Shown here: in pieces, positions 1-64,000 of the stretch
Layout of the letters: each line of letters begins with the position of its first letter
How positions within the stretch are numbered: position 1 is the first letter of the stretch
Source of the DNA: Brevibacillus laterosporus
GTDB lineage: Bacteria > Bacillota > Bacilli > Brevibacillales > Brevibacillaceae
Length of the DNA: 64,000 nucleotides
Assembly (NCBI GenBank): GCA_007833815.1
Contig: CP033464.1
Location: 1 to 64,000, forward strand
Direction: 5' to 3'
Notes under the pieces: generated by a model
What the model saw: the letters and a program-made list of their open reading frames with translations, nothing else
Told to the model about the DNA's origin: nothing
Database searches by the model: none
Program-made: the position numbers and the translations under genes

Positions 1-22
1 ACCCCAGTATTTTTACTTATGG

Positions 23-50
23 TATAATGGGGCTGATCTTTTAAGGGGGA
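23..50 (+). promoter_or_regulatory. -10 box and ribosome binding site of the first PBP gene
   Basis: A perfect TATAAT lies at 23-28 and a purine-rich AAGGGGGAAAGG follows about ten bases before the ATG at 61. The -35 region would lie at or beyond the left window edge and cannot be judged. Confidence 0.4.
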
Positions 51-60
51 AAGGACTTAT

Positions 61-3000
61 ATGCAGAATAAAGATGCTTCTGCCAAGAGGCCTAGGCGTA
101 AAATAGGCAACGCGGCAGAAAGAAGAACCCTATACTAGTAGTTCTTACATTCTGTCTTTTGTTAGGATTTATGGGGCTTTTTCTCGCAGGCGGGATTGCT
201 ACGGGCTACATAGCTGCTCTTGTGAAAGATGAACCGATCCGAAGCAAAGATGAAATTCAAGAACTCTTGTTTAGCAAGTTTCAGACAGGGTTTGCCTACT
301 ATCAAGATGGTTCCTTGATCGGTCAGCTTCGAGCCAAGGGAGAAGATCGCCGGATGGTTAAAATTTCGGAGATTTCACCTTCTCTCATTAACGCAATCAT
401 TGCTACAGAGGATAAGTATTTCTATGAACATAATGGAATTTTGTTCAGTCCACCTTACGTGAACCATTCAGGAGATTACCAAACAAAGTGTCATAACAGG
501 TGGTAGTACTCTTACACAACAATTGATTAAACGTACCATCCTCTCACCTGAAGTAAGTCATAAACGAAAGCAAAAGAAATTCTTCATGCGATACGAATTG
601 AAAGAATGTTTACCAAGGATCAGATTTTGGAAGCTTACATGAATGACGTATATTTTGGTAAGGACGCCAATGGCTCCAACATTTATGGCGTTCAAGCAGC
701 TGCAAAAGGATTTTTGGCAAAGATGCAAGTAATCTTGATCTAGCAGAAGCCTCTTATTTGGCTGGGCTTCCACAAAGTCCTATCGCCTACTCTCCTTTTA
801 ACAAAGAAGGGTACCGTCGTGGACTGGAGCGCCAGAAAATGGTGCTCGAACGGATGAGAGAGAACAATTACATAACATCTGCTCAGCAACAACAGGTTCT
901 CTCCACTAATTTACAGGCACAGCTCGCTAAACCGGAAAAACGTGCGTACGCTGAGCATCCATTCCTCATGATGGAAATTGAGGAACGTACAGCAGAAGTT
1001 CTATTGGACCAAAAGCTATTAAAAGACGGCCGTGATAAGTCTCAGATTGGACGTAATGAATATCGTCAGCTTCTAGAAGAGCAACGACGTCAAATTCTAC
1101 AAAAGGGTTATCATGTGTACACCACTGTACACAAAGATATCAACAACGCCATGGAGAAGATCGCTGCCAATCCGGAAAACTTTGGTAGTAATCGTACTTA
1201 CTCTGTGACGCGCGGTGGAAAAAAAGAAAAGATCGAAAACGCCTTGGAGGAAGTAGGGGCAACGCTCATTGACAACAAGACAGGCGCGATAATCGGCATG
1301 ATGGGTGGACGTGATTTTAATGTAGAGCAGACCAATCACGCAACCGCACCACGACAACCAGGTTCGGCGATGAAACCAATCGCTGCATATGCACCAGCAA
1401 TTGAATTGGGGCTTTTACAGCCTGGTAGTCCTATTGACGATTCTCCTGTACTGTTGGCAGATGAAGCAAGGGTACTCACTTGCCACTTAACTGGGATCGC
1501 AAATATCATGGTATGATGAGCGCTCGTGAAGCTCTGCGTCAATCTTGGAACGTACCAGCTATTAAAACCTATCTCAAAGTGGGAATTCCAACCGCTTTAG
1601 ACTATGTGAAGAAAATGGGTGTCACTACACTGGTGGAAAGCGATAATTATGCAGCTACCGGAGTTATTGGTGGACTAGCCTATGGTCTGAACAGTGAAGA
1701 GATAACAAATGCATTTTCTACATTTGCCAATGATGGAAATTTTGTAGATGCCTACATGATTCAAAAAATCGTAGACAGTCGTGGAAATGTCGTTTTTGAA
1801 CACAATGTCACGCCAGTGAAGGTATTTAGCCCGCAGACCTCCTATCTGATGACAGACATGATGCGTACCGTAGTTAACTCTGGTACTGGTGCTTCTGTAC
1901 GAAGATATGTACCACAGGGAGTTGATATAGCAGGAAAAACAGGAACTACCAATGATTCTTTGGATCTTTGGTTCGTAGGGTACACACCAGATGTTACACT
2001 TGGTGTATGGACAGGCTATGATGTTCCAACCACCATTCCTAGTTCAGCACAACGCCGACCAATGGAAATTTGGGGCAAGGTCATGACTGAGGTCTTTAAA
2101 ATTGATCCAAAAGTTGCCGATAAATCAGCGAAGTTTGTCAAACCAAGCGGCATTGTCAGCGCAACAATCGATAGTAAATCTGGTTTATTACCAAGTGAAC
2201 TATCCAAACAAACCGGTCATGTCATTACCGATTTGTTTAATAAAAAATTCGTACCAACTAAAGTGGACGATTCTCATCAAAAAGTGCGTGTCGTTCAAGT
2301 CGGTGAAGTTCTCTATCTAGCTCGCGAAAATACACCAGATGATTTTGTTACGGAGGGCGTCTTCTTTAAGAGCCCAGAACCACTCCCATCTTCTGATCAA
2401 ATTTCCGCTAAAAACAGCAATGTTGGAACCAAGCCTGCCGACTGGGCAGAACGAATGCCAGAAAAAGTAGATCCACGTGAAGCTGTGGATGGTACACCAG
2501 CTGCTCCAGCAGGAGTTATTACTGTCAAATCAGGTAGTGGTACTACCATATCCTGGAGTGCCAGCCCAGAAGCAGATGTACTCGGCTATCGTATCTATCG
2601 CACAAGCTTAAACGGCGGATTTGAAAAATTGCAACTGTAAAAGACCCGAAAACGACCAATTATACCGATGCTGGACGCAGTGGAGAACATGGCTACTATG
2701 TGACAGCTGTCGACATCTCGGGTAATGAATCTACGTCAGGTGCAGGAATGAACGGAAATATAGACATACCAAGTGAAATCAATCCACCTGTACAGCCGAA
2801 TCCTGACAACAACCAATCTGGCACTGGAGTGGACCCTATTGTTCCACCTGATGGCGGACAAACTACACACCACCAGTAGCTACAAGTGCACCTGGTAAAA
2901 TCCAAGGTGTCAGCACTTCTAAAACCGCAGATGGTGTTAAAGTTAGTTGGAAAAAGGGACCGGAAAAAGATCACATTGTTGCTTACAACGTTTACTATGC

Positions 3001-3151
3001 TATGAGCGGCACAACGAGTTATCAACTGATGGATTCAGTAGCCGAGACAAGCTTTGTGTTAACCACAAACGAAGTTGGGGGTAGCTTCTACATCACTGCA
3101 GTTAATACCTATGGTGAATCAGCTCCCTCCGCTCATGCAAAAGTAAATTAA
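61..3151 (+). CDS. Class A penicillin-binding protein (PBP1A/2D-like) with fibronectin III repeats; reading frame broken as sequenced
   Basis: Bifunctional peptidoglycan synthase: an N-terminal transmembrane anchor, a GT51 glycosyltransferase domain that polymerises lipid II (ATEDKYFYEHNG, then GGSTLTQQ), and a transpeptidase domain that cross-links peptides outside the membrane. Transpeptidase motifs are visible: SxxK in QPGSAMKPI, SxN in QSWNVP, and AGKTGTT. Two fibronectin type III-like modules end the protein. The frame is interrupted about eight times (near 125, 449, 461, 570, 712, 1470, 2625 and 2865). Each break is repaired by restoring one base, and together they carry one continuous protein of about 1030 residues to the TAA at 3149-3151. 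The start ATG at 61 follows a good ribosome binding site. The breaks are probably sequencing errors, but true decay cannot be excluded. Confidence 0.8.
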
Positions 3152-3161
3152 CAAACCACGT

Positions 3162-3197
3162 AAAGACTGTTGGGGATTAGCCCAGCAGTCTTTTTTG
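3162..3197 (+). terminator. Rho-independent terminator after the PBP gene
   Basis: The inverted repeat AAGACTGtTGGG / CCCAgCAGTCTT is followed by a run of six T. It closes the PBP transcription unit before acuA. Confidence 0.85.
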
Positions 3198-3299
3198 CAT
3201 CCATGACAGATTATTGAATTTTCGAAAAGATAAGACTCCTTTTGTGTGGAATGAGATATACTAAGCATGAAGATTCGAGGGAAGCGATGGTGAGCCCTA

Positions 3300-3931
3300 A
3301 TGATTCATAGGAAAACATTTTTTCAAAAAAAGTATGGGTTAATGATACGCAGATCGTAATTGAAGGCCCAGTACGCTCTGAAGACTTGGCTAGCATGGAA
3401 TTTGATGAAGGTTTAAAAGCATTTCGGGCTCCCAAACTACAACAAGAAGCCCTAGTCGAAATTGCTGAACTGCCAGAAGGACGAATCATTGTAGCACGCC
3501 ATGAAAATGTGGTGTTGGCCTACGTCACCTTCCTACATCCTGACCCACTTGAGCGTTGGTCCATGATACCAATGGATGATTTACTGGAGTTAGGAGCTAT
3601 TGAGGTAAGTTCCAAAATTCGTAACGGTGGTATAGCAAAACAGATGCTAGAAGTGGCCTTCATGGACAATGCGTTAGAGGATTACATTATTTTAACAACG
3701 GAGTATTACTGGCATTGGGATTTACAAGGAACAGGATTAAATGTCTGGGACTATCGCAAAATGATGGAAAAAGTGATGGGGAGCGTCGGCATGATGTGGA
3801 TGGCCACCGATGATCCTGAAATCTGCTCTCATCCAGCGAACTGCCTAATGACCCGTATCGGTAAACGTGTTCCACTTGAAAGTATGACTACCTTTGACAG
3901 CATGCGTTTTCAATCACGTTATATGTATTAA
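3300..3931 (+). CDS. acuA: AcuA, GNAT-family protein acetyltransferase (one frameshift)
   Basis: AcuA acetylates and inactivates acetyl-CoA synthetase AcsA in Bacillus. The protein matches B. subtilis AcuA from memory across its length, including VIEGPV, ELPEGRIIVAR, LHPDPLERWS, TTEYYWHWDL and SHPANCLM. The open frame is uninterrupted only from about 3311. The N-terminus (MIHRKTFFQKK) lies in another frame starting at ATG 3300, and restoring one A in the A-run near 3325-3331 joins the two. It is first in an acuA-acuB-acuC run with acuB 32 bases downstream, which supports the assignment. Confidence 0.9.
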
Positions 3932-3963
3932 GAATCTATCTCTTGATTGAAAGGAGTTTGTCT

Positions 3964-4613
3964 ATGCGTTTAGAAGACTTTATGCGCAAACGGGTAGTCA
4001 CAGCTACCGCGACCACGAGCATTCGAGAAGCTTTAGCCCTCTTAAAGCAAAATCGCATTCGCCATCTGCCTGTATTGGATAATCAGATTCTGGTAGGGAT
4101 TGTCTCCGACCGAGACCTACGAGATGCTCTCCCTCGTCTCTATACGCTAGATCTGATGATCATATTATCATGGCTAAACCAGTACACGAAATCATGAATA
4201 CAGATGTTATCACTGCCCATCCTCTCGATTTTCTTGAAGAAGCTGCCAAGACCATGTATGAGTACAAAGTAGGCTCGTTGCCTGTGCTCGAAGAAAACAA
4301 ATTAGTAGGCATTGTAACAGAATCTGATATTTTATATAAAATGATAGAACTGTTTGGTGTAAACAAGGCTAGCTCTCAAATAGAATTAGAAGTGGAAGAT
4401 CGCTACGGCGTGTTGGCTGAAGTAAGCCACGTTTTCCGCGAATCTAAAGTAAATGTAAGCAGTGTTATTGTGTTTCCCTCAGCCTCAGAAGGTAAAAAAA
4501 ATCTGGTATTTCGAGTGACAACCATGGATACTCGTATAGTGACAAGCATGTTACGTGATAAAGGCTTCCATGTCCTCGACCCGATCAGGGGGGACTCCCT
4601 TCGTGACTCGTAA
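3964..4613 (+). CDS. acuB: AcuB, CBS-domain and ACT-domain acetoin utilization protein (one frameshift)
   Basis: This protein has two CBS domains (motifs IRHLPVLD...GIVSDRDLRDA and GSLPVLEENKLVGIVTESDI) followed by a C-terminal ACT-like domain. CBS pairs usually bind adenine nucleotides, and AcuB is thought to tune the AcuA/AcuC acetylation switch. ATG 3964 follows AAAGGAG. The frame breaks near 4150-4170, and one restored base joins the two halves at about the start of the second CBS domain. The length after repair (about 216 residues) equals the family norm. The stop overlaps the start of acuC by about 11 bases, as expected for translational coupling. Confidence 0.88.
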
Positions 4614-5757
4614 CTCCCGTTTGATCTATTCAGCTGACTATACCAAATACTTTTTTCATGAGGAGCACCCCTTTAATCAAAAACGACTGTTACTGACATA
4701 TGATCTCATGCAAGCTTATGGATTACTGACCCCAGAGAATATCATGGCTCCACGCCATGCCACCGATGATGAATTACTGCTTGTACATGATCCACGATAC
4801 GTAGAGGTAGTAAAACGGCAAGGTGCTCAACAGGAAGAATTGCCCCTTGCCGCTAGCTATGGTTTAGGAACGGAAGATGTACCTATATTTGCAAATATGC
4901 ATGAAGCCACATCGCTTATTGTAGGGGGCACAATCGCAGCCGTCGATGTAGTGATGAATGGACAGGCAGACCACTCCTTTAATCCTGCCGGTGGATTGCA
5001 TCATGCCTTTCGCGGGAAAGCATCTGGCTTCTGTATTTACAACGATTGCTCGGTGGCAATCGCATACATACGCAAACATTGGAATGCCCGCGTCTTGTAT
5101 ATCGATACTGATGCCCATCATGGTGACGGCGTTCAATGGGCTTTTTATGACGACCCCAATGTCATGACGATCTCCCTGCATGAGACAGGCAAATACCTTT
5201 TTCCAGGTACAGGAAATGTCACGGAGCGCGGAGATGGCCAAGGCTTTGGTTATTGTGTAAATGTGCCACTGGATGCCTTCACCGAAGATGATTCATTCCT
5301 AGAAATTTATGACTCACTCCTCCCTAGAATCGCACGCGGCTTCCAACCTGATATCATCATTACTCAAAATGGTTGCGATGCTCACAGCTACGATCCCCTC
5401 ACACATTTGAGTTGCTCTATGCGTATCTATCAGGAAATTCCCCGACTTGCTCATCAGCTGGCTCATGAATTATGTCAAGGAAAATGGGTGGCTGTTGGCG
5501 GAGGCGGTTATGATATTTGGCGTGTTGTTCCACGTGCTTGGACCATGTTGTGGAGTGAGATGACTGATCAATATCTACAGGACGGTCCACTTCCCATAGA
5601 ATGGTTGCAGAAATGGCTTCCTTACAGTCCTTTAGAATTACCTACCTGTTTATTTGATGATGTGGGTTCTTTTATGCCGATACCAAGACGTGGTGAAATT
5701 AGTGAAAAGAATCGTTTGTCCTTGGGAAAAGCAGTCTTGCATGCTCCATATCTCTAA
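4603..5757 (+). CDS. acuC: AcuC, class I/II-type protein deacetylase
   Basis: This is a zinc-dependent deacetylase of the arginase/histone-deacetylase fold. It reactivates acetylated acetyl-CoA synthetase, opposing AcuA. Visible motifs are GGLHHAFRG (catalytic histidines), YIDTDAHHGDGVQ (zinc ligands Asp and His), QNGCDAHSYDPLTHL and the tail GGGGYD. GTG at 4603 is chosen because AGGGGGG lies 8 bases upstream and the product then begins at the same place as B. subtilis AcuC. An upstream in-frame ATG at 4555 lies inside acuB. It is the last gene of the acu operon, with an intact reading frame and normal length (384 residues). Confidence 0.95.
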   Translation: MTRNSRLIYSADYTKYFFHEEHPFNQKRLLLTYDLMQAYGLLTPENIMAPRHATDDELLLVHDPRYVEVVKRQGAQQEELPLAASYGLGTEDVPIFANMHEATSLIVGGTIAAVDVVMNGQADHSFNPAGGLHHAFRGKASGFCIYNDCSVAIAYIRKHWNARVLYIDTDAHHGDGVQWAFYDDPNVMTISLHETGKYLFPGTGNVTERGDGQGFGYCVNVPLDAFTEDDSFLEIYDSLLPRIARGFQPDIIITQNGCDAHSYDPLTHLSCSMRIYQEIPRLAHQLAHELCQGKWVAVGGGGYDIWRVVPRAWTMLWSEMTDQYLQDGPLPIEWLQKWLPYSPLELPTCLFDDVGSFMPIPRRGEISEKNRLSLGKAVLHAPYL

Positions 5758-5841
5758 TAGACGATCTGGACTTTCTTCGTTTTCAAAAGCTTTCCACACT
5801 ATCAGTGAAGGCATTTATACGTTACCTCTTTACGAAAATGC

Positions 5842-5876
5842 GAAAGAGGTATGCAGATAATTTGCATTCCTCTTTC
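5842..5876. terminator. Hairpin between convergent acuC and catE
   Basis: GAAAGAGGTATGCA pairs with TGCATTCCTCTTTC with one mismatch. No long T-run follows on either strand, so termination is plausible but not proven. An upstream ACCTCTTT (5824-5831) could pair with the same AAAGAGGT arm, giving a competing hairpin. Confidence 0.5.
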
Positions 5877-5911
5877 CATTTCATTAGGCACGATAACCTA
5901 GAATTTCTATG

Positions 5912-6765
5912 TTAGTAAACCACTAAATGAATAGTAGTACCAAACGGATCTTTCGTAATGATTACTCCGTTTTCTTCTATGATTGATGCCCCATATTTTT
6001 TACCTGCTGAACCATTCTTTCCCTTGATTCCTCGTCAGATAATACCAGCGTATACGATTGTAATCCAACGCTATTTGGACTTGGAGCAGGTGCTCCAGCA
6101 CTTCCCCATGTATTTAAACCGATATGATGATGGTATTTCCCTGTTGATATAAAGAGTGCCTGACTTCCATATCTTGATGTGACCTCAAATCCAAGCCCCT
6201 GCGTATAAAACTCCTCTGCCTGTTTTAAATCTGCTACCTGTAAATGAATATGTCCCATGATTGTCTCACTTGGCATCCTCTGCCAATCTTGCTCTTTATT
6301 CTCTTGTAAAAGTCCCTCAATATCCAACGGTTCTGTACTCATTCCTACATTGTCACCATCCCAAATCCAAGTCTTGGAAGGGCGATCTACATATATTTCA
6401 ATTCCATTACCATCTGGGTCTGCTAAATAAAGCGCCTCACTGACAAGATGATCAGAAGCACCTTGTAAGGGATAACCCTTTTGCAAAAGATGAAATAGGA
6501 TATTAGCTAAATCGGCACGTTGTGGTACTAAGAGGGCGAAATGATATAACCCTGTCGTCCGGGGTTCTTTTGGTACCACTTTATCCGGCTGTTCGATCGT
6601 TACCAGAGGAGTTTTGCCATTAGCAGTAAATACTACTTTTGTTTCGGTGCGATGGAGAACCTGAAGTCCTAGCATATCTCTGTAAAACGTTACAGAACGT
6701 TCTAGATTTTCTATTATAAGATGAACCTGACTCACAAATGTATAAGGATAGCCATGAAAGTTCAT
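5912..6765 (-). CDS. catE: CatE-like catechol 2,3-dioxygenase (two VOC domains; C-terminal frameshift)
   Basis: This is a vicinal-oxygen-chelate extradiol dioxygenase, expected to open catechol-type rings with Fe(II). Two VOC modules are visible: the first with HLIIENLERSVTFYRDMLGL and ADPDGNGIEIYVDRP, the second with GHIHLQVADLKQAEEFYTQG. Layout and sequence resemble B. subtilis CatE (YfiE). As sequenced the frame stops at 5977, but restoring one A in the run near 6010 extends it to TAA 5912-5914 with a proper VOC ending (DPFGTTIHLV). ATG 6765 has GGAAAG upstream; an in-frame TTG at 6801 is less likely. It is a single gene with its own promoter. Confidence 0.85.
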
Positions 6766-6835
6766 TTCTTTCCAACCCCTTTTGCCTGATTTCTTATCCA
6801 AAAGCTTTCAATAATTAATTAAAAGTAAGTTGATT

Positions 6836-6874
6836 ACTTATTGTAAGTATATATGGTAAAAAGATCCTTGTCAA
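6836..6874 (-). promoter_or_regulatory. Promoter and candidate operator of catE
   Basis: On the minus strand TTGACA (6869-6874) and TATACT (6846-6851) are 17 bases apart, a near-consensus sigma-A promoter. The inverted repeat ACTTA-TTG-TAAGT (6836-6848) overlaps the start of transcription and is well placed for a repressor. In Bacillus the catDE genes are controlled by MarR-type quinone sensors; that this repeat serves one here is inference. Confidence 0.6.
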
Positions 6875-6928
6875 TTCATATCTAGTTTTACATTACTATG
6901 AGTTATTCTTGGCTCTTTTACTGGAAAA

Positions 6929-6976
6929 GAAAAGCGAATTCGTACGATGCATGAAGCATACGATACAAATCCGCTT
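6929..6976 (-). terminator. Terminator of the ccpA-mtnN-glutaredoxin run
   Basis: On the minus strand a long imperfect stem (AAAGCG...TCGTA-TGC / GCA-TCGTACGA...CGCTTT) is followed by TTTTCTTTTCC. It lies just downstream of the glutaredoxin stop at 7030. Confidence 0.7.
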
Positions 6977-7029
6977 TGGCTGATCTCGGTATCCCTTACA
7001 CTCAAGTATGAGTTACCGAGTTTATTTTG

Positions 7030-7272
7030 TTATTTTGAAACCCCTAACATTTGTAAAATATCTTCAGGCTGGTAGCCTTTCACTGCTTTTCCATTCACTA
7101 CAGTAACAGGCACCCCCATAAATCCGAATGCCTCTACCTCTTCCTGATACTGGCTACTGCTCATGACATCTCGCACTTCATAAGTGACAGCCTTCTCATC
7201 CAACATTTTTTTAACCATGTCGCACTCGATGCAACCTTTTGTGGAATAGACAATCGCCGTTGTTTGACTCAT
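7030..7272 (-). CDS. Glutaredoxin family protein (NrdH-like)
   Basis: This is a small thioredoxin-fold protein of 80 residues with the vicinal redox motif CIEC near the N-terminus, a cis-proline region (MGVPVTVV) and a GYQPEDI tail typical of glutaredoxin/NrdH proteins. A role in dithiol reduction in the cytoplasm is likely, but the substrate is unknown. ATG 7272 has AGAGGGG ten bases upstream. The start lies inside the 3' end of mtnN as sequenced, which suggests one transcript with ccpA and mtnN. Confidence 0.85.
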   Translation of the reverse strand: MSQTTAIVYSTKGCIECDMVKKMLDEKAVTYEVRDVMSSSQYQEEVEAFGFMGVPVTVVNGKAVKGYQPEDILQMLGVSK

Positions 7273-7987
7273 GCTTGTTAAGCCCCTCTTTCTCAAAAGT
7301 ACGAAGCATATGGCTCACCATTTGATAAGATCGCTTGGAAGCAAGCTTCGTAAATTCAAGGAAATTAACATGTGCAGATCCATCTGCACGATCAGACATC
7401 GCTCGTACAATAACAAAAGGTACTTCATTCATAGAGCACACTTGAGCTACTGCTGCCCCTTCCATTTCCGTGCAAGATGCTTGAAATGTCTCCGATAATT
7501 GTTGGACTTTATTACGATCTGCAATAAATTGATCGCCTGATAGGATGCGTCCTGCACCGATCTGAATATCATCTTCTAGCTGATGCCCAGCATTCATCGC
7601 CAATCCCTTTAATTTTTCATCTGCGATCCAACACCAGGTTTTCTCATAAGGAATCTCTCCTGGTTGAAAGCCAAGTGAAGTAGCATCGATATCATGTTGC
7701 ATACAATCTGTGGAAATGACAATGTCACCAATGTGTAAATCAGGATGGACGGCCCCCGCCACACCAGTAAAGATCACTTGACTCACCTGAAATTCTTGAA
7801 TAAGAATTTGTGTGCAGACAGCAGCATTTACCTTGCCTACACCCGATTTGCAGAGTACTACCTTCTGTCCGTGAAATTCACCTATATGATAGGTTATACC
7901 CGCTTTTGTTACAGCTTGTTTGTTTTGCATATCCTCTAGATATAGAGCGATCTCTTCATCCATCGCTCCCATGATTCCGATGATCAT
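7211..7987 (-). CDS. mtnN: 5'-methylthioadenosine/S-adenosylhomocysteine nucleosidase
   Basis: MTAN cleaves MTA and SAH to adenine and a ribosyl-thio sugar in methionine salvage and methyl-group recycling. Family motifs include GIMGAMDEEI at the N-terminus, KSGVGKVNAA, FTGVAGAV, GDIVISTD and the catalytic EMEGAAVAQVC. The product as read is 258 residues, longer than the usual 230, and its last 20 or so residues run through the glutaredoxin start. One extra G in the GGGG near 7288 would end the protein at GAG-GGG-GCT-TAA just before the glutaredoxin ATG, so the overlap may be an artefact. It starts 21 bases after ccpA, in an operon-like arrangement. Confidence 0.92.
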   Translation of the reverse strand: MIIGIMGAMDEEIALYLEDMQNKQAVTKAGITYHIGEFHGQKVVLCKSGVGKVNAAVCTQILIQEFQVSQVIFTGVAGAVHPDLHIGDIVISTDCMQHDIDATSLGFQPGEIPYEKTWCWIADEKLKGLAMNAGHQLEDDIQIGAGRILSGDQFIADRNKVQQLSETFQASCTEMEGAAVAQVCSMNEVPFVIVRAMSDRADGSAHVNFLEFTKLASKRSYQMVSHMLRTFEKEGLNKHESNNGDCLFHKRLHRVRHG

Positions 7988-8008
7988 TTCATCTCTCCCT
8001 CTAACGCT

Positions 8009-9025
8009 TTACTCTTCCTCTGCCATTTCCTTCGTGCTTTGACGATACTCAATGCGATGCGGCAATAGTACAATATGATCTTCAACTTGTTCATTATTCA
8101 TATACTTGGTTAACAACCTCATAGCAACAGCCCCAATATCATACATCGGTTGAACAACCGTAGACAGGCGAGGGCGTACCATTTCTGCCAGACGCACATT
8201 GTCATGACCGATTACTTCCACATCTTCTGGTACAGAGTGTCCCAAATCCTGTACAGCATGAATCGCTCCAATAGCCATTTCATCGCTTGCTGCAAATACT
8301 GCTGTTGGCGGTTCTGCTAGTTTCATGAAGTCTCCCATGCTTTGCAAGCCTGATTCATAGCGGAAAGAACCATTGGCAACCAAATTCTCATCATAAGACA
8401 AACCTGCATCCAGTAACGCTTGTTTGTATCCCTCAAAGCGTACGAGTCCTTCTAGCGGATAAGACATTGGTCCGGTAATGATTGCAATACGCTTATGCCC
8501 ACGTCTAATGAGAGCTTGGGTAGCATCATAAGCCGCTTGGAAGTGATCAATGGTCACGGCAGGCAATTTTCCTTCTGGATCACGAGTAGCTGCCAAAACA
8601 GTTGGAATGGAAGCCGTTTTTAAAGAATGGAAATGTTCTTCTTTAATTTCAGCGCCCATGAACAACAAGCCATCTACTTGTTTTTCTAATAAGGTATTAA
8701 TTAATTGCAATTCTTTTTCCAAACGGTGGTCAGAGTTGCAGAGAATGATGTTGTATTTGTACATGGTAGCGATATCTTCAATTCCTCGTGCTAGCTCAGA
8801 AAAGAACTGACTTGAGATATCCGGAATAATCACTCCTACCGTTGTTGTTTTCTTGCTTGCTAGACCGCGTGCTACTGCATTAGGGCGATATCCTAGGCGT
8901 TCAATTGCAGTCATAACCTTTTTACGTGTCAATGGTTTGACATTGGGATTGCCGTTAACGACCCTCGATACAGTTGCCATCGATACCCCTGCTTCACGTG
9001 CTACATCATATATTGTAATTGGCAT
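8009..9025 (-). CDS. ccpA: Catabolite control protein A (LacI family)
   Basis: CcpA is the global carbon catabolite regulator. It binds cre operators together with Ser-phosphorylated HPr. The N-terminal LacI helix-turn-helix ([20 protein letters not shown]) is followed by a hinge ([11 protein letters not shown]) and a periplasmic-binding-protein-like core. The aroA-ccpA order is the same as in B. subtilis. ATG 9025 is preferred over the in-frame start at 9049 because AGGTGG sits just upstream and the protein then begins MPITIYDV like known CcpA. Length is 338 residues, normal for the family. Confidence 0.95.
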
Positions 9026-9113
9026 ATTACGTCCACCTATCTTTTCCAAATTATACCTTTCAGTATTATTTTCATAAATTTATAGCCATATAATACGATA
9101 TGATACCCATAGT

Positions 9114-9127
9114 TGCAACCGTTTTCT
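9114..9127 (-). promoter_or_regulatory. Candidate cre site upstream of ccpA
   Basis: TGCAACCGTTTTCT fits the cre consensus TGNAANCGNTNNCA except for the last base. It lies about 90 bases before the ccpA start, compatible with autoregulation. This is a single pattern match with no further support. Confidence 0.4.
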
Positions 9128-9324
9128 CGGTCTATATTTTTCCTATTAACGGTATAATTTCGCGTTTTTTGGCTCTTCTATCTCTCAATCTGATATGTCA
9201 CGATCGAAAATGAAAGAATCTAGTCCATTTATATTGTCTAATTTTAACAGAAGAAAACAATTCATGTGTTTTTATCTTTACGTTATGTATAACAAACATT
9301 CCCTAAATTAATCTATCATAAGAG

Positions 9325-9358
9325 AAAAGCAGACCGCTCTGACGAGAGGCCTGCTAGA
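9325..9358 (-). terminator. Terminator of aroA
   Basis: On the minus strand AGCAGGCC-TCT / AGAGCGGTCTGCT forms an imperfect stem followed by TTTTCTCTT. It lies 25 bases downstream of the aroA stop and separates aroA from ccpA. The rest of the aroA-ccpA gap is AT-rich and holds the ccpA promoter region. Confidence 0.7.
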
Positions 9359-9382
9359 ATTACACATGGTTCGGTTCTGCTT

Positions 9383-10477
9383 TTACTTCACGATAGCAAG
9401 CTCTGGCTTGTAAAGACCAGAAGCATACAGTTCATCTAGCATTTCATTGAAAGCAGGGATGGTAAGCTGTTGTTTTGCATCGGATAGCGCTACATCTGGA
9501 TCAGGATGAACCTCTACCATGATACCGTCAGAACCTACTGCTAAGCCAGCTTTCGCTGTTGGAAGCAATAGATCTCGGCGACCAGTCGAATGTGTCACAT
9601 CTACAAATACTGGCAAATGCGTCTCTTGTTTTAAGATCGGCACAGCAGAGATATCAAGGGTGTTACGTGTCGCTTTTTCGTAAGTACGAATACCGCGTTC
9701 GCAAAGCATAACTTGCGTATTTCCTTCTGATAAAATATATTCAGCAGCGTAAATGAACTCTTCGATGGTTGCTGACAATCCACGTTTTAATAAGATAGGG
9801 TGGTTTGTGCGACCTGCTGCTTTTAACAGTTCGAAGTTTTGCATGTTACGTGCACCAATTTGAATAACATCTACATATTTAGTAGCTATCTCAAGATCAG
9901 AAGGCGTTACGATCTCACTGATCGTCACTAAATTAAATTCATCCCCGATACGTTTAAGAATCTCTAACCCTTCCAATCCAAGTCCTTGGAAGTCATAAGG
10001 AGATGTGCGTGGCTTGTATGCTCCACCACGGAGTACACGTAAGCCTTGTTTCACGTGATTTTCAGCTACAGCACGAACTTGATCGTAGCTTTCTACCGAG
10101 CATGGTCCAGCGATCAGAACCTTCTCTTTACCACCAAACTCCACACCTTTAATGTTTAGGACAGTATCTTCTAGTTGTTTTTTACGGCTTACTAATAGAA
10201 TTTTCTTATCCTCATCTTTTTGTAGATCAAGAGATGCACTAAAGATTTGTTTAAATAGATGGCGAATGGCTTCATCACTGAATGGTCCATTGTTATTCTC
10301 TACAATTAGATTCAACATGTCACGCTCACGTTCTGGATCAAAACGATTTACGCCCTGCTTGCTCTTCTCTTGGCCTAACTCCTGAACCAAAGAGGCACGC
10401 TTGTTGATCAATTCTAATAATTGCAAATTAATTGTATCCAGTTTTTGGCGAATGACCTCAATCTGCTCATTACTCAT
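9383..10477 (-). CDS. aroA: Chorismate mutase / 3-deoxy-7-phosphoheptulonate synthase fusion
   Basis: This bifunctional enzyme opens the shikimate pathway. Residues 1-90 form an AroQ-type chorismate mutase ([20 protein letters not shown]) that acts as a sensor domain for feedback by prephenate and chorismate. Residues from about 105 form a DAHP synthase barrel with [35 protein letters not shown] and [11 protein letters not shown]. The 364-residue length and domain order match B. subtilis AroA (AroG). ATG 10477 is preceded by a GGAG-containing sequence. Single-gene unit upstream of ccpA, as in Bacillus. Confidence 0.95.
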
Positions 10478-10744
10478 CTCTACTCCACCCTTCTACTTTT
10501 TCCCTTATCGTTTACAAAATACAGTATGGTTATTCATAAGACGTTCTGAGTTACCTGTTATTATAGTAGATGATTAGGCGTTTGACCAGCCCTTTAGTAC
10601 CAAAAAGCGCGAAAGTAATTGTTAACAGCCATAAATATTTTGAAAAAGGTTAATTTAATAGGGTTTTATTATCTTTAGAAGCTAGTATATGATAGAGAAA
10701 ATACGTAAATCTTCCATTCCAGATGGGAAGGAGAGTCAATTCAT

Positions 10745-12925
10745 TTGCTAGAACAACATGCAGACAAGCAAAATAACACTCTTTTTGCTTTAGATATCGG
10801 TACCCGTAGTGTGGTAGGACTTATTGTAGAACCACTTGAAGACAAATTTCAAATTAAAGATTGTTACATTTTAGAGCATACGGAACGTTCTATGTTGGAT
10901 GGGCAAATCCATGATGTGCTCGCAGTCGCTGAAGTAATAGAGCGGATCAAACAGCATTTGTCTCAAAAGCATGGCACCTTAAAAGAAGTAGCAGTAGCGG
11001 CAGCTGGACGCTCGCTCAAAACAAAGCGAGTTCGCTTCGAGCTCCCTATCTCGCATTTGCCTGTGCTGACCAGGGATGATGTGCTCACCCTAGAATTTTC
11101 CGCTGTACAAAAGGCTCAGGCTGAATTAGCTCAAGAGCTAAATGAGACGGATATTACACGCTATTATTGTGTAGGATACAGCGTGGTCAACTACCATTTA
11201 GATGAAGAAATCATTGGAAATCTAATCGATCAACGTGGAACGAACGCTTCTGTTGATGTAATTGCCACATTTTTACCCCGTGTCGTTGTAGATTCCTTAT
11301 TGGCTGCTCTAAAACGTAGTGGTCTAGAGATGAAAGCTCTTACCCTGGAGCCAATCGCTGCCATCCATGTGTTGATCCCTACCACGATGCGCCGATTAAA
11401 TATTGCACTAGTTGATATCGGTGCAGGGACCTCTGATATTGCATTAACAGAAGACGGAAGCATTACGGCCTATGGCATGGTACCTACGGCTGGAGATGAG
11501 ATTACAGATGCCCTTATGAATGCATTTTTGCTAGATTTCCCTGTTGCAGAGGAGGTAAAACGCCACCTACATGATCAGGAAACTGTCCAGTTCCATGATA
11601 TTTTGGGAATTGAGCATGATGTAAGCACAGAACAAGTCATTGCGGCTATTGAATCTGATATCGAGTCCCTTGCAAAACAGATCGCCCATAAAATTTTGGA
11701 ACTTAATAGTAAGGCCCCACAAGCAGTTATGCTAATTGGAGGCGGAAGCTTAACCCCGACCCTCCCAACAAAAGTAGCGCAACACTTGGGACTGCCCGCT
11801 AATCGTGTGGCTGTTAGAGGAGCAGATGCGATCAAGCAATTTGTTGGAGAGCATCCCTTGCTAAATGGTCCAGCATTCGTAACACCTGTTGGAATTGCCC
11901 TCGCAGCACATTCACAGCCTATTCGTTATGTGACGGTGACTATTAATGATACGCAGGTAAGACTCTTTGATCTACGTAAAATGACATTAGGCGATGCACT
12001 ATTAGCTGCTGGTATGGATATTAAGCGTCTACACGGTCGTCCTGGGCTAGCTATGTCAGTCAGTGTAAACGGACGTCTTAAGATCATTCCAGGTGAGCAC
12101 GGCACCTCTCCGACCATTCTGATCAATGGTCTGTCAGGCTCTCTGGACTCTCTCATTTCAGATGGAGACACTATTAGTGTAGTCTCTGGTATGAATGGTA
12201 AAGAGGCAACTGCCGTAGCTCATGATCTTATTGATCCAAGTATGGCACTTACACTCACTATTAATGGTGAGGAATTTGTACAGCTACCTATTGTTTTACA
12301 TGACAGTTTAATCCTACAAAATGATGCCCTGCTATGTGATCGTATGGACCTAGAGATGCGCCTACCTAAAACCATCGGAGAAGCTATTCAGTCCAGCAAA
12401 TATGCTTCGCTGATACAAGAAGTAGCCGAAGCTCCCTTGTTTGTGATGACATGTAACAAGCAAACCTATTCCATACCACGTAAAGAGTTACATATTCTTT
12501 TAAACGGAAAAAAAGCTTCTTTGTTGGATTCTGTTTATTCACAAGATATCATTCATTGCGAAGTTCATGATCTAGAAACTCCTACTATAGGCGATTTGAT
12601 AACACCAGATGATATGGTTCAAGAAACTGTGAACGTGTATGTAAATGACCAACTCATATCCTTAGAAACAGGCCACATGGACATACAACTTAATGGAAGC
12701 CCAGCTACCATGCAAACCCAACTACAAAATGATGCTGTTGTAACGATACATTCTGTAGTAGGAGAAGCTCCTATGTTAAGTGACATCTTCCGTTATGTAG
12801 AGATTCCCGCTCAGCCTATTGGGACAAATCAGTTGCCCAATTTCATCATGAAGGTAAATAATGAAGTAGCTTCCTTTCAAACCCCTTTAGTAAGTGGGGA
12901 TAGAGTAGAACTGTACTGGGAATAG
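10745..12925 (+). CDS. Long FtsA/PilM-like actin-fold ATPase with repeated C-terminal beta-rich modules
   Basis: The N-terminal 390 residues have the actin/FtsA nucleotide-binding signature: FALDIGTRS (about 14-22), VDIGAGTSD (223-231) and MLIGGGS (329-335). Residues about 395-726 do not belong to ordinary FtsA. They contain several short modules with the pattern of two beta strands around Asn-Gly or Asn-Asp, then a Gly-Asp turn (at about 437-480, 502-530, 582-606, 628-668 and 699-726). These resemble beta-grasp/SLBB-like folds. FtsA proper is about 420 residues and sits next to ftsZ; no ftsZ lies here. TTG 10745 follows GGAAGGAG. The function is unknown; a role in membrane, envelope or division scaffolding is inference. 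Confidence 0.75.
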   Translation: MLEQHADKQNNTLFALDIGTRSVVGLIVEPLEDKFQIKDCYILEHTERSMLDGQIHDVLAVAEVIERIKQHLSQKHGTLKEVAVAAAGRSLKTKRVRFELPISHLPVLTRDDVLTLEFSAVQKAQAELAQELNETDITRYYCVGYSVVNYHLDEEIIGNLIDQRGTNASVDVIATFLPRVVVDSLLAALKRSGLEMKALTLEPIAAIHVLIPTTMRRLNIALVDIGAGTSDIALTEDGSITAYGMVPTAGDEITDALMNAFLLDFPVAEEVKRHLHDQETVQFHDILGIEHDVSTEQVIAAIESDIESLAKQIAHKILELNSKAPQAVMLIGGGSLTPTLPTKVAQHLGLPANRVAVRGADAIKQFVGEHPLLNGPAFVTPVGIALAAHSQPIRYVTVTINDTQVRLFDLRKMTLGDALLAAGMDIKRLHGRPGLAMSVSVNGRLKIIPGEHGTSPTILINGLSGSLDSLISDGDTISVVSGMNGKEATAVAHDLIDPSMALTLTINGEEFVQLPIVLHDSLILQNDALLCDRMDLEMRLPKTIGEAIQSSKYASLIQEVAEAPLFVMTCNKQTYSIPRKELHILLNGKKASLLDSVYSQDIIHCEVHDLETPTIGDLITPDDMVQETVNVYVNDQLISLETGHMDIQLNGSPATMQTQLQNDAVVTIHSVVGEAPMLSDIFRYVEIPAQPIGTNQLPNFIMKVNNEVASFQTPLVSGDRVELYWE

Positions 12926-12930
12926 CATGA

Positions 12931-12958
12931 AAAAAGACCCCATAGCTGGGGTCTTTCT
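12931..12958. terminator. Bidirectional terminator between the FtsA-like gene and ytxJ
   Basis: AAAGACCCC-atagct-GGGGTCTTT is flanked by A-rich sequence on the left and a T-containing run on the right, so it can stop transcription from both convergent genes. Confidence 0.85.
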
Positions 12959-12967
12959 CTTGTCTGC

Positions 12968-13294
12968 CTATTTCATAGCTTGCTCGATTGCATCCTTCGT
13001 AATCTTCCAATGAGAGGTATGCCACGAGACTGCACCGTTCTCAATTAGAAAGATTTGTGGTGATTCGTGTTTAATCTGAAAATGCTCTGCAATTTCATTA
13101 GAGACAGGGCGAGCCTCACGAACGAGTACCACAGCTGCCTCCACATCGCTGTTTGCTTGCAAATACGCATGGAACTGCTCATGAGCAGACGTACTGATCG
13201 GACAAACTGTACTGTGTTTAAACAGTAGTAGTTTGCCTTTCTTCTCTAAGAATGCTTGTAGTTCTTCTTGGGATTGCAACTGTTGAAATGCCAA
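12968..13294 (-). CDS. ytxJ: YtxJ-like monothiol bacilliredoxin
   Basis: This is a thioredoxin-fold protein of about 108 residues with a single active-site cysteine in TVCPIST, and with SPQIFLIENG carrying the cis-proline. YtxJ proteins are linked to bacillithiol-dependent redox repair and general stress in Bacillus. In B. subtilis the ytxGHJ genes lie next to aroA-ccpA, as here. A TTG start at 13294 is preferred because GAAGGGAGCG lies at proper spacing; the longer in-frame start at 13315 would place this site inside the gene. Confidence 0.85.
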   Translation of the reverse strand: MAFQQLQSQEELQAFLEKKGKLLLFKHSTVCPISTSAHEQFHAYLQANSDVEAAVVLVREARPVSNEIAEHFQIKHESPQIFLIENGAVSWHTSHWKITKDAIEQAMK

Positions 13295-13379
13295 ATAAAC
13301 TCGCTCCCTTCTCAATAACGTAGATGATAATTAATGATAAAGAGAAAGATAGCGAAAGGCAAATTTTTTCCAAGTTACG

Positions 13380-13781
13380 TTACACTTCTAGTTTGATTTG
13401 TGTCAGCTTCCGTTGAATCTCACTTATCCATTGCTGAGCATGAAGTGACTTGGCCAACAAATATAGATCAAGTAATTCATTTACTCTCTCATCAATCTTG
13501 TCTTTCAATTCTTCATCTTCGCTCTGTTCCGCTATAATGACGAGTAGATTGGCAAACTCGCTGATTGCTTCAAAGGCAACCTCTTGCTCTTCCGGTTGGT
13601 CTCCCAGGTTTCTCATCAGTTGTTTTAGATCATCCTTTACGAGATCGACAACAGACGTGCAAGCACATTCTTCATCTTTGCAGACATGAATTGGCACATT
13701 AAGAATTTTCACCCGACTGCGATAGATTACACTGCGCAGCGCGATGTCCATCTCTTTGCCACATTGGCTGCAATATTTCAT
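13380..13781 (-). CDS. Zinc-ribbon protein with helical C-terminus, function unknown
   Basis: 133 residues. The first 45 carry CSQCGKE and a second cluster CKDEECAC, a four-to-five cysteine zinc ribbon like the YgiT/MqsA-type N-terminal finger. The remainder is acidic and predicted helical (repeated Glu/Asp/Leu), possibly a coiled coil. No DNA-binding helix-turn-helix is visible and no toxin gene is adjacent, so a toxin-antitoxin role is not supported. GAGAGGAG precedes ATG 13781. Confidence 0.75.
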   Translation of the reverse strand: MKYCSQCGKEMDIALRSVIYRSRVKILNVPIHVCKDEECACTSVVDLVKDDLKQLMRNLGDQPEEQEVAFEAISEFANLLVIIAEQSEDEELKDKIDERVNELLDLYLLAKSLHAQQWISEIQRKLTQIKLEV

Positions 13782-13797
13782 CTGTACTTCTCCTCTC

Positions 13798-14001
13798 TCA
13801 AACTGCCTTTCCTCCAGATTTATCTGTCTGTTTTTCTAAGTCACCCATTTCGAGTGAGGGATATAATAATCCTGCTGAAGGTATGTTGGTACATGATGGC
13901 AGTACTTGTTTAACTTCCAAACGCACAAACGCTTTCCCCATATGTAAAAGCGTATCCTCTACACATTGTAGGGGTTTCCTTTCACTTTTACATGTCATAC
14001 T
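13798..14001 (-). CDS. Small hypothetical protein, doubtful
   Basis: An open frame of 67 residues ends 17 bases before the next minus-strand gene, an operon-like spacing. ATG 14001 has only AGAAAG as a possible ribosome binding site. A longer form from 14037 would start inside a terminator-like hairpin. No family is recognised; composition is ordinary. It could be a chance open frame. Confidence 0.3.
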   Translation of the reverse strand, partial: SMTCKSERKPLQCVEDTLLHMGKAFVRLEVKQVLPSCTNIPSAGLLYPSLEMGDLEKQTDKSGGKAV

Positions 14002-14020
14002 TTCTGTAACTAGATGAAAA

Positions 14021-14062
14021 CTTTGGCATCTACCCACTTAATTTGGTAGATAAATGCCAAAG
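14021..14062 (-). terminator. Terminator of the 14088-14327 gene
   Basis: CTTTGGCAT-CTACC pairs with GGTAG-ATAA-ATGCCAAAG with a four-base bulge. On the minus strand a TTTTC tail follows. It lies 25 bases downstream of the small zinc-ribbon gene. Confidence 0.65.
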
Positions 14063-14087
14063 ATGCCAGCATACTTATAGCCTACAA

Positions 14088-14327
14088 TTAGTGATAAATA
14101 GCGTTTACTTTCTCACATGTAGGGCAAATAGCAATTTTACCCGAATGTCCTATTTCATCCTCTACCCGATAACCGGTAATTTTTTCTGAGGAACAGAACA
14201 AGCACTCAGAGTTAAATTCCATATCATATTGCGCTTTCCAAGCAATCGATTTAAAATCTTCTCCCACAAAAATAGTCATATACAAATGTTCCTTGGGTTG
14301 TAACGCGTAAATGTCTCGATTCATCAT
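14088..14327 (-). CDS. Small zinc-ribbon protein, function unknown
   Basis: About 79 residues with two separated CxxC pairs (CLFCSSEK and CPTCEK) that could hold one zinc ion, typical of small cytoplasmic zinc-ribbon proteins. The start at 14327 or 14324 (adjacent ATG codons) is placed at good distance from GGAAGGGG; an ATG at 14333 is too close to it. Own terminator at 14021-14062. No function can be named. Confidence 0.7.
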   Translation of the reverse strand: MMNRDIYALQPKEHLYMTIFVGEDFKSIAWKAQYDMEFNSECLFCSSEKITGYRVEDEIGHSGKIAICPTCEKVNAIYH

Positions 14328-14488
14328 ATCCATCCCCTTCCTTTTTGTGAATGTCTTTGTTATCATTCAGCTTTTCCACATTTTCAGAATAATAAACATC
14401 AGTAAAAATATTTTTACCAAGGTACTTCGCTTTCCAAATTTTTTTGTGTACAATATGAGCAAGATCATGAAAGCGAGGAGATACATAT

Positions 14489-15601
14489 ATGAAAGATCCA
14501 CGTTTAGAACAATTGGCATACAATTTGGTCAATTATTCCATTCGCGCTCAAAAGGGCGAGCACGTACTCATTCATTCTACCGGTCATCAGCCTGAATTAG
14601 TAAAAGCCTTAATTCGCAAGGTATATGAAGCTGAAGCTCACCCATATGTACAACTTCAAGATCCTGCCATTCAACGGGAATTGTTAATGGACACAAACGA
14701 AGAACATCTTGCTGTCATGCGAGAAGCTGAAGTTGCTTTTATGAAAAAAATGGATTGTTATATTGGGATTCGCGGAGGTAAAAACATTACAGAACTCTCC
14801 GATGTTCCAAGCGACAAAATGAGTATGTATTCCCGTCAGTTGCAGCGACCTGTTACAGATATCCGTGTACCTGAAACAAAATGGGTAGTTATGCGTTATC
14901 CAAACGAATCCATGGCTCAATTGGCTAGTATGAGTACAGAAGCGTTTGAAAGCTTTTACTTTGATGTTTGCAATCTAGACTACAGCAAAATGTCCAAAGC
15001 AATGGACAACCTTGTAGAGCTTATGAACAAAACAGATAAAGTTCGCTTAACAGCTCCTGGAACAGACTTGTCCTTCTCTATTAAAGACATCCCAGCGATT
15101 AAATGCGCAGGCGAGTGTAACATTCCGGATGGTGAAATTTTCACAGCTCCTGTGAGAGACTCTGTAAATGGTACCCTTTCCTATAACACGCCATCTCCAT
15201 ACCAAGGCTTTACATTTGAAAATGTGAAGCTGACCTTCAGAGATGGAAAAATCGTTGAGGCCACCGCAAATGACACAGAGCGCATTAACAAAATCTTTGA
15301 CGAAGATGAAGGCGCACGCTACATTGGAGAATTTGCTATTGGGGTGAATCCTTATATTCAAAACCCAATGAAAGACATCTTGTTTGATGAAAAAATTGAC
15401 GGAAGCATTCACTTTACACCAGGACAAGCTTACGATGAAGCATTCAACGGTAATAAATCTTCCATTCACTGGGATATGGTACTAATCCAACGTCCTGAAT
15501 GGGGTGGTGGAGAAATCTACTTTGATGATGTTTTGATCCGTAAAGATGGACGCTTTGTCCTTCCTGAGCTAGAGTGTCTCAACCCTGAAAATCTTAAATA
15601 A
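14489..15601 (+). CDS. M29 family metallo-aminopeptidase (AmpS/thermophilic aminopeptidase type)
   Basis: A cytosolic dimetal aminopeptidase of 370 residues that removes N-terminal amino acids from peptides. Family features include YNLVNYSIRAQKGEHVLI at the N-terminus, GTDLSFSIKD, CNIPDGEIFTAPVRDSVNG with the metal-binding Glu, and the C-terminal HWDMVLIQRPEWGGG. ATG 14489 follows GCGAGGAG. It stands alone between the divergent zinc-ribbon gene and a strong terminator. Confidence 0.93.
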   Translation: MKDPRLEQLAYNLVNYSIRAQKGEHVLIHSTGHQPELVKALIRKVYEAEAHPYVQLQDPAIQRELLMDTNEEHLAVMREAEVAFMKKMDCYIGIRGGKNITELSDVPSDKMSMYSRQLQRPVTDIRVPETKWVVMRYPNESMAQLASMSTEAFESFYFDVCNLDYSKMSKAMDNLVELMNKTDKVRLTAPGTDLSFSIKDIPAIKCAGECNIPDGEIFTAPVRDSVNGTLSYNTPSPYQGFTFENVKLTFRDGKIVEATANDTERINKIFDEDEGARYIGEFAIGVNPYIQNPMKDILFDEKIDGSIHFTPGQAYDEAFNGNKSSIHWDMVLIQRPEWGGGEIYFDDVLIRKDGRFVLPELECLNPENLK

Positions 15602-15611
15602 ATGCAACAAA

Positions 15612-15650
15612 ACAAAACCTCGAGGAACTAAAATCCCCGAGGTTTTGTTT
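15612..15650. terminator. Bidirectional terminator between aminopeptidase and padR genes
   Basis: ACAAAACCTCG...CGAGGTTTTGT stem with a T-rich tail on the plus strand and A-rich lead for the minus strand; it closes both convergent genes. Confidence 0.85.
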
Positions 15651-15683
15651 TAATTGTTCCATTTGAAAGGAAGCGTAGCCATT

Positions 15684-16223
15684 TTATGATGTATGAACTA
15701 CGTTTTGCCCTTTATCAAGCATTTGTTTTTTATTCTTTAGAAATTGAACAGCGCCTTCTAATTGATGTAGGGTAAACTCCCAACACATTTTTTGATACTC
15801 ATTCAACTCTTCCACGCTTTTCTGATAACTGTTTCGAATGATCTCCTGTCGCTTCTCTTGATAAGCAATCAAATCATCAAAAAAGTACTTTTGATCTTCT
15901 GCCGGGTGTAAATCACAAAAGAATAAGCGCGTTAACATATCTGACCGAACAATCGGTCCTTCAATTTCCGTCTTTAACTCCTGATGAAATTGATCGCGTC
16001 CTTGTTGCGTCAGACGATACATAATCTTGTTTGGCTTTCCTGTCTGTAACACTTCTTCTTTTGTAACATGTCCTTCTTGTTCCAACTTTTTTAGAGCGGG
16101 ATAAATCGCGCCGTAGCTCGCATCGTAAAAGAAACCTATGCTGCTCGTAAAGAACTGCTTTATATCGTAGCCGCTCATTTCACGATAATGTAATAAGCCT
16201 AAAATGATTGATTTGACGTCCAT
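15684..16223 (-). CDS. PadR family transcriptional regulator
   Basis: A winged helix-turn-helix regulator of 179 residues. The N-terminal part has the PadR pattern LGLLHYREMSGYDIKQFF, YGAIYPALKKLEQEGHV and MYRLTQQGRDQF, and the C-terminal helical domain (about 90-175) drives dimerisation. ATG 16223 follows CCGGAGG; the longer in-frame start at 16262 is rejected. The target is unknown. The upstream gene is the HtrA-like protease, transcribed divergently, so that gene is one candidate target. Confidence 0.9.
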   Translation of the reverse strand: MDVKSIILGLLHYREMSGYDIKQFFTSSIGFFYDASYGAIYPALKKLEQEGHVTKEEVLQTGKPNKIMYRLTQQGRDQFHQELKTEIEGPIVRSDMLTRLFFCDLHPAEDQKYFFDDLIAYQEKRQEIIRNSYQKSVEELNEYQKMCWEFTLHQLEGAVQFLKNKKQMLDKGQNVVHTS

Positions 16224-16622
16224 AACATTTCCTCCGGATGTAGGCTTGGTACAAAATTTCAATTATTTACTTACATTATTCTTTGTTTATTTCAATATTA
16301 TAAAATGTTTAACTTGATATTAGCAAGATTTTAACAAGATTTTAACAAGAAATGAATCCTTCTCCCCCTTATTATGAGAGTAACGCTTTAAATCGTCATA
16401 GCACAAGTTGCTTTAGGCTTATTTCCCTCTCTCGCATATAGTAAAAGCATCCTATATTCCTAGTTTTTGTCTTTGTTTTTAGGAATTTTCTGCGATATCT
16501 AATTACTCCTACTTGGCTTTGAGATGAATACAATATCTCCTCACACAATTGGGCGTTCCACCTTTATCCTCTCTCCATAAGATGATGTATACCTATCTGC
16601 AGGGAAGTAAGGAGATGAAGTT
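16224..16622. other. 399-base divergent intergenic region, no gene seen
   Basis: AT-rich sequence between padR and the protease gene. It holds the two divergent promoters. A tandem ATTTTAACAAG-type repeat is present near 16325-16350. No RNA structure or convincing small gene was found. Confidence 0.4.
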
Positions 16623-17336
16623 GTGAAACCAAGAGGCTGGTCCTATACGAATACAAAATATCAGCAGATGAGTAATCTACATCCATTCAACTTCTTTGTT
16701 CCGTTAGTGGAACAGGTAAAGCATGGCGTAGTTTCTCTTATCTGCGAAGACAACACCTCCCCTCCAGACATCGATCAGATTTTGCAAAGCTTTTTGGACA
16801 TGGAACCGCTCGAAGCAGGTCAGACGGAAAAAAGCTTTGGTTCCGGCTTCATTTTTCATCCCAAGGGCTATATTCTCACCAGTGAACACGTTATAGGCAA
16901 ATCCACATCTATTTATGTAAAAATGTGGAACGGAAAGGTATTTGAAGCTAAGCTCATTTTTAGTGATCCTCAACGGGATTACGCTATCGTAAAAATTGAA
17001 ACAGATATTCGTCTTAGTCCACTGCCTCTTGGCAATTCAGGTGAGGCACGCGTAGGTGAATGGGTCATTAGCGTCGGAAGTCCCCTTGGTTTAGAAAATT
17101 CAGTTACAGCGGGCATTATAAGTGCCAAAAACAGGCGTATTCAGGTATCTAAAAGATTATACGATGAAATCTTCCAGACAGATGCTGCCATTAATCCCGG
17201 TAACAGCGGAGGCCCCTTAATTAATTTACACGGTGAAGTAATAGGTCTAAACGCATTTATCATCCAGTCTAGTCAATGCCTTGGTTTTGCCATTGGAATT
17301 GATAGTATTAAGAAGAAAATCCAGCAACTTTTATAG
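16623..17336 (+). CDS. Soluble trypsin-like serine protease (HtrA/DegP protease domain only)
   Basis: Chymotrypsin-fold protease of 237 residues. The catalytic triad is visible: His89 in TSEHVIG, Asp119 in RDYAIVKI and Ser195 in PGNSGGPL. It lacks the N-terminal membrane segment and the C-terminal PDZ domain of Bacillus HtrA/HtrB/YyxA and shows no signal peptide. It may therefore be cytoplasmic or leave the cell by another route. The GTG start at 16623 has AAGGAG at good distance. The divergent padR gene may control it. Function beyond proteolysis is not clear. Confidence 0.88.
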   Translation: MKPRGWSYTNTKYQQMSNLHPFNFFVPLVEQVKHGVVSLICEDNTSPPDIDQILQSFLDMEPLEAGQTEKSFGSGFIFHPKGYILTSEHVIGKSTSIYVKMWNGKVFEAKLIFSDPQRDYAIVKIETDIRLSPLPLGNSGEARVGEWVISVGSPLGLENSVTAGIISAKNRRIQVSKRLYDEIFQTDAAINPGNSGGPLINLHGEVIGLNAFIIQSSQCLGFAIGIDSIKKKIQQLL

Positions 17337-17386
17337 CTTAGTTTTTTCCCACCACACGTAACAATAAACGTGTACAGTGAAAAAGA

Positions 17387-17423
17387 GTTGCCGTCTCACC
17401 ATGGAGAGCTGGCAACCTTTTTT
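17387..17423 (+). terminator. Terminator of the protease gene
   Basis: GTTGCC-gTCTC / GAGA-gct-GGCAAC stem followed by six T. Confidence 0.8.
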
Positions 17424-17465
17424 CTGTGATCTGGAGTTATCTTTGTGTTCCATCTACTTGTATGT

Positions 17466-17561
17466 TTACCAGACAGCCACGGCTCCATCGGTCCGTGGAT
17501 CTCTGTACCACCTACCCTCAATCCATTGCCATCTAGGGGCATCCAGAGCTGCTTGAGGATG
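17466..17561 (-). pseudogene. Gamma-glutamyltransferase C-terminal remnant
   Basis: One minus-strand frame reads [13 protein letters not shown] and then, after a missing stretch, RDPRTDGAVAVW and a stop. This is the ending of the YwrD/Ggt family of gamma-glutamyltransferases with an internal deletion. It is joined directly to a dppF remnant, so a deletion fused two formerly neighbouring genes. It cannot make an active enzyme. Confidence 0.6.
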
Positions 17562-17790
17562 TAACTAGAAATCGATCTCCTTCAGACGGTTCTAATAAAC
17601 ATAAAATGGTTCGACCCGTCGTTGATTTCCCACAGCCTGATTCTCCTACAATGCCCACCGTTTCACCCGGATAGACCGTTTAATGAATACCTCAACCGCT
17701 TTTACATGGCCAACCGTTTTGTTCAAAAATCCCGCTTGAATCGGAAAATATTTTTTCAAATTTTTTACTTCTAATTAAAGGTTGCGTCAT
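17562..17790 (-). pseudogene. Dipeptide/oligopeptide ABC transporter ATPase (DppF/OppF) N-terminal remnant
   Basis: Starting at ATG 17790, with AGGAGG upstream, several frames together give the DppF start (MTQPLI, then [11 protein letters not shown]-like, [12 protein letters not shown]) and a clear Walker A region [16 protein letters not shown], followed by LLEPSEGD. After that the similarity ends at the junction with a gamma-glutamyltransferase tail. Several indels and a stop are present. The gene is truncated before the signature motif and Walker B, so it is dead. Confidence 0.75.
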
Positions 17791-17921
17791 TTTGACACCT
17801 CCTGATACAGCCAACAGCGGTATTTATGTTTAGGTAATTCGAGTAAAGGAGGTTGTGCTTGCTCACAGATTGACATCACCTTTGAACAGCGAGGCGCAAA
17901 ACGACATCCTTTTGGCATTTG
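17787..17921 (-). pseudogene. DppD/OppD C-terminal remnant
   Basis: About 44 residues ending at 17787 have the conserved C-terminal cysteine motif of dipeptide-transporter ATPases: QMPKGCRFAPRC, then C, then YRCWLYQE. Its stop overlaps the dppF remnant start as ATGA, the usual dppD-dppF arrangement. The residues encoded upstream (to 18008) do not resemble DppD, so the gene has lost everything but its tail. Confidence 0.75.
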
Positions 17922-18081
17922 GTAAAGGAGCAACGTAGTGCAGTATTCCCGCGAAGAAGCACTTTCATCATACATATAAAAAAAGCAACATGGATACATT
18001 CGATCCACCTTGCTTTTTACTCTCTATAAGAAATGAGTTTCTCATGTTTATATTCATTATCAAGTGCTAGGAAGCTGTTTG

Positions 18082-18228
18082 CTACTCTTCCTGCTTTTTG
18101 TTGAATGCAATCAGATAGACCTCCTGATCGCCCTGAATGTTTAATTCTTGTTCCATTTGTTTTAATTGATGTAGCTGCGCAGAGTCTAACTCTGCAAATG
18201 GCATTTCACTAAGATGTTTATGTTCCAT
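18082..18228 (-). CDS. Small protein of 48 residues downstream of the DUF2325 gene
   Basis: ATG 18228 follows GGTAGGTGAG. The product is acidic and helical (rich in Glu, Gln, Leu, His), beginning MEHKHLSEMPFAELD and ending NKKQEE, without cysteine or membrane segment. I do not recognise the family. It follows the DUF2325 gene on the minus strand after 110 bases and probably shares its Fur-controlled transcript. A longer frame from 18336 has no ribosome binding site. Confidence 0.6.
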   Translation of the reverse strand: MEHKHLSEMPFAELDSAQLHQLKQMEQELNIQGDQEVYLIAFNKKQEE

Positions 18229-18338
18229 TTTCTCACCTACCTTCCACAATTCACAAGCTCTTATGTAGATTGTCCTGTGGGGGAGGAAAACATGCGCTTC
18301 TGTAATAACTAAGGATTGAGTGATTATTTTGGTCAAAA

Positions 18339-18626
18339 TTAAGCACTAACCGTTTGCGTTTGCAACACTTGAGATACAGCCGAGCAAGAACGTTTACAAA
18401 AACAAATAGGCACTTGTTTGTCTTTTGCTTTCGATTTGATTTTTTTCGCCAAGTTATGATTAACAAAATCGGTTAGAACTAAAATCATTTTAACATCAGA
18501 TGGAATTTTCAAACTGGTCTCTGAGCTTTTCCTACCTGTAATATGGTGGATCTTTTTATACCCCACCTCTTCAAGTATTTGTAAAATATTGCCTAACCTA
18601 TCCCCACCAATGATTAATATAGACAT
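18339..18626 (-). CDS. DUF2325 domain protein
   Basis: 95 residues with the DUF2325 pattern: MSILIIGGDRLGNI at the start, HHITGRK, then LTDFVNHNLAKKIK and a final CFCKRSCSA. The fold is expected to be Rossmann-like. The function is unknown, and the family often occurs near metal or redox genes. AAGGAGG precedes ATG 18626. It is divergent from the IMEF-encapsulin operon and shares with it a region holding two Fur-like boxes, so it is probably iron-regulated. Confidence 0.85.
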   Translation of the reverse strand: MSILIIGGDRLGNILQILEEVGYKKIHHITGRKSSETSLKIPSDVKMILVLTDFVNHNLAKKIKSKAKDKQVPICFCKRSCSAVSQVLQTQTVSA

Positions 18627-18701
18627 AATAGAAATCCTCCTTTAGATTGTTTGTGCATAAGACCCCTGACGGTCAAAAAACAGTTAGATCACTGTTTATT
18701 C

Positions 18702-18730
18702 GTTATATGTTTCTGAAGCCAAAAAGTTAA
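18702..18730 (-). promoter_or_regulatory. Promoter of the DUF2325 gene
   Basis: On the minus strand TTAACT (18725-18730) and TATAAC (18702-18707) are separated by 17 bases. The Fur-like boxes lie immediately upstream of the -35 box. Confidence 0.5.
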
Positions 18731-18732
18731 TT

Positions 18733-18773
18733 GAGAATAAATATCATTCTTATTGATAAATATTATCATTACC
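18733..18773. promoter_or_regulatory. Two Fur-like boxes in the DUF2325 / IMEF divergent region
   Basis: GAGAATAAATATCATTCTT (18733-18751; its reverse complement matches 14 of 19 bases of the Fur consensus) and GATAAATATTATCATTACC (18755-18773; 15 of 19) form a tandem. The inner TGATAAA-T-ATTATCA fits the 7-1-7 model with one mismatch. PerR or Zur are less likely from the bases at the arm ends, but the boxes of this family are similar. Confidence 0.65.
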
Positions 18774-18848
18774 AATTAAGTTTGACAATACTCTGTACTA
18801 TTTTTTTATCGTTTGTTCACACTATTTTTACAAGCTACAGCTCTATCC

Positions 18849-18878
18849 TTGATTGGATGCTTTTCCCACGGTTATAAT
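18849..18878 (+). promoter_or_regulatory. Promoter of the IMEF-encapsulin operon
   Basis: TTGATT (18849-18854) and a perfect TATAAT (18873-18878) are 18 bases apart, 39 bases before the IMEF start. A second TTGACA at 18782 has no good -10 partner. Confidence 0.6.
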
Positions 18879-18916
18879 CAAGCTATCACAATTCTTAAAA
18901 AAGGAGGTGGGAGTTT

Positions 18917-19564
18917 ATGATGCAAGAAATCAAGCAGCTCCACACCATCTTTACCCGCACATTAGAAGGCATCAATGTTTTTCGCACCATGGTCCAACCT
19001 TTGATCGATCACGCAAGAGATGAACATATGAAGCTTTACTATCACCACATTTCTGAAGAAGAAGAACAACGGGAAGAACGATTGAATGATCTCGTCCCTC
19101 GTTTGTCGCTACTCATTCGGGAGAACAATCTGGATCAACTGAGTGATCGCGAGCTGTCTCACTTGCTTTCTGACTTACATTTAGAGCGGTTTGGCTTACA
19201 CAATTTCCGTGAGCATTTAGAATTAGCCCTGTATGAATTTACAGATGAACCTAGCCGAATAAAGCTGGACAGCATGCGTGAAAACACTCATCAAGACTAT
19301 TTAGCAACCAAAGAGATCATGGGTAAGCTAAGTGAAAAATTCTCTGATGTCGTTCCGGCAAAAGTGGATACACACGACCATGACCATGGCCATGATGTCC
19401 ATCAGGTAAATCACTTTGAGGTTTCGTCCGCGTTGCAAGATTCTAGTAGCTCCAAGCAAACATCGACTGTACCTGCTGAAGCTCACAGTCATTCATCAGA
19501 GTCGTCTGTTGCCAAAAAAGGACTTACAGTTGGAAGTCTGCGTCATCTCAATCGTCACGTATAA
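18917..19564 (+). CDS. IMEF-type encapsulin cargo, ferritin-like iron-mineralising protein
   Basis: Residues 1-145 form a helical bundle with the Glu/His spacing of a ferritin-like diiron protein (DHARDEH, HHISEEEEQREER, HQDYLATKE). It resembles the iron-mineralising encapsulin-associated Firmicute family. Residues 151-166 are a His/Asp-rich stretch (DTHDHDHGHD). A Ser-rich linker then leads to the C-terminal targeting peptide GLTVGSLRHLN (202-212), which in this family docks the cargo inside the shell. Encapsulin follows after 27 bases. Start ATG 18917 (or 18920) has GGAGGTGG. Iron oxidation and storage are expected from the family; Fur-like boxes upstream agree. Confidence 0.92.
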   Translation: MMQEIKQLHTIFTRTLEGINVFRTMVQPLIDHARDEHMKLYYHHISEEEEQREERLNDLVPRLSLLIRENNLDQLSDRELSHLLSDLHLERFGLHNFREHLELALYEFTDEPSRIKLDSMRENTHQDYLATKEIMGKLSEKFSDVVPAKVDTHDHDHGHDVHQVNHFEVSSALQDSSSSKQTSTVPAEAHSHSSESSVAKKGLTVGSLRHLNRHV

Positions 19565-19591
19565 GAGAACAGTTCAAGATCGGAGGCTTTT

Positions 19592-20434
19592 ATGGATAAA
19601 GCACAGAAATTCCCAGACTCCCCATTGTCAAAGGAAGAATGGCGTCAATTAGACGATACCATTGTTGAAATGGCTCGTCGTCAACTCGTAGGTCGTCGAT
19701 TCATTGACATTTACGGCCCACTAGGAGAAGGTATTCAAACCATTACCAACGATATTTATGATGAATCTCGTTTCGGAAATATGAGTTTGCGCGGTGAATC
19801 ACTAGAATTAACACAGCCAAGTAAACGAGTTAGCTTAACGATTCCGATCGTGTACAAAGATTTCATGCTGTACTGGCGCGATATGGCACAAGCCCGCACA
19901 TTGGGTATGCCAATTGATCTCAGCTCTGCGGCAAATGCTGCCAGTAGTTGCGCTCTTATGGAAGATGATATGATCTTTAATGGTAGCCCTGAGTTTGACT
20001 TGCCAGGTATCATGAATGTAAAAGGACGTCTCACGCATATTAAGAGCGACTGGATGGAATCAGGCAATGCTTTTGCCGATATCGTAGAAGCTAGAAATAA
20101 GCTGTTAAAAATGGGCCACAGCGGTCCATATGCCCTTGTTGTATCCCCAGAGCTGTATTCTTTGCTCCACCGTGTACACAAAGGCACCAATGTCCTTGAA
20201 ATTGATCACGTTCGCAACTTGGTTACAGACGGTGTATTCCAATCTCCTGTAATCAAAGGCGGTGTTCTAGTAGCTACAGGAAGACATAACCTAGACCTTG
20301 CGATTGCTGAGGATTTTGATTCAGCTTTCCTAGGAGACGAACAAATGAACAGCCTCATGCGCGTATATGAGTGTGCTGTTCTACGCATTAAGCGTCCAAG
20401 TGCAATTTGCACATTGGAAATGACAGAAGAATAG
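19592..20434 (+). CDS. enc: Encapsulin shell protein (family 1, IMEF type)
   Basis: HK97-fold shell protein of 280 residues that self-assembles into a closed nanocompartment. Recognisable parts are the N-terminal helix SPLSKEEWRQLDDTIVEMAR, the RRFIDIYGPLG segment, the E-loop region with RVSLTIPIVYKDF, and the C-terminal HNLDLAIAEDFDSAFLG and CAVLRIKRP. IMEF-linked shells from Firmicutes form large T=4 particles that store thousands of irons; that this one does so is inference. GATCGGAGG precedes ATG 19592. It is second in the operon and is closed by a strong terminator. Confidence 0.95.
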   Translation: MDKAQKFPDSPLSKEEWRQLDDTIVEMARRQLVGRRFIDIYGPLGEGIQTITNDIYDESRFGNMSLRGESLELTQPSKRVSLTIPIVYKDFMLYWRDMAQARTLGMPIDLSSAANAASSCALMEDDMIFNGSPEFDLPGIMNVKGRLTHIKSDWMESGNAFADIVEARNKLLKMGHSGPYALVVSPELYSLLHRVHKGTNVLEIDHVRNLVTDGVFQSPVIKGGVLVATGRHNLDLAIAEDFDSAFLGDEQMNSLMRVYECAVLRIKRPSAICTLEMTEE

Positions 20435-20460
20435 ACAAAACAATCTACGTATGTAGAAAG

Positions 20461-20499
20461 AGAGATAGCCATTCTTTTTTGGTGGCTATCTCTCTTATT
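20461..20499 (+). terminator. Terminator of the encapsulin operon
   Basis: AGAGATAGCCA pairs exactly with TGGCTATCTCT and is followed by a T-rich tail. Confidence 0.85.
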
Positions 20500-20550
20500 T
20501 CTTGATCCAATATTATTTTTAATCAAAATTTTCAGTTATTTAAAAGGGAT

Positions 20551-20576
20551 AAAAAACCTTAGGAACGACCCTAAGG
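20551..20576 (-). terminator. Terminator of the six-cysteine gene
   Basis: On the minus strand GCCTTAGG-gtcgtt-CCTAAGG is followed by six T, 28 bases past the stop codon at 20604. Confidence 0.85.
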
Positions 20577-20603
20577 CAGACATACATGTATGGTAGAAAG
20601 CGA

Positions 20604-21077
20604 TTACGCAATCCGAACGATTTTTTGTGTATCAGCAGTATGTAAGAAAGGCATATCTACGTGGCTAATCGCTGTTTCATAACCAATATCACAAACTAAT
20701 ACATCTACCTCTTCACAAAAAGGCAGTGTACAGCTTCCTTCGTTCAATTCGCACAGGCGTTTTAAATGTTTGAGTCGCTCTGCCACTTTTTGCTGCCGCA
20801 TATAATTATTAACCAATTCACAAACATTGAGATGGCGAGCATCCACTATCATGCTGATATCCTGAATGTGAACGATCAGACGTTTTCCTTCTTCTGTAAC
20901 AAATCCCAGAGAACAGAACTGAGAATCGGACATCTCTAGACGAGTAATCACCGCGTGTTTATACTCTTCTCCAGAGCGGAGCTTGATGGTATCCGCTTCA
21001 ACTGCGCCGCCTATTTTACGCTCATTGGATACAACTGTATACATATCGGTATAACCGTTAATTTGATACCTCGTCAT
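20604..21077 (-). CDS. Unrecognised six-cysteine protein, probably Fur-regulated, convergent with encapsulin
   Basis: 157 residues from ATG 21077, which follows AGGAG; a longer frame to 21188 crosses the Fur-like boxes and is rejected. The first 80 residues look like a beta-rich PilZ- or SH3-like barrel (repeated short hydrophobic strands: SLGFVTEEGKRLIVHIQD). A charged helix (90-110) and a C-terminal part follow. Cysteines are at 55, 86, 109, 116, 121 and 129, the last four spaced as in metal or Fe-S sites. No signal or membrane segment. Two strong Fur-like boxes lie upstream and the encapsulin genes point towards it. A role in iron loading or release is a guess; I do not know the family. 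Confidence 0.75.
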   Translation of the reverse strand: MTRYQINGYTDMYTVVSNERKIGGAVEADTIKLRSGEEYKHAVITRLEMSDSQFCSLGFVTEEGKRLIVHIQDISMIVDARHLNVCELVNNYMRQQKVAERLKHLKRLCELNEGSCTLPFCEEVDVLVCDIGYETAISHVDMPFLHTADTQKIVRIA

Positions 21078-21107
21078 CGGAAATTCACTCCTATTCTTAT
21101 CGTATCT

Positions 21108-21164
21108 GCTAATGAGACTCATTATCAAATTTGTTATTTGTATCGTATAATGAAAATCATTATT
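21108..21164 (-). promoter_or_regulatory. Two strong Fur-like boxes upstream of the six-cysteine gene
   Basis: GCTAATGAGACTCATTATC (21108-21126) and TATAATGAAAATCATTATT (21146-21164) each match 16 of 19 bases of the Fur consensus. They lie 31-87 bases upstream of the start codon, where a bound Fur would block transcription. Confidence 0.75.
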
Positions 21165-21263
21165 AGTCAATATTGAGATTGTAACCAATGTTTTTATCTA
21201 GATTATCATGTATCTTTTCCCGAATACCTCTTGTTTAATCTGTAAAAATGGTCCAATGCAACA

Positions 21264-21303
21264 CAAAAACCCGTCTCACTTTTATCGCGAAAAACGGGTT
21301 TTT
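21264..21303. terminator. Terminator of the XRE / membrane protein pair
   Basis: AAAAACCCG...CGGGTTTTT with A-rich and T-rich flanks; it can act in both directions and lies downstream of the stop at 21391 on the minus strand. Confidence 0.75.
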
Positions 21304-21390
21304 GGTTTTTACTCTTATTTATATAGACGGTTTATCAATGATTTGGTAACAAATAGTAGTCTGCATCTCGAAAACTAAGTACATGTTTGA

Positions 21391-21684
21391 TTAAACAGTT
21401 TTATTTTTATAAAAGATATAGACGGCAATAAAAATACCAGATATCCAAATAGACATCAGAGCAAAATCAAAAGCAATTTTGTATCCAACAGAAATAAATG
21501 ATAGCTTTGCTGTTAGAAAGGAAAGAAGGATTCCAATTACAGCAATGGAATAACCCAATGTATATCCATTCGTCAAAATTTGTTTACCACGTTCATCTTT
21601 TCCTTCTGATCTCGTAAAAGCTACGGTGTAAGAAACCGAAATGGTATAGGTAATCACAAGTAAAATAAATAAAACTTCTAACAT
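21391..21684 (-). CDS. Small three-helix membrane protein
   Basis: 97 residues with three hydrophobic segments: about 3-24, 45-62 and 70-91. A charged loop (RSEGKDERGK) links the first two. It resembles the DUF2178-like small membrane proteins often paired with a tiny XRE repressor. The gene starts 7 bases inside the XRE gene, so translation is coupled. Function unknown. Confidence 0.75.
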   Translation of the reverse strand: MLEVLFILLVITYTISVSYTVAFTRSEGKDERGKQILTNGYTLGYSIAVIGILLSFLTAKLSFISVGYKIAFDFALMSIWISGIFIAVYIFYKNKTV

Positions 21685-21914
21685 TTTGGTGCATCTCCCT
21701 TATCTACTTCATATTGAAAGACTTCATTTATATCGACTTCAAATAAATGAGCAATTTTAAAGGCTAGCATGAGAGAAGGATTATAGCGATTCGCTTCTAA
21801 TGAAACAATGGTTTGTCTACTAACACCTAGTCTGTCTGCTACCTCTTTTTGCGACCATCTTTTCTTGGCACGCAGCACAAATAATTCATTTTGAATTCTA
21901 CCTTCCTTTTCCAA
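21678..21914 (-). CDS. XRE-family (Cro/CI type) regulator
   Basis: 78 residues containing a single helix-turn-helix: KKRWSQKEVADRLGVSRQTI, then NRYNPSLMLAFKIAHLF and DINEVFQYE, the usual pattern of tiny autoregulators. TTG 21914 follows AAGGAGA at seven bases. It overlaps the downstream membrane protein gene, a common regulator-membrane protein pair whose role is poorly known. Confidence 0.88.
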   Translation of the reverse strand: MEKEGRIQNELFVLRAKKRWSQKEVADRLGVSRQTIVSLEANRYNPSLMLAFKIAHLFEVDINEVFQYEVDKGDAPKC

Positions 21915-22021
21915 ACAACCATCTCCTTCGCTTTAATGTAATATATTTTTTACATAATGTAAATAATATTTATCTAAAAGTAAAAAATATATGTATATCA
22001 GTAGGTTAAATCTGCTCAAAT

Positions 22022-22063
22022 AAAAAAGCTCACTTACGGTATATCTACCGCCATGTGAGCTTT
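22022..22063 (-). terminator. Terminator of the aminotransferase gene
   Basis: AAAGCTCAC...CGGTA / TACCG...GTGAGCTTTTTT on the minus strand, a long stem with a T-run. Confidence 0.85.
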
Positions 22064-22104
22064 GAATTATTGTTCCTATCGTTGTCTTACTCTTGTTTTG
22101 AAGT

Positions 22105-23280
22105 CTATTTCATAAACAAATCAAGCTTCTGAATACGTCTCACTGCTTCACGCAAGCGTTCCTCCGTGTTTAATAGTCCCAAGCGTACATAGCCTTCTCC
22201 ATGCGTGCCAAAACCTATCCCAGGGGCAACCATTACATGTGCTTTAAATAAGAGTTCATCCGCCAATTGGGCAGAGGTATAGCCTTCTGGAATCGGGAGC
22301 CAAGCAAAGAACGAGCCTTGCGATGGCGTCGCCTTCCAGCCAATTTCATGCAACGAAGTATACAGAGCATTTCGTCTACTTTCATAGGTAGCAACCAACT
22401 CACTGACGCAGTCTTGAGAATTGGTCATCGCTTTAGCTGCAGCCATCTGGACAGCCCCGAATAAGCTTACAAAGTAGTGATCTTGTAACGTGTTGATTAA
22501 CTTAACCAACTCGCGGTTTCCTACCATCGCACCTACGCGCCAACCTGCCATATTATAGGTTTTTGACAAGGTATAGAACTCAACTCCTACCTCTTTAGCA
22601 CCAGGAACTTGCATGAAACTGATCGGTTTCTTCCCATCAAAAGAAATGGCCCCATAAGCAAAGTCAGAACAAACTACGATCTCATGCTTTCGAGCAAATT
22701 TGACCGTTTCTTCATAAAATTCATACGGTGCCGTGACCGCTGTTGGATTGTTCGGATAGTTTAAGAACATCAACTTCGCTTTCTCTAGATCAGCCGCATC
22801 TAATTTTCCGTAATCAGGTAAAAACTGATGATCTGCTGTCAACGGCATGGGAACCATTCGCCCACCTACCATAGCTACACCCGACCAATAATCTGGATAG
22901 CCAGGATCAGGGACCAGAGCAACATCCCCCTGATTCATCAAGACTTGGCAAATCTCTACTAGCCCTATCTTACTTCCAAATAAAATGGCTACTTCTTCTT
23001 CTGGATCAAGATCTACGTCAAATTCCTGTTTATACCAATGAGCTACGGCCTGCTTTAATTCTAGCCGTCCCTGAAAAGGTGGATATTTATGATGCAAGGG
23101 ATCTTTCGCCTGCTTTGCCAGTTCCTCTACAATATGTAAGGGTGTGGGTAAATCAGGATTTCCTTGTCCTAAGTTAATAACGTCATGACCCTCTGCAATA
23201 ACCTTGTTAACCTTTGCTACCAACGTTGAAAAAAATTGGCTGGGTAACTGTTCCATCATGGAAGCAGGTGTGATACGCAT
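22105..23280 (-). CDS. Pyridoxal-phosphate aminotransferase, class I/II (MtnE / LL-DAP aminotransferase-like)
   Basis: Fold-type I aminotransferase of 391 residues. The PLP lysine sits in YTLSKTYNMAGWRVG, and LNYPNNPT, SDFAYGAI and the C-terminal VRLGLLNTEERL are typical. Sequence is close to the Bacillus group annotated as MtnE (2-keto-4-methylthiobutyrate transaminase) or as LL-diaminopimelate aminotransferase-like; substrate cannot be fixed from sequence. ATG 23280 (MRITPASMM) is preferred; the longer start at 23319 has no ribosome binding site. Single-gene unit. Confidence 0.88.
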   Translation of the reverse strand: MRITPASMMEQLPSQFFSTLVAKVNKVIAEGHDVINLGQGNPDLPTPLHIVEELAKQAKDPLHHKYPPFQGRLELKQAVAHWYKQEFDVDLDPEEEVAILFGSKIGLVEICQVLMNQGDVALVPDPGYPDYWSGVAMVGGRMVPMPLTADHQFLPDYGKLDAADLEKAKLMFLNYPNNPTAVTAPYEFYEETVKFARKHEIVVCSDFAYGAISFDGKKPISFMQVPGAKEVGVEFYTLSKTYNMAGWRVGAMVGNRELVKLINTLQDHYFVSLFGAVQMAAAKAMTNSQDCVSELVATYESRRNALYTSLHEIGWKATPSQGSFFAWLPIPEGYTSAQLADELLFKAHVMVAPGIGFGTHGEGYVRLGLLNTEERLREAVRRIQKLDLFMK

Positions 23281-23350
23281 CGCTTTCCCTACTTTCTTTT
23301 TTTCAGAGTAAACTGACATTTATGTAGATACTAACATCTCTTTGATTTGT

Positions 23351-23391
23351 AAGAGAAAGACCCCTTTCTTCTGTAAACAAAGAAAGGAGTC
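23351..23391 (-). terminator. Terminator of the marR-RND efflux operon
   Basis: On the minus strand GACTCCTTTCTT / AAGAAAGGGGTC is followed by TTTCTCTT, about 45 bases after the adaptor stop. Confidence 0.8.
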
Positions 23392-23436
23392 ATCTGTGTA
23401 ACAATGATTTTATACTAGTTAGTGCAGCTTATTCTG

Positions 23437-24675
23437 TCAATCCATTTTTTGAATCTCAACTTTTGCTCCATCTTTAAGCATGGACTGACCTCTGATTACT
23501 ACTTTCTCTCCCAAAGCAACGCCTTGTTTGATTTCAATCAGATCACTTGATTCCTCGCCTGTTTCTACTGCTACTTTCTTAGCTACCTCGCCTTCCACTT
23601 TATATACAAACTTTTTGCCATTTTCTTCAAATACTGCCTTACGTGGAATTGCAACAGCCTTCTGAGCTTTACTGGAAGTGGATTGGATTTTTAAATTTAC
23701 AACCATATCTGCTTTTAATTCATTTTTTGGATTTGGCACTGTAATTTCGATTGGATATGCTTTCAGTTGTTGATCCATTGTAGGACTTACGGCTGTAATA
23801 GTTGCCTCGATTTTTTTATTCAATGCAGTCAATTCAACAGTCGTACGATCTCCTACTTTTATCTTGGTAATTTCATCTTCTGATAAGTTCGCTTTTACCA
23901 AGAGAGGATTGGTATTAACCAGTACAACAACGGGTCCTTGCCCGGAAGCCATTTCTCCCACATGCCCACCTACCTGAGATACATAACCAGAGATAGGTGC
24001 TGTTACAGTTGAATTACTCAACTGCTCGCGTGCGCCGGCAAGTGCCACTCTATATTGGTTAACAGTTGCTTCTGAAACCACGATACCTGTTTTTTTAGTA
24101 GCCGTATTATATTCTACTTTGGAATTATTAACAGCGGTTTCTGCATTTTTTAATGCTGCTTGCGCTTGTTCATTCTGCTGGGAGGAGATGGCTCCTTGAT
24201 TGAATAGTTCTTGGTTCCGGGTTGCTTCACGCTTAGCATCCTGGTAAGCACGTTCTGTCTGTGCCACAGCATTTTTTGATGTTTCAACAGATTGTGTAGT
24301 GCTAGTACCACTTTGGTTAAGATTTGCTACCGATACCTGATACTGGGCTTCAGCCTGACGAACCGCATTTCTGAGGTCTTCTTGGTCCAGTGTAAATAAA
24401 ACAGATCCCTTATTCACATATTGCCCCAGTTTAACATTGAGGGTTTGAATTTTGCCCGGTGCTTTTGGGGACATCTTTACTTCTTGGCTCGGTGCCAGTT
24501 TACCAGTATAACCTGCTCCCGATGCAATTGTATCTTCTATTGCCTGGCTTATTTGCACCGGTGTAGGGGCTTCCGCCTGAGCAACTTGAGGGGCTGCAGC
24601 TGGTTCGCTCGTGCACCCCGTTGCTGTCAAAGCAGCAACGAGTACAAGCGGTAAGCCCCATTTACTTTTTACCAT
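23437..24675 (-). CDS. RND efflux adaptor (membrane fusion protein), lipoprotein
   Basis: 412 residues. A signal peptide ends in a lipobox (LTATGCTSE), so the protein is tethered outside the membrane by a lipid. The HlyD/MFP layout is clear: a lipoyl-like half near SPKAPGKIQTLNVKLGQYVNKG, a coiled-coil hairpin rich in Gln, Asn and Ala, the second half VTAPISGYVSQVGGHVGEM, and a C-terminal beta barrel. It follows the permease by 21 bases, with AAGGAGG before ATG 24675. In Firmicutes such adaptors work with SwrC-type pumps without an outer-membrane channel. Confidence 0.93.
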   Translation of the reverse strand: MVKSKWGLPLVLVAALTATGCTSEPAAAPQVAQAEAPTPVQISQAIEDTIASGAGYTGKLAPSQEVKMSPKAPGKIQTLNVKLGQYVNKGSVLFTLDQEDLRNAVRQAEAQYQVSVANLNQSGTSTTQSVETSKNAVAQTERAYQDAKREATRNQELFNQGAISSQQNEQAQAALKNAETAVNNSKVEYNTATKKTGIVVSEATVNQYRVALAGAREQLSNSTVTAPISGYVSQVGGHVGEMASGQGPVVVLVNTNPLLVKANLSEDEITKIKVGDRTTVELTALNKKIEATITAVSPTMDQQLKAYPIEITVPNPKNELKADMVVNLKIQSTSSKAQKAVAIPRKAVFEENGKKFVYKVEGEVAKKVAVETGEESSDLIEIKQGVALGEKVVIRGQSMLKDGAKVEIQKMD

Positions 24676-24696
24676 TGTTAATCCTCCTTTACATCA

Positions 24697-27600
24697 TTAC
24701 ACTTCTTCTACTACAGTTGGCGTTTTTTTCTTTTTACGATTAAAACGATCTTTAAACTTACGGCCCCAGTTATCGAATGTTACATATACGACAGGGACAA
24801 GCACCAAAGTAATTAACGTGGAGAAAGTCAGACCGAAAATAACTACCACTGCCATTGGCGCTTGAGATTCGTTACCAGAACCACCTGCAAATGCTAGTGG
24901 AGTAATCGCTAGCACAGTCGCTAATGTAGTCATCATAATCGGACGCAGACGAATCGGACCTGCTTTTAAGATAGCTTCATCTCGATCCAGGCCGTCTTTA
25001 CGAGCTGTAATAATGTAATCGACCAGAACGATCGCATTATTTACGACAATACCTACTAACAAGATATAACCGATCAAGGCTGGTACTGACAATGGTTGAC
25101 CTGTCACGAACAATCCAACCACAACCCCGATAAAGGTAGGCGGCACAGAGAACATAATGATAAATGGACTAAACAGGGATTCAAATTGGCTTGCCATAAC
25201 CATGTACACTAGTACAACAGACAATAGAATGGCAAAACTGAGACTACCAAAGGATTCTTCCATATCTTTGGACTGACCACCATACTCAATATGGTAACCG
25301 TCTGGAAGGTTCAACTTAGCTAGTTTTTCTTGTACCTCAGACATAATGGAGTTAAGGTCACGACCGCTAGTATCACCAGTAATCGAAACTTCACGAGTCT
25401 GATCCACACGTTTAATCATTTGTGCTACATCCACTTTTTCCACTTTAGCAATAGCACCAAGTGATACTTGTGCTCCGCTGGTAGTCGTAATGGTTAGACG
25501 TTCTATATGCTTTGGTTCATCCTGAATGCTTTTCGGCAAACGAATTTTTACGTCAATCTCATCATCGCCTGTTTGATAACGCGTTAAGGTTTGCCCTTCA
25601 AAAGCCGTCCGCACGTTTGATAGAACTTGTTGTGTACTTAGGCCATATTGACTAGCCTTTTCACGATTGACTATCACTTGGAACTCACGATCTTTTTCTT
25701 CTAAAGAAGTGGTTACGTTTGCTGTTCCAGATACCCCGCTAACAACACCCATCACGATATTACTAATATCATCCAAAACCTCTAAATCATCACCACGCAA
25801 GCTGATTTCAAGTGGCGTACCGCCCATGCCACCATTGGCATCCATATGCTTTACTGTAATTTCTGCACCTGGAATACCTTTTACCTGATTGCGTAAATCA
25901 TCAATGATTTGGTCTGTTGTACGAGTACGATCCTTTACATCCACTAATGTAAGTTGTAGTTCCCCACGGTTAGTAGCAGTACTCGCTAACACAGATGTAC
26001 CTGCACTTCCCATGGATACATACAATTCTTTTACTTCTGGTACCTTTTTCACAATACCCTCAAGTTCCTTAATCACTTTTTCCGTTTCTTGAATCTGCGT
26101 ATTATTAGGAAGTTTAGCAGCGACTGTAACCTTTCCCTGATCCATGGATGGAATAAATTCCGCTCCAATAAACGGTGTCAAAACCACAGCACCGACAAAC
26201 ATAAGAGCTACACCGAGGTAAACAGTCTTACGCCACTGGATCGCCCATTTTAGGAAGCGCCCATAGAAATTAGAGACTTTTGTAAAACCAATGTTAAACC
26301 ACGTGATCGGGTTGTAGCCCCGATACGTTCCAGAATGATAAATTTCTTCATCCGGAATGCGTTTCAAGATTCGTGCAGACATCATAGGCACTAGCGCAAT
26401 GGAAGCGAAGAGTGCTGCTATATGTGAGTATACAACCGTCAATGCCAACGGTCCAAATAATTGAGACGCCAATCCTTCAACGAACATGATTGGCAAGAAT
26501 ACACAAATTTGCGCAAGTGCAGAAGCCATAACCGCTGTTCCAACCTCTTGGGAACCATAGCGAGCAGCTTGCATCATGGATTTACCTTCCTGACGATGCC
26601 TGTAAATATTTTCTAAGATTACAACAGCGAAGTCAACCAGTGAACCTAATCCGAGTGTTAAGCCACTAAGAGAGATTAGATTGATTGTCTGACCCGTAAA
26701 ATACATCAAGCAGAATGTAGCAATAACAGAAATTGGTATAACAACTGCAATAATGAAAACAGAACGAACACTATTTAAAAACAGTAACAAGATAATGATC
26801 GAGAACGCAGCCCCTATCAAGGCATGCTCAGCCACTGTGTAGATTGAATCTTTGATGAACTGAGAGGTATCCGTGATCATGGAAATCTCTGTGCCTGGTG
26901 GCAAGCTCTCTCTTAACTTGTCAATCTCTGCCTTTGCTTTATCTGCTACTTCGATGGTGTTACCACCCGAAGCTTTCGTAACAGAAATCCCTACAGTTGG
27001 TTTCCCATTAAAATAAGTAAATTGTGATTCTTCCTTATACGTATCTTCAATGGATGCAATGTTTTTTAGCGGGATAGTTGAGAGACCGATCACTACCGGT
27101 GTTTCACCGATATCCTGAATAGTCGTATACTCTCCTTGCACACGAATACTTAGTTTTTTATCGCCTTCACGCACCATACCAGCTGCTCCGGATAGGTTGG
27201 TACCCATTAAAGCTTGCTGTACCTGCTCCAAGCTAATACCGTATGCAGTGATTTTGTCGGAATCCAGCGTTACTTCGATGATACGTTCCTTCCCACCATT
27301 AATCCCAACGGAAGCAACCCCGTCAATACGTTCAATCCGAGATTTAATGACATTATCAGCTAATGCTTTTAACTTAGTAATGTCATCACTACCCGTCAAA
27401 GCAAACGTCATAATTGGCTCGCTGTTCGGGTCTAACTTGAGAACGCGTGGAGATTTAGCCGTATCCGGCAATGCTCCGCGCACTTGGTCTACCTTGTCAC
27501 GCATGTTTAGCGTGGCTTGGTCCATATCTGTACCCCAGTTAAACTGGACAATGACCTGCGAGGCTCCACTCATGGAAAAAGACGAGAGCTTACTTACATT

Positions 27601-27825
27601 AGGAACAGTCCCTAATGCTTCCTCTACGGGTTTTGTCACCAGTTTTTCTACTGATGCAGGCGTCCCACCCTCAATTGAGGTTACTACAACAGCAACCGGC
27701 AAGTTCAAGTTAGGATAGAGTTCTACCGCCAATTTGGGTAGCGACACGAACCCAAAAATGAGGATGGCTACAGCCAGCATCACGATGGTTACGGGTCGGT
27801 TAATCGCAAACCTTGAAATGTTCAT
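24697..27825 (-). CDS. RND-family multidrug/lipopeptide efflux permease (SwrC/AcrB-like)
   Basis: 1042 residues, full length for the HAE1 family. Twelve membrane segments are expected: one at the N-terminus (VTIVMLAVAILIFGFVSLP), a block at about 335-540, one restart near 555 and a block at about 870-1020, with two large external loops between. Motifs of the proton relay region (LGSLVDFAVVILENI, VNNAIVLVDYI) are visible. It resembles B. subtilis SwrC, which exports surfactin. It overlaps the marR gene by 26 bases and precedes the adaptor, so the operon is marR-permease-adaptor. Proton-driven export of amphipathic compounds is likely. Confidence 0.95.
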   Translation of the reverse strand: MNISRFAINRPVTIVMLAVAILIFGFVSLPKLAVELYPNLNLPVAVVVTSIEGGTPASVEKLVTKPVEEALGTVPNVSKLSSFSMSGASQVIVQFNWGTDMDQATLNMRDKVDQVRGALPDTAKSPRVLKLDPNSEPIMTFALTGSDDITKLKALADNVIKSRIERIDGVASVGINGGKERIIEVTLDSDKITAYGISLEQVQQALMGTNLSGAAGMVREGDKKLSIRVQGEYTTIQDIGETPVVIGLSTIPLKNIASIEDTYKEESQFTYFNGKPTVGISVTKASGGNTIEVADKAKAEIDKLRESLPPGTEISMITDTSQFIKDSIYTVAEHALIGAAFSIIILLLFLNSVRSVFIIAVVIPISVIATFCLMYFTGQTINLISLSGLTLGLGSLVDFAVVILENIYRHRQEGKSMMQAARYGSQEVGTAVMASALAQICVFLPIMFVEGLASQLFGPLALTVVYSHIAALFASIALVPMMSARILKRIPDEEIYHSGTYRGYNPITWFNIGFTKVSNFYGRFLKWAIQWRKTVYLGVALMFVGAVVLTPFIGAEFIPSMDQGKVTVAAKLPNNTQIQETEKVIKELEGIVKKVPEVKELYVSMGSAGTSVLASTATNRGELQLTLVDVKDRTRTTDQIIDDLRNQVKGIPGAEITVKHMDANGGMGGTPLEISLRGDDLEVLDDISNIVMGVVSGVSGTANVTTSLEEKDREFQVIVNREKASQYGLSTQQVLSNVRTAFEGQTLTRYQTGDDEIDVKIRLPKSIQDEPKHIERLTITTTSGAQVSLGAIAKVEKVDVAQMIKRVDQTREVSITGDTSGRDLNSIMSEVQEKLAKLNLPDGYHIEYGGQSKDMEESFGSLSFAILLSVVLVYMVMASQFESLFSPFIIMFSVPPTFIGVVVGLFVTGQPLSVPALIGYILLVGIVVNNAIVLVDYIITARKDGLDRDEAILKAGPIRLRPIMMTTLATVLAITPLAFAGGSGNESQAPMAVVVIFGLTFSTLITLVLVPVVYVTFDNWGRKFKDRFNRKKKKTPTVVEEV

Positions 27826-28270
27826 CTCTGTTCCCTCTCTCCTTTAATAAGGAATGATATTTTTTCTCTAGATAATGATTGAGCAATTCTAAAGATTGAG
27901 TAATTTGTTTCTGCTCTTGTTCCTTCATTCCCACAAATACATCAGGTAGATAGTGATCTTTCATAACTGGAAATCGATTCTGAATCTGAGAAAAATCATG
28001 AACAAGCGAAACCCAAACCATGCGTCTGTCGTTATGATCTCGCTTGCGAATAACCAGATTTGCTTTTTCCAAACGATCAATGATACCAGAAACCGTGCTA
28101 TAGGATAGCTCTAGCTTCTTGCTGATTTCTCCAATGGTTCTCGGATTTTCTTTTACTTGTTCAATCACCATGATCTGAGGCTTAGTAATGCCGCTCTTCA
28201 TCAGCTCTTGTGTAAAAATCCCGATGTATAATTTCCACATGTCCATCAATCGATCAGCTAGCTCCTGCAT
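27800..28270 (-). CDS. MarR family regulator of the RND efflux operon
   Basis: 156 residues with the winged helix-turn-helix core ENPRTIGEISKKLELSYSTVS, then GIIDRLEKANLVIRKRDHNDRRM, the wing typical of MarR. GGGAGG precedes ATG 28270. It is the first gene of the efflux operon and overlaps the permease, so it most likely represses its own operon and is released by a transported compound; this is inference from context. Confidence 0.93.
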   Translation of the reverse strand: MQELADRLMDMWKLYIGIFTQELMKSGITKPQIMVIEQVKENPRTIGEISKKLELSYSTVSGIIDRLEKANLVIRKRDHNDRRMVWVSLVHDFSQIQNRFPVMKDHYLPDVFVGMKEQEQKQITQSLELLNHYLEKKYHSLLKERGNRDEHFKVCD

Positions 28271-28551
28271 AGAATCACGGCTACCTCCCTCTATTGTTTT
28301 TATTTCGCTATACGAAACATTATGTCATGGTGACTATTTTGCATCAAGAAATATCCGGAGCTACATATGCCAAAACACAGTTTCTCCCATTGCTCAGCTT
28401 TGGTCTATCTGATAATACGTAACTCCTTACAAAAAATTTCTTTTTTTCAAAAATTGATTTATTTTTTTGGTTAATTATAGAAAAGTTTATCTCTTTTTGA
28501 TTAGAATGTCGACAAACACATGATCTAGTGAGCAATTATCTCATAATAAAA
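28271..28551. other. Promoter region of the efflux operon; no gene
   Basis: AT-rich region upstream of marR. Short open frames here have no ribosome binding sites and look random. Confidence 0.4.
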
Positions 28552-28595
28552 AAAGGCCGTACTTAGGTAAATGACACTACCTAAGTATAGCCTTT
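28552..28595. terminator. Strong bidirectional hairpin upstream of the efflux operon
   Basis: AAAGGCcGTACTTAGGTA pairs with TACCTAAGTAtaGCCTTT. An A-run on the left gives a T-run on the minus strand, so it can terminate transcripts coming from moaC (stop at 28766). Confidence 0.75.
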
Positions 28596-28765
28596 CCAGA
28601 TACAGTCAGATTTTTTTGCGTTACTAAATCGAGCAGATTTGGTCCTGCAAAAGCAACAGTCGGGATCCCCCTTGCCAGCATACATTAGCACATCAAATAT
28701 TGATGCAAAGACGGGACTTTTACTTCGGAGTGACTATTAAAAAAACGGCAACACAAAATTCATGT

Positions 28766-29254
28766 CTATCTTTCTATCCGCTCATAATCCCCACTCTTGC
28801 CACCCGTTTTTTTCACCAGATACGTAGGACCAATTACCATTGCTTTATCCATTGCCTTACACATATCATAGACGGTTAGTGTCACAGCACTAGCAGCCGT
28901 CAATGCCTCCATCTCTACACCTGTTTTGCCCGTTGTTTTCACTTTAACCCATATCCCTATAGTATCCTCACCTTCAAATTCATACGTAACATCTACACCA
29001 GTTAAGGCTAATGGATGGCACATCGGAATGATATCAGAGGTTTTTTTGGCAGCCATAATCCCCGCTACCTGTGCAACAGCCAGTACGTCTCCTTTGCTAA
29101 CCTTACCCTCTTTTATGCGTAGCAGTGTCTCTGGTTTCATCACAATACGGCTTCTGGCTATAGCCTCACGTTCCGTAACCGCTTTGTCTGAGATATCCAC
29201 CATACGTGCCCTGTTCTGTTCATTAAAATGCGAAAGTTGATCGTGTGTCGACAT
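28766..29254 (-). CDS. moaC: Cyclic pyranopterin monophosphate synthase MoaC
   Basis: MoaC converts the MoaA product to cyclic pyranopterin monophosphate, the first stable intermediate of molybdenum cofactor. 162 residues with conserved [16 protein letters not shown] at the start, [13 protein letters not shown] with active-site residues, [15 protein letters not shown] and [10 protein letters not shown]. Length and motifs are complete. Divergent from the moaDE fusion across about 240 bases that hold both promoters. moaA is not in the window. Confidence 0.96.
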
Positions 29255-29492
29255 GATTGTTGTTCTCCTTTTTTACAAACGTGCTTTTAAGAATCCTTCT
29301 ATGTTAAATGTAAACGACTAAACTATCCAAAGCAATCCGTTCACTCTATTGAAAAGCCCTCTATCGCTTCCTTAAAATAACGTAGATTGTTACTCGACCA
29401 AGCTTCCTCCCTTCATTTCGCTATAGTGATATGGTATGTTCAAGAGGGAAACGGAAAATAGTAAACAGAGCGAAAGAAAAGAGGCCAAAGAC

Positions 29493-30197
29493 ATGCATGT
29501 TACCCTATTATTATTTGCCGGTTTGGCAGAACGAGCTGGACAACATAAATTACTGATTGAATTACCCGATTCTAGCACTGTACAAGACTTGCTGGTCAGA
29601 TTGCCTCATCAATATCCAGCGTTAAAAGAATTGCTACCCAGCTGTTTCATATCGGTAAACCAAGAATATGCCGAAAATCATACCATTATAAAGGAAAACG
29701 ACGAGGTAGCCCTTCTTCCTCCTGTTAGTGGTGGCGAAGAGCCACGTTTTGCTATTACAGAAGAACCCCTCTCTGTGGAACCTTTAATTAAACTAGTTTC
29801 TCACCGTAACTGTGGAGCTATTTTAACTTTTATCGGTACAGTACGAGAAATGACGCAAGGTCAGCGTACCGTCTATCTTTCATATGAAGCATACATTCCG
29901 ATGGCGATTGAAAAGCTTAAACAAGTGGAAGCAGAAATCCACGAACGCTGGGAAAATATACGTGTAGCCATCCATCATCGAATTGGTGATCTACAGATTG
30001 AAGAGATCGCAGTAGTAATCGCTGTCTCATCTCCGCATCGCAATGATTCCTTTGAAGCTGGCCGTTACGCTATTGAGCGATTGAAACAAATTGTGCCTAT
30101 CTGGAAAAAGGAAATGTGGGAAGACGGAAATGAGTGGAAGGGTCATCAGCTAGGGCCATGGAATCCAACTACTGACTTGGATAATGTGGATAAGTAG
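29493..30197 (+). CDS. MoaD-MoaE fusion, molybdopterin synthase
   Basis: Residues 1-81 are a MoaD ubiquitin-like sulfur carrier (LLLFAGLAERAG ... LLPPVSGG). Residues about 85-234 are MoaE, the catalytic subunit (CGAILTFIGTVREM, YEAYIPMAIEKLKQ, HRIGDLQIEEIAV, PIWKKEMWEDG). Together they make molybdopterin synthase. MoaD normally needs a free C-terminal Gly-Gly to carry sulfur, but here Gly80-Gly81 is internal, so the chain must be cut or must act differently. ATG 29493 has AAAGAGG; a longer in-frame start at 29436 is less likely. The moeB/thiF-like activating gene follows 24 bases later. Confidence 0.9.
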   Translation: MHVTLLLFAGLAERAGQHKLLIELPDSSTVQDLLVRLPHQYPALKELLPSCFISVNQEYAENHTIIKENDEVALLPPVSGGEEPRFAITEEPLSVEPLIKLVSHRNCGAILTFIGTVREMTQGQRTVYLSYEAYIPMAIEKLKQVEAEIHERWENIRVAIHHRIGDLQIEEIAVVIAVSSPHRNDSFEAGRYAIERLKQIVPIWKKEMWEDGNEWKGHQLGPWNPTTDLDNVDK

Positions 30198-30221
30198 TGT
30201 ATTTCTTATTGTTAGGATGGA

Positions 30222-31265
30222 GTGAACATAATAAGCATGAATGAGAAAAGATATTCTAGACAAATCTTATTCGCCCCGATCGGTACAGCTGGACAAGAGC
30301 GTTTACGCAAAAGTCGTGTTGCTATTGTTGGTATGGGAGCGCTGGGAACAGTGCTCTCCAATCATCTGGTACGAGCTGGTGTCGGGTTTGTTCGGTTTAT
30401 AGACCGAGATTTTGTAGAACCAAGCAATTTACAGCGTCAAATGTTATATGACGAAGAAGACGCAAGACAAAACCTACCAAAAGCGATAGCCGCTTTTGAG
30501 AAATTGTCCAAAATAAACTCAGAGGTCGTATTAGAACCCATTGTAGCAGATGTGACTGCTTTTCATGCAGAGAAGTATTTATCGGATGTTGATCTCATTT
30601 TAGACGCTACCGATAACTTTCAGGTGCGTTATCTCATTAATGATGTAGCCGTCAAGCACAATATCCCTTGGATTTATGGCGGGGCTGTCAGCGCAACTGG
30701 CACATTTACCGCTATTCGACCAGAGGAAACGCCCTGCTTACGTTGTCTATTTCCTGAAGCACCAAAGCCAGGATCGACTGCCACATGCGATACTGCTGGC
30801 GTAATTGGTCCAATCATACATGTTGTTGCCTCCTATCAAGCGACAGAAGCTTTGAAAATTCTTTTAGATGAAACCAATTCCTACAATCCTCATCTGGAGC
30901 ATTTTGATTTGTGGAATAATACTCATCAACAAGTCAAAGTCACTAAAGCCAAACGTCCTAACTGCCCTACTTGCGGTCAGCGAAATTTCACGTTTTTGGA
31001 GATTAATCCTGATGATGAGCTGGCTACGACCTTATGTGGTCGAGATACGGTGCAATTAAGTCCCCGTGAAACGATTACGCTTGATTTATCTCAATTGGCA
31101 GAACGGCTCGCTCCTTTGGGAGTCGTGGAACTGAATCGTTTCTTACTGCGATTCCACACCGAGCCTTACACCTTAGTGATCTTTCCAGACGGTCGTGTGC
31201 TCGTTCAAGGTACAGACGATATTACCATTGCACGTAGCCTATTCGCCAAATTTATCGGTAATTAG
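30222..31265 (+). CDS. MoeB/ThiF-type sulfur-carrier adenylyltransferase
   Basis: E1-like enzyme of 347 residues that adenylates the C-terminal glycine of MoaD or ThiS. Visible are RYSRQILF at the start, the ATP loop VGMGALGTVLSNHLVRAG, the DRDFVEPSNLQRQ motif, LILDATDNFQVRYLIND, CxxC zinc pairs (CLRC and CPTC) and the ThiF-like C-terminal domain (about 260-347). It lies directly after moaDE, so a molybdenum cofactor role is favoured over thiamine. The start is GTG 30222 or ATG 30237; neither spacing to AGGATGGAG is ideal. Confidence 0.88.
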   Translation: MNIISMNEKRYSRQILFAPIGTAGQERLRKSRVAIVGMGALGTVLSNHLVRAGVGFVRFIDRDFVEPSNLQRQMLYDEEDARQNLPKAIAAFEKLSKINSEVVLEPIVADVTAFHAEKYLSDVDLILDATDNFQVRYLINDVAVKHNIPWIYGGAVSATGTFTAIRPEETPCLRCLFPEAPKPGSTATCDTAGVIGPIIHVVASYQATEALKILLDETNSYNPHLEHFDLWNNTHQQVKVTKAKRPNCPTCGQRNFTFLEINPDDELATTLCGRDTVQLSPRETITLDLSQLAERLAPLGVVELNRFLLRFHTEPYTLVIFPDGRVLVQGTDDITIARSLFAKFIGN

Positions 31266-31423
31266 GTAATTTTGTTACTATTTCGTTAAAATAGGGTGGA
31301 AGAGTAACACGCTTTCGAGTATAATAAATTTGCAACGGAAACGAAACGCGGTTTCATCTAGTGAAACAAACGGGTAAGGAATATGTAACAGTTGAATTTA
31401 TTTGCTCGAAGGGGGTTATTCTT

Positions 31424-34141
31424 TTGGCTTTTCAAGATGATTACAAAGTGAAATCGTCCATGCAAGTTGGTGACAAAACCTACAAGTACTATCGTTTGCA
31501 AGGTTTGGAAGAGCAAGGAGTCGGTGAGGTATCTAAACTACCTTTCTCCATTAAAATCTTGTTGGAAGCTGCTGTTCGCCAATTTGATAATCGTGCAATA
31601 ACAAAAGAGCATGTTTCATCTCTCGCAAACTGGACCAAAGGCCGTGACAGCAATCAAGAAGTTCCGCTGATGCCTGCTCGTATCGTTCTACAAGACTTTA
31701 CCGGTGTACCTGCGGTTGTAGACTTGGCTGCTATGCGTGTCGCAATGAAAAACAATGGTGGAGATCCTCGTCGTATCAACCCACTTGTCCCAGTGGATTT
31801 GGTAATTGACCACTCCGTTATGGTTGACTCATACGGTTTAGCAAATTCTTTGGAAACCAACATGGATTTAGAATTTGAACGCAATGAAGAGCGTTACCGC
31901 TTTCTTCGTTGGGCGCAAACTGCATTTGATAATTTCCGCGTTGTGCCACCTGCTACAGGTATCGTTCACCAGGTTAACCTTGAGTACCTAGCATCTGTTG
32001 TTGCTAATCGCGAAGTCAATGGTGAAACATTTGCTTATCCAGATTCCTTGGTAGGTACGGATTCTCACACTACTATGATCAATGGATTAGGCGTACTTGG
32101 TTGGGGTGTTGGTGGTATCGAGGCAGAAGCTGGTATGCTTGGACAACCGCTTTACTTCGTTACTCCTGAAGTCGTTGGTTTTAAATTAACTGGTACTTTA
32201 AAAGAAGGTTCTACGGCAACTGACCTAGCCCTTACGATTACACAAATGCTTCGTAAAAAAGGCGTTGTAGGTAAGTTCGTTGAATTCTATGGTTCCGGTC
32301 TATCTAATATTTCTCTTGCTGACCGTGCAACCGTTGCCAATATGGCTCCAGAGTATGGTGCAACAATGGGCTTCTTCCCAGTTGACCATCTGACTTTAGA
32401 CTATATGCGTCAAACAGGTCGTAGCGAAGATTTAATCGAACTAGTTGAAACATATACCAAAGCTCAAGGCTTGTTCCGTACAGATGACACAGAAGAGCCT
32501 GTTTATTCTGAGACACTCTCTCTCGACTTATCTACAGTAGTACCGAGCCTTGCTGGTCCAAAACGTCCGCAAGACCGTATTGAATTAACTAATATGAAAG
32601 AATCCTTTAACTCCAGCATCCGTACTCCGATCGAAAAAGGTGGTTTCGGACTAAGTGATGAGAAGATCTCTACTTCTGTTGACGTTGCGTATGCGAATGG
32701 GGAAAAAGCTGTATTGAAAACAGGTGCCGTAGTGATTGCTGCGATTACTTCCTGTACAAATACGTCTAACCCTAGCGTAATGCTGTCTGCTGGTATCGTA
32801 GCGAAAAAAGCGGTAGAACGTGGATTAACCAAACCAGCTTTCGTTAAGAGCTCCTTGGCTCCAGGTTCCCGCGTAGCAGCTCAATACTTAGAAGATGCAG
32901 GTCTTATCGATTCTTTAAATAAAATCGGCTTTAACATCGTTGGATTTGGTTGCACTACTTGCATTGGTAACTCCGGTCCATTGCCTGTAGAAACTAGTCA
33001 AGCTATTGCCGACAATGATTTGACTGTAGCAGCCGTACTCTCTGGTAACCGTAACTTCGAAGGTCGTATCCATGCACAGGTGAAAGCGAACTACTTGGCA
33101 TCACCTCCATTGGTAATCGCCTACGCGTTAGCTGGTACAGTAAATATTGACTTAACCACAGAGCCTATCGGTATCGGTAATGACGGTAAGCCTGTATATC
33201 TAAAAGATATCTGGCCAACTCCTGCTGAACTAGATGAAGCAATGAAAAAAGCAACAAATCCAGACCTGTTCCGTGCTGAGTACGAACATGTATTTACTGC
33301 GAACGAGCGCTGGAATAAAATTGATGCTCCAACTGGAGATTTGTATGAGTGGGATAGCAAATCTACCTACATTCAAGAACCTCCATTCTTCAAAAATCTA
33401 GCAAAAGAAGCTGGTCATATCGGTGAAATCAAAGGTACTTGCACATTGGCGCTCCTTGGTGATTCCGTAACAACCGACCATATCTCTCCTGCTGGTAACA
33501 TCACACCGACTAGCCCTGCTGGTGTCTACCTGCAAGCAAACGGTGTAGAACGCAAGGACTTTAACTCTTATGGTGCTCGTCGTGGTTCTCATGACGTCAT
33601 GATGCGTGGTACGTTTGCTAATATCCGTATCCGTAACCAAGTAGCTCCAGGTACAGAAGGTGGCGTTACGAAATATCTACCTACTGATGAAGTGATGTCC
33701 ATCTATGATGCATCTATGAAATATCAAGCGGATAACAAAGGTTTAGTTGTTATTGCTGGTAAAGAATATGGTACTGGAAGCTCCCGTGACTGGGCTGCAA
33801 AAGGTACATTCCTGTTAGGCGTCAAGGCTGTTATCGCAGAAAGCTTTGAGCGTATTCACCGCTCTAACTTGGTCGGTATGGGAGTACTTCCACTACAATT
33901 CTTGGAAGGTACGAACTGGCAAACGCTTGGATTAACAGGCCGTGAAACATTTGACATCATTGGTCTAAGCGATAATGTTCAACCAAGTCAAATCTTGAAA
34001 GTTGAAGCTACTCGCGAAGATGGCTCTACCTTTGTATTTGAAACCATCGCTCGTCTGGATAGTACGGTTGATATCGACTACTATCGAAATGGCGGTATCC
34101 TACAAACGGTACTTCGCCAATTGTTTGAAGAAAGCAAGTAA
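31424..34141 (+). CDS. acnA: Aconitate hydratase AcnA (CitB)
   Basis: TCA-cycle enzyme converting citrate to isocitrate through a [4Fe-4S] cluster; in Bacillus it also binds RNA when iron is short. The cluster cysteines are in [11 protein letters not shown] and [14 protein letters not shown]. The mobile domain 4 has [19 protein letters not shown]. The start is TTG 31424, chosen because GAAGGGGGTT precedes it and the product then begins as in other AcnA; an upstream in-frame GTG at 31361 adds an unlike stretch. About 905 residues. A TATAAT at 31320-31325 is a likely -10 box. Confidence 0.96.
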
Positions 34142-34155
34142 TTTGTTGAGAGTAC

Positions 34156-34188
34156 AATCCCCTGCTAATAGGAGCGGGGGATTTTTTT
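34156..34188 (+). terminator. Terminator of acnA
   Basis: AATCCCC-GCT / AGC-GGGGATT stem followed by seven T. Confidence 0.85.
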
Positions 34189-34294
34189 ATAAAATAAAAT
34201 CAGTTTCAGATAATAGAGGCTTTTGTTGATATCAAAGGCTACAATCCTGGCACCTTCTCCAATCGCCTTATTTTCTGCTTAAGGAGTAGACAAA

Positions 34295-34372
34295 ATGCAC
34301 TACCTGCATACGCTATACAGAAATCCGAATAACTTTCAGAAAAATAAACAAATTTCTTTTTCCTTTATTTGA
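34295..34372 (+). CDS. Possible 25-residue open frame with a ribosome binding site
   Basis: ATG 34295 has AAGGAG at eight bases. The product (MHYLHTLYRNPN...) is basic and aromatic. It lies in the acnA-rsgA gap. It may be a tiny peptide or chance; no homologue is known to me. Confidence 0.25.
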   Translation: MHYLHTLYRNPNNFQKNKQISFSFI

Positions 34373-34431
34373 AAAATGTAGTACACTACTGTTGAAAACA
34401 AACCGCTTGTACTCGAAAGGAGATGTGTAAT

Positions 34432-34491
34432 ATGAGAAATAGTATTGTCGTACATCCAATTGCTGGTGGGGATCACAGAGAATCCTGTTAA
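34432..34491 (+). CDS. Possible 19-residue leader peptide upstream of rsgA
   Basis: ATG 34432 is preceded by the strong site AAAGGAGATG. The product is MRNSIVVHPIAGGDHRESC. It ends 78 bases before the rsgA start. A leader or small-protein role is possible but there is no attenuator hairpin that I can see. Confidence 0.3.
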   Translation: MRNSIVVHPIAGGDHRESC

Positions 34492-34569
34492 CATAGGCAT
34501 ATTTCCTAGAACTGGATTCTTCTGTGGTCATGTCATAGTTCTATACATGATTAGAGGAGGAGTCCTACT

Positions 34570-35634
34570 TTGGATCTCAAAACATTAGGCTGGAACCAAC
34601 ATTTCGAACAACATTTTGCATCATACACCGATCCCACGTTAATTGTAGGGCGGGTTACATTAGAGCATAAACGTATATATCGCGTCATGACTGAAGGTGG
34701 CGAATTACTTGCTGAGATCAGTGGAAAAATGCGGTATCAAGCTTTTGATCGGGAAGATTATCCAGCAATAGGAGATTGGGTCGTAATGCACCCCCGCTGG
34801 GAAGAGCAAAAAGCTACCATTCATGCTATTTTACCACGACGAAGTAAGTTTTCACGTAAAGCCGCTGGCGGTTCTCTAGAGGAACAAATCGTCGCAGCGA
34901 ACGTAAATACCGTATTTTTAGTCAATGCTCTTAATTTAGATTTTAACCTTCGTCGTATTGAGCGTTATCTGCTGGTCACATGGGAATCAGGGGCTAATCC
35001 AGTTATCGTACTTAGCAAAGCAGACCTATGCGAAGATATCGAGGACAAGATCGCTGAAGTGGAATCCATTGCATTAGGAGTACCAATTTTTGCGATTAGT
35101 TCTGTAGCTCACCAAGGTTTGGAGCAGCTACTCCCCTATGTTCAAGTTGGGCAAACTGTTGCATTGCTTGGATCATCTGGGGTTGGTAAATCCTCACTGG
35201 TCAATGCGTTAAGTAACCAACAGCTTCAGGTCGTACAGGAAGTCCGTAGCGGTGATGATCGAGGAAAACATACGACCACCCACCGCGAGTTGTTCTTTTT
35301 ACCTTCTGGGGGACTGATGATTGATACCCCAGGAATGCGGGAGCTACAACTTTGGGATTCCAATGAAGGATTAGCAGATACCTTTAAAGATATAGAGGAG
35401 CTGGCAGAACGTTGTCGCTTCTATGACTGCAAACATACAACAGAACCAGGCTGCGCTATTCAAACCGCACTGGAAGATGGAACACTCACTGACAAACGAT
35501 ATCAGAACTATGTAAAGCTACAACGTGAGCTAGCCTTTCTCGCGCGTAAAGAGAACAGGCAGGCACAATCTGCGGAAAAAGATCGTTGGAAAAAGATTAC
35601 GAAGTCAATGCGTGATGTACCTAAAAAACGATAG
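34570..35634 (+). CDS. rsgA: RsgA-like circularly permuted ribosome-associated GTPase
   Basis: 354 residues. An N-terminal OB fold (about 20-90) is followed by the permuted G domain: G4 region VIVLSKADL before the P-loop LLGSSGVGKSSLVNAL and G3 IDTPGMREL. A C-terminal zinc knuckle (CRFYDCKHTTEPGC) follows. RsgA assists late assembly of the 30S subunit. TTG 34570 follows GGAGGAG. In Bacillus the usual rsgA (yloQ) lies after prkC, so this separate gene may be a second copy. Confidence 0.9.
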   Translation: MDLKTLGWNQHFEQHFASYTDPTLIVGRVTLEHKRIYRVMTEGGELLAEISGKMRYQAFDREDYPAIGDWVVMHPRWEEQKATIHAILPRRSKFSRKAAGGSLEEQIVAANVNTVFLVNALNLDFNLRRIERYLLVTWESGANPVIVLSKADLCEDIEDKIAEVESIALGVPIFAISSVAHQGLEQLLPYVQVGQTVALLGSSGVGKSSLVNALSNQQLQVVQEVRSGDDRGKHTTTHRELFFLPSGGLMIDTPGMRELQLWDSNEGLADTFKDIEELAERCRFYDCKHTTEPGCAIQTALEDGTLTDKRYQNYVKLQRELAFLARKENRQAQSAEKDRWKKITKSMRDVPKKR

Positions 35635-35689
35635 AAATGCCCTTTTTCTCCAACTTGGACAAAACATATTTTTTATCTGTTGTTCCACA

Positions 35690-35723
35690 AAAAAGACTCG
35701 AGCCACTAAACTCGAGTCTTTTT
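35690..35723. terminator. Bidirectional terminator between rsgA and iclR genes
   Basis: AAAAGACTCGAG pairs with CTCGAGTCTTTTT; A-run and T-run on both sides serve both convergent genes. Confidence 0.9.
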
Positions 35724-35729
35724 ACATTC

Positions 35730-36473
35730 CTACATAAGCATTTTACCCATTCGAAACGCTGCATGCATAATAGGAGCAGCAATTTCCTTCATCTTCTCTT
35801 CAGTTAATCGGCTAGACGGACCGGAAACAGACAAGGCAGCAAATACGTTTCCCTGCTTGTCATAAATCGGTGCAGATACAGCTGCTGCACCTATTTCCCG
35901 CTCTTCACTACTAGTGGCATATCCGACTTGCTTAATCTGTTCCAACTGCTCTTGGTATTGATGTTTATCTACCGAATCCGGCCAATTTGGATCCATTACT
36001 AATTCTTGTAGCAGTCTATTATCGGCAAACGCCACCAGTACTTTACTGGAAGCTCCTACCACCAGCGGCATTTTAGCTCCCACAGGCGCTACTCGTCTAA
36101 TCGGCTGATTGCTTTGGACCGCCTGAATTCGAATTCGCTCAAGCCCATCTATTACATACAAACTTACCGTTTCTCCTAATAGATCGCGTAGCTTCTCCAT
36201 CTCTGGTAATAAAATGACTGCTGGATCATCCTCACGGGTCAAATTAGCAGATAACTCCCATACTCGAAATCCTAGACGGTATTTTTCCGTTTGGACATTA
36301 CGTTGTAAAAATCCCTTGGTTTCAAGTGCGGCCAACAACCGATGCACAGTACTTTTATGCAAACCAATCCGGGTAGCGATTTCACTTAATCCTAATTCCG
36401 TTGCATCCGTAAAACAAAGTAAGACATCTAGTGCCCTTTCTACGCTACGAACGGTTGCCTTGGGTTCTTCCAT
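35730..36473 (-). CDS. IclR family transcriptional regulator
   Basis: 247 residues. An N-terminal winged helix (VRSVERALDVLLCF, GLSEIATRIGLHKSTVHRLL, then ALETKGFLQRN) and a C-terminal GAF-like effector domain (VVGASSKVLVAFA, GYATSSEEREIGAAAVSAPI) place it in IclR. ATG 36473 follows AGAAGGAAGGG. No catabolic genes lie nearby, since the next gene upstream is an insertion element, so the target cannot be named. Confidence 0.92.
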   Translation of the reverse strand: MEEPKATVRSVERALDVLLCFTDATELGLSEIATRIGLHKSTVHRLLAALETKGFLQRNVQTEKYRLGFRVWELSANLTREDDPAVILLPEMEKLRDLLGETVSLYVIDGLERIRIQAVQSNQPIRRVAPVGAKMPLVVGASSKVLVAFADNRLLQELVMDPNWPDSVDKHQYQEQLEQIKQVGYATSSEEREIGAAAVSAPIYDKQGNVFAALSVSGPSSRLTEEKMKEIAAPIMHAAFRMGKMLM

Positions 36474-36573
36474 GACTATTCCCTTCCTTCTCACGGTCGT
36501 TCCACCTAGTGAAACCATGTTCTATTTTATAAGTATAACCGATTTATTGGCCGCTGTAACCATTTTTCCCATT

Positions 36574-36673
36574 CTTGAACCTCTCACGGCTGAAGCCACG
36601 AGATTCCTAAGTACGGAAACCTAACGGTTTCTAATTGATTAGGCTATCCCCACAGTTCCTGTGGTTAATGCGA
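36574..36673 (-). ncRNA. Predicted omega-RNA 3' end / right end of the IS605-type element
   Basis: TnpB proteins use a guide RNA made from the 3' part of tnpB and the element's right end, with the guide reading into flanking DNA. On the minus strand this stretch has short hairpins (CCACAGGAACTGTGG; AAACCGTTAGGTTT; GTGGCTTCAGCC) and ends at GAGGTTCAAG near 36574. The guide would then begin with AATGGGAAAAATGG from the flank. The assignment is from family knowledge. Confidence 0.5.
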
Positions 36674-37777
36674 TTATGCAGTCAATAGTCTTTTGCCTTC
36701 GGCAAGAATGTTCAAACTTGCGTTTACGTCTCTGTCCCATTCGCTGTGGCAACTTGGGCACGTCCATTTACGCAAATTCAGGTTTTTAACCTCTTTGTTT
36801 TGGTATCCACAGCACGAACAAATCTGAGAGGAAGCAAATGTTTTTCCTACTGCAACGACAGTGCGACCATACCAGGATGCTTTGTATTCAAGCATGGTTC
36901 TGAACTGATACCAAGACACTTCGCTAATAGCTTTGGCTAACTTGTGATTCTTCATCATGTTTGATACCTGCAAATCTTCAATCGCAATGATGTCGTGGTT
37001 TTTGACAATATGCGTTGAAATCTTTTGCAAATAGTCTGTTCGTGCATTTGCAATCCGTTCATGGATTCGAGAAACCTTAATCCGTTGCTTATTCCAATTT
37101 GAGGAACCTTTCACACGTCTGGAAAGGATGCGTTGTTCACGAATTAGTTTTCGTTCCATATTCCTCAGGAATTTTGGATTTTTAAATACTTCTCCATTGG
37201 ATAGAATAGCGAAATCTTTAAGTCCAACGTCAATCCCGACTTCTTTGTTCGTTTTCGGCAATTGTTGTACATCTGTTTCCACTAACAACGAGACAAAGTA
37301 TTTGCCAGAAGGATTACGTCTGATTGTAGCGTTTAAAATACGACCTTCCACTTCTCTTGATTTTGCAAAGCGAACAAGACCAAGTTTTGGGAGTTTGATT
37401 TTATTTTCTACAATCGCCATATTTCCGTTCGTGTGTTTGGTTGTATAGGATTGAACCTTGTTCTTTTTGCTTTTGAAACGTGGTGCATCATTTTGTTTTT
37501 TGAAAAATCGTGAAAAGGCGTCTGCAAGATTCTTTAAAGACGATTGAATAGCTATGCTATCTACTTCTTTGAGCCAAGTTAATTCTTTTTTCAGATTAGG
37601 TAGTTCGGAAGAACACGTTCCATATGACAACCTATTACCTGTCTTATTGTACGTATCGTTCCACTTAGCCAAAAAGTGATTGAAAACGAATCGACTACAT
37701 CCAATCATTTTAGCAATGAGAACTTCTTGTGCCTTGTTGGGAAATATACGGAATTTGTATGCTTTGTTCACTACCAT
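36674..37777 (-). CDS. tnpB: TnpB, IS605-family RNA-guided nuclease
   Basis: 367 residues, full length, related to the ancestors of Cas12. An N-terminal helix-turn-helix region ([11 protein letters not shown]), the OrfB core and a split RuvC nuclease are present. The three acidic residues are in place: Asp183 in [10 protein letters not shown], Glu267 in IAIEDLQV and Asp350 in DRDVNAS. A zinc finger with two CxxC pairs (CSCCG and CPSC) lies between the last two. All key residues are kept, so it may be active. ATG 37777 follows GAGGTGAG, just after the tnpA remnant stop. Confidence 0.93.
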
Positions 37778-37782
37778 TGATC

Positions 37783-37989
37783 TCACCTCACTTTCTGATT
37801 TTGAATGTATTGTCGTATTTGTGCTTCTGTGTGTTCACTAACCGTTGCCACAAAATAAGAAGGATTCCAAATATTCCCACCCTAAAGCTTCTTTTTAAGC
37901 TGGGGGAACTCTTTAAATAGCAACCTTGCCGAAACGCCTTTTAACGCTTTGATGATACTCGGAATTGAATGTTGCGGACTACAATCATT
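37783..37989 (-). pseudogene. TnpA (Y1 transposase) C-terminal remnant
   Basis: About 68 codons read as the end of an IS200/IS605 TnpA: PQHSIPSIIKALKGVSARLL, then FKEFPQLKKKL, a TAG stop where the family has Trp, then [19 protein letters not shown] and QNQKVR. The 5' half with the HUH metal site is missing; the catalytic tyrosine side (PSYFVATV) is kept. So the gene is both truncated and broken by a nonsense change. Confidence 0.8.
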
Positions 37990-38186
37990 TCCCCTCCCAT
38001 GTTATTCACCTCAATGATAGGATAGCACATGTCAAAGTTTTTCAAATTATTCTGTCTAAATATCAGCGTTTTTATTGATCACCAAGTCAACATATGTCGG
38101 ACAATTAACATGTCAGAAGACACGCTTTGCCCGAAGCCGATTCATCTCATGATTAAAATCACGTAGTGTTCTCGAATAATTCATAA
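37990..38186. other. Left flank of the IS element; no gene seen
   Basis: AT-rich stretch that probably contains the left end of the element (around 37990-38035 there is a ribosome-binding-site-like GGGAGGGG on the minus strand in front of the missing tnpA start). Confidence 0.3.
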
Positions 38187-38234
38187 AACAACAGTGATCT
38201 CCTTCTCAAAAGCAGATCACTGTTGTTCTCTTTT
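38187..38234. terminator. Terminator downstream of the sftA operon
   Basis: AACAACAGTGATCT pairs exactly with AGATCACTGTTGTT; T-rich tails exist on both strands. It lies 15 bases beyond the stop at 38249. Confidence 0.85.
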
Positions 38235-38248
38235 CATCATTCTTCTGT

Positions 38249-38653
38249 TTACTTGTTCTCCATGGTTACGCCTGGATTGTATCGTTTAAGGTAATGAAAC
38301 ATCTCCTCTTTTTGTAAAACCGCATGCTCAGCCGACATGTTATGCTGTGTAAGATATTCCGATAAGGCTTTCGTTCCTTTTTCCATACGGCGTATAGCAG
38401 CATCAGGTGTTGTCAACATAGCGGGTACCAATAGTTGATAATACCACGTTCCCTTCTCTTCCTCCGATACATCTACGGAAAACTCGATATCAGGATGCTC
38501 AAAAGCAAATAGCGTGTCGAATAAATCAGAGGTTGTCAGGTCTTGAGTTGTAGGAATTGAGATACGCCAGACAGATAGATAGTATTCTTCATTAAACAGC
38601 GCCAGCTCCTCTGTAACAAGCTGGTACGACTTTCGATCATGATTCACTTCCAT
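38249..38653 (-). CDS. Hypothetical protein downstream of sftA
   Basis: 134 residues, acidic, no signal or membrane segment. Aromatic-rich N-terminal half (YYLSVWRISIPTTQDL) and an acidic helical tail. It follows sftA by 39 bases with AGGGGG before ATG 38653 and shares its terminator, so it is probably cotranscribed. I do not recognise the family. Confidence 0.8.
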   Translation of the reverse strand: MEVNHDRKSYQLVTEELALFNEEYYLSVWRISIPTTQDLTTSDLFDTLFAFEHPDIEFSVDVSEEEKGTWYYQLLVPAMLTTPDAAIRRMEKGTKALSEYLTQHNMSAEHAVLQKEEMFHYLKRYNPGVTMENK

Positions 38654-38692
38654 CTTCAGAACCCCCTTGTAGTTGGTAGCTTTTCTTACCCG

Positions 38693-41536
38693 CTAAAATA
38701 AACTACTTCCTTCCCCTAATGCTTGAGCATCCTCTGCTGTAATTAGCACTGTGCGTGGTTTGCCACCATTTTGACCCGCAACGTAACCGCTAGCCTCCAT
38801 CATTTCAATTAAACGTGCAGCACGATTATATCCGATACGGAATCTACGTTGTAAACTTGAAGCGGACGCTTGCGCTTGCTCGGCTACAAACACAAGTGCC
38901 TCGTGGAACAGGGGATCATCCCCCATCTCAATTGATGAGACTTGTGCCTCTAATTCTTCCCTCGTAAAAATATATTCTGGCTTACGTTGTTTCTTGATCA
39001 CAGATGTCACTGCATCAATTTCGTCATCGTTTACATAGTTTCCTTGCAAACGAATCGGTGCCGTTCCGCTTTCTAAAAAAAGCATGTCCCCTCTTCCAAG
39101 CAATCGTTCTGCTCCACTCTGATCCAAGATCGTGCGGGAATCAATTTGAGAGAAAACAGCAAAGGCAAGACGTGTAGGAACGTTAGCTTTAATATTTCCC
39201 GTAATGATATCTACGGATGGACGCTGCGTAGCAAGCAATAAATGAATACCGCAAGCTCGTGCTTTCTGGGCAATTCGGATAATGCAGTCCTCAACATCTT
39301 GCGGGGAAACCATCATCAAATCAGCCAATTCATCAATGATAATTACAATATATGGTAATTGATCGTCTGTTGTTTGGTTGTAGCGTTCAATATCACGTAC
39401 GCCTGCCTCAACGAATAGGGTGTAGCGTTTTTCCATCTCTTCCACAGCCCATTTTAAGGAGGCAGTTGCTTGTTTGGCATCCGTGACAACAGGAGTAACC
39501 AGATGAGGCAGATTATTATATGGGGCTAATTCCACCATTTTAGGATCAATGAGCAACAATCGTACTTGCTCTGGTGTAGATTTAAATAACAAACTTATAA
39601 TAATCGAATTGATACAAACACTTTTTCCTGATCCAGTTGATCCTGCTACTAAGCCGTGTGGCATCTTTTTAATATCTGCTACGATCGGCTCTCCACCAAT
39701 ATCCATCCCAAGTGCGATAGCAAGTGGCGAAGGGTGGTTCTTAAATTTATCAGACTCCAGTATACGTCGAATAAATATAGGCTCACTTTTACTATTCGGA
39801 ACCTCTATACCGACTGCATTTCGTCCAGGGATGGGAGCTTCTATACGAATATCCTTGGCAGCCAAATTTAATTTAATATCATCAGAGAGACTAGTGATTT
39901 TATTTACTTTAACTCCAGGTGCCGGTTGTAGCTCAAAACGCGTCACCGAAGGACCTTTGACTATATTAACCACATTCGCATTTACATTAAAGTTACTAAG
40001 TGTCTCTTCTAGCAATCTCTTCTGCTCCAATGTATGCTCGTAATCATCTTCGGTTAAAGCCACAGTAGGTGTTAACAGAGAGATCGTAGGAAACTCATAC
40101 ACAGGTAGTTGTTCGGACAATTCTTCTTGCGTAGATGCAGGCTTTTCCCATTGATTTGTAGTGTGAAGCGGTGGTGCTGATTGCGTTACTTGAGCGTATT
40201 GCACTGGCTCTGTTGGTTGCACAGGTTGAGGCACAGATTCTTCGGCTTGGACGGAATACGCAGATGCATCCAATGTGTTTTCCATCTTTGCTGCCACATA
40301 GGAAAATGGAATAGGCAAGATTGGTTTGTTAACCCCCATCTTAATCTCTTCATCAGCTATTGAAGAGCCGTGTACATGATCCTGTTGTAGCATGGTATTC
40401 CCAGTATCATGCTCGTCACGCAAATGGTGTTGAATAATAGAGTTCTGCCCCTGCTGCTCAGAATCTACCTGTCCATTAGCAACCACTAGGTTATGTAGCT
40501 CTGCTTGCTCCACTGCTTCTGGTTTCATATCCTCTGCCGCTTCTAGCTTCGCTTGCTCTATTACTTCTGGTTTCATAACCTCTGTCGCTTCTGGTTCTGT
40601 GCGCTTCGTCAGCTCCCTTGCGCTTTGCTCGGTCATTCTCCCTCGCCTTGCTTCTTGTAAACGTTGAGCCGCCGCAGCTGCCGCTTGCTCTCTCCAAGAA
40701 TCGACTTCTGCATTTTCTTGCTCCTGCTGTTGTTTTTCTCCCTGAATCGACTCTCCAACTTTCACAATAACGATCTGTCCATCCTCATTAATTCGAGCTT
40801 GTCGAACCTGTTCATTTTTAACTGTGCTATCGCCTTCTTTGATTTTCCCATAGATCGGAGAGAAAATTTCTGTGGGTGTAAATGGTTTTTTAGGTCTATA
40901 TAGCTCAGGCTGATTGTAGTCGTCTTGTGGAGTGGGACTAGCAATATTTCCATCATGATGTGCAGACTGAGGAGAACGACTACTATATCGTGGATCTGTA
41001 TCCATTTGCTGCCCTCGTTGCGTGTAGCTATCTGTAATAGGTCGCTCTAGGGAACTTTCTTTCCATTTCTGACGATCTTCTGATTCAGAAGCCATTCGTT
41101 CCTGTTGCATATAAAGATAATCCGCATCGCTCTTACTCTCTCTTGAATTCCGCAGTCCCTGCTCGCTTTTTTGTTGTTGATTGCGTTGGTACTGAGACGG
41201 CATCTTATCCGAAGCAATATCCGTCAGATGCCTTTTTGTTTTCCGTTGCTTATCTAATTCGTTGTCTGACACCACAGGGAAACGGAAAAATCGCGGGCGT
41301 GTTCTTTCCATAAACTCGTCTAAATCTTGTTCATTATGATTACGCGGATAAATATTTTTGGTGCGCGCTTTCGTAGAAGAAGTCTGCCTCGCTTGACGGC
41401 TAACAGATTCTGTCGGTTGCTCTTCATCTATAGGAACGTATTTAGCTTCCCGATTATCCCCTTGGTCACTTACTTCTACCTCTACTTCCATCATCTCTTG
41501 CCAAAATTTCTTTAAACGTTCAAACAAACTAGCCAT
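38693..41536 (-). CDS. sftA: SftA, soluble FtsK/SpoIIIE-family DNA translocase
   Basis: 947 residues, almost the length of B. subtilis SftA, which clears DNA from the closing septum. There are no N-terminal membrane helices, unlike SpoIIIE. A long charged, Gln/Glu-rich, poorly ordered region (1-480) includes a degenerate repeat of KPEAxEQA-type units near 310-350. The motor follows: alpha domain from about 490, Walker A VAGSTGSGKSVCINS near 625, Walker B YIVIIIDELADLMM and ATQRPS, and a C-terminal winged-helix gamma domain (SSLQRRFRIGYNRAARLIE) that reads SRS/KOPS-like sites. It is first of a two-gene unit. Confidence 0.95.
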   Translation of the reverse strand: MASLFERLKKFWQEMMEVEVEVSDQGDNREAKYVPIDEEQPTESVSRQARQTSSTKARTKNIYPRNHNEQDLDEFMERTRPRFFRFPVVSDNELDKQRKTKRHLTDIASDKMPSQYQRNQQQKSEQGLRNSRESKSDADYLYMQQERMASESEDRQKWKESSLERPITDSYTQRGQQMDTDPRYSSRSPQSAHHDGNIASPTPQDDYNQPELYRPKKPFTPTEIFSPIYGKIKEGDSTVKNEQVRQARINEDGQIVIVKVGESIQGEKQQQEQENAEVDSWREQAAAAAAQRLQEARRGRMTEQSARELTKRTEPEATEVMKPEVIEQAKLEAAEDMKPEAVEQAELHNLVVANGQVDSEQQGQNSIIQHHLRDEHDTGNTMLQQDHVHGSSIADEEIKMGVNKPILPIPFSYVAAKMENTLDASAYSVQAEESVPQPVQPTEPVQYAQVTQSAPPLHTTNQWEKPASTQEELSEQLPVYEFPTISLLTPTVALTEDDYEHTLEQKRLLEETLSNFNVNANVVNIVKGPSVTRFELQPAPGVKVNKITSLSDDIKLNLAAKDIRIEAPIPGRNAVGIEVPNSKSEPIFIRRILESDKFKNHPSPLAIALGMDIGGEPIVADIKKMPHGLVAGSTGSGKSVCINSIIISLLFKSTPEQVRLLLIDPKMVELAPYNNLPHLVTPVVTDAKQATASLKWAVEEMEKRYTLFVEAGVRDIERYNQTTDDQLPYIVIIIDELADLMMVSPQDVEDCIIRIAQKARACGIHLLLATQRPSVDIITGNIKANVPTRLAFAVFSQIDSRTILDQSGAERLLGRGDMLFLESGTAPIRLQGNYVNDDEIDAVTSVIKKQRKPEYIFTREELEAQVSSIEMGDDPLFHEALVFVAEQAQASASSLQRRFRIGYNRAARLIEMMEASGYVAGQNGGKPRTVLITAEDAQALGEGSSLF

Positions 41537-41858
41537 ACCTACTAGTCCTCTCTTCCTCTCTTAATTTAGAAAAGCTGGCTTTTCTGTGTTCTCGCTACGT
41601 AACTGGCTGCTTTTCCCGATAAACTTTAGAGAAGCGATGCTGAGGGATTACTTTGAATTCCTCTTCCTTCTGTTTCCTGTTTGCACAGAAGGGTATGTCA
41701 TCCATTTTATCACGAATTGTACAACCAGAGGGGTCAATTCAATTTTTTGGAACAAATTTCGAAACCATCTGGATTCTCATGCGTATAACCTTTTGAAGGA
41801 ATTTATACAACCTAGATCTTCTACTATGACTACCCATTTGAAAAGAGGTGCTTTTTTT
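41537..41858. other. Divergent region between sftA and the lipoprotein gene
   Basis: 322 bases holding two divergent promoters. An open frame in phase with the lipoprotein extends back to 41586, but it has no ribosome binding site and no family resemblance, so I do not count it as coding. Confidence 0.4.
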
Positions 41859-43166
41859 ATGAAAAAAACAACTGTAGGAGCTGCTGTATTGGCGTCATCT
41901 GTTTTAGTAATGACAGGTTGCTCAACGGATGGAGTAATGCTTCGAGATGCTACCCTAAATAGTTTAGAAAAAGGAAGTTACAATCTTGCTGGCTCATTTA
42001 AACTAACAGGTAATTTTGATGAAGTTTTGAAAAAACAACAAGCGCTAACAGATGAACAAGCAGGAATTCTGCAAAGCGTGAAAGACGGCATTTCATTTGA
42101 AGGTGTTCAAGCCGACACAAGTTCTAAAATAACAATGACTCTAAACAACGATAAAGCTTTACGTGACCACAAAGTGTGGGAAGGTAAAGACAAAGCGTCT
42201 GTTGAAATGATTGTTGATAAACAAGATATCTATCTGAAGTCTCCTATCGACAAGAAATATCTAAAATATGCTCAAGATATGCAATTGGCTGGCACAAATA
42301 ACCTTGATCCAGCCCTTGTGAAAAAGTTTAGCGAAGATGTAAACAAACTATCGATGAATTTCGCTAACAAATACATCAAAGGCTTTGATTTTAAAGGCTC
42401 CTCTGTACAAAACAAAGGAGAAGAAACTGTTAAATTACCAAACGGTGAAGAATTAAAAGCAACTCACTTGACTATTGAGCTAGATACGAAAAACATCATT
42501 GAATTAGCTTACTATATTGCAAAAGATGCTACTGTTAATCCAGAAGTTCGCTCTTTCGCAATTGATTTGGCGTCTATGGCTAACAAATTCTCTGATCAAA
42601 TCATTGAGCCTAAGAAAACTCTTCTAAAAGACGAAGAATATCGCAAAACAGCTACAGAGCAAGTAGATCTTTTGGTAGCTGCTGCGAAGGTTGGTATTTC
42701 TGATTTTGAAAAAGAAAATAGCCCAGAAAAACTAGTAGAATTAGCTAAAACAGAAGGTGGATTACAAAACCTGAAGTTGAAATTGGACTACTGGATTGAT
42801 AAAGATAAATTGCCAGTACGCTCTAGCGTTACAATTGATGTTGCCGTGAAAGATCCATCAGCAACCGCGAAAGACGCAACGCCGATTACTTTTGGTCTAA
42901 TTTCTGAAAGCTACCAATGGAACTTTGGTAAAGCAACACCATTCGTAGTTCCTGGCAAGAATGATTTCATTAACTATTCTGATCTAGCTAAAGATAAAGA
43001 AGCGATCAAAAACTTTGATGAAAAAGGCTTCTTCCACAAAATCATTAAAGAAGTACAAAAACAAGAAGAAGAAATGAAAGCATTTGAAGCTGAAATGGAA
43101 GAATTAGAAGCTAAAGAAAAGGCTGCTGAAGCTAAACCAAAAACTCCTGAAACGAAAGCAAAATAA
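41859..43166 (+). CDS. Secreted lipoprotein of unknown function
   Basis: 435 residues. Start ATG 41859 with AAGAGGTG upstream. A signal peptide with a clear lipobox (VLVMTGCST) would anchor it on the outside of the membrane by Cys. The mature part is Lys/Glu-rich and alternates strands and helices, and it ends in an acidic coiled coil (about 400-420) and a Pro/Lys tail. Large repeats were not seen. No catalytic motif recognised; a ligand-binding or LppX/LolA-like role is possible but unproven. The terminator follows at once. Confidence 0.8.
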   Translation: MKKTTVGAAVLASSVLVMTGCSTDGVMLRDATLNSLEKGSYNLAGSFKLTGNFDEVLKKQQALTDEQAGILQSVKDGISFEGVQADTSSKITMTLNNDKALRDHKVWEGKDKASVEMIVDKQDIYLKSPIDKKYLKYAQDMQLAGTNNLDPALVKKFSEDVNKLSMNFANKYIKGFDFKGSSVQNKGEETVKLPNGEELKATHLTIELDTKNIIELAYYIAKDATVNPEVRSFAIDLASMANKFSDQIIEPKKTLLKDEEYRKTATEQVDLLVAAAKVGISDFEKENSPEKLVELAKTEGGLQNLKLKLDYWIDKDKLPVRSSVTIDVAVKDPSATAKDATPITFGLISESYQWNFGKATPFVVPGKNDFINYSDLAKDKEAIKNFDEKGFFHKIIKEVQKQEEEMKAFEAEMEELEAKEKAAEAKPKTPETKAK

Positions 43167-43182
43167 GCACTTAGCTTATACA

Positions 43183-43220
43183 AGAAAGACCGTAGATGCA
43201 ATCATCTACGGTCTTTCTTC
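43183..43220. terminator. Terminator between the lipoprotein and HD genes
   Basis: AAGAAAGACCGTAGAT pairs with ATCTACGGTCTTTCTT; it can serve both convergent genes. Confidence 0.9.
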
Positions 43221-43225
43221 ACATT

Positions 43226-43834
43226 TTACGCTAACAAATACCCTTTTTCTACCGCACTGTTAATCAATTCCTCGGCATATGTCCAAAGTGACTCAGAACC
43301 CTCCTGAATCGGTTGTTTAACACGTTTGATCACTTGATCCCTAGTAATGTGATTTGTTTTCCAGGTAGCTCCTTCTGTGTAGTAATTAAACAACAGAGGT
43401 TGAAAACGATCCAAAGCGGCAGCAAAACGTGCTTCTGGGGTATTCCTCTGTTCGAATTCTTCCCACAATCCCTTAAGCTCCAATTCCTGATCTTCAGGTA
43501 ATAAGGCATAAATTCGTTTGGCAGCAGCTTGTTCACGTACTTCTTTATCAAGATTCCCCTGTTCGTCATACACATATGTATCTCCCGCATCAATTTCCAC
43601 AATATCATGCAACAACAACATTTTTATCACTCGTAACAAATCTACCTCTGTGTCACTAGCATGTTCCTGTAAAACTGTCGCTAACATCGCTACATGCCAT
43701 GAATGCTCCGCGTCATTTTCACGCCTAGAGCCGTTCAATAGTAAGGTCTGTCGGTAGATATGTTTCATTTGATCAATTTCTCTTAAAAATTGGAGCTGCT
43801 GTTCTATTCGTACTCCTATTTGATTCAAATTCAT
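43226..43834 (-). CDS. HD-domain phosphohydrolase (YfbR-like)
   Basis: 202 residues. The metal-binding HD motifs are visible: NDAEHSWHVAMLA (first His), LLLHDIVEIDAGDTY (His-Asp) and AALDRFQPLL (Asp). This matches the HD_3/YfbR group, deoxynucleoside 5'-monophosphate phosphatases. ATG 43834 has AGGTAGAAGGGAG; the in-frame start at 43894 is less likely. Nucleotide clean-up is the probable role. A cre-like TGTAAGCGCTGTAA lies about 30 bases upstream (43864-43877). Confidence 0.88.
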   Translation of the reverse strand: MNLNQIGVRIEQQLQFLREIDQMKHIYRQTLLLNGSRRENDAEHSWHVAMLATVLQEHASDTEVDLLRVIKMLLLHDIVEIDAGDTYVYDEQGNLDKEVREQAAAKRIYALLPEDQELELKGLWEEFEQRNTPEARFAAALDRFQPLLFNYYTEGATWKTNHITRDQVIKRVKQPIQEGSESLWTYAEELINSAVEKGYLLA

Positions 43835-43944
43835 GTTATTCTCCCTTCTACCTTTTTCTCGTTGTAAGCGCTGTAATTTTAACAGATGATTCAAACTTTT
43901 CTTACTTTAGATCGACGCATTATTCGTTTGAAGTAAGTTTAGGA

Positions 43945-43973
43945 AGAACCTCCCGTTAGATACAGGAGGTTCT
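43945..43973 (-). terminator. Terminator of the UMP-kinase-like gene
   Basis: AGAACCTCC pairs with GGAGGTTCT. The tail on the minus strand is only TTCCT, so termination may be weak. Confidence 0.55.
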
Positions 43974-44020
43974 GTTTTCCTTTATAAAGACAAGTTCGGC
44001 AAAAAGCCCATTCTTTCCTT

Positions 44021-44764
44021 TTAAAGAGGCGAAAGTACCGTATTTACTTGATCAGAAACCAGTGTTCCGAGATTCTCGCCTTCACAAATTCGCTTCATCA
44101 CATGCTTTTTATCAAAATTAAAGACATGGATAGGCAGAGCATAGTCACGAGCCAAAATGATGGCGGACTGATCCATCACCTTCAAGCCTTGGCTAATCAC
44201 ATCATCATAACCAAGTGATTCATACAGCCTTGTATCTGCCAAAATACGAGGGTCTCCATTCAGTACGCCATCTACACCATGTTTAGCGACAAGGATTGCA
44301 TCTGCTTCCATCTCTAAAGCTCGTTGTACCGCAGGATAATCCGTTGTCACATAAGGCTGACCATTTCCACCTGCAAAAATAATGACATGCCCCTTTTCTA
44401 AATGATGGATAGCTCGTAAACGAATGTAAGGCTCTGCTACTGAATTAATTGGGTTCGCAGTCATCACACGTACCTCATGATCTGTTCTGTTGTTCAACAC
44501 ACCACGTAGCATCAGACTGTTAATAACGGTTGCCATGGTTCCGATATTGTCTGCTTCCACTCGTCCAATACCCCATTCATTGGCCATATTTCCTCGAAAA
44601 ATATTGCCTCCACCAATGACTATGGCTACCTCCACGCCTAACTGTAGTAACGACTCTACTTCATCAGCAATGTGTGTCAATTTGCTTGGTTCAAAACCAA
44701 ATTCCTTGTCTCCAGCTACAGCTCCACCACTTAATTTGACCAACACTCGCTTATATCTCGGCAT
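44021..44764 (-). CDS. UMP kinase-like (PyrH family) amino-acid kinase-fold protein
   Basis: 247 residues with the PyrH layout: KRVLVKLSGGAVAG, VAIVIGGGNIFRG, the DNIGTMATVINSLML helix, and GNGQPYVTTDYPAVQRALE. PyrH makes UDP from UMP and is hexameric. The canonical pyrH of Bacillales lies between tsf and frr; here no translation genes are near, so this looks like a second paralogue. In it, motifs such as IRLRAIHHLEKG replace the usual RRAIRHLEKGR. ATG 44764 follows AAGGGGGAG. Confidence 0.85.
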   Translation of the reverse strand: MPRYKRVLVKLSGGAVAGDKEFGFEPSKLTHIADEVESLLQLGVEVAIVIGGGNIFRGNMANEWGIGRVEADNIGTMATVINSLMLRGVLNNRTDHEVRVMTANPINSVAEPYIRLRAIHHLEKGHVIIFAGGNGQPYVTTDYPAVQRALEMEADAILVAKHGVDGVLNGDPRILADTRLYESLGYDDVISQGLKVMDQSAIILARDYALPIHVFNFDKKHVMKRICEGENLGTLVSDQVNTVLSPL

Positions 44765-44852
44765 AGCTCTCCCCCTTAGATTGTGGAAGATTTCCTCCCG
44801 TATTGTAATCAAAAATTAGGGGTTTTGGCAATCTTTTCAAGAAAAAAATTAA

Positions 44853-45635
44853 CTAACAATAATCTCGCATCATACCACACAACTCGTTTTGCAGTGCTCC
44901 TCCACTTACAATCATGCTAACTAGGCGTTCGGGATGATAAGGTTCATACGTAAAGACTTCTTCATGCCAACCAGTAATTTTTGCTCCCGCTTCTTGAGCG
45001 ATTAATACACCAGCAGCCACGTCCATCATATTTGTTTTTTCCATTACTACATAATCAAGCCAGCCATTTGCCAGCAAGCAGAAGTCTAACGCAGGAGAAT
45101 AATTTCTCATTAAACGTTTCGTATGTAAGAACAAACCTCTAGTTGTCTCCTGTTCCTGCTCTCTTGTCAAAGCATCTCTGCCTCGCACATAAGAACCGGT
45201 CGCACGGGCAAGCACATTTTTGTCACTTACCTGCATAGGCTTGCCATTTAAATAAGCTCCTTTGCCCTTTTCTGCCCAAAATAGTTGGTCAGCTATCGGA
45301 TTATACACGACTCCCAATATCAACTCTCCACGGTACTCTAGAGCTATCGAAACAGAGAAATAAGGATGTCCCACAAAGAAATTATTAGTACCGTCCATTG
45401 GATCAATAACCCACAAATACTCGTCACCTCGGCTTACTGTCCCAATTTCTTCAGAGTAAATGGAGTGATCGGGAAAATGCCGGTGAAGCACTTCAATAAT
45501 TCGACGCTCACTCTCCCGATCTTCTACTAACTTTACATCATTGTGCGATTCCAATTCAGGGATTAATTGTTGAGAAAAACGTTGCTTTAAATAAGCTCCC
45601 GCTGTATGTGCTGCCTCTTTAGCGATTTCTAACAT
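44853..45635 (-). CDS. Inositol monophosphatase family protein
   Basis: About 260 residues with the metal-dependent phosphatase signature: YSEEIG (Glu), then WVIDPMDGTNNFFVG (DPxDGT) and WLDYVVMEKTNMMDVAAGVLI (Asp). Substrates in this family include inositol phosphates and related sugars, or NADP and PAP; none can be chosen from the sequence. ATG 45635 follows AGGAGAG. It starts 73 bases after the thioesterase gene, possibly one transcript. Confidence 0.92.
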   Translation of the reverse strand: MLEIAKEAAHTAGAYLKQRFSQQLIPELESHNDVKLVEDRESERRIIEVLHRHFPDHSIYSEEIGTVSRGDEYLWVIDPMDGTNNFFVGHPYFSVSIALEYRGELILGVVYNPIADQLFWAEKGKGAYLNGKPMQVSDKNVLARATGSYVRGRDALTREQEQETTRGLFLHTKRLMRNYSPALDFCLLANGWLDYVVMEKTNMMDVAAGVLIAQEAGAKITGWHEEVFTYEPYHPERLVSMIVSGGALQNELCGMMRDYC

Positions 45636-45708
45636 GGCCACTCTCCTATCTCTCTTTAGCTGTTCATATTGCACATATCATTCATCCCAGGGCTTGATTA
45701 GGTAATGC

Positions 45709-46191
45709 CTAGACTCTCCCCCGATCAATCATAACAAAGGTTCCTGTACCATGCGCAATCAGGTGCCCTTGATCGTCATAGACACACCCCTGCATTGTTG
45801 CCATTAGCCCACCTTTATGAATGAGCTTGGCGACTGATGTCAGCTTCTTACCTTTCCCTGGGCGCACATAACGTATTTGTAGATCACTCGTAACAGCAGC
45901 CTTTCCTTCTTTGGCCAATAATTTATTAATCAGGGAACCCATCGTATTATCAATTAGTGTTGCCGTAACACCACCATGAACAATCTTCAAGGAATTATGC
46001 ATGTAAGGAGTGATCGGAACCTCAAATTGATAAGTTGTTTCGTCAATAAAAGCTCCTTGCAATCCTAAGAATCCGGACAGATAAGCACTGTTTCGCTCAC
46101 GCTTCTGCTTAATTGCCTGTAGGGCCAAACGAAGAATTTCTCGCTCCTCATCCGTGCCTTCACTTATGATTTGTTGCCATTCTTCCTGCAT
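45709..46191 (-). CDS. PaaI-type hotdog-fold thioesterase
   Basis: 160 residues, hotdog fold. Key segments: HNSLKIVHGGVTATLIDNTMG with the HGG motif and the catalytic Asp, then SDLQIRYVRPGKGKKLT, and the final strand GHLIAHGTGTFVMI. Hydrolysis of acyl-CoA, often phenylacetyl or hydroxylated aromatic forms, is expected. AAGGAGG precedes ATG 46191. The substrate is unknown. Confidence 0.9.
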   Translation of the reverse strand: MQEEWQQIISEGTDEEREILRLALQAIKQKRERNSAYLSGFLGLQGAFIDETTYQFEVPITPYMHNSLKIVHGGVTATLIDNTMGSLINKLLAKEGKAAVTSDLQIRYVRPGKGKKLTSVAKLIHKGGLMATMQGCVYDDQGHLIAHGTGTFVMIDRGRV

Positions 46192-46314
46192 CTAATAAAG
46201 CCTCCTTAGCTAACGATAGCCTGACATATGGTAATGTTGATCCTCTTATGATCATACAAAAAAAGAAGGGGAAACAAAAGCAGACATCTACTACCGTGTG
46301 TACCCTATCACGTA

Positions 46315-46369
46315 AAAGAAAAAGTAGGCATCTCATTCCGATAACCGTTCGGATCGAGACCGCCTACTT
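46315..46369 (-). terminator. Terminator of the EamA transporter gene
   Basis: On the minus strand AAGTAGGC...ATCCGAA / TTCGGAAT-like inner stem...GCCTACTT is followed by TTTTTCTTTT. A fragment of an insertion element (46383-46425) lies between the gene's present stop codon and this terminator. Confidence 0.75.
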
Positions 46370-46382
46370 GAGCTGACTATTT

Positions 46383-46425
46383 CGTACTTAGGAATCTCGT
46401 GGCTTTAGCCATGCGAGGTTCAAAG
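46383..46425 (+). mobile_element. Solitary right end of an IS200/IS605-type element
   Basis: On the plus strand CGTACTTAGGAATCTCGTGG, then CTTTAGCCATGCGAGGTTCAA, copies the right end of the element at 36574-36616 with three substitutions and one extra A. No tnpA or tnpB is attached. The stretch overlaps the last six bases of the EamA transporter gene and gives it its TGA stop. Confidence 0.75.
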
Positions 46426-47376
46426 CTTTAACTCCTGAACTCTCGGATTTGTGTGTGAAATCGGTACAAGACTCTTCTTCGGACGCGATGACCAATAGAC
46501 ACCCAATAGCACGAACACCCCACCTATTACTTGAGGAACAAGCAAAGCCTCTCCCAAAAATAACACAGCAAACATGGTAGCAAAAACCGGGACTAGATTC
46601 ATAAACGGAGAAGCCTTCGTTGGCCCCAAAAGATGAACAGTCTTGGTCCAGCAAAAGAAGGCAATCACGGATGAAAAGATACCTAGATAGGCTATTGACC
46701 ATAGATTACTCCATAGGAACAACTGTACCGGACGGAAGCTCACTTCCACCAGCATCAGCGGCACTGCGGTAATCACGCCTGCCAAGACAATCAGAGTAAA
46801 ACCAATCAAGCCAGGTAGCCGATCTGCTGTTTTCCGTAACATAACAGAATAAATGGCCATCATCACATTACTTAATATCAATACGATATCGCCGTTGTTA
46901 AGTCGCATATCAGCAATGGTTCCGATGTGTCCCTTGCTTACAATCCACAAAACTCCCAGCAACGATAAAATAATACCAATCACTTGGTTGCTATTTATTC
47001 TTTCATGTAGCATAAAGTAAGCTACTATCGTAATGAAGATTGGCGATAATGAAGAAAGCAACGATGCATGTACCGTGTTGGTATGCTCCATTCCCCAATA
47101 TACCACCCCTGTAAAAAAAGCAATGCCCAAAAAACCCATCAGTACTATTTCTTTCCAATACCTTAGATACAATTTCCAATTTTCACACAATGCTTTCCAA
47201 GTAAAAGGTAATAACACAATAAGAGCAAAAGACCAACGTAAAAGTCCAAGGGTAAACGGAGGTACATGTTGTAATATATTTTTTCCAACTAAGAAATTAC
47301 TTCCCCACAACAAAGTAGCTAGTAGGGGAATCAAATAGATGATTCGATTAGCTTTATTTGTTCCTTGAGTACCCAC
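46420..47376 (-). CDS. EamA-family (DMT) transporter, 3' end altered by an IS fragment
   Basis: 318 residues with ten predicted membrane helices, two EamA repeats (GSNFLVGKNILQ and GLLRWSFALIVLLPFT in the first; NGDIVLILSNVMMAIYSVMLRK in the second). These proteins export amino acids or other metabolites. GTG 47376 follows AAGGAAGGG. The stop TGA is formed by the end of a solitary IS605-type right end, so the C-terminus (after about residue 305) may differ from the ancestral one. The transport core looks complete. Confidence 0.88.
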   Translation of the reverse strand: MGTQGTNKANRIIYLIPLLATLLWGSNFLVGKNILQHVPPFTLGLLRWSFALIVLLPFTWKALCENWKLYLRYWKEIVLMGFLGIAFFTGVVYWGMEHTNTVHASLLSSLSPIFITIVAYFMLHERINSNQVIGIILSLLGVLWIVSKGHIGTIADMRLNNGDIVLILSNVMMAIYSVMLRKTADRLPGLIGFTLIVLAGVITAVPLMLVEVSFRPVQLFLWSNLWSIAYLGIFSSVIAFFCWTKTVHLLGPTKASPFMNLVPVFATMFAVLFLGEALLVPQVIGGVFVLLGVYWSSRPKKSLVPISHTNPRVQELKL

Positions 47377-47625
47377 TCCGATTCCCTTCCTTCCATCAAA
47401 TATGTAGAACTTGTTACAATCATGCTTGTTCCGATGTTATTGTAACACCCAGATATGCTGTTTTAGGTATATCTGAATTTTTTCAAAATTACGCGTTTAT
47501 TCATTGCTTTCATACACAAAAGCGTTTGTGCATTGAGATATTACAACACTTCAGTACATATAACCGGATGGAAAAATGAATATAATAAACGGAATAATGT
47601 ATAATTATTCGTTTTTAACAAAAAT
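47377..47625. other. Upstream region of the EamA gene; no gene seen
   Basis: About 250 bases of AT-rich DNA. An inverted repeat TTGTTACAATCATG...TTGTAACA near 47411-47442 might be an operator. No convincing small gene. Confidence 0.3.
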
Positions 47626-47663
47626 AAAAACCCGCGTAACGAGTTACTGTTTCACGGGTTTTT
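47626..47663 (-). terminator. Terminator of the signal peptidase gene
   Basis: AAACCCG...GTAAC / GTTAC...CGGGTTT with T-rich tails on both strands. Confidence 0.8.
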
Positions 47664-47685
47664 TATCCTGTTTCAATTCAGTTTT

Positions 47686-48204
47686 TTACATAATTCGCAT
47701 ATGATTAAACGGATAGTACAAAAAGATCCCCTTACCAATCACTGCCGCTTTCTCAACAAATGGTGTTGGCCATAAATGAGAATCAAAACTGCCATTCCGA
47801 TTATCCCCCAAAAAGAAGTAGTGATTTGCAGGCACATGTACTGGAGCAAAATCATAGTTCATTTCTTCTTGTAAGTAGGGTTCTTCTATTTTTACACCAT
47901 TACGATACAAGGCACCATTTTTCACCTCAATGATATCCCCGCCTTTTCCAACTAAGCGTTTAATGAACAAATCTTTATTTCCCTGTATGGGAGGAGAAAA
48001 CACAACAATATCGCCATATTGGAAATTTTCTGGGTTGGATATCTTCTCAATGAAAAGACGGTCATTTACTTGTAAGGTAGGAACCATGGACGTGGATGGC
48101 ACATAAACAGCTTGGACCACAAACGTACGAATTGTAAAGCTCAACACGAGGGCAATTGCTATTATTGGGAGCCACTCTCTTGCCCATTTAGGTAATTTCT
48201 TCAT
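47686..48204 (-). CDS. Type I signal peptidase
   Basis: 172 residues, membrane-bound serine protease with a Ser-Lys dyad that cuts signal peptides of secreted proteins. One N-terminal membrane helix (about 11-33) is followed by the catalytic Ser39 in PSTSMVPTL and Lys82 in FIKRLVGKGGD, then FFLGDNRNGSFDS (box E). It resembles Bacillus SipS/SipT. AGGAGGG precedes ATG 48204. The divergent neighbour is ilvD. Bacillales carry several paralogues, so the exact member cannot be named. Confidence 0.95.
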   Translation of the reverse strand: MKKLPKWAREWLPIIAIALVLSFTIRTFVVQAVYVPSTSMVPTLQVNDRLFIEKISNPENFQYGDIVVFSPPIQGNKDLFIKRLVGKGGDIIEVKNGALYRNGVKIEEPYLQEEMNYDFAPVHVPANHYFFLGDNRNGSFDSHLWPTPFVEKAAVIGKGIFLYYPFNHMRIM

Positions 48205-48436
48205 ATTAAATATCCCTCCTCTTACATATACGTGCGACAGTCTCTGCTGATTTCACTCTTTATCACATTTCCTTATTTCCCAAATGAACAAATGTTCAGA
48301 TCATTTTGCTTGTTTCATGCTTTAGTGTAGTGCTACAATAGTGAAAATACTTGGACAGGGTGTTGTCGTACGGCTTCATTCTCTCAAAGAAACAACTTTT
48401 ATGATGTCTGACAAACCATACTGGAGGATAGGTGAC

Positions 48437-50110
48437 ATGAGACAAAGAAGCGATATGATCAAAAAAGGTTTTGACCGAGCTCCTCATCGGAGTTTACTAC
48501 GAGCAGCAGGTGTACGAGAAGAAGACTTTGGCAAACCTTTTATTGCCATCTGCAACTCTTATATAGATATTATTCCTGGTCACGTCCATTTGCAAGAGTT
48601 TGGTAAGATAGTAAAAGAAGCCGTTCGCGAAGCAGGCGGTGTACCTTTTGAGTTTAACACAATTGGTGTAGATGACGGAATTGCCATGGGACATATCGGG
48701 ATGCGCTATTCTTTACCAAGCCGAGAATTGATTGCCGATAGCTTAGAAACCGTAGTTGCCGCTCATTGGTTTGATGGCTTAATCTGTATTCCGAATTGTG
48801 ACAAAATTACACCAGGCATGATTATGGGGGCTTTACGTGTAAACATTCCAACTATCTTCGTCACCGGTGGTCCGATGAAAGCAGGTAAAACAAGCGATGG
48901 ACGCTCTATCTCCCTGTCTTCCGTTTTTGAAGGCGTTGGTGCCCACCAAGCTGGCATAATTGATGATGATAAACTATTGGAATTAGAACAATACGGTTGC
49001 CCAACCTGTGGTTCCTGTTCAGGTATGTTCACAGCCAACTCCATGAACTGTTTGGCAGAAGCGTTAGGAATTGCCTTACCAGGGAACGGTACCATCTTGG
49101 CTACCTCTCCAGAACGTCGTGAGCTGGTTAAATCTACTGCGAGCGCTCTGATGAACCTAATTAAACATGACATCAAAATGCGCGATATCGTTACATTGGA
49201 CGCATTAGATGATGCCTTTGCTTTAGATATGGCGATGGGCGGTTCCACAAATACCGTTCTGCATACGTTAGCGCTTGCCCACGAAGCTGGCTTTGAATAT
49301 CCAATTGAACGGATCAATCAGGTGGCGGAGCGCGCTCCTCACCTATGCAAGTTAGCTCCTGCCTCAGATTTTCATATTGAGGATTGTCATAATGCTGGCG
49401 GCGTGTCAGCGATTTTACGAGAGTTAATGAAAAGAGAAGGAATTTTGCATCCTGACCGCATTACCGTAACAGGCAAGACACTACGTGAGAACGTAGCTGA
49501 AGCAACAATCTTAGATGAAGCTGTAATTCATCCTCTTGAGCAACCATACAGTGAACGTGGGGGTCTTGCTGTTCTTTTCGGCAATCTAGCTCCAGAAGGT
49601 TCCATCATTAAAACTGGAGCCGTAGATAGTTCGATTCAGCGACACGTGGGTCCAGCTATTTGCTTTGACTCTCAGGAAGAAGCTTTAGAAGGGATTGCGA
49701 ATGGTAAAATTAAAGAGGGTCATGTTGTAGTCATTCGTTATGAGGGACCAAAAGGTGGTCCGGGTATGCCTGAAATGCTTGCGCCTACTTCACAAATCGT
49801 CGGGATGGGACTTGGTACCAAGGTCGCTCTAGTAACGGATGGACGTTTCTCAGGTGCTTCCCGTGGAATCAGTATTGGTCACGTTTCACCAGAAGCAGCT
49901 GAAGCAGGACCGATTGCTTTCGTCCATGATGGAGATATCATTAGCATTGATATGGAAGCACGTACCATGCAACTAGAAATTTCTGATGAGGAAATGGCAA
50001 AACGCAAAGAAAGCTGGAAGGAATTCGAACCAAAAGTAAAAACGGGCTATCTTGCTCGCTATTCTAAGCTAGTCACCAATGCATCAACTGGTGGCGTATT
50101 AAAAATATAA
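48437..50110 (+). CDS. ilvD: Dihydroxy-acid dehydratase
   Basis: Iron-sulfur enzyme of valine, isoleucine and pantothenate synthesis. 557 residues, the same as B. subtilis IlvD. The cluster cysteines lie in [10 protein letters not shown] and [39 protein letters not shown] and [11 protein letters not shown] are typical. ATG 48437 follows GGAGGATAGG; a longer frame from 48341 has no site. It stands apart from other ilv/leu genes. Confidence 0.97.
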
Positions 50111-50297
50111 ATATTGTATCAAGTGATTACATCAAAAATGTAATGTACGTAGGCTCCCTTTTCTACAGGGGGTCTTCTTTCTTTTATCTGAAAAACAGAA
50201 GGAATGGCAACAAAATTAACTTGAAACCAACGCTCATGCATAATAAAGTAGAAGAGTTAGTCCTTAGATGGTCGCAAATGCTCGCAAGGAGGTTTTT

Positions 50298-50972
50298 ATG
50301 CGTTTACGCAATATTCCAGGTGCAGAAGATATGCTGCGCCAATTTCCAACCTATGTAAATAATCCTGCTCAATATAAGGGAACTTGGTCCGACTGCTTTG
50401 GGAATAGCAATCCGATTCATGTTGAGATTGGTAGTGGTAAAGGGCGTTTTATTAACACGTTGGCGTCTCGTTTTCCTTCAACCAACTTTATCGCGATTGA
50501 GCTAAAAGCAGAAGTGTTGTATCGCACAGCACAACGTACGGAACAAAAAGACATTCCCAACCTAAAATTGATCCAATTTGATGCTTTCAAAATTACGGAA
50601 TTGTTTGCGCCAGGTGAGTTGGATCGGATTTACTTGAACTTTAGTGATCCATGGCCCAAAAAACGTCATAGCAAACGCCGTCTGACGCATTTCTCCTTTT
50701 TGCGCCAGTATCGGGCTGTGTTGAAACAGGACGGTGAAATTCATTTGAAAACAGATAATCAAAATCTGTTTGAGTTTTCTTTAAATCAATTCGCCAACGA
50801 ACTGTTTCAATTACGTCATGTCTCACTGGATCTTCATTCATCTGAACAAGCCGCAACCAATGTGATGACAGAATATGAAGAACGTTTCTCTAATCGTGGG
50901 CAACGCATCTTCCGCACGGAGGCACTGTGTAAACCAATTGCTCCCACAGATAAACCAGCTAAAGACAACTAA
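50298..50972 (+). CDS. trmB: tRNA (guanine-N7)-methyltransferase
   Basis: SAM-dependent enzyme that methylates G46 in the variable loop of tRNA. 224 residues: HVEIGSGKGRFI (SAM loop), FIAIELKAEVLYR, then LNFSDPWPKKRHSKRRLTH (the conserved catalytic stretch) and LKTDNQNLFEFS. GCAAGGAGG precedes ATG 50298. Start is consistent with other TrmB (MRLRNIPGAED). Confidence 0.96.
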   Translation: MRLRNIPGAEDMLRQFPTYVNNPAQYKGTWSDCFGNSNPIHVEIGSGKGRFINTLASRFPSTNFIAIELKAEVLYRTAQRTEQKDIPNLKLIQFDAFKITELFAPGELDRIYLNFSDPWPKKRHSKRRLTHFSFLRQYRAVLKQDGEIHLKTDNQNLFEFSLNQFANELFQLRHVSLDLHSSEQAATNVMTEYEERFSNRGQRIFRTEALCKPIAPTDKPAKDN

Positions 50973-51022
50973 ATAGCTCTCCTCTCATAACCAAACGAAT
51001 CTTTATGAAATCAGTGAAACGA

Positions 51023-51054
51023 AGCATCCATTTTTCCAAATGGTTGCTTTTTTG
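51023..51054 (+). terminator. Terminator of trmB
   Basis: AGCA-CCATTT / AAATGG-TGCT stem with six T after it. Confidence 0.8.
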
Positions 51055-51459
51055 TATATAAACACCAAAATGTCATTCTTTTGCCACATATAATCATATA
51101 CTCATTTCATTTATATGAAAAATAAAAAGATAAGAAAATTAGGAATAGTTACTTACACTTTTTTGCACTTAAACTGTTTTATTTTCTCGAAATTAGTGTA
51201 AAATCTCCTAAGTAAGCAATAAAAATCCAGAAAATTGTGGGTTATCTACATTTATTTAGTATATATTTTCCATCAATTACTTATAATAGATGTCGGGTTA
51301 TATATTTTACAAAAAATTAAAATTTACTTATCAGCACTTTTTCAGCAGATAACTACTTTACAAATCACATAAAAGGAGTAAAATAAGAATTGCTGAAAGA
51401 CTTTTGTGCTGACTGGTCAATACAAAAAATAATGTACTTTGGAAGGATAGGTGGACTTT
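51055..51459. other. Long AT-rich upstream region of the small secreted protein; no gene
   Basis: About 400 bases of very AT-rich DNA without a supported gene. TATAAT at about 51282 (in CTTATAATAG) could be a -10 box, which would leave a long untranslated leader of about 170 bases. No known riboswitch fold seen. Confidence 0.4.
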
Positions 51460-51798
51460 ATGAAAAAACAACTAATTTTAGGTATCACTGTTTTAGCCTG
51501 TGCATTCTCTGCGACTTCTGCATTTGCTGCAGATAAGAACGCAACAAAACACGAAACTATTGCTCCACAATCATTTTTTAATGTTCAAGTAGCACCACAA
51601 ACAGTTGCACCTGCATCTGTTATTGTGCCAACTCAATTTACTGGTGACACTACAAAAGGTGAAGTAGTAAATTTCTCTATCTTCGCTCCAGTTTCTACTC
51701 CTATTCAAGTGACAGAAACAAATGTTGTTGCACCAGCAACTGGTAACACTTCTTCAACTAAAGGTGAGGTTTTCAAAAGTACAGCAATCTTTGGTTAA
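51460..51798 (+). CDS. Small secreted protein with a repeated TKGEV motif
   Basis: 112 residues. A signal peptide (KKQLILGITVLACAFSATSA, then FAA) is likely cut after AFA. The mature part is Thr/Val/Pro/Ala-rich with beta character, and it contains two copies of a TKGEV-x(5-6)-IF unit (about residues 64-75 and 99-111). It has no Cys. Likely extracellular or wall-associated; function unknown. GGAAGGATAGGTGG precedes ATG 51460. It has its own terminator and a long leader, so it is a single unit. Confidence 0.8.
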   Translation: MKKQLILGITVLACAFSATSAFAADKNATKHETIAPQSFFNVQVAPQTVAPASVIVPTQFTGDTTKGEVVNFSIFAPVSTPIQVTETNVVAPATGNTSSTKGEVFKSTAIFG

Positions 51799-51847
51799 GA
51801 TGTAAGTATTCTCTCTTTACACCCTCTTTTTAATAAAACTGGTCATT

Positions 51848-51877
51848 AGCCCTCACTAGTTGGGGGCTCTTTTTTAT
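51848..51877 (+). terminator. Terminator of the small secreted protein gene
   Basis: AGCCC-loop-GGGGCT followed by a T-run. Confidence 0.8.
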
Positions 51878-51907
51878 CAAGTCACTTATTTTTCACACCA
51901 CAAAAAC

Positions 51908-51943
51908 AAAAAAACGCATAACATGTTCGCTACGCGTTTTCTA
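51908..51943 (-). terminator. Terminator of the 51979-52326 gene
   Basis: On the minus strand AAAACGCGTAGC...GTTATGCGTTTT is followed by a T-run (TTTTTTTG). Confidence 0.75.
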
Positions 51944-51978
51944 TAAAAACCACTATGCAACTGCACCCACACATTTGG

Positions 51979-52326
51979 TTATTCTTCTAGCTGACCTACC
52001 TCTTCTACTTCTCTTTCCTCTTCTGGATGCCAATGATCCAATACTTTGCCTTGAAGGACACGTCCTTCAATAAACTGAATCTGATTGCTGGAAAAACAGG
52101 ATTTCCATTCTAAACTAAGCTCTTCGGCCATCCTCACCACCGTTAACAACTCCGACCAAGCCACATAACGCTTATACCAGAAAAATTGCGGCTGTTCATT
52201 CATATATGGATACAAATCATCAAACTCTGTATGTTTACAGTCAAGAGCCCGTTCAAAGTGAACTTTCGCATGTTCCAGTTTTTCCTGGAAGTAAGATTGC
52301 AAATCCTTCTGAGCAAAGGTAGACAT
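51979..52326 (-). CDS. Hypothetical protein, aromatic and acidic
   Basis: 115 residues, helical, rich in Glu, Phe, Trp and Tyr (FWYKRYVAWSELL). Acidic tail. GGGGGGATTC precedes ATG 52326. Own terminator on the minus strand. I do not recognise the family; no signal or membrane segment. Confidence 0.75.
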   Translation of the reverse strand: MSTFAQKDLQSYFQEKLEHAKVHFERALDCKHTEFDDLYPYMNEQPQFFWYKRYVAWSELLTVVRMAEELSLEWKSCFSSNQIQFIEGRVLQGKVLDHWHPEEEREVEEVGQLEE

Positions 52327-52490
52327 ATGAATCCCCCCAGTTTTCCATTTACAGTTTCGTTGTATGTAGAATCCTCATTCGAGTAACCAACAAAACTTAT
52401 ATCACCATTCTAACACGCACCTGTGTCTGTGAAAATAGTCATAATCTTGTCAATGTAACCAGTAAGAATGTTGGAGTACATCTTACCTAC

Positions 52491-52530
52491 AAAAAAAGGG
52501 CACCCGTCCTGCATTCCGGTTGCCCTCTCT
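52491..52530 (-). terminator. Terminator of the second PBP gene
   Basis: On the minus strand AGGGCAaCCG / CGGgTGCCCT with seven T after it, 83 bases past the stop. Confidence 0.8.
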
Positions 52531-52612
52531 CTATTACTTTTTGTTACTGATGCATATTTCTACATCGTTATTTTCCTAATCTTTATTGCGATCTATCTGT
52601 TGTTCTTACTCG

Positions 52613-55162
52613 TTAATTACCTGATTCTTGTTGGTTGGGATCAACCGTTTGGTTTGGATCTGGAATATCGGCTGGTCTCTGGTTGTTAGCATTGGGATCA
52701 AATCCGTTGCCTGAGGAGTCATTTCCTTGTCCTTGACCGTGCCCTTGTCCGTTATCTTGATTATTTCCATTTGGCAAGCCTGGCGGTGTCGAATTGTCAT
52801 TACCAGTGTTATCACCGTTGCCATTGCCATCATGTTCATTAGAACCATTCGAACCGTTATTCGGAGGTTGACCATTCTCCGTTGAATTATTGTTGTCCTC
52901 GTTCTGATTTTCGCCATTTTGCAGAAGTTCTTCCAATTGTTTAGTGTTTACTTCACCAATATTGGATGAACTTCCAGGGTTACCATTTTCATCATAAGGT
53001 ACAACAAAGTATTTGTATAATACGCCTTCCTTAACCGGATCAACAAAGGTTTTTCCACTTTGTTTGGACGATATTTTTTCAGCCGACTCAGGACTGTTCA
53101 AATAGCGCATCACATCGTAACCCGTTGTTTTCTCATTAGTATCTTCCCACATCAATAAGGCAACCGGCTGGGAACCTTCAATGGTAAGTCGAACTGAGAG
53201 AGAAGGTGGGGTTGTTGCTTCTTCTTGAGTCTCTTCAACCTTTTGGTGGTCTGCAACTCCGTCTGGTCGTACAAACTCAGTTGGCTTTTCGTTCTTTAAC
53301 GCTTCTTGCATAATTACACTAAACATATGTGCAGTCTTACTACTACCATCATACATGATGTGGCCTTTATCTTCTTTTGGGAAGCCCATCCAAATCGAGC
53401 CGATATATCTAGGATTGTAACCAACAAACCAAGCATCCTTATTTGCACTGGAGCTTAATGCTGATTGTGTGGTTCCCGTTTTACCTGCTACAGGCCAGTT
53501 TTTCATTTTCGCACTCGTTCCTGTACCACTTTGAACAGCATTACGTAGTAACTCGTGCATTTCCCAAGCAGCATTTGGTGAAATAGCTTGCGTTTCTTTA
53601 ACAGGTCTAGTCTCTTCTCTTCCTGTTCTGATATCTTTAATTTTATCAATGGCGTGAGCTTCTTTTACCTTACCGCCATTTGTAAATGCTGTATACGCTT
53701 GTGCCATCCGAAGTGGTGATGTTCCTTTATGCAGACCACCTAATGCAATCGACAAGTTGCGATCAGTCGGATCTAACGTAATACCAAAATCCTTGATGTA
53801 CTTCAATGACTTATCGATTCCAATTTCATTTAACAACCAGACAGTAGGAATATTGAGTGACATCTGAACAGCTTTATCCATCCGAATGGAATCGCTGTAT
53901 TGATTATTCCAGTTCCTTGGTTCATAACCGTTAAAGCTTTGGCGCTTATTACTCAACATAGAGCCTGCATGCCATTTGCCTGTATCTAGTGCTGGTGCAT
54001 AAACCGCTAATGGTTTAAAGGAGGAACCAGGCTGATGCAGACTTAATGCATTATTCCAGCCCTTATGCACATAGTTACGGCCGCCTACAATCCCAGCAAT
54101 ACCACCTGTTTTAGCATCAAGGACTACCATTCCAGAGTCTACCTTATTAGTTGTCCCATCTTTCGGGAAGTTCTTAGCATTAGCAAAGTTCTTCACCATT
54201 GCATCCTGTACATCCGTGTTTAGCGTAGTATAGATTAGATATCCTCCGCTATACAGCTCATCTTCAGCAATACCGTATCGTTCTTCGGCCTCATCAACAA
54301 CGTAATCTAGGAAAGCCTGATACGCCTTGTTTCCCCCAATGGCTTTTTCACGACTTGGATCAGGTAGTGATTGTTGTTGAGCAGTTTCCTTTTCCTGTAC
54401 CGTAATAATTCCTTGTTCCGCCATTAAGCGAATGATCGTATCTCGACGTTCTTTTGATTTCTCCGGATTTTTAAACGGAGAATAGATGGTCGGTCCTTTC
54501 GGAATGGCTGCTAATTGGGCAATTTCAGCCGTAGTTAATGTATCGAGATGTTCCGCCTTTTCTTTTCCAAAGTAATAATTAGCGGCAGCCTTTACTCCAT
54601 ATGCACCATGACCTAAATAAATTTTATTTAAATACATCTCCATGATCTGATCTTTCGTAAATCTGTTCTCTAGGTTAATCGCGATACTAACCTCTTTCGT
54701 TTTTCGCCAAAACGTTTTTTCGTGAGAGAGAAACACATTTTTCGCAAGCTGTTGCGTTATCGTACTTGCTCCTTCTACCGTACTACCTGCTCGAATATCT
54801 TTCCAAATTGCTCCACCTATCCGAATCATGTCTACACCATTGTGTTCAAAAAAGCGTTTATCTTCTACAGCCACAAATGCATCCACCAATTTTTTAGGGA
54901 CTTTGTCAATTGTGACGTATTCACGATCTTCTAGCACATATAACTTTGATAGTTCTTTTCCATTTACATCAATAATTTTGGTTGCTTCTAGTTTGATGTC
55001 TTTTAATTTATTCTCATCCATATCCACCATTTTGCCACCCGCATATAAGAGAGCGAAGTAACCCCCGATGACGGATAAAATTAAAAAGACCGCAAACCCA
55101 ATGATAAGCAGTATCCACTTATTGACTAGTTTTTTCTTTTTTTTCTTCTTGGCTTGAGCCAT
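52613..55162 (-). CDS. Class A penicillin-binding protein 1A (PonA-like) with fibronectin III and Asn/Gly-rich tail
   Basis: 849 residues. A Lys-rich N-terminus and one membrane helix (about 14-38) are followed by GT51 transglycosylase motifs (VEDKRFFEHNGVD, GASTITQQLAKN, KDQIMEMYLNKIYLG) and the transpeptidase: SxxK in HQPGSSFKPL, SxN in QMSLNIPT and AGKTGTTQSA. A fibronectin III-like domain (about 640-735) and a low-complexity Asn/Gly/Gln tail (about 745-849) follow. The tail is typical of PonA in Brevibacillus and Paenibacillus and sits in the wall. TGGAGG precedes ATG 55162. Confidence 0.95.
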   Translation of the reverse strand: MAQAKKKKKKKLVNKWILLIIGFAVFLILSVIGGYFALLYAGGKMVDMDENKLKDIKLEATKIIDVNGKELSKLYVLEDREYVTIDKVPKKLVDAFVAVEDKRFFEHNGVDMIRIGGAIWKDIRAGSTVEGASTITQQLAKNVFLSHEKTFWRKTKEVSIAINLENRFTKDQIMEMYLNKIYLGHGAYGVKAAANYYFGKEKAEHLDTLTTAEIAQLAAIPKGPTIYSPFKNPEKSKERRDTIIRLMAEQGIITVQEKETAQQQSLPDPSREKAIGGNKAYQAFLDYVVDEAEERYGIAEDELYSGGYLIYTTLNTDVQDAMVKNFANAKNFPKDGTTNKVDSGMVVLDAKTGGIAGIVGGRNYVHKGWNNALSLHQPGSSFKPLAVYAPALDTGKWHAGSMLSNKRQSFNGYEPRNWNNQYSDSIRMDKAVQMSLNIPTVWLLNEIGIDKSLKYIKDFGITLDPTDRNLSIALGGLHKGTSPLRMAQAYTAFTNGGKVKEAHAIDKIKDIRTGREETRPVKETQAISPNAAWEMHELLRNAVQSGTGTSAKMKNWPVAGKTGTTQSALSSSANKDAWFVGYNPRYIGSIWMGFPKEDKGHIMYDGSSKTAHMFSVIMQEALKNEKPTEFVRPDGVADHQKVEETQEEATTPPSLSVRLTIEGSQPVALLMWEDTNEKTTGYDVMRYLNSPESAEKISSKQSGKTFVDPVKEGVLYKYFVVPYDENGNPGSSSNIGEVNTKQLEELLQNGENQNEDNNNSTENGQPPNNGSNGSNEHDGNGNGDNTGNDNSTPPGLPNGNNQDNGQGHGQGQGNDSSGNGFDPNANNQRPADIPDPNQTVDPNQQESGN

Positions 55163-55240
55163 ACATTACCTCCAGATTTCTTTCCTCTCTCCACCTTTTT
55201 AGACGATTAAGTCAAAAAAAAGTTTCTGGTTAGCGTTTAT

Positions 55241-55837
55241 TTAGTTACTACCCTCATTACTTTTTGATGAATTCATCATCTCCAACAGCTTGATGTCTGA
55301 GTAGTCGTAAAGCTGTAGCATACGGTCATATGGGTCTTCCCCACCCAATTGAAAATAGTAAACAAAAGCAGGCTCCGTCTTATATCCCTGCTCCTTCAAT
55401 AATCGAATATCAGTGCGTGCCGAGTCCTTTGCTAACCGCAGCATTCGTTCTTCAACAATCATATGTCGATACGCATTCTGCTGTCGTACAGGTATAGATT
55501 GGCCAAAGATTTCGATTAGCCATCCTTGATAAGAGAACGATAGAACGATTGCCCTTCCTCCTCGTAGTTCATCTACATGCTCCAATTGAAAATCTGCGCA
55601 ATCTCCATACAAATTCACAACCTCATGGGTAAACTGGTCAAACTCTGAACATCCCACCTGGCAGATTATATCAAGGTCACTTGTAGCAATATCAATCCCA
55701 AGTGGGATAGTCCCTGTTAGCACTGGATCGTAGATAGACAACTGATTAAACAATTCAAGTTCCTGTAACACAATAAATGCTTGTTTTTGTCGGTCATTGC
55801 CTATTTGTAAATAATCGGGCTTATCAAGATGTATCAT
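55241..55837 (-). CDS. DUF4269 nucleotidyltransferase-fold protein
   Basis: 198 residues. The N-terminal half carries a nucleotidyltransferase-like GT-x(6)-IATSDLDIICQ with the Asp-x-Asp pair, and the rest fits DUF4269. Catalytic activity and substrate are unknown. GCAGGTG precedes ATG 55837. The gene stands alone, upstream of the PBP gene on the same strand. Confidence 0.85.
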   Translation of the reverse strand: MIHLDKPDYLQIGNDRQKQAFIVLQELELFNQLSIYDPVLTGTIPLGIDIATSDLDIICQVGCSEFDQFTHEVVNLYGDCADFQLEHVDELRGGRAIVLSFSYQGWLIEIFGQSIPVRQQNAYRHMIVEERMLRLAKDSARTDIRLLKEQGYKTEPAFVYYFQLGGEDPYDRMLQLYDYSDIKLLEMMNSSKSNEGSN

Positions 55838-56001
55838 GTATATTCACCTGCTTTCAAAAATCGAACCACAGATAAAAACTAGCCACTTTACCATGATAGT
55901 ATAAAGTGGCTGCTTTGTACCAAACAATTCCTGCCAATAGAGAGCCATTCGTAGTTTTATCTATTGAAAGAAACAAGGTCAGATTATTTTTTTAGCTTCT
56001 C

Positions 56002-56898
56002 CTACTGAACAACTGGTCTCGTATGCCCTGTTTGACGCTTACTAAGCATCAATGGCGGCACAATAATTCCAAGCAATATCAGTAAAATACCGCTCCATTG
56101 CAATGTACTTACATGTTCCCCTAATACCGTTACAGAGGCAATAACTGCGGCAGGCAATTCCGCTGCTCCAAGAATCGTTCCCAATCCTGAACCGACTTTT
56201 GGTACACCTACAGAGAAAAATACAACAGGAATAATGATTCCTAATGAAGACAATGCCATTCCATACATCCACAAACCCTGTTCTAGTGATCCATCCACGA
56301 AAAAGGTTGGTGGGAATACTGCAAACACAATAACCACAGCCGTCGTAACCATGGTTAAACTCTTCGTAAACACAGGAACATCAAGCCCCAGACGACCACT
56401 AGCAAAAATATAGAGCGCAAATGTAATTGCAGATAATAAACCATAAACCGTTCCAGCTGCCGTAAGCGATTCAAATCCCCGATCTAGTAATCCTCCAGCA
56501 AGAACCGTTCCCGTAAGCAATACAACAATGGAAAAAACCTTTTCTTTGCTTGGTTTTTTCTTATCGACTACAGCTTCTAATAAGACACCAATCCAAGTAA
56601 ACTGGAATAATAGCACAACCGCAATAGACGCAGGTAATTCAGCTACAGCTAAATTATAAAAAATTGTGGTACCACTTAATGCGAAACCACCCAATATCAA
56701 TTGTAAAATTGAACGAAAAAAAACACGCTTTCTATTGAACAGGAATGTAAGAATGATTAACAGCAACCAACCAATAAAAAATTGACTTCCTACCAATTGA
56801 CTTACCTGAAAACCTTCTTTCATACCTAGCTTAATAATGGTAGACAAACTTCCATAACTACAAGCCCCTAAAAAGACCAGCAGAGCATATTTAAGCAT
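56002..56898 (-). CDS. EamA-family (DMT) transporter
   Basis: 298 residues, ten membrane helices in two EamA repeats (GACSYGSLSTIIKLGMKEGF; LLSAITFALYIFASGRLG). A metabolite exporter is likely. GGAAGG precedes ATG 56898. A terminator-like hairpin lies in its leader (56942-56970), so expression might be attenuated. Confidence 0.9.
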   Translation of the reverse strand: MLKYALLVFLGACSYGSLSTIIKLGMKEGFQVSQLVGSQFFIGWLLLIILTFLFNRKRVFFRSILQLILGGFALSGTTIFYNLAVAELPASIAVVLLFQFTWIGVLLEAVVDKKKPSKEKVFSIVVLLTGTVLAGGLLDRGFESLTAAGTVYGLLSAITFALYIFASGRLGLDVPVFTKSLTMVTTAVVIVFAVFPPTFFVDGSLEQGLWMYGMALSSLGIIIPVVFFSVGVPKVGSGLGTILGAAELPAAVIASVTVLGEHVSTLQWSGILLILLGIIVPPLMLSKRQTGHTRPVVQ

Positions 56899-56941
56899 TT
56901 TTGTTGCCTTCCTTTCTTTTCGAATCTAATTTTTGCAAGCA

Positions 56942-56970
56942 CAAAACCCCCCATCCGATGGATAGGGGGC
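56942..56970 (-). promoter_or_regulatory. Terminator-like hairpin in the leader of the EamA gene
   Basis: On the minus strand GCCCCCTATCC-atc-GGATGGGGGG is followed by TTTTG, 44-72 bases before the start codon. It can be the attenuator of this gene, or the end of an upstream short RNA. No known riboswitch pattern seen. The next upstream gene (tkt) already has its own terminator at 57142-57173. Confidence 0.45.
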
Positions 56971-57141
56971 GAACGAAAAAAAGAAATGTACAAAATGTCA
57001 TCTCTTTTGAAAATTTCGCCACTTACATGTTGTTATACAGGCAAGTTTCTAACGATTAAAATCAAAAGTTTCTCACTTATTTTAAGAAGAGTATGAATAA
57101 AAGTCAATCGAACTCTTTCACAAATTAAGTATGGAAAATCG

Positions 57142-57173
57142 TAAAACCTCCTCTGTTTGCTAGAGGAGGTTTT
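57142..57173 (-). terminator. Terminator of tkt
   Basis: AAAACCTCCTCT pairs exactly with AGAGGAGGTTTT; T-run on the minus strand. Confidence 0.9.
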
Positions 57174-57192
57174 GTACATGGTAAAGCATTTC

Positions 57193-59199
57193 TTATTTTA
57201 CTAGGTTTTGCGCTGTTTTAACCACATTTTCTACAGTAAAACCGTATTCTTTCATGATGATATCGCCAGGAGCAGATGCACCAAATTGGTTAATAGCAAT
57301 AATTGCTCCATGATCACCTGTGTAACGTTCCCATCCTAGTGGAGAACCCATCTCTACACCAACGCGCGCTTTAACGTGCGGAGGAATGACAGAATCACGG
57401 TACTCTTTAGATTGACGATCAAATAGGTTAAAGCTAGGCATACTGACTACGCGAGTTGGAATACCTTCTGTTTCTAATTTTTCACGAGCTTCCATGCACA
57501 GAGATACTTCAGAACCTGTAGCGATTAACACCACTTGTGGTTCACTTGTAGATGCATCTTTTAGAACATAAGCACCCTTAGCCAGACCTTCGCGAGCCAA
57601 ATCCTTGGTCTCTTGGTAAATAGGCAAGTTTTGACGAGTTAAAGCTAATAGAATTGGCTCATCTTTGCTCAATGCCGCATAACGCCAAGCTTCGTTTGTT
57701 TCATGCGCATCAGCAGGACGCAAAACAGTAAGATTAGGCATTGCACGGAATGCAGCTAGATGCTCAATAGGCTCGTGAGTTGGTCCATCTTCTCCAACTG
57801 CAATAGAGTCATGAGTAAATACATACGTAGTAGGAAGTTTCATTAGTGCGGATAGACGAACAGCTGGACGAACATAGTCAGAGAAGACAAAGAACGTACC
57901 GCCGAAAGCTTTCACACCACCATGTAACATCAGACCATTTAGAGCCGCGCCCATAGCAAACTCACGAACACCAAACCAAAGATTGCGACCTTCATAAGAA
58001 CCTGGCAAGAAATCTCCAGCACCTTTAATCAAAGTATTGTTGGAGTGTGCCAAGTCGGCAGAGCCACCGATCAAATTAGGTAGACGTTTTGCCAAACCAT
58101 TGATTGCATTACCGGAAGCAGCACGAGTCGCTAGCTTGCTACCGATTTCGTAAGTTGGAAGGTCTGCATCAAAGTCTTCGGATACCTCACCGTTACTTGC
58201 CTGTTTAAATTGAGCAGCTAGTTCTGGATAAGCTTTTTCGTATGCAGACAATAGCTCATTCCACTCAGCTTCTTTTTGTTGACCTGCTTCTACTAGAGAA
58301 GCATAGTACTCTTGCACCTCTTGTGGTACGTGGAATGCCTCATGCTCCCAAGCATATGCTTGTTTTGTCAAAACAACCTCGTCTGTACCAAGTGGAGCCC
58401 CGTGACTTGAACTGCTACCACCTTTATTTGGAGAACCGAACCCAATTGTTGTTTTCACTTCAATCAGCGTTGGACGATCCAAAACTGTACGAGCTTCAGC
58501 CAAAGCTTTCTCAATAGCTTCCACATTGTTTCCATCTTCTACACGAATATACTGCCAGCCGTATGCTTTGTAACGAGCAGCAACATCTTCTGTGAAGGAT
58601 TGGCTTAAATCGCCATCTAGGCAAATATCGTTAGAATCATAAAGAACAATCATTTTACCTAGTTTAAGGTGAGCAGCAAGAGAAGAAGCTTCAGAAGAAA
58701 CGCCTTCCATCAAGTCTCCATCCCCGCAGATAACATATGTAAAGTGATTAATTAACTCATAGTCATCTTTGTTGTATGTCGCTGCCAAATGTCTCTCAGC
58801 CATCGCCATACCAACAGCCATCGCAATTCCTTGTCCCAATGGACCTGTCGTTGCATCTACACCAGGAGTGTGACCGAATTCTGGGTGACCAGGCGTCTTG
58901 CTTCCCCATTGACGGAAGTTGCGCAGATCATCCATGCTTACGCCATAATCCATAAGGTGTAGCATAGAATACAACAGCATAGAACCATGACCAGCAGATA
59001 ATACAAAGCGATCACGATCAATCCATGATGGATTTTTTGGGCTTACTTTCATAAAACGGCTCCACAACACGTGTGCCATAGGCGCTGATCCCATTGGCAT
59101 CCCCGGATGGCCAGAATTCGCCTTTTCAATAGCATCGATTGATAGTGTACGAATAGTATTGATTGCCAATTGGTCTACATTCATTTGTTGAGTAGTCAT
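57193..59199 (-). CDS. tkt: Transketolase
   Basis: 668 residues. Thiamine-diphosphate enzyme of the pentose phosphate pathway moving two-carbon units between sugars. Visible motifs: [10 protein letters not shown] and [14 protein letters not shown], the ThDP motif CGDGDLMEG...DSNDICLDG, and [20 protein letters not shown] in the pyrimidine domain. AGGGGGG precedes ATG 59199. Single gene. Full length with no anomalies. Confidence 0.97.
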
Positions 59200-59388
59200 T
59201 ACGGTTAATTCCCCCCTACAAGTAACTGCAGTGTGATTATAACATAGGAAAAGCTAGTAGAGTAAAAAACGCTTTACAAAAACAGAGTATTTTCTATGAA
59301 CGAACCAATGCCCTATTTTTACATGCTAGGTTAGTGTGATGCAGAACTAGGTATTTTATTAGAGATAATAAGGTATCGATGCTTATTA

Positions 59389-59598
59389 TTACTGAATCCC
59401 CTCTGCATATATCCTTTTACGCTTATCAATCTCTTTCATCGCAAGAGCAAACTCTTCTTTATCAATTACTTTAGATGTCAAAAGTTCACGTACCTCATCT
59501 TCAATCATCAACAAATCTCCCAACGGATCTCCGGTATAAATCATGATGTGAAAACGACGCAAAAACTCAGGAAGATTAAAAGTATTCATATCGCTCAT
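59389..59598 (-). CDS. yqgQ: YqgQ-like protein (DUF910)
   Basis: 69 residues, helical. The pattern FLRRFHIMIYTGDPLGDLLMIEDEVREL fits B. subtilis YqgQ, a small three-helix protein thought to bind nucleic acid. It starts directly at the stop of the preceding gene (TAA|ATG), so the two are translated together. Confidence 0.88.
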   Translation of the reverse strand: MSDMNTFNLPEFLRRFHIMIYTGDPLGDLLMIEDEVRELLTSKVIDKEEFALAMKEIDKRKRIYAEGIQ

Positions 59599-59994
59599 TT
59601 ATTTCCCTCCCAAATCAGCTTCCATTTCACGGCATACCAATTCAAAGTCAAACTCAACTAAGAAACCGGTAATGACAATGACTTTCGCTTGTGGATAACT
59701 ACTTCTCCACTGTTCCTCTTCTCCCTCTTTTATCCCTACCAAGTAAAGAGGTTGTTTTTGCACATGCTCAAGACTTTGACATTCTTCCAGCAAAGTAGGT
59801 AAGCGATCTTCCAATCCTGTAACATTGATTACAAGCACGGACTGAGTAATTTCACCTGCTTCTATCTGTTCCTCTATTACTTGAAGCGTCTTTTTAGTAG
59901 GTACCATTGCATTCATAATAGGGAAATAATCCAACAGCTCGTCCAACCAATGATCTTCTTCTGCTGTGAGATAATATAACATCTTACTAACCAT
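59599..59994 (-). CDS. Hypothetical protein cotranslated with yqgQ
   Basis: 131 residues, acidic, alternating helices and strands (SVLVINVTGLEDRL, PLYLVGIKEGEEEQW, KVIVITGFLVEFDFE), suggesting a small alpha/beta fold. AGGAGAATG precedes ATG 59994. Its stop touches the yqgQ start. No family recognised. Confidence 0.82.
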   Translation of the reverse strand: MVSKMLYYLTAEEDHWLDELLDYFPIMNAMVPTKKTLQVIEEQIEAGEITQSVLVINVTGLEDRLPTLLEECQSLEHVQKQPLYLVGIKEGEEEQWRSSYPQAKVIVITGFLVEFDFELVCREMEADLGGK

Positions 59995-60149
59995 TTACAT
60001 TCATTCTCCTTTTGCCTTACTTACAGGTGTCTTCATTATAACATGGCAACTGTATCAGACCCCAGTTGTCGCCTTGACTTCTTTCCCTCCATTTCGTATG
60101 GTGGAGAGTAGCTTGAACTTTTTGATTGTATAGAAAAGAGGTTTTTCCT

Positions 60150-61346
60150 GTGGAAAAGAAACATCTCTTCCTTCTCTTTAGCATTATCTTTTTAATGATG
60201 CTTGGCTTTGGAATTATTATCCCCATTTTACCCTTTTTCGTTACTAAGATTGGTGCGACTACGACACAATTGGGGATTTTATCCGCCAGCTATAATATCA
60301 TGCAGTTTATATTTGCACCCGTCTGGGGACGCTTATCGGATCGATATGGACGAAAACCGTTCATTTTGCTAGCTTTATTCGGATTCTCTCTTAGCTTCAT
60401 CCTGTTTGGTTTTTCGACCAACTACTACGAAATGCTTTTTTATCGCGTCCTAGCTGGGATTACTTCCGCAGCTGGCATTCCAACCATCACAGCAATGGTC
60501 GCTGATATTTTCCCTCCTAAGGAACGTGCTAAAGGGATGGGAATTGTAGGAGCTGGTGTAGGACTAAGCTTCGTATTCGGTCCAGCACTCGGCGGTATCC
60601 TAGGAGATATTAGCTTGTCACTACCATTCTTCGTTTCAGGTGGACTTGCTTTTATTACTTTGATCTTCACGTGGATGTTACTTCCCGAAAGCTTACCAAA
60701 AGAAAAGCGGGGAAAATTTCTCAAGAAAAAACCTGTCAGCTCGTTGGGAGCTATATTTAGTAATCTAGGATTATTGTATCAGATCATGCTGGTTACTTCG
60801 CTAGCTTTTGCAGCCATGGAGACGGTTTTTGCCCTATTCATTTCATATGAATTTGGTCTTACCTCCAAAGACATGGGCTATATGTTCCTCATCATGGGGT
60901 TGATTTCTGCTGGTTTGCAAGGTGTTATTGGCAAGTTAGTAAAGCGATTTGGCGAGTCAAAGTTGCTTGCTACTGGGATATTCTTTTACGTAATGGGATT
61001 CTTCTGTGTATTGCTATCTTCTACGTTCCTAGAATTCGCTCTTACCCTTTGCTTGTTTGGTCTTGGGCAAGGTATGATGAGAACAACCAATACCGCCATG
61101 ATCTCGCAACGTACGCGTGACGGACAAGGAGCTACATCTGGTAACATGAGCGCCATGGATACCATGGGGAGAATTGTTGGCCCTATTTTGGCTGGATGGC
61201 TCTTTACTTTCTCACACAGCATGCCATTTGTAATCAGTGGGATACTGTGCATTGGTCTTTTGGCAGTATATTTTGGTAGAGTGCATCACTTGCCAGAGCC
61301 AGAGCCAGAATCTGAGGCAGACACGTATTCTCCAGCCTCTCAGTAA
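60150..61346 (+). CDS. MFS multidrug exporter (TetA/NorA-like, DHA1)
   Basis: 398 residues, twelve membrane helices. Motif A GRLSDRYGRKP after helix 2, motif C-like GAGVGLSFVFGPALGG in helix 5, both marks of drug/proton antiporters. GTG 60150 (following AGAGG) is preferred over TTG 60126. Single gene with a terminator. Substrates are unknown. Confidence 0.92.
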   Translation: MEKKHLFLLFSIIFLMMLGFGIIIPILPFFVTKIGATTTQLGILSASYNIMQFIFAPVWGRLSDRYGRKPFILLALFGFSLSFILFGFSTNYYEMLFYRVLAGITSAAGIPTITAMVADIFPPKERAKGMGIVGAGVGLSFVFGPALGGILGDISLSLPFFVSGGLAFITLIFTWMLLPESLPKEKRGKFLKKKPVSSLGAIFSNLGLLYQIMLVTSLAFAAMETVFALFISYEFGLTSKDMGYMFLIMGLISAGLQGVIGKLVKRFGESKLLATGIFFYVMGFFCVLLSSTFLEFALTLCLFGLGQGMMRTTNTAMISQRTRDGQGATSGNMSAMDTMGRIVGPILAGWLFTFSHSMPFVISGILCIGLLAVYFGRVHHLPEPEPESEADTYSPASQ

Positions 61347-61374
61347 TGAAAAATATCGTGAATACATAGAAAAA

Positions 61375-61410
61375 GGAACGAGCTGGAATAATCCAGTTGG
61401 TTCCTTTTTT
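61375..61410 (+). terminator. Terminator of the MFS gene
   Basis: GGAAC-GCTGGA-ataa-TCCAG-GGTTCC stem followed by six T. Confidence 0.85.
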
Positions 61411-61425
61411 ATTTATTACAGGCAG

Positions 61426-61572
61426 ATGATTTCTCTCGTTCTCATGATAATCGGACTTGCTATTCAATATGTCCTATTGCCAAAAGGAGTTTCAACCGAC
61501 TTTGACGACACATATCTCGATGCTTTGAACACTACACTGATAAAACGTAAAAACATCAAAAACGCATCCTGA
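61426..61572 (+). CDS. Possible small membrane protein (48 residues)
   Basis: ATG 61426 with a weak CAGGCAG site. The product starts with a hydrophobic helix (MISLVLMIIGLAIQYVLL) and has a polar tail, ending in a Lys-rich stretch. It lies just after the MFS terminator, and a second terminator begins inside its stop region. No homologue known to me, moderately plausible. Confidence 0.35.
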   Translation: MISLVLMIIGLAIQYVLLPKGVSTDFDDTYLDALNTTLIKRKNIKNAS

Positions 61573-61591
61573 GTATCCGGATGCGTTTTCG
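61558..61591 (+). terminator. Terminator after the small membrane protein frame
   Basis: AAAACGCATCC pairs with GGATGCGTTTT; T-run is short. Confidence 0.75.
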
Positions 61592-61633
61592 CCTTGTATA
61601 GATTACCTCTCAAAAATTGTTCCCAGACATACC

Positions 61634-62461
61634 TTACTTCCCTTTCTGAGAGGAACTCTTTTCTTCTTCAAACAACATTTTACCTGTATCCACATCATAG
61701 AACGTAACCGTTGTATAAGGTGGCGCACTGATCTTCCCTACTACATACGGATAGGTAATGACCATCGCATACATTTTATTAGCCTCTGGCTTGGTTTGTT
61801 TCACATATACTTTTACCATCTCCCAGCTCTGTTCAGTATGATCCACAACTAAACCATATCCAGCATTAGGGGCTTCACCATGTGCGATCACGTACAAATC
61901 ACCTTGTTGATGGACACCACGTTCTTCTTTTACGCTTTCTACAAAGGCTTTTTCCTCTGCACTTAATTGCTCTTCTTGTAATGTCTGAAATTTAGAAGCA
62001 GGTTGCTCACCCTGAACAACAGATAGATTCGTAACCTGGATTTCATCCGTTTTTGCATCCCATTTTACTTGCGCAGATAAGGATTCCATCGTCCAGCGTA
62101 GGGGCACATATACTTTTCCTTGATAAACCACTGCTCCAGCTTCTACTTTTTGTTCTTTTCCATTTACCAGAACAGTTTGTTTTCCAGTCTGAAATACCAA
62201 AGTCTTTTCTTTTACTTGCAACTGATACGCTCCTGATTTTTCTGTTACCTTGCCACCTGTTAATTTACTTAGCTCCTGTAGGTCGATCATTGTGCGTTGA
62301 TTAACACTAATCAGTGGCGAGTGCTTAATCACCTTCTTCTCATTTATCATAAGAGAAGTGGTTACAGGCTTCATCACTATTTCAGCCATACCTGGGATAG
62401 CTGAGCCTACAAGTGCCAGCCCCATCACAGCAACTACTGTCGTTTTTCTTAACATTTTCAC
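61634..62461 (-). CDS. Secreted protein with copper-amine-oxidase-like N-terminal domain and PrcB-like domain
   Basis: 275 residues with a signal peptide (VVAVMGLALVGSAIPGMAE). Residues about 35-150 form a stalk-like Cu-amine-oxidase N-terminal domain (MIDLQELSKLTGG, VYVPLRWTMESL), common in surface proteins of Paenibacillaceae. Residues about 185-265 resemble PrcB_C, the inhibitor-like domain of protease complexes (AHGEAPNAGYGLVVDH). It may act outside the cell. No catalytic site. The start ATG 62461 or 62455 (MKMLRK) is not sharply decided. Confidence 0.8.
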   Translation of the reverse strand: MKMLRKTTVVAVMGLALVGSAIPGMAEIVMKPVTTSLMINEKKVIKHSPLISVNQRTMIDLQELSKLTGGKVTEKSGAYQLQVKEKTLVFQTGKQTVLVNGKEQKVEAGAVVYQGKVYVPLRWTMESLSAQVKWDAKTDEIQVTNLSVVQGEQPASKFQTLQEEQLSAEEKAFVESVKEERGVHQQGDLYVIAHGEAPNAGYGLVVDHTEQSWEMVKVYVKQTKPEANKMYAMVITYPYVVGKISAPPYTTVTFYDVDTGKMLFEEEKSSSQKGK

Positions 62462-62738
62462 TCAATCCCTTCGCTTTTTTTCAGCATATTTTTCTCTGTT
62501 ACTTGTTTGACTTAAGGATTTCCCATAATGTTTCATTTCTCTACGTATTTAACAGGATCTTTTTTCCTACTATAATATAGATAGTCACTTCGTCTATACA
62601 TTTTTTTCCAAATATTTACCCAAATAAGGCAAAAGAGTGACATTTATCATAGAGCTCTTTAGCATGTTTTTATTTATGAGATAATCGTAATAACAAAAGA
62701 TTTTGACTAAAAGGCTCGATAACAAAAGGAGTTTTCAT

Positions 62739-63500
62739 ATGACAACACTTATGTCTATGCCACAGGTTGATGTAGTTCGCCAACAATTAATTGCTCATCC
62801 TATCTCTATCGCTATGCAAACACCTGAAAGCGTACGTACCTTTATGGAACACCATGTGTTTGCTGTATGGGATTTCATGAGTTTATTAAAACGTTTACAA
62901 TTAGACGTAACTTGCACAAGTGTGCCTTGGCTTCCTGCTCCTCATGCTGAATATGCACGCTTCATTAATGAAATTGTGCTGGGAGAAGAAACTGATGAAG
63001 ATGGCAACGGGGGCTTTACCAGCCATTTTGAATTGTACCTACGAGCTATGAAAGAAGTAGGAGCTGATACATCCAAAATAGAGCAATTCCTCACGTTGCT
63101 TGAAGGTGGTACCACTCCTGACGAGGCTTTGGCATTATGCAATGCTCCTAACAGTGTGCAACAGTTCGTAAAACAAACCCTTCACTTGGCTAAAGCGGGA
63201 GGAACTCACGAAGTATGTGCCGCTTTTTTCTTTGGTCGTGAAGATATTATACCGGATATGTTTCAGGTACTTGTACAAGAATTGACTGCAAAAGGAGAAG
63301 CTCCTGCCTGCCTGCTGTATTATCTAAATCGTCACATTGAGCTAGACGGAGATGAACATGGACCTTTAGCTGAAAAGCTTCTGGCATCCCTATGTAAAGA
63401 TGATACACAAAAATGGAAAGAAGCAGAGGTAACAGCTATACAAGCGCTCAGTAGTCGCATATCCCTATGGGACGGTGTGCTAGCAGATCTACAAAAATAA
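62739..63500 (+). CDS. DUF3050 protein, heme-oxygenase-like fold
   Basis: 253 residues. ATG 62739 follows AAAGGAG. Family markers: MEHHVFAVWDFMSLLKRLQ, FINEIVLGEETDEDG, FFFGREDIIPDMF, and YYLNRHIELDGDEHGPLA. The spaced His and Glu residues suit a metal-binding heme-oxygenase-like helical bundle; members of this superfamily include diiron oxidases. Substrate unknown. Convergent with a siderophore ABC ATPase. Confidence 0.88.
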   Translation: MTTLMSMPQVDVVRQQLIAHPISIAMQTPESVRTFMEHHVFAVWDFMSLLKRLQLDVTCTSVPWLPAPHAEYARFINEIVLGEETDEDGNGGFTSHFELYLRAMKEVGADTSKIEQFLTLLEGGTTPDEALALCNAPNSVQQFVKQTLHLAKAGGTHEVCAAFFFGREDIIPDMFQVLVQELTAKGEAPACLLYYLNRHIELDGDEHGPLAEKLLASLCKDDTQKWKEAEVTAIQALSSRISLWDGVLADLQK

Positions 63501-63580
63501 ATAAACCACCTGGAAAAAAAGTTTGATTAAACCTATTAACCATGTGGTGTGGAATAACTATATTCATTCTTTTTTACAAA

Positions 63581-63628
63581 AAAAGAGCTTGTCACCTCTA
63601 CTATCTTTTCGAGGTAACAAGCTCTTTT
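63581..63628. terminator. Bidirectional terminator
   Basis: AAAAGAGCTTGTcACCTC pairs with GAGGTaACAAGCTCTTTT; suits both convergent genes. Confidence 0.85.
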
Positions 63629-63673
63629 CCTTTTTAATCTTAGATTAAGATTATGTAGCTGTTCTCCTTGAGT

Positions 63674-64000
63674 TTAACGAGCTACAGCCAATGTAGCGTT
63701 ATCTTCTTTTAAATGCTCTTTAGATACACTACTATCTTTTTTATGTTTGGTAGAAGTACTTCCCGTAGCCAAACCGTATGGAATGCACAGAGGAACGCCA
63801 CTACGCGGATCTGGAATAATATCAGCTTCAATGCCAAATACTTCCCATAGCATTTCAAGCGTCATGACCTCGGTAGGAGATCCCTGTGCCATTACTTTCC
63901 CTTTTTTAATGGCAATAACATGATCGGAATAACGAGTAGCATGGTTAAGATCATGAACAACCATGACAATCGTACGCTTCTCTTCTTTATTTAATTTCGC
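63674..64000 (-). CDS. Siderophore/iron ABC transporter ATPase (FecE/FhuC-like), 3' part only
   Basis: The last 108 codons of an ABC ATPase, cut by the window edge: [29 protein letters not shown] (H-loop), QGSPTEVMT and [23 protein letters not shown], the tail of the FecE/FhuC group that energises ferric siderophore import. A charged C-terminal extension follows. The Walker and signature motifs lie beyond 64000. The reading frame continues open to the right edge. Confidence 0.88.

Follow-up and report, generated by a model that had tools for sequence, protein, structure and literature searches.

The 64,000-nucleotide stretch of Brevibacillus laterosporus DNA analysed here (the window) carries an IMEF-type encapsulin iron store that is, on balance, probably flanked by two genes placed under Fur repression. 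One of these, on the divergent side, encodes a DUF2325 protein; the other, convergent with the shell gene, belongs to a family without an informative database match, which we call the companion. In the mechanism that we propose, Fur–Fe would repress the DUF2325 and companion genes when there is enough iron, while the shell and its ferroxidase cargo are made and filled. When iron drops, Fur would leave, both genes would be switched on and their products would assist in mobilising, opening or turning over the store. In genetic terms the companion would then take the part that Bfd has for bacterioferritin, without being Bfd. The regulation of the two genes is supported by comparative sequence evidence, and it is from their proposed induction at low iron that we infer iron release. 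Our literature searches, which covered open-licence papers without their supplements, turned up no account of the companion family, nor any report that Fur controls genes beside IMEF.

The IMEF–encapsulin pair itself is an already known system. The name IMEF reportedly comes from a 2017 survey. In the window the pair comprises the following features.

18917 to 19564, forward strand: gene for the IMEF ferritin-like cargo, 215 amino acids (TIGR04536, PF24309, PDB entry 6n63).

19520 to 19552, forward strand: targeting peptide GLTVGSLRHLN, C-terminal in the IMEF cargo, with KGLTVGSL kept in homologues.

19592 to 20434, forward strand: gene for the family 1 encapsulin shell, 280 amino acids (NF041155, PDB entries 9fy6 and 6nj8).

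A preliminary description of this DNA had proposed an IMEF-like cargo with a C-terminal targeting peptide, followed 27 bases later by an encapsulin gene, and had suggested profile searches with both proteins; these searches, in which each protein exceeds a curated cut-off, and the 27-base gap between the genes confirm the proposal. The cargo scores 270 bits against NCBIfam TIGR04536 (cut-off 100) and 169.5 bits against Pfam PF24309 (IMEF_Flp), and a search of the PDB returned 6n63 as its single significant relative (E = 1.4e-29). Its targeting peptide lies within KKGLTVGSLRHLN, the C-terminus of the protein is KKGLTVGSLRHLNRHV, and KGLTVGSL is invariant across all ten aligned IMEF homologues. 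A profile score above the cut-off, a C-terminal targeting peptide and an adjacent encapsulin gene together place the protein among the IMEF cargoes. The shell protein scores 299 bits against NF041155, for which the curated cut-off of 100 assigns it to family 1, and 259 bits against Linocin_M18; its nearest shells in the PDB are 9fy6 and 6nj8, the latter at E = 2.9e-121. We take 6nj8 to be a T = 4 shell, a T = 4 particle of about 42 nm being the criterion applied to a family 1 encapsulin shell. The identity of the pair is thus supported by profiles and by solved homologues, and iron storage would follow from family membership.

Ferroxidase activity and an iron core are reported for the IMEF encapsulin of Quasibacillus thermotolerans (PMC6668986). 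The window shares with that system a tagged IMEF cargo encoded beside the shell, and its two proteins are homologous to 6n63 and 6nj8. Operons of the Q. thermotolerans type can have ferredoxin or ferrochelatase-like partners as described, whereas the window has instead a boxed divergent DUF2325 gene and a boxed convergent companion.

Both genes of the pair are already in print. A 2023 report on B. laterosporus 1821L describes a cloned '25 kDa hypothetical protein' at 18,917–19,564 and a 31.4-kDa encapsulating protein, called Linocin M18 bacteriocin, at 19,592–20,434, coordinates that agree exactly with those of the window genes (PMC10313851). The window thus very probably represents the beginning of the 1821L chromosome. 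According to the same report, N-terminal sequencing of one band of about 30 kDa from a sucrose gradient matched both proteins, and the same gradient fraction showed capsid-like particles by electron microscopy (PMC10313851). The presence of shell and IMEF cargo in one particle fraction is consistent with a loaded encapsulin. The main text of the report holds no occurrence of the term IMEF (PMC10313851). Its reading of the shell as a bacteriocin draws on the inhibition of B. laterosporus by supernatants from B. subtilis in which one or both of the genes were expressed; however, the expected 25-kDa band is stated to have been absent after purification, with larger bands only (PMC10313851), the 'hypothetical' protein of 25 kDa passes a curated cut-off for IMEF cargo, and the neighbouring genes carry Fur-like boxes. 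We therefore regard a bacteriocin as a very improbable explanation. The published 'bacteriocin' of a biopesticide-candidate bacterium can be re-read as an iron store.

The following elements are predicted to start and end transcription of the pair and of the convergent companion gene.

18849 to 18878, forward strand: predicted IMEF–encapsulin promoter TTGATT-18-TATAAT, with no overlapping Fur-like box.

20458 to 20496, forward strand: terminator-like stem 3' of the encapsulin gene, 16 pairs followed by a T run.

20556 to 20577, reverse strand: terminator-like stem 3' of the companion gene, 9 pairs followed by a T run.

The cargo and shell genes are supported as a two-gene operon with a predicted promoter of their own that is free of Fur-like boxes. 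This promoter, claimed in the preliminary description, is among the two best promoter matches of the region, in which 15 promoter-like sites were found against 9.9 expected (standard deviation 3.3). The prediction is strengthened by comparison across what we term the Brevibacillus family (40 genomes with 34 IMEF loci, the named records being nearly all Brevibacillus), since TATAAT precedes the IMEF start at 34 to 45 bases in 33 of the 34 loci. As for the strong terminator proposed there, the 16-pair stem with its T run is present, but overall the region holds no excess of terminator-like sites (three found against 2.5 expected). An Rfam scan of positions 18000–21500 gave no match at gathering score, and the exact pattern of the promoter element had no match in viral contigs.

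Fur-like boxes were sought with a 7-1-7 pattern scored out of 14, so that a site with two mismatches or fewer scores at least 12. Four of the sites concern us here, none with a strand assigned.

18732 to 18746: Fur-like box 1, 12 of 14, conserved in the Brevibacillus family.

18754 to 18768: Fur-like box 2, TGATAAATATTATCA, 13 of 14, identical in 34 of 34 loci.

21113 to 21127: Fur-like box 5' of the companion gene, 12 of 14.

21151 to 21165: Fur-like box in the −35/−10 spacer of the predicted companion promoter, 12 of 14, overlapping the −35 element by one base.

The 64-kb window holds five sites with at most two mismatches against 0.55 expected, a number reached in none of 100 shuffles; all five fall within 18048–21165, the fifth, to which we give no role, being at 18048. 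The two upstream boxes that had been described before are therefore sound. The pair at 21113 and 21151 was absent from the preliminary description, as was the boxed gene downstream. Measured against consensus sequences taken from general knowledge, the four boxes match Fur at 12–13, PerR at 10–11 and Zur at 8–9 of the 14 positions. In the whole genome there are 109 Fur-like sites per strand with at most two mismatches, compared with 41 for the reversed pattern. Ten of the reading frames found at 16 loci with the strongest boxes were scanned. They include two FecCD permeases, a Peripla_BP_2 binding protein and an imelysin; the flavodoxin, esterase, catalase and Nramp protein that were also found are less specific, and no match related to iron came from the remaining two. 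The genome encodes three proteins of the Fur family, one of which exceeds the Fur cut-off (238 bits against 220). A conserved 7-1-7 box on the core promoter, by which we provisionally assign genes to the Fur regulon, is found at both the DUF2325 and the companion genes.

On the divergent side of the operon lie two features that share their control region with boxes 1 and 2.

18339 to 18626, reverse strand: DUF2325 gene, 95 amino acids, PF10087 at 65.6 bits, divergent from IMEF.

18760 to 18788, reverse strand: predicted DUF2325 promoter TTGTCA-17-TAATAT, with TG before the −10 element and the −10 element inside box 2.

Boxes 1 and 2 most likely serve the DUF2325 gene, in a layout typical of repression. 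We assign them to it because its predicted promoter has its −10 element in box 2, because both sit in a conserved island and because the boxes are retained where IMEF is missing. DUF2325 is the divergent neighbour of IMEF in all 34 Brevibacillus-family loci and, reading toward it, TTGNCA-17-TAATAT is found in 33 of the 34, always with a 17-bp spacer and with TAATAT inside box 2. Alignment of the loci on box 2 gives a mean column identity (15-bp bins) of 0.84 to 1.0 over positions −30 to +44; on the DUF2325 side it falls at once to 0.54 and then to about 0.45–0.49, while on the IMEF side it declines to 0.78, to 0.66 and finally to about 0.44. IMEF was not matched in six of the 40 genomes, and four of these (G016, G027, G034 and G036) all retain the DUF2325 gene together with both boxes; the other two (G032 and G039) gave no match to the DUF2325 gene. 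Short encapsulin and companion matches also remain nearby in G034.

Fur is capable of activation as well as repression. The same boxes could thus be thought to let Fur activate the IMEF–encapsulin operon at plentiful iron, an option that the preliminary description had set beside service to the DUF2325 gene only. The boxes do sit upstream of the IMEF promoter, and in B. subtilis Fur has been described as an activator of the efflux gene pfeT (PMC7762939, PMC11202242). The distance from box 2 to the IMEF −10 element is not fixed, however, spanning 107 to 215 bp over 33 loci, and among the 27 IMEF loci that we collected outside the Brevibacillus family (25 genomes) a box of at least 12 of 14 is found within 300 bp of the IMEF gene in six and is missing in 21. 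Two of the six boxed loci again have DUF2325 as the divergent gene; in another two, the closest divergent frame is lipoprotein-like by its N-terminus. The IMEF–encapsulin operon therefore has a box neither on its promoter nor at a fixed distance from it. Since the spacing varies and the boxes stay with DUF2325 in genomes without IMEF, we reject direct Fur activation as the main reading and consider it improbable. Of the two options in the preliminary description it is the second that is supported, and Fur repression of DUF2325 is favoured by these sequence comparisons.

What the DUF2325 protein does is a separate matter, and it may be a wider redox or iron-stress protein. A search of the PDB with it returned one match only (E = 0.89). 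It is quite possible that it is a general protein of this kind, under Fur- or PerR-type control, and a mere neighbour of the encapsulin. In support of this we note that the gene persists without IMEF in the four genomes named above and that Cj1384 of C. jejuni, a DUF2325 protein, is reported to be PerR-regulated and clustered with katA (PMC9426514). Against it, the gene adjoins IMEF in every one of the 34 family loci and in three of the 27 outside, and DUF2325 has been depicted next to anammox encapsulins, of which it may be a secondary cargo (PMC6934571). An obligate partnership with IMEF was considered and is not supported, the gene being kept without IMEF in four genomes. Four further copies (L118–L121) have no boxes.

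The second gene that we place under Fur repression lies beyond the encapsulin gene, on the opposite strand.

20604 to 21077, reverse strand: companion gene, 157 amino acids, convergent with the encapsulin gene, no informative family match.

21142 to 21170, reverse strand: predicted companion promoter TTGACT-17-TACGAT, with the box at 21151 in its spacer.

Its family follows IMEF closely. In a sample of 399 genomes drawn from the class, 51 matched IMEF at E = 0.001 (48 of them over the family cut-off) and 52 matched the companion family at E = 1e-5, namely all 51 IMEF genomes and G052. The companion is thus present in 51 of 51 genomes with IMEF and in one of 348 without (Fisher p = 5e-64, a value that overstates independence, given the relatedness of the genomes and the linkage of most of the genes). 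The encapsulin of G052 shares 52 percent identity with that of the window, and its companion lies beside a weak IMEF-like frame with a profile E value of 8.5e-5 in a search of four loci only. The three genomes in which IMEF falls below the family cut-off (G103, G179 and G292) have the companion within about 1.5 kb. Five Brevibacillus-family genomes in the sample have neither IMEF nor the companion, and no companion family member without any encapsulin was found among the 399 genomes.

Companion relatives lie beside the IMEF–encapsulin genes in all 27 loci outside the Brevibacillus family; 24 are convergent and between 1.5 and 2.2 kb from the start of IMEF, another two are upstream on the IMEF strand and one is 5.4 kb away. 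Within the Brevibacillus family the companion falls inside the IMEF loci of about 10 kb in 24 of 34 cases and elsewhere in the same genome in nine of the other ten, the tenth (G025) lying outside the search. In some genomes the companion is on another contig or several kilobases from IMEF.

A Fur-like box of at least 12 of 14 within 250 bp 5' of the companion occurs in 41 of 52 non-duplicate loci (43 of 57 before the second records L164, L165, L167, L176 and L177 were removed), a count whose members are not independent because many upstream regions are near-identical between related species. This count takes L138, which is cut off before the upstream region, as a miss, and includes L142 (G179), which is not one of the 27 loci outside the family. 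All nine further genomes in which the companion lies away from IMEF also have a box, the repeat genome L232 being left out and the upstream region of G025 lying outside the count, which brings the total to 50 of 61. Markov shuffles gave 0.4 boxed upstream regions in 57, and in a control the 300 bp 5' of the encapsulin gene held a box in one of 27 loci. For the loci outside the family alone, the companion box is found in 16 of 26 at 12 of 14 and in 23 of 26 at 11 of 14; L140, L141 and L166 have none scoring at least 11. The best predicted core promoter of the companion is overlapped by a box in 46 of 51 loci. A boxed family that accompanies IMEF throughout the sample, and that none of the 399 genomes was found to have without an encapsulin, lends itself to a direct test by gene deletion.

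Profile and structure searches say more about what the companion is not. The window protein had no match in Pfam or PHROGs and drew weak scores only from NCBIfam, the best being RemB at E = 0.0074; when 23 family members were searched against Pfam, any one family was matched by two of them at most, with RemA-like matches in two. In the PDB ten weak matches were returned, the best being to a designed TPR protein at E = 0.017, a match in which no single stretch scores. Bfd was considered and dropped, since the PF04324 matches listed for 29 genomes all fall outside the companion genes. The commonest cysteine column is occupied in 24 of 34 sequences and no other reaches 70 percent; with no conserved cysteine set and no family match, a [2Fe-2S] ferredoxin was also rejected. 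A targeting peptide of the IMEF type was sought in the protein and not found, and a search for the companion on plasmids gave no match.

These results bear on a rival explanation that casts the companion as a regulator or an assembly inhibitor, halting IMEF–encapsulin synthesis or loading at iron scarcity, instead of a release factor. Co-occurrence and boxes suit such a role equally well, and no redox motif was seen in the protein. Yet no DNA-binding family was detected, and likeness to RemA or RemB finds no support, the weak single-profile scores being accompanied by hhalign probabilities of 0.4 and 1.0 percent. A companion that limits shell production fits almost as well as one that releases iron, and we judge the regulator or inhibitor to be rather unlikely.

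The release model has a precedent in Bfd and bacterioferritin, where a small partner is made at iron shortage to mobilise the store, and bfd is under Fur control. The companion differs in that it matches no Bfd profile and does not conserve cysteines for binding a cluster. Because a Bfd match, a cysteine set and a targeting peptide are all missing, it is regulation and co-occurrence that point to release, and the companion is perhaps an iron-starvation companion that serves this purpose. A wider proposal, which we put forward tentatively, is that IMEF encapsulins are three-part systems in which an obligatory Fur-repressed companion opens or drains the store at iron shortage, assisted in the Brevibacillus family by DUF2325.

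Another small partner linked to IMEF is already known. A [2Fe-2S] ferredoxin has been reported in 70 percent of IMEF operons, and ferrochelatase-like proteins in 31 percent (PMC6668986); the ferredoxin often carries an N-terminal TVGSL motif, and a role in release has been suggested for it (PMC6668986, PMC8346489). It is adjacent in 13 of our 27 loci outside the Brevibacillus family. The ferredoxin is therefore not always present, whereas the companion is found in every sampled IMEF genome. Our box scan took in 12 of the 13 adjacent copies, that of L133 not having been located; in four a boxed region separates the ferredoxin from a divergent companion, and for the other eight no box occurs within 250 bp. 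Unlinked ferredoxins occur in some Brevibacillus-family genomes, and all four copies that were read have the motif and none is boxed. The lack of boxes at most ferredoxin copies speaks against a single Fur switch that governs release in general.

No ferredoxin of this kind adjoins IMEF in the window, and in the window genome none with a targeting peptide was detected, the one match showing 31 percent identity over the ferredoxin domain only. The LTVGSL pattern, searched as DNA, occurs five times on the forward and five times on the reverse strand of this genome, against four and six for a control. Three of these sites are in frame: one in IMEF, one inside a frame of 101 codons and one four codons from the end of a frame of 56 codons.

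Four features in and around the IMEF locus are considered here:

16623-17336, trypsin-like HtrA-type protease domain of 237 residues, from profile matches
18048-18062, fifth Fur-like site, with two mismatches, from the motif scan of the window
18082-18234, minus strand, reading frame of 50 codons adjoining the DUF2325 gene
20607-20621, C-terminus of the companion protein, with its Ile-Ala end

The 50-codon frame is kept in 27 of the 34 IMEF loci compared in the family, and relatives of it lie 5' of IMEF at two loci of an Ammoniphilus-type genus (L135 and L137). Profile searches with this frame gave no Pfam match over the cut-off and none in NCBIfam or PHROG. Relatives of the HtrA-type protease occur recurrently 5' of many of the compared IMEF loci. 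The fifth Fur-like site does not precede any assignable gene.

The companion proteins end in Ile-Ala in 43 of 52 sequences, following a variable stretch. This terminal pair may serve as a tag, either for interaction or for degradation. One Ammoniphilus-type genome (G198) carries two IMEF loci, L134 and L137, with one companion gene at each.

At locus L117 of family genome G034 the DUF2325 gene and both Fur-like boxes (18732-18746 and 18754-18768 in the window) are retained, with encapsulin and companion represented only by short matches nearby; the search of the family genomes for IMEF gave no match in G034. The IMEF-encapsulin system of this genome seems to be decaying. Many family genomes possess a second copy of DUF2325 elsewhere (45-58% identity), and both boxes are absent at the four such copies that were read (L118-L121).

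Away from the IMEF locus, some family genomes encode ferredoxins with an N-terminal LTVGSL motif (L192-L195), which look like dispersed encapsulin cargo. The record containing locus L156, titled Anoxybacillus sediminis PCH 117, is perhaps a mislabelled assembly; its apparent counterpart, G008, is grouped in the main Brevibacillus-like genus.
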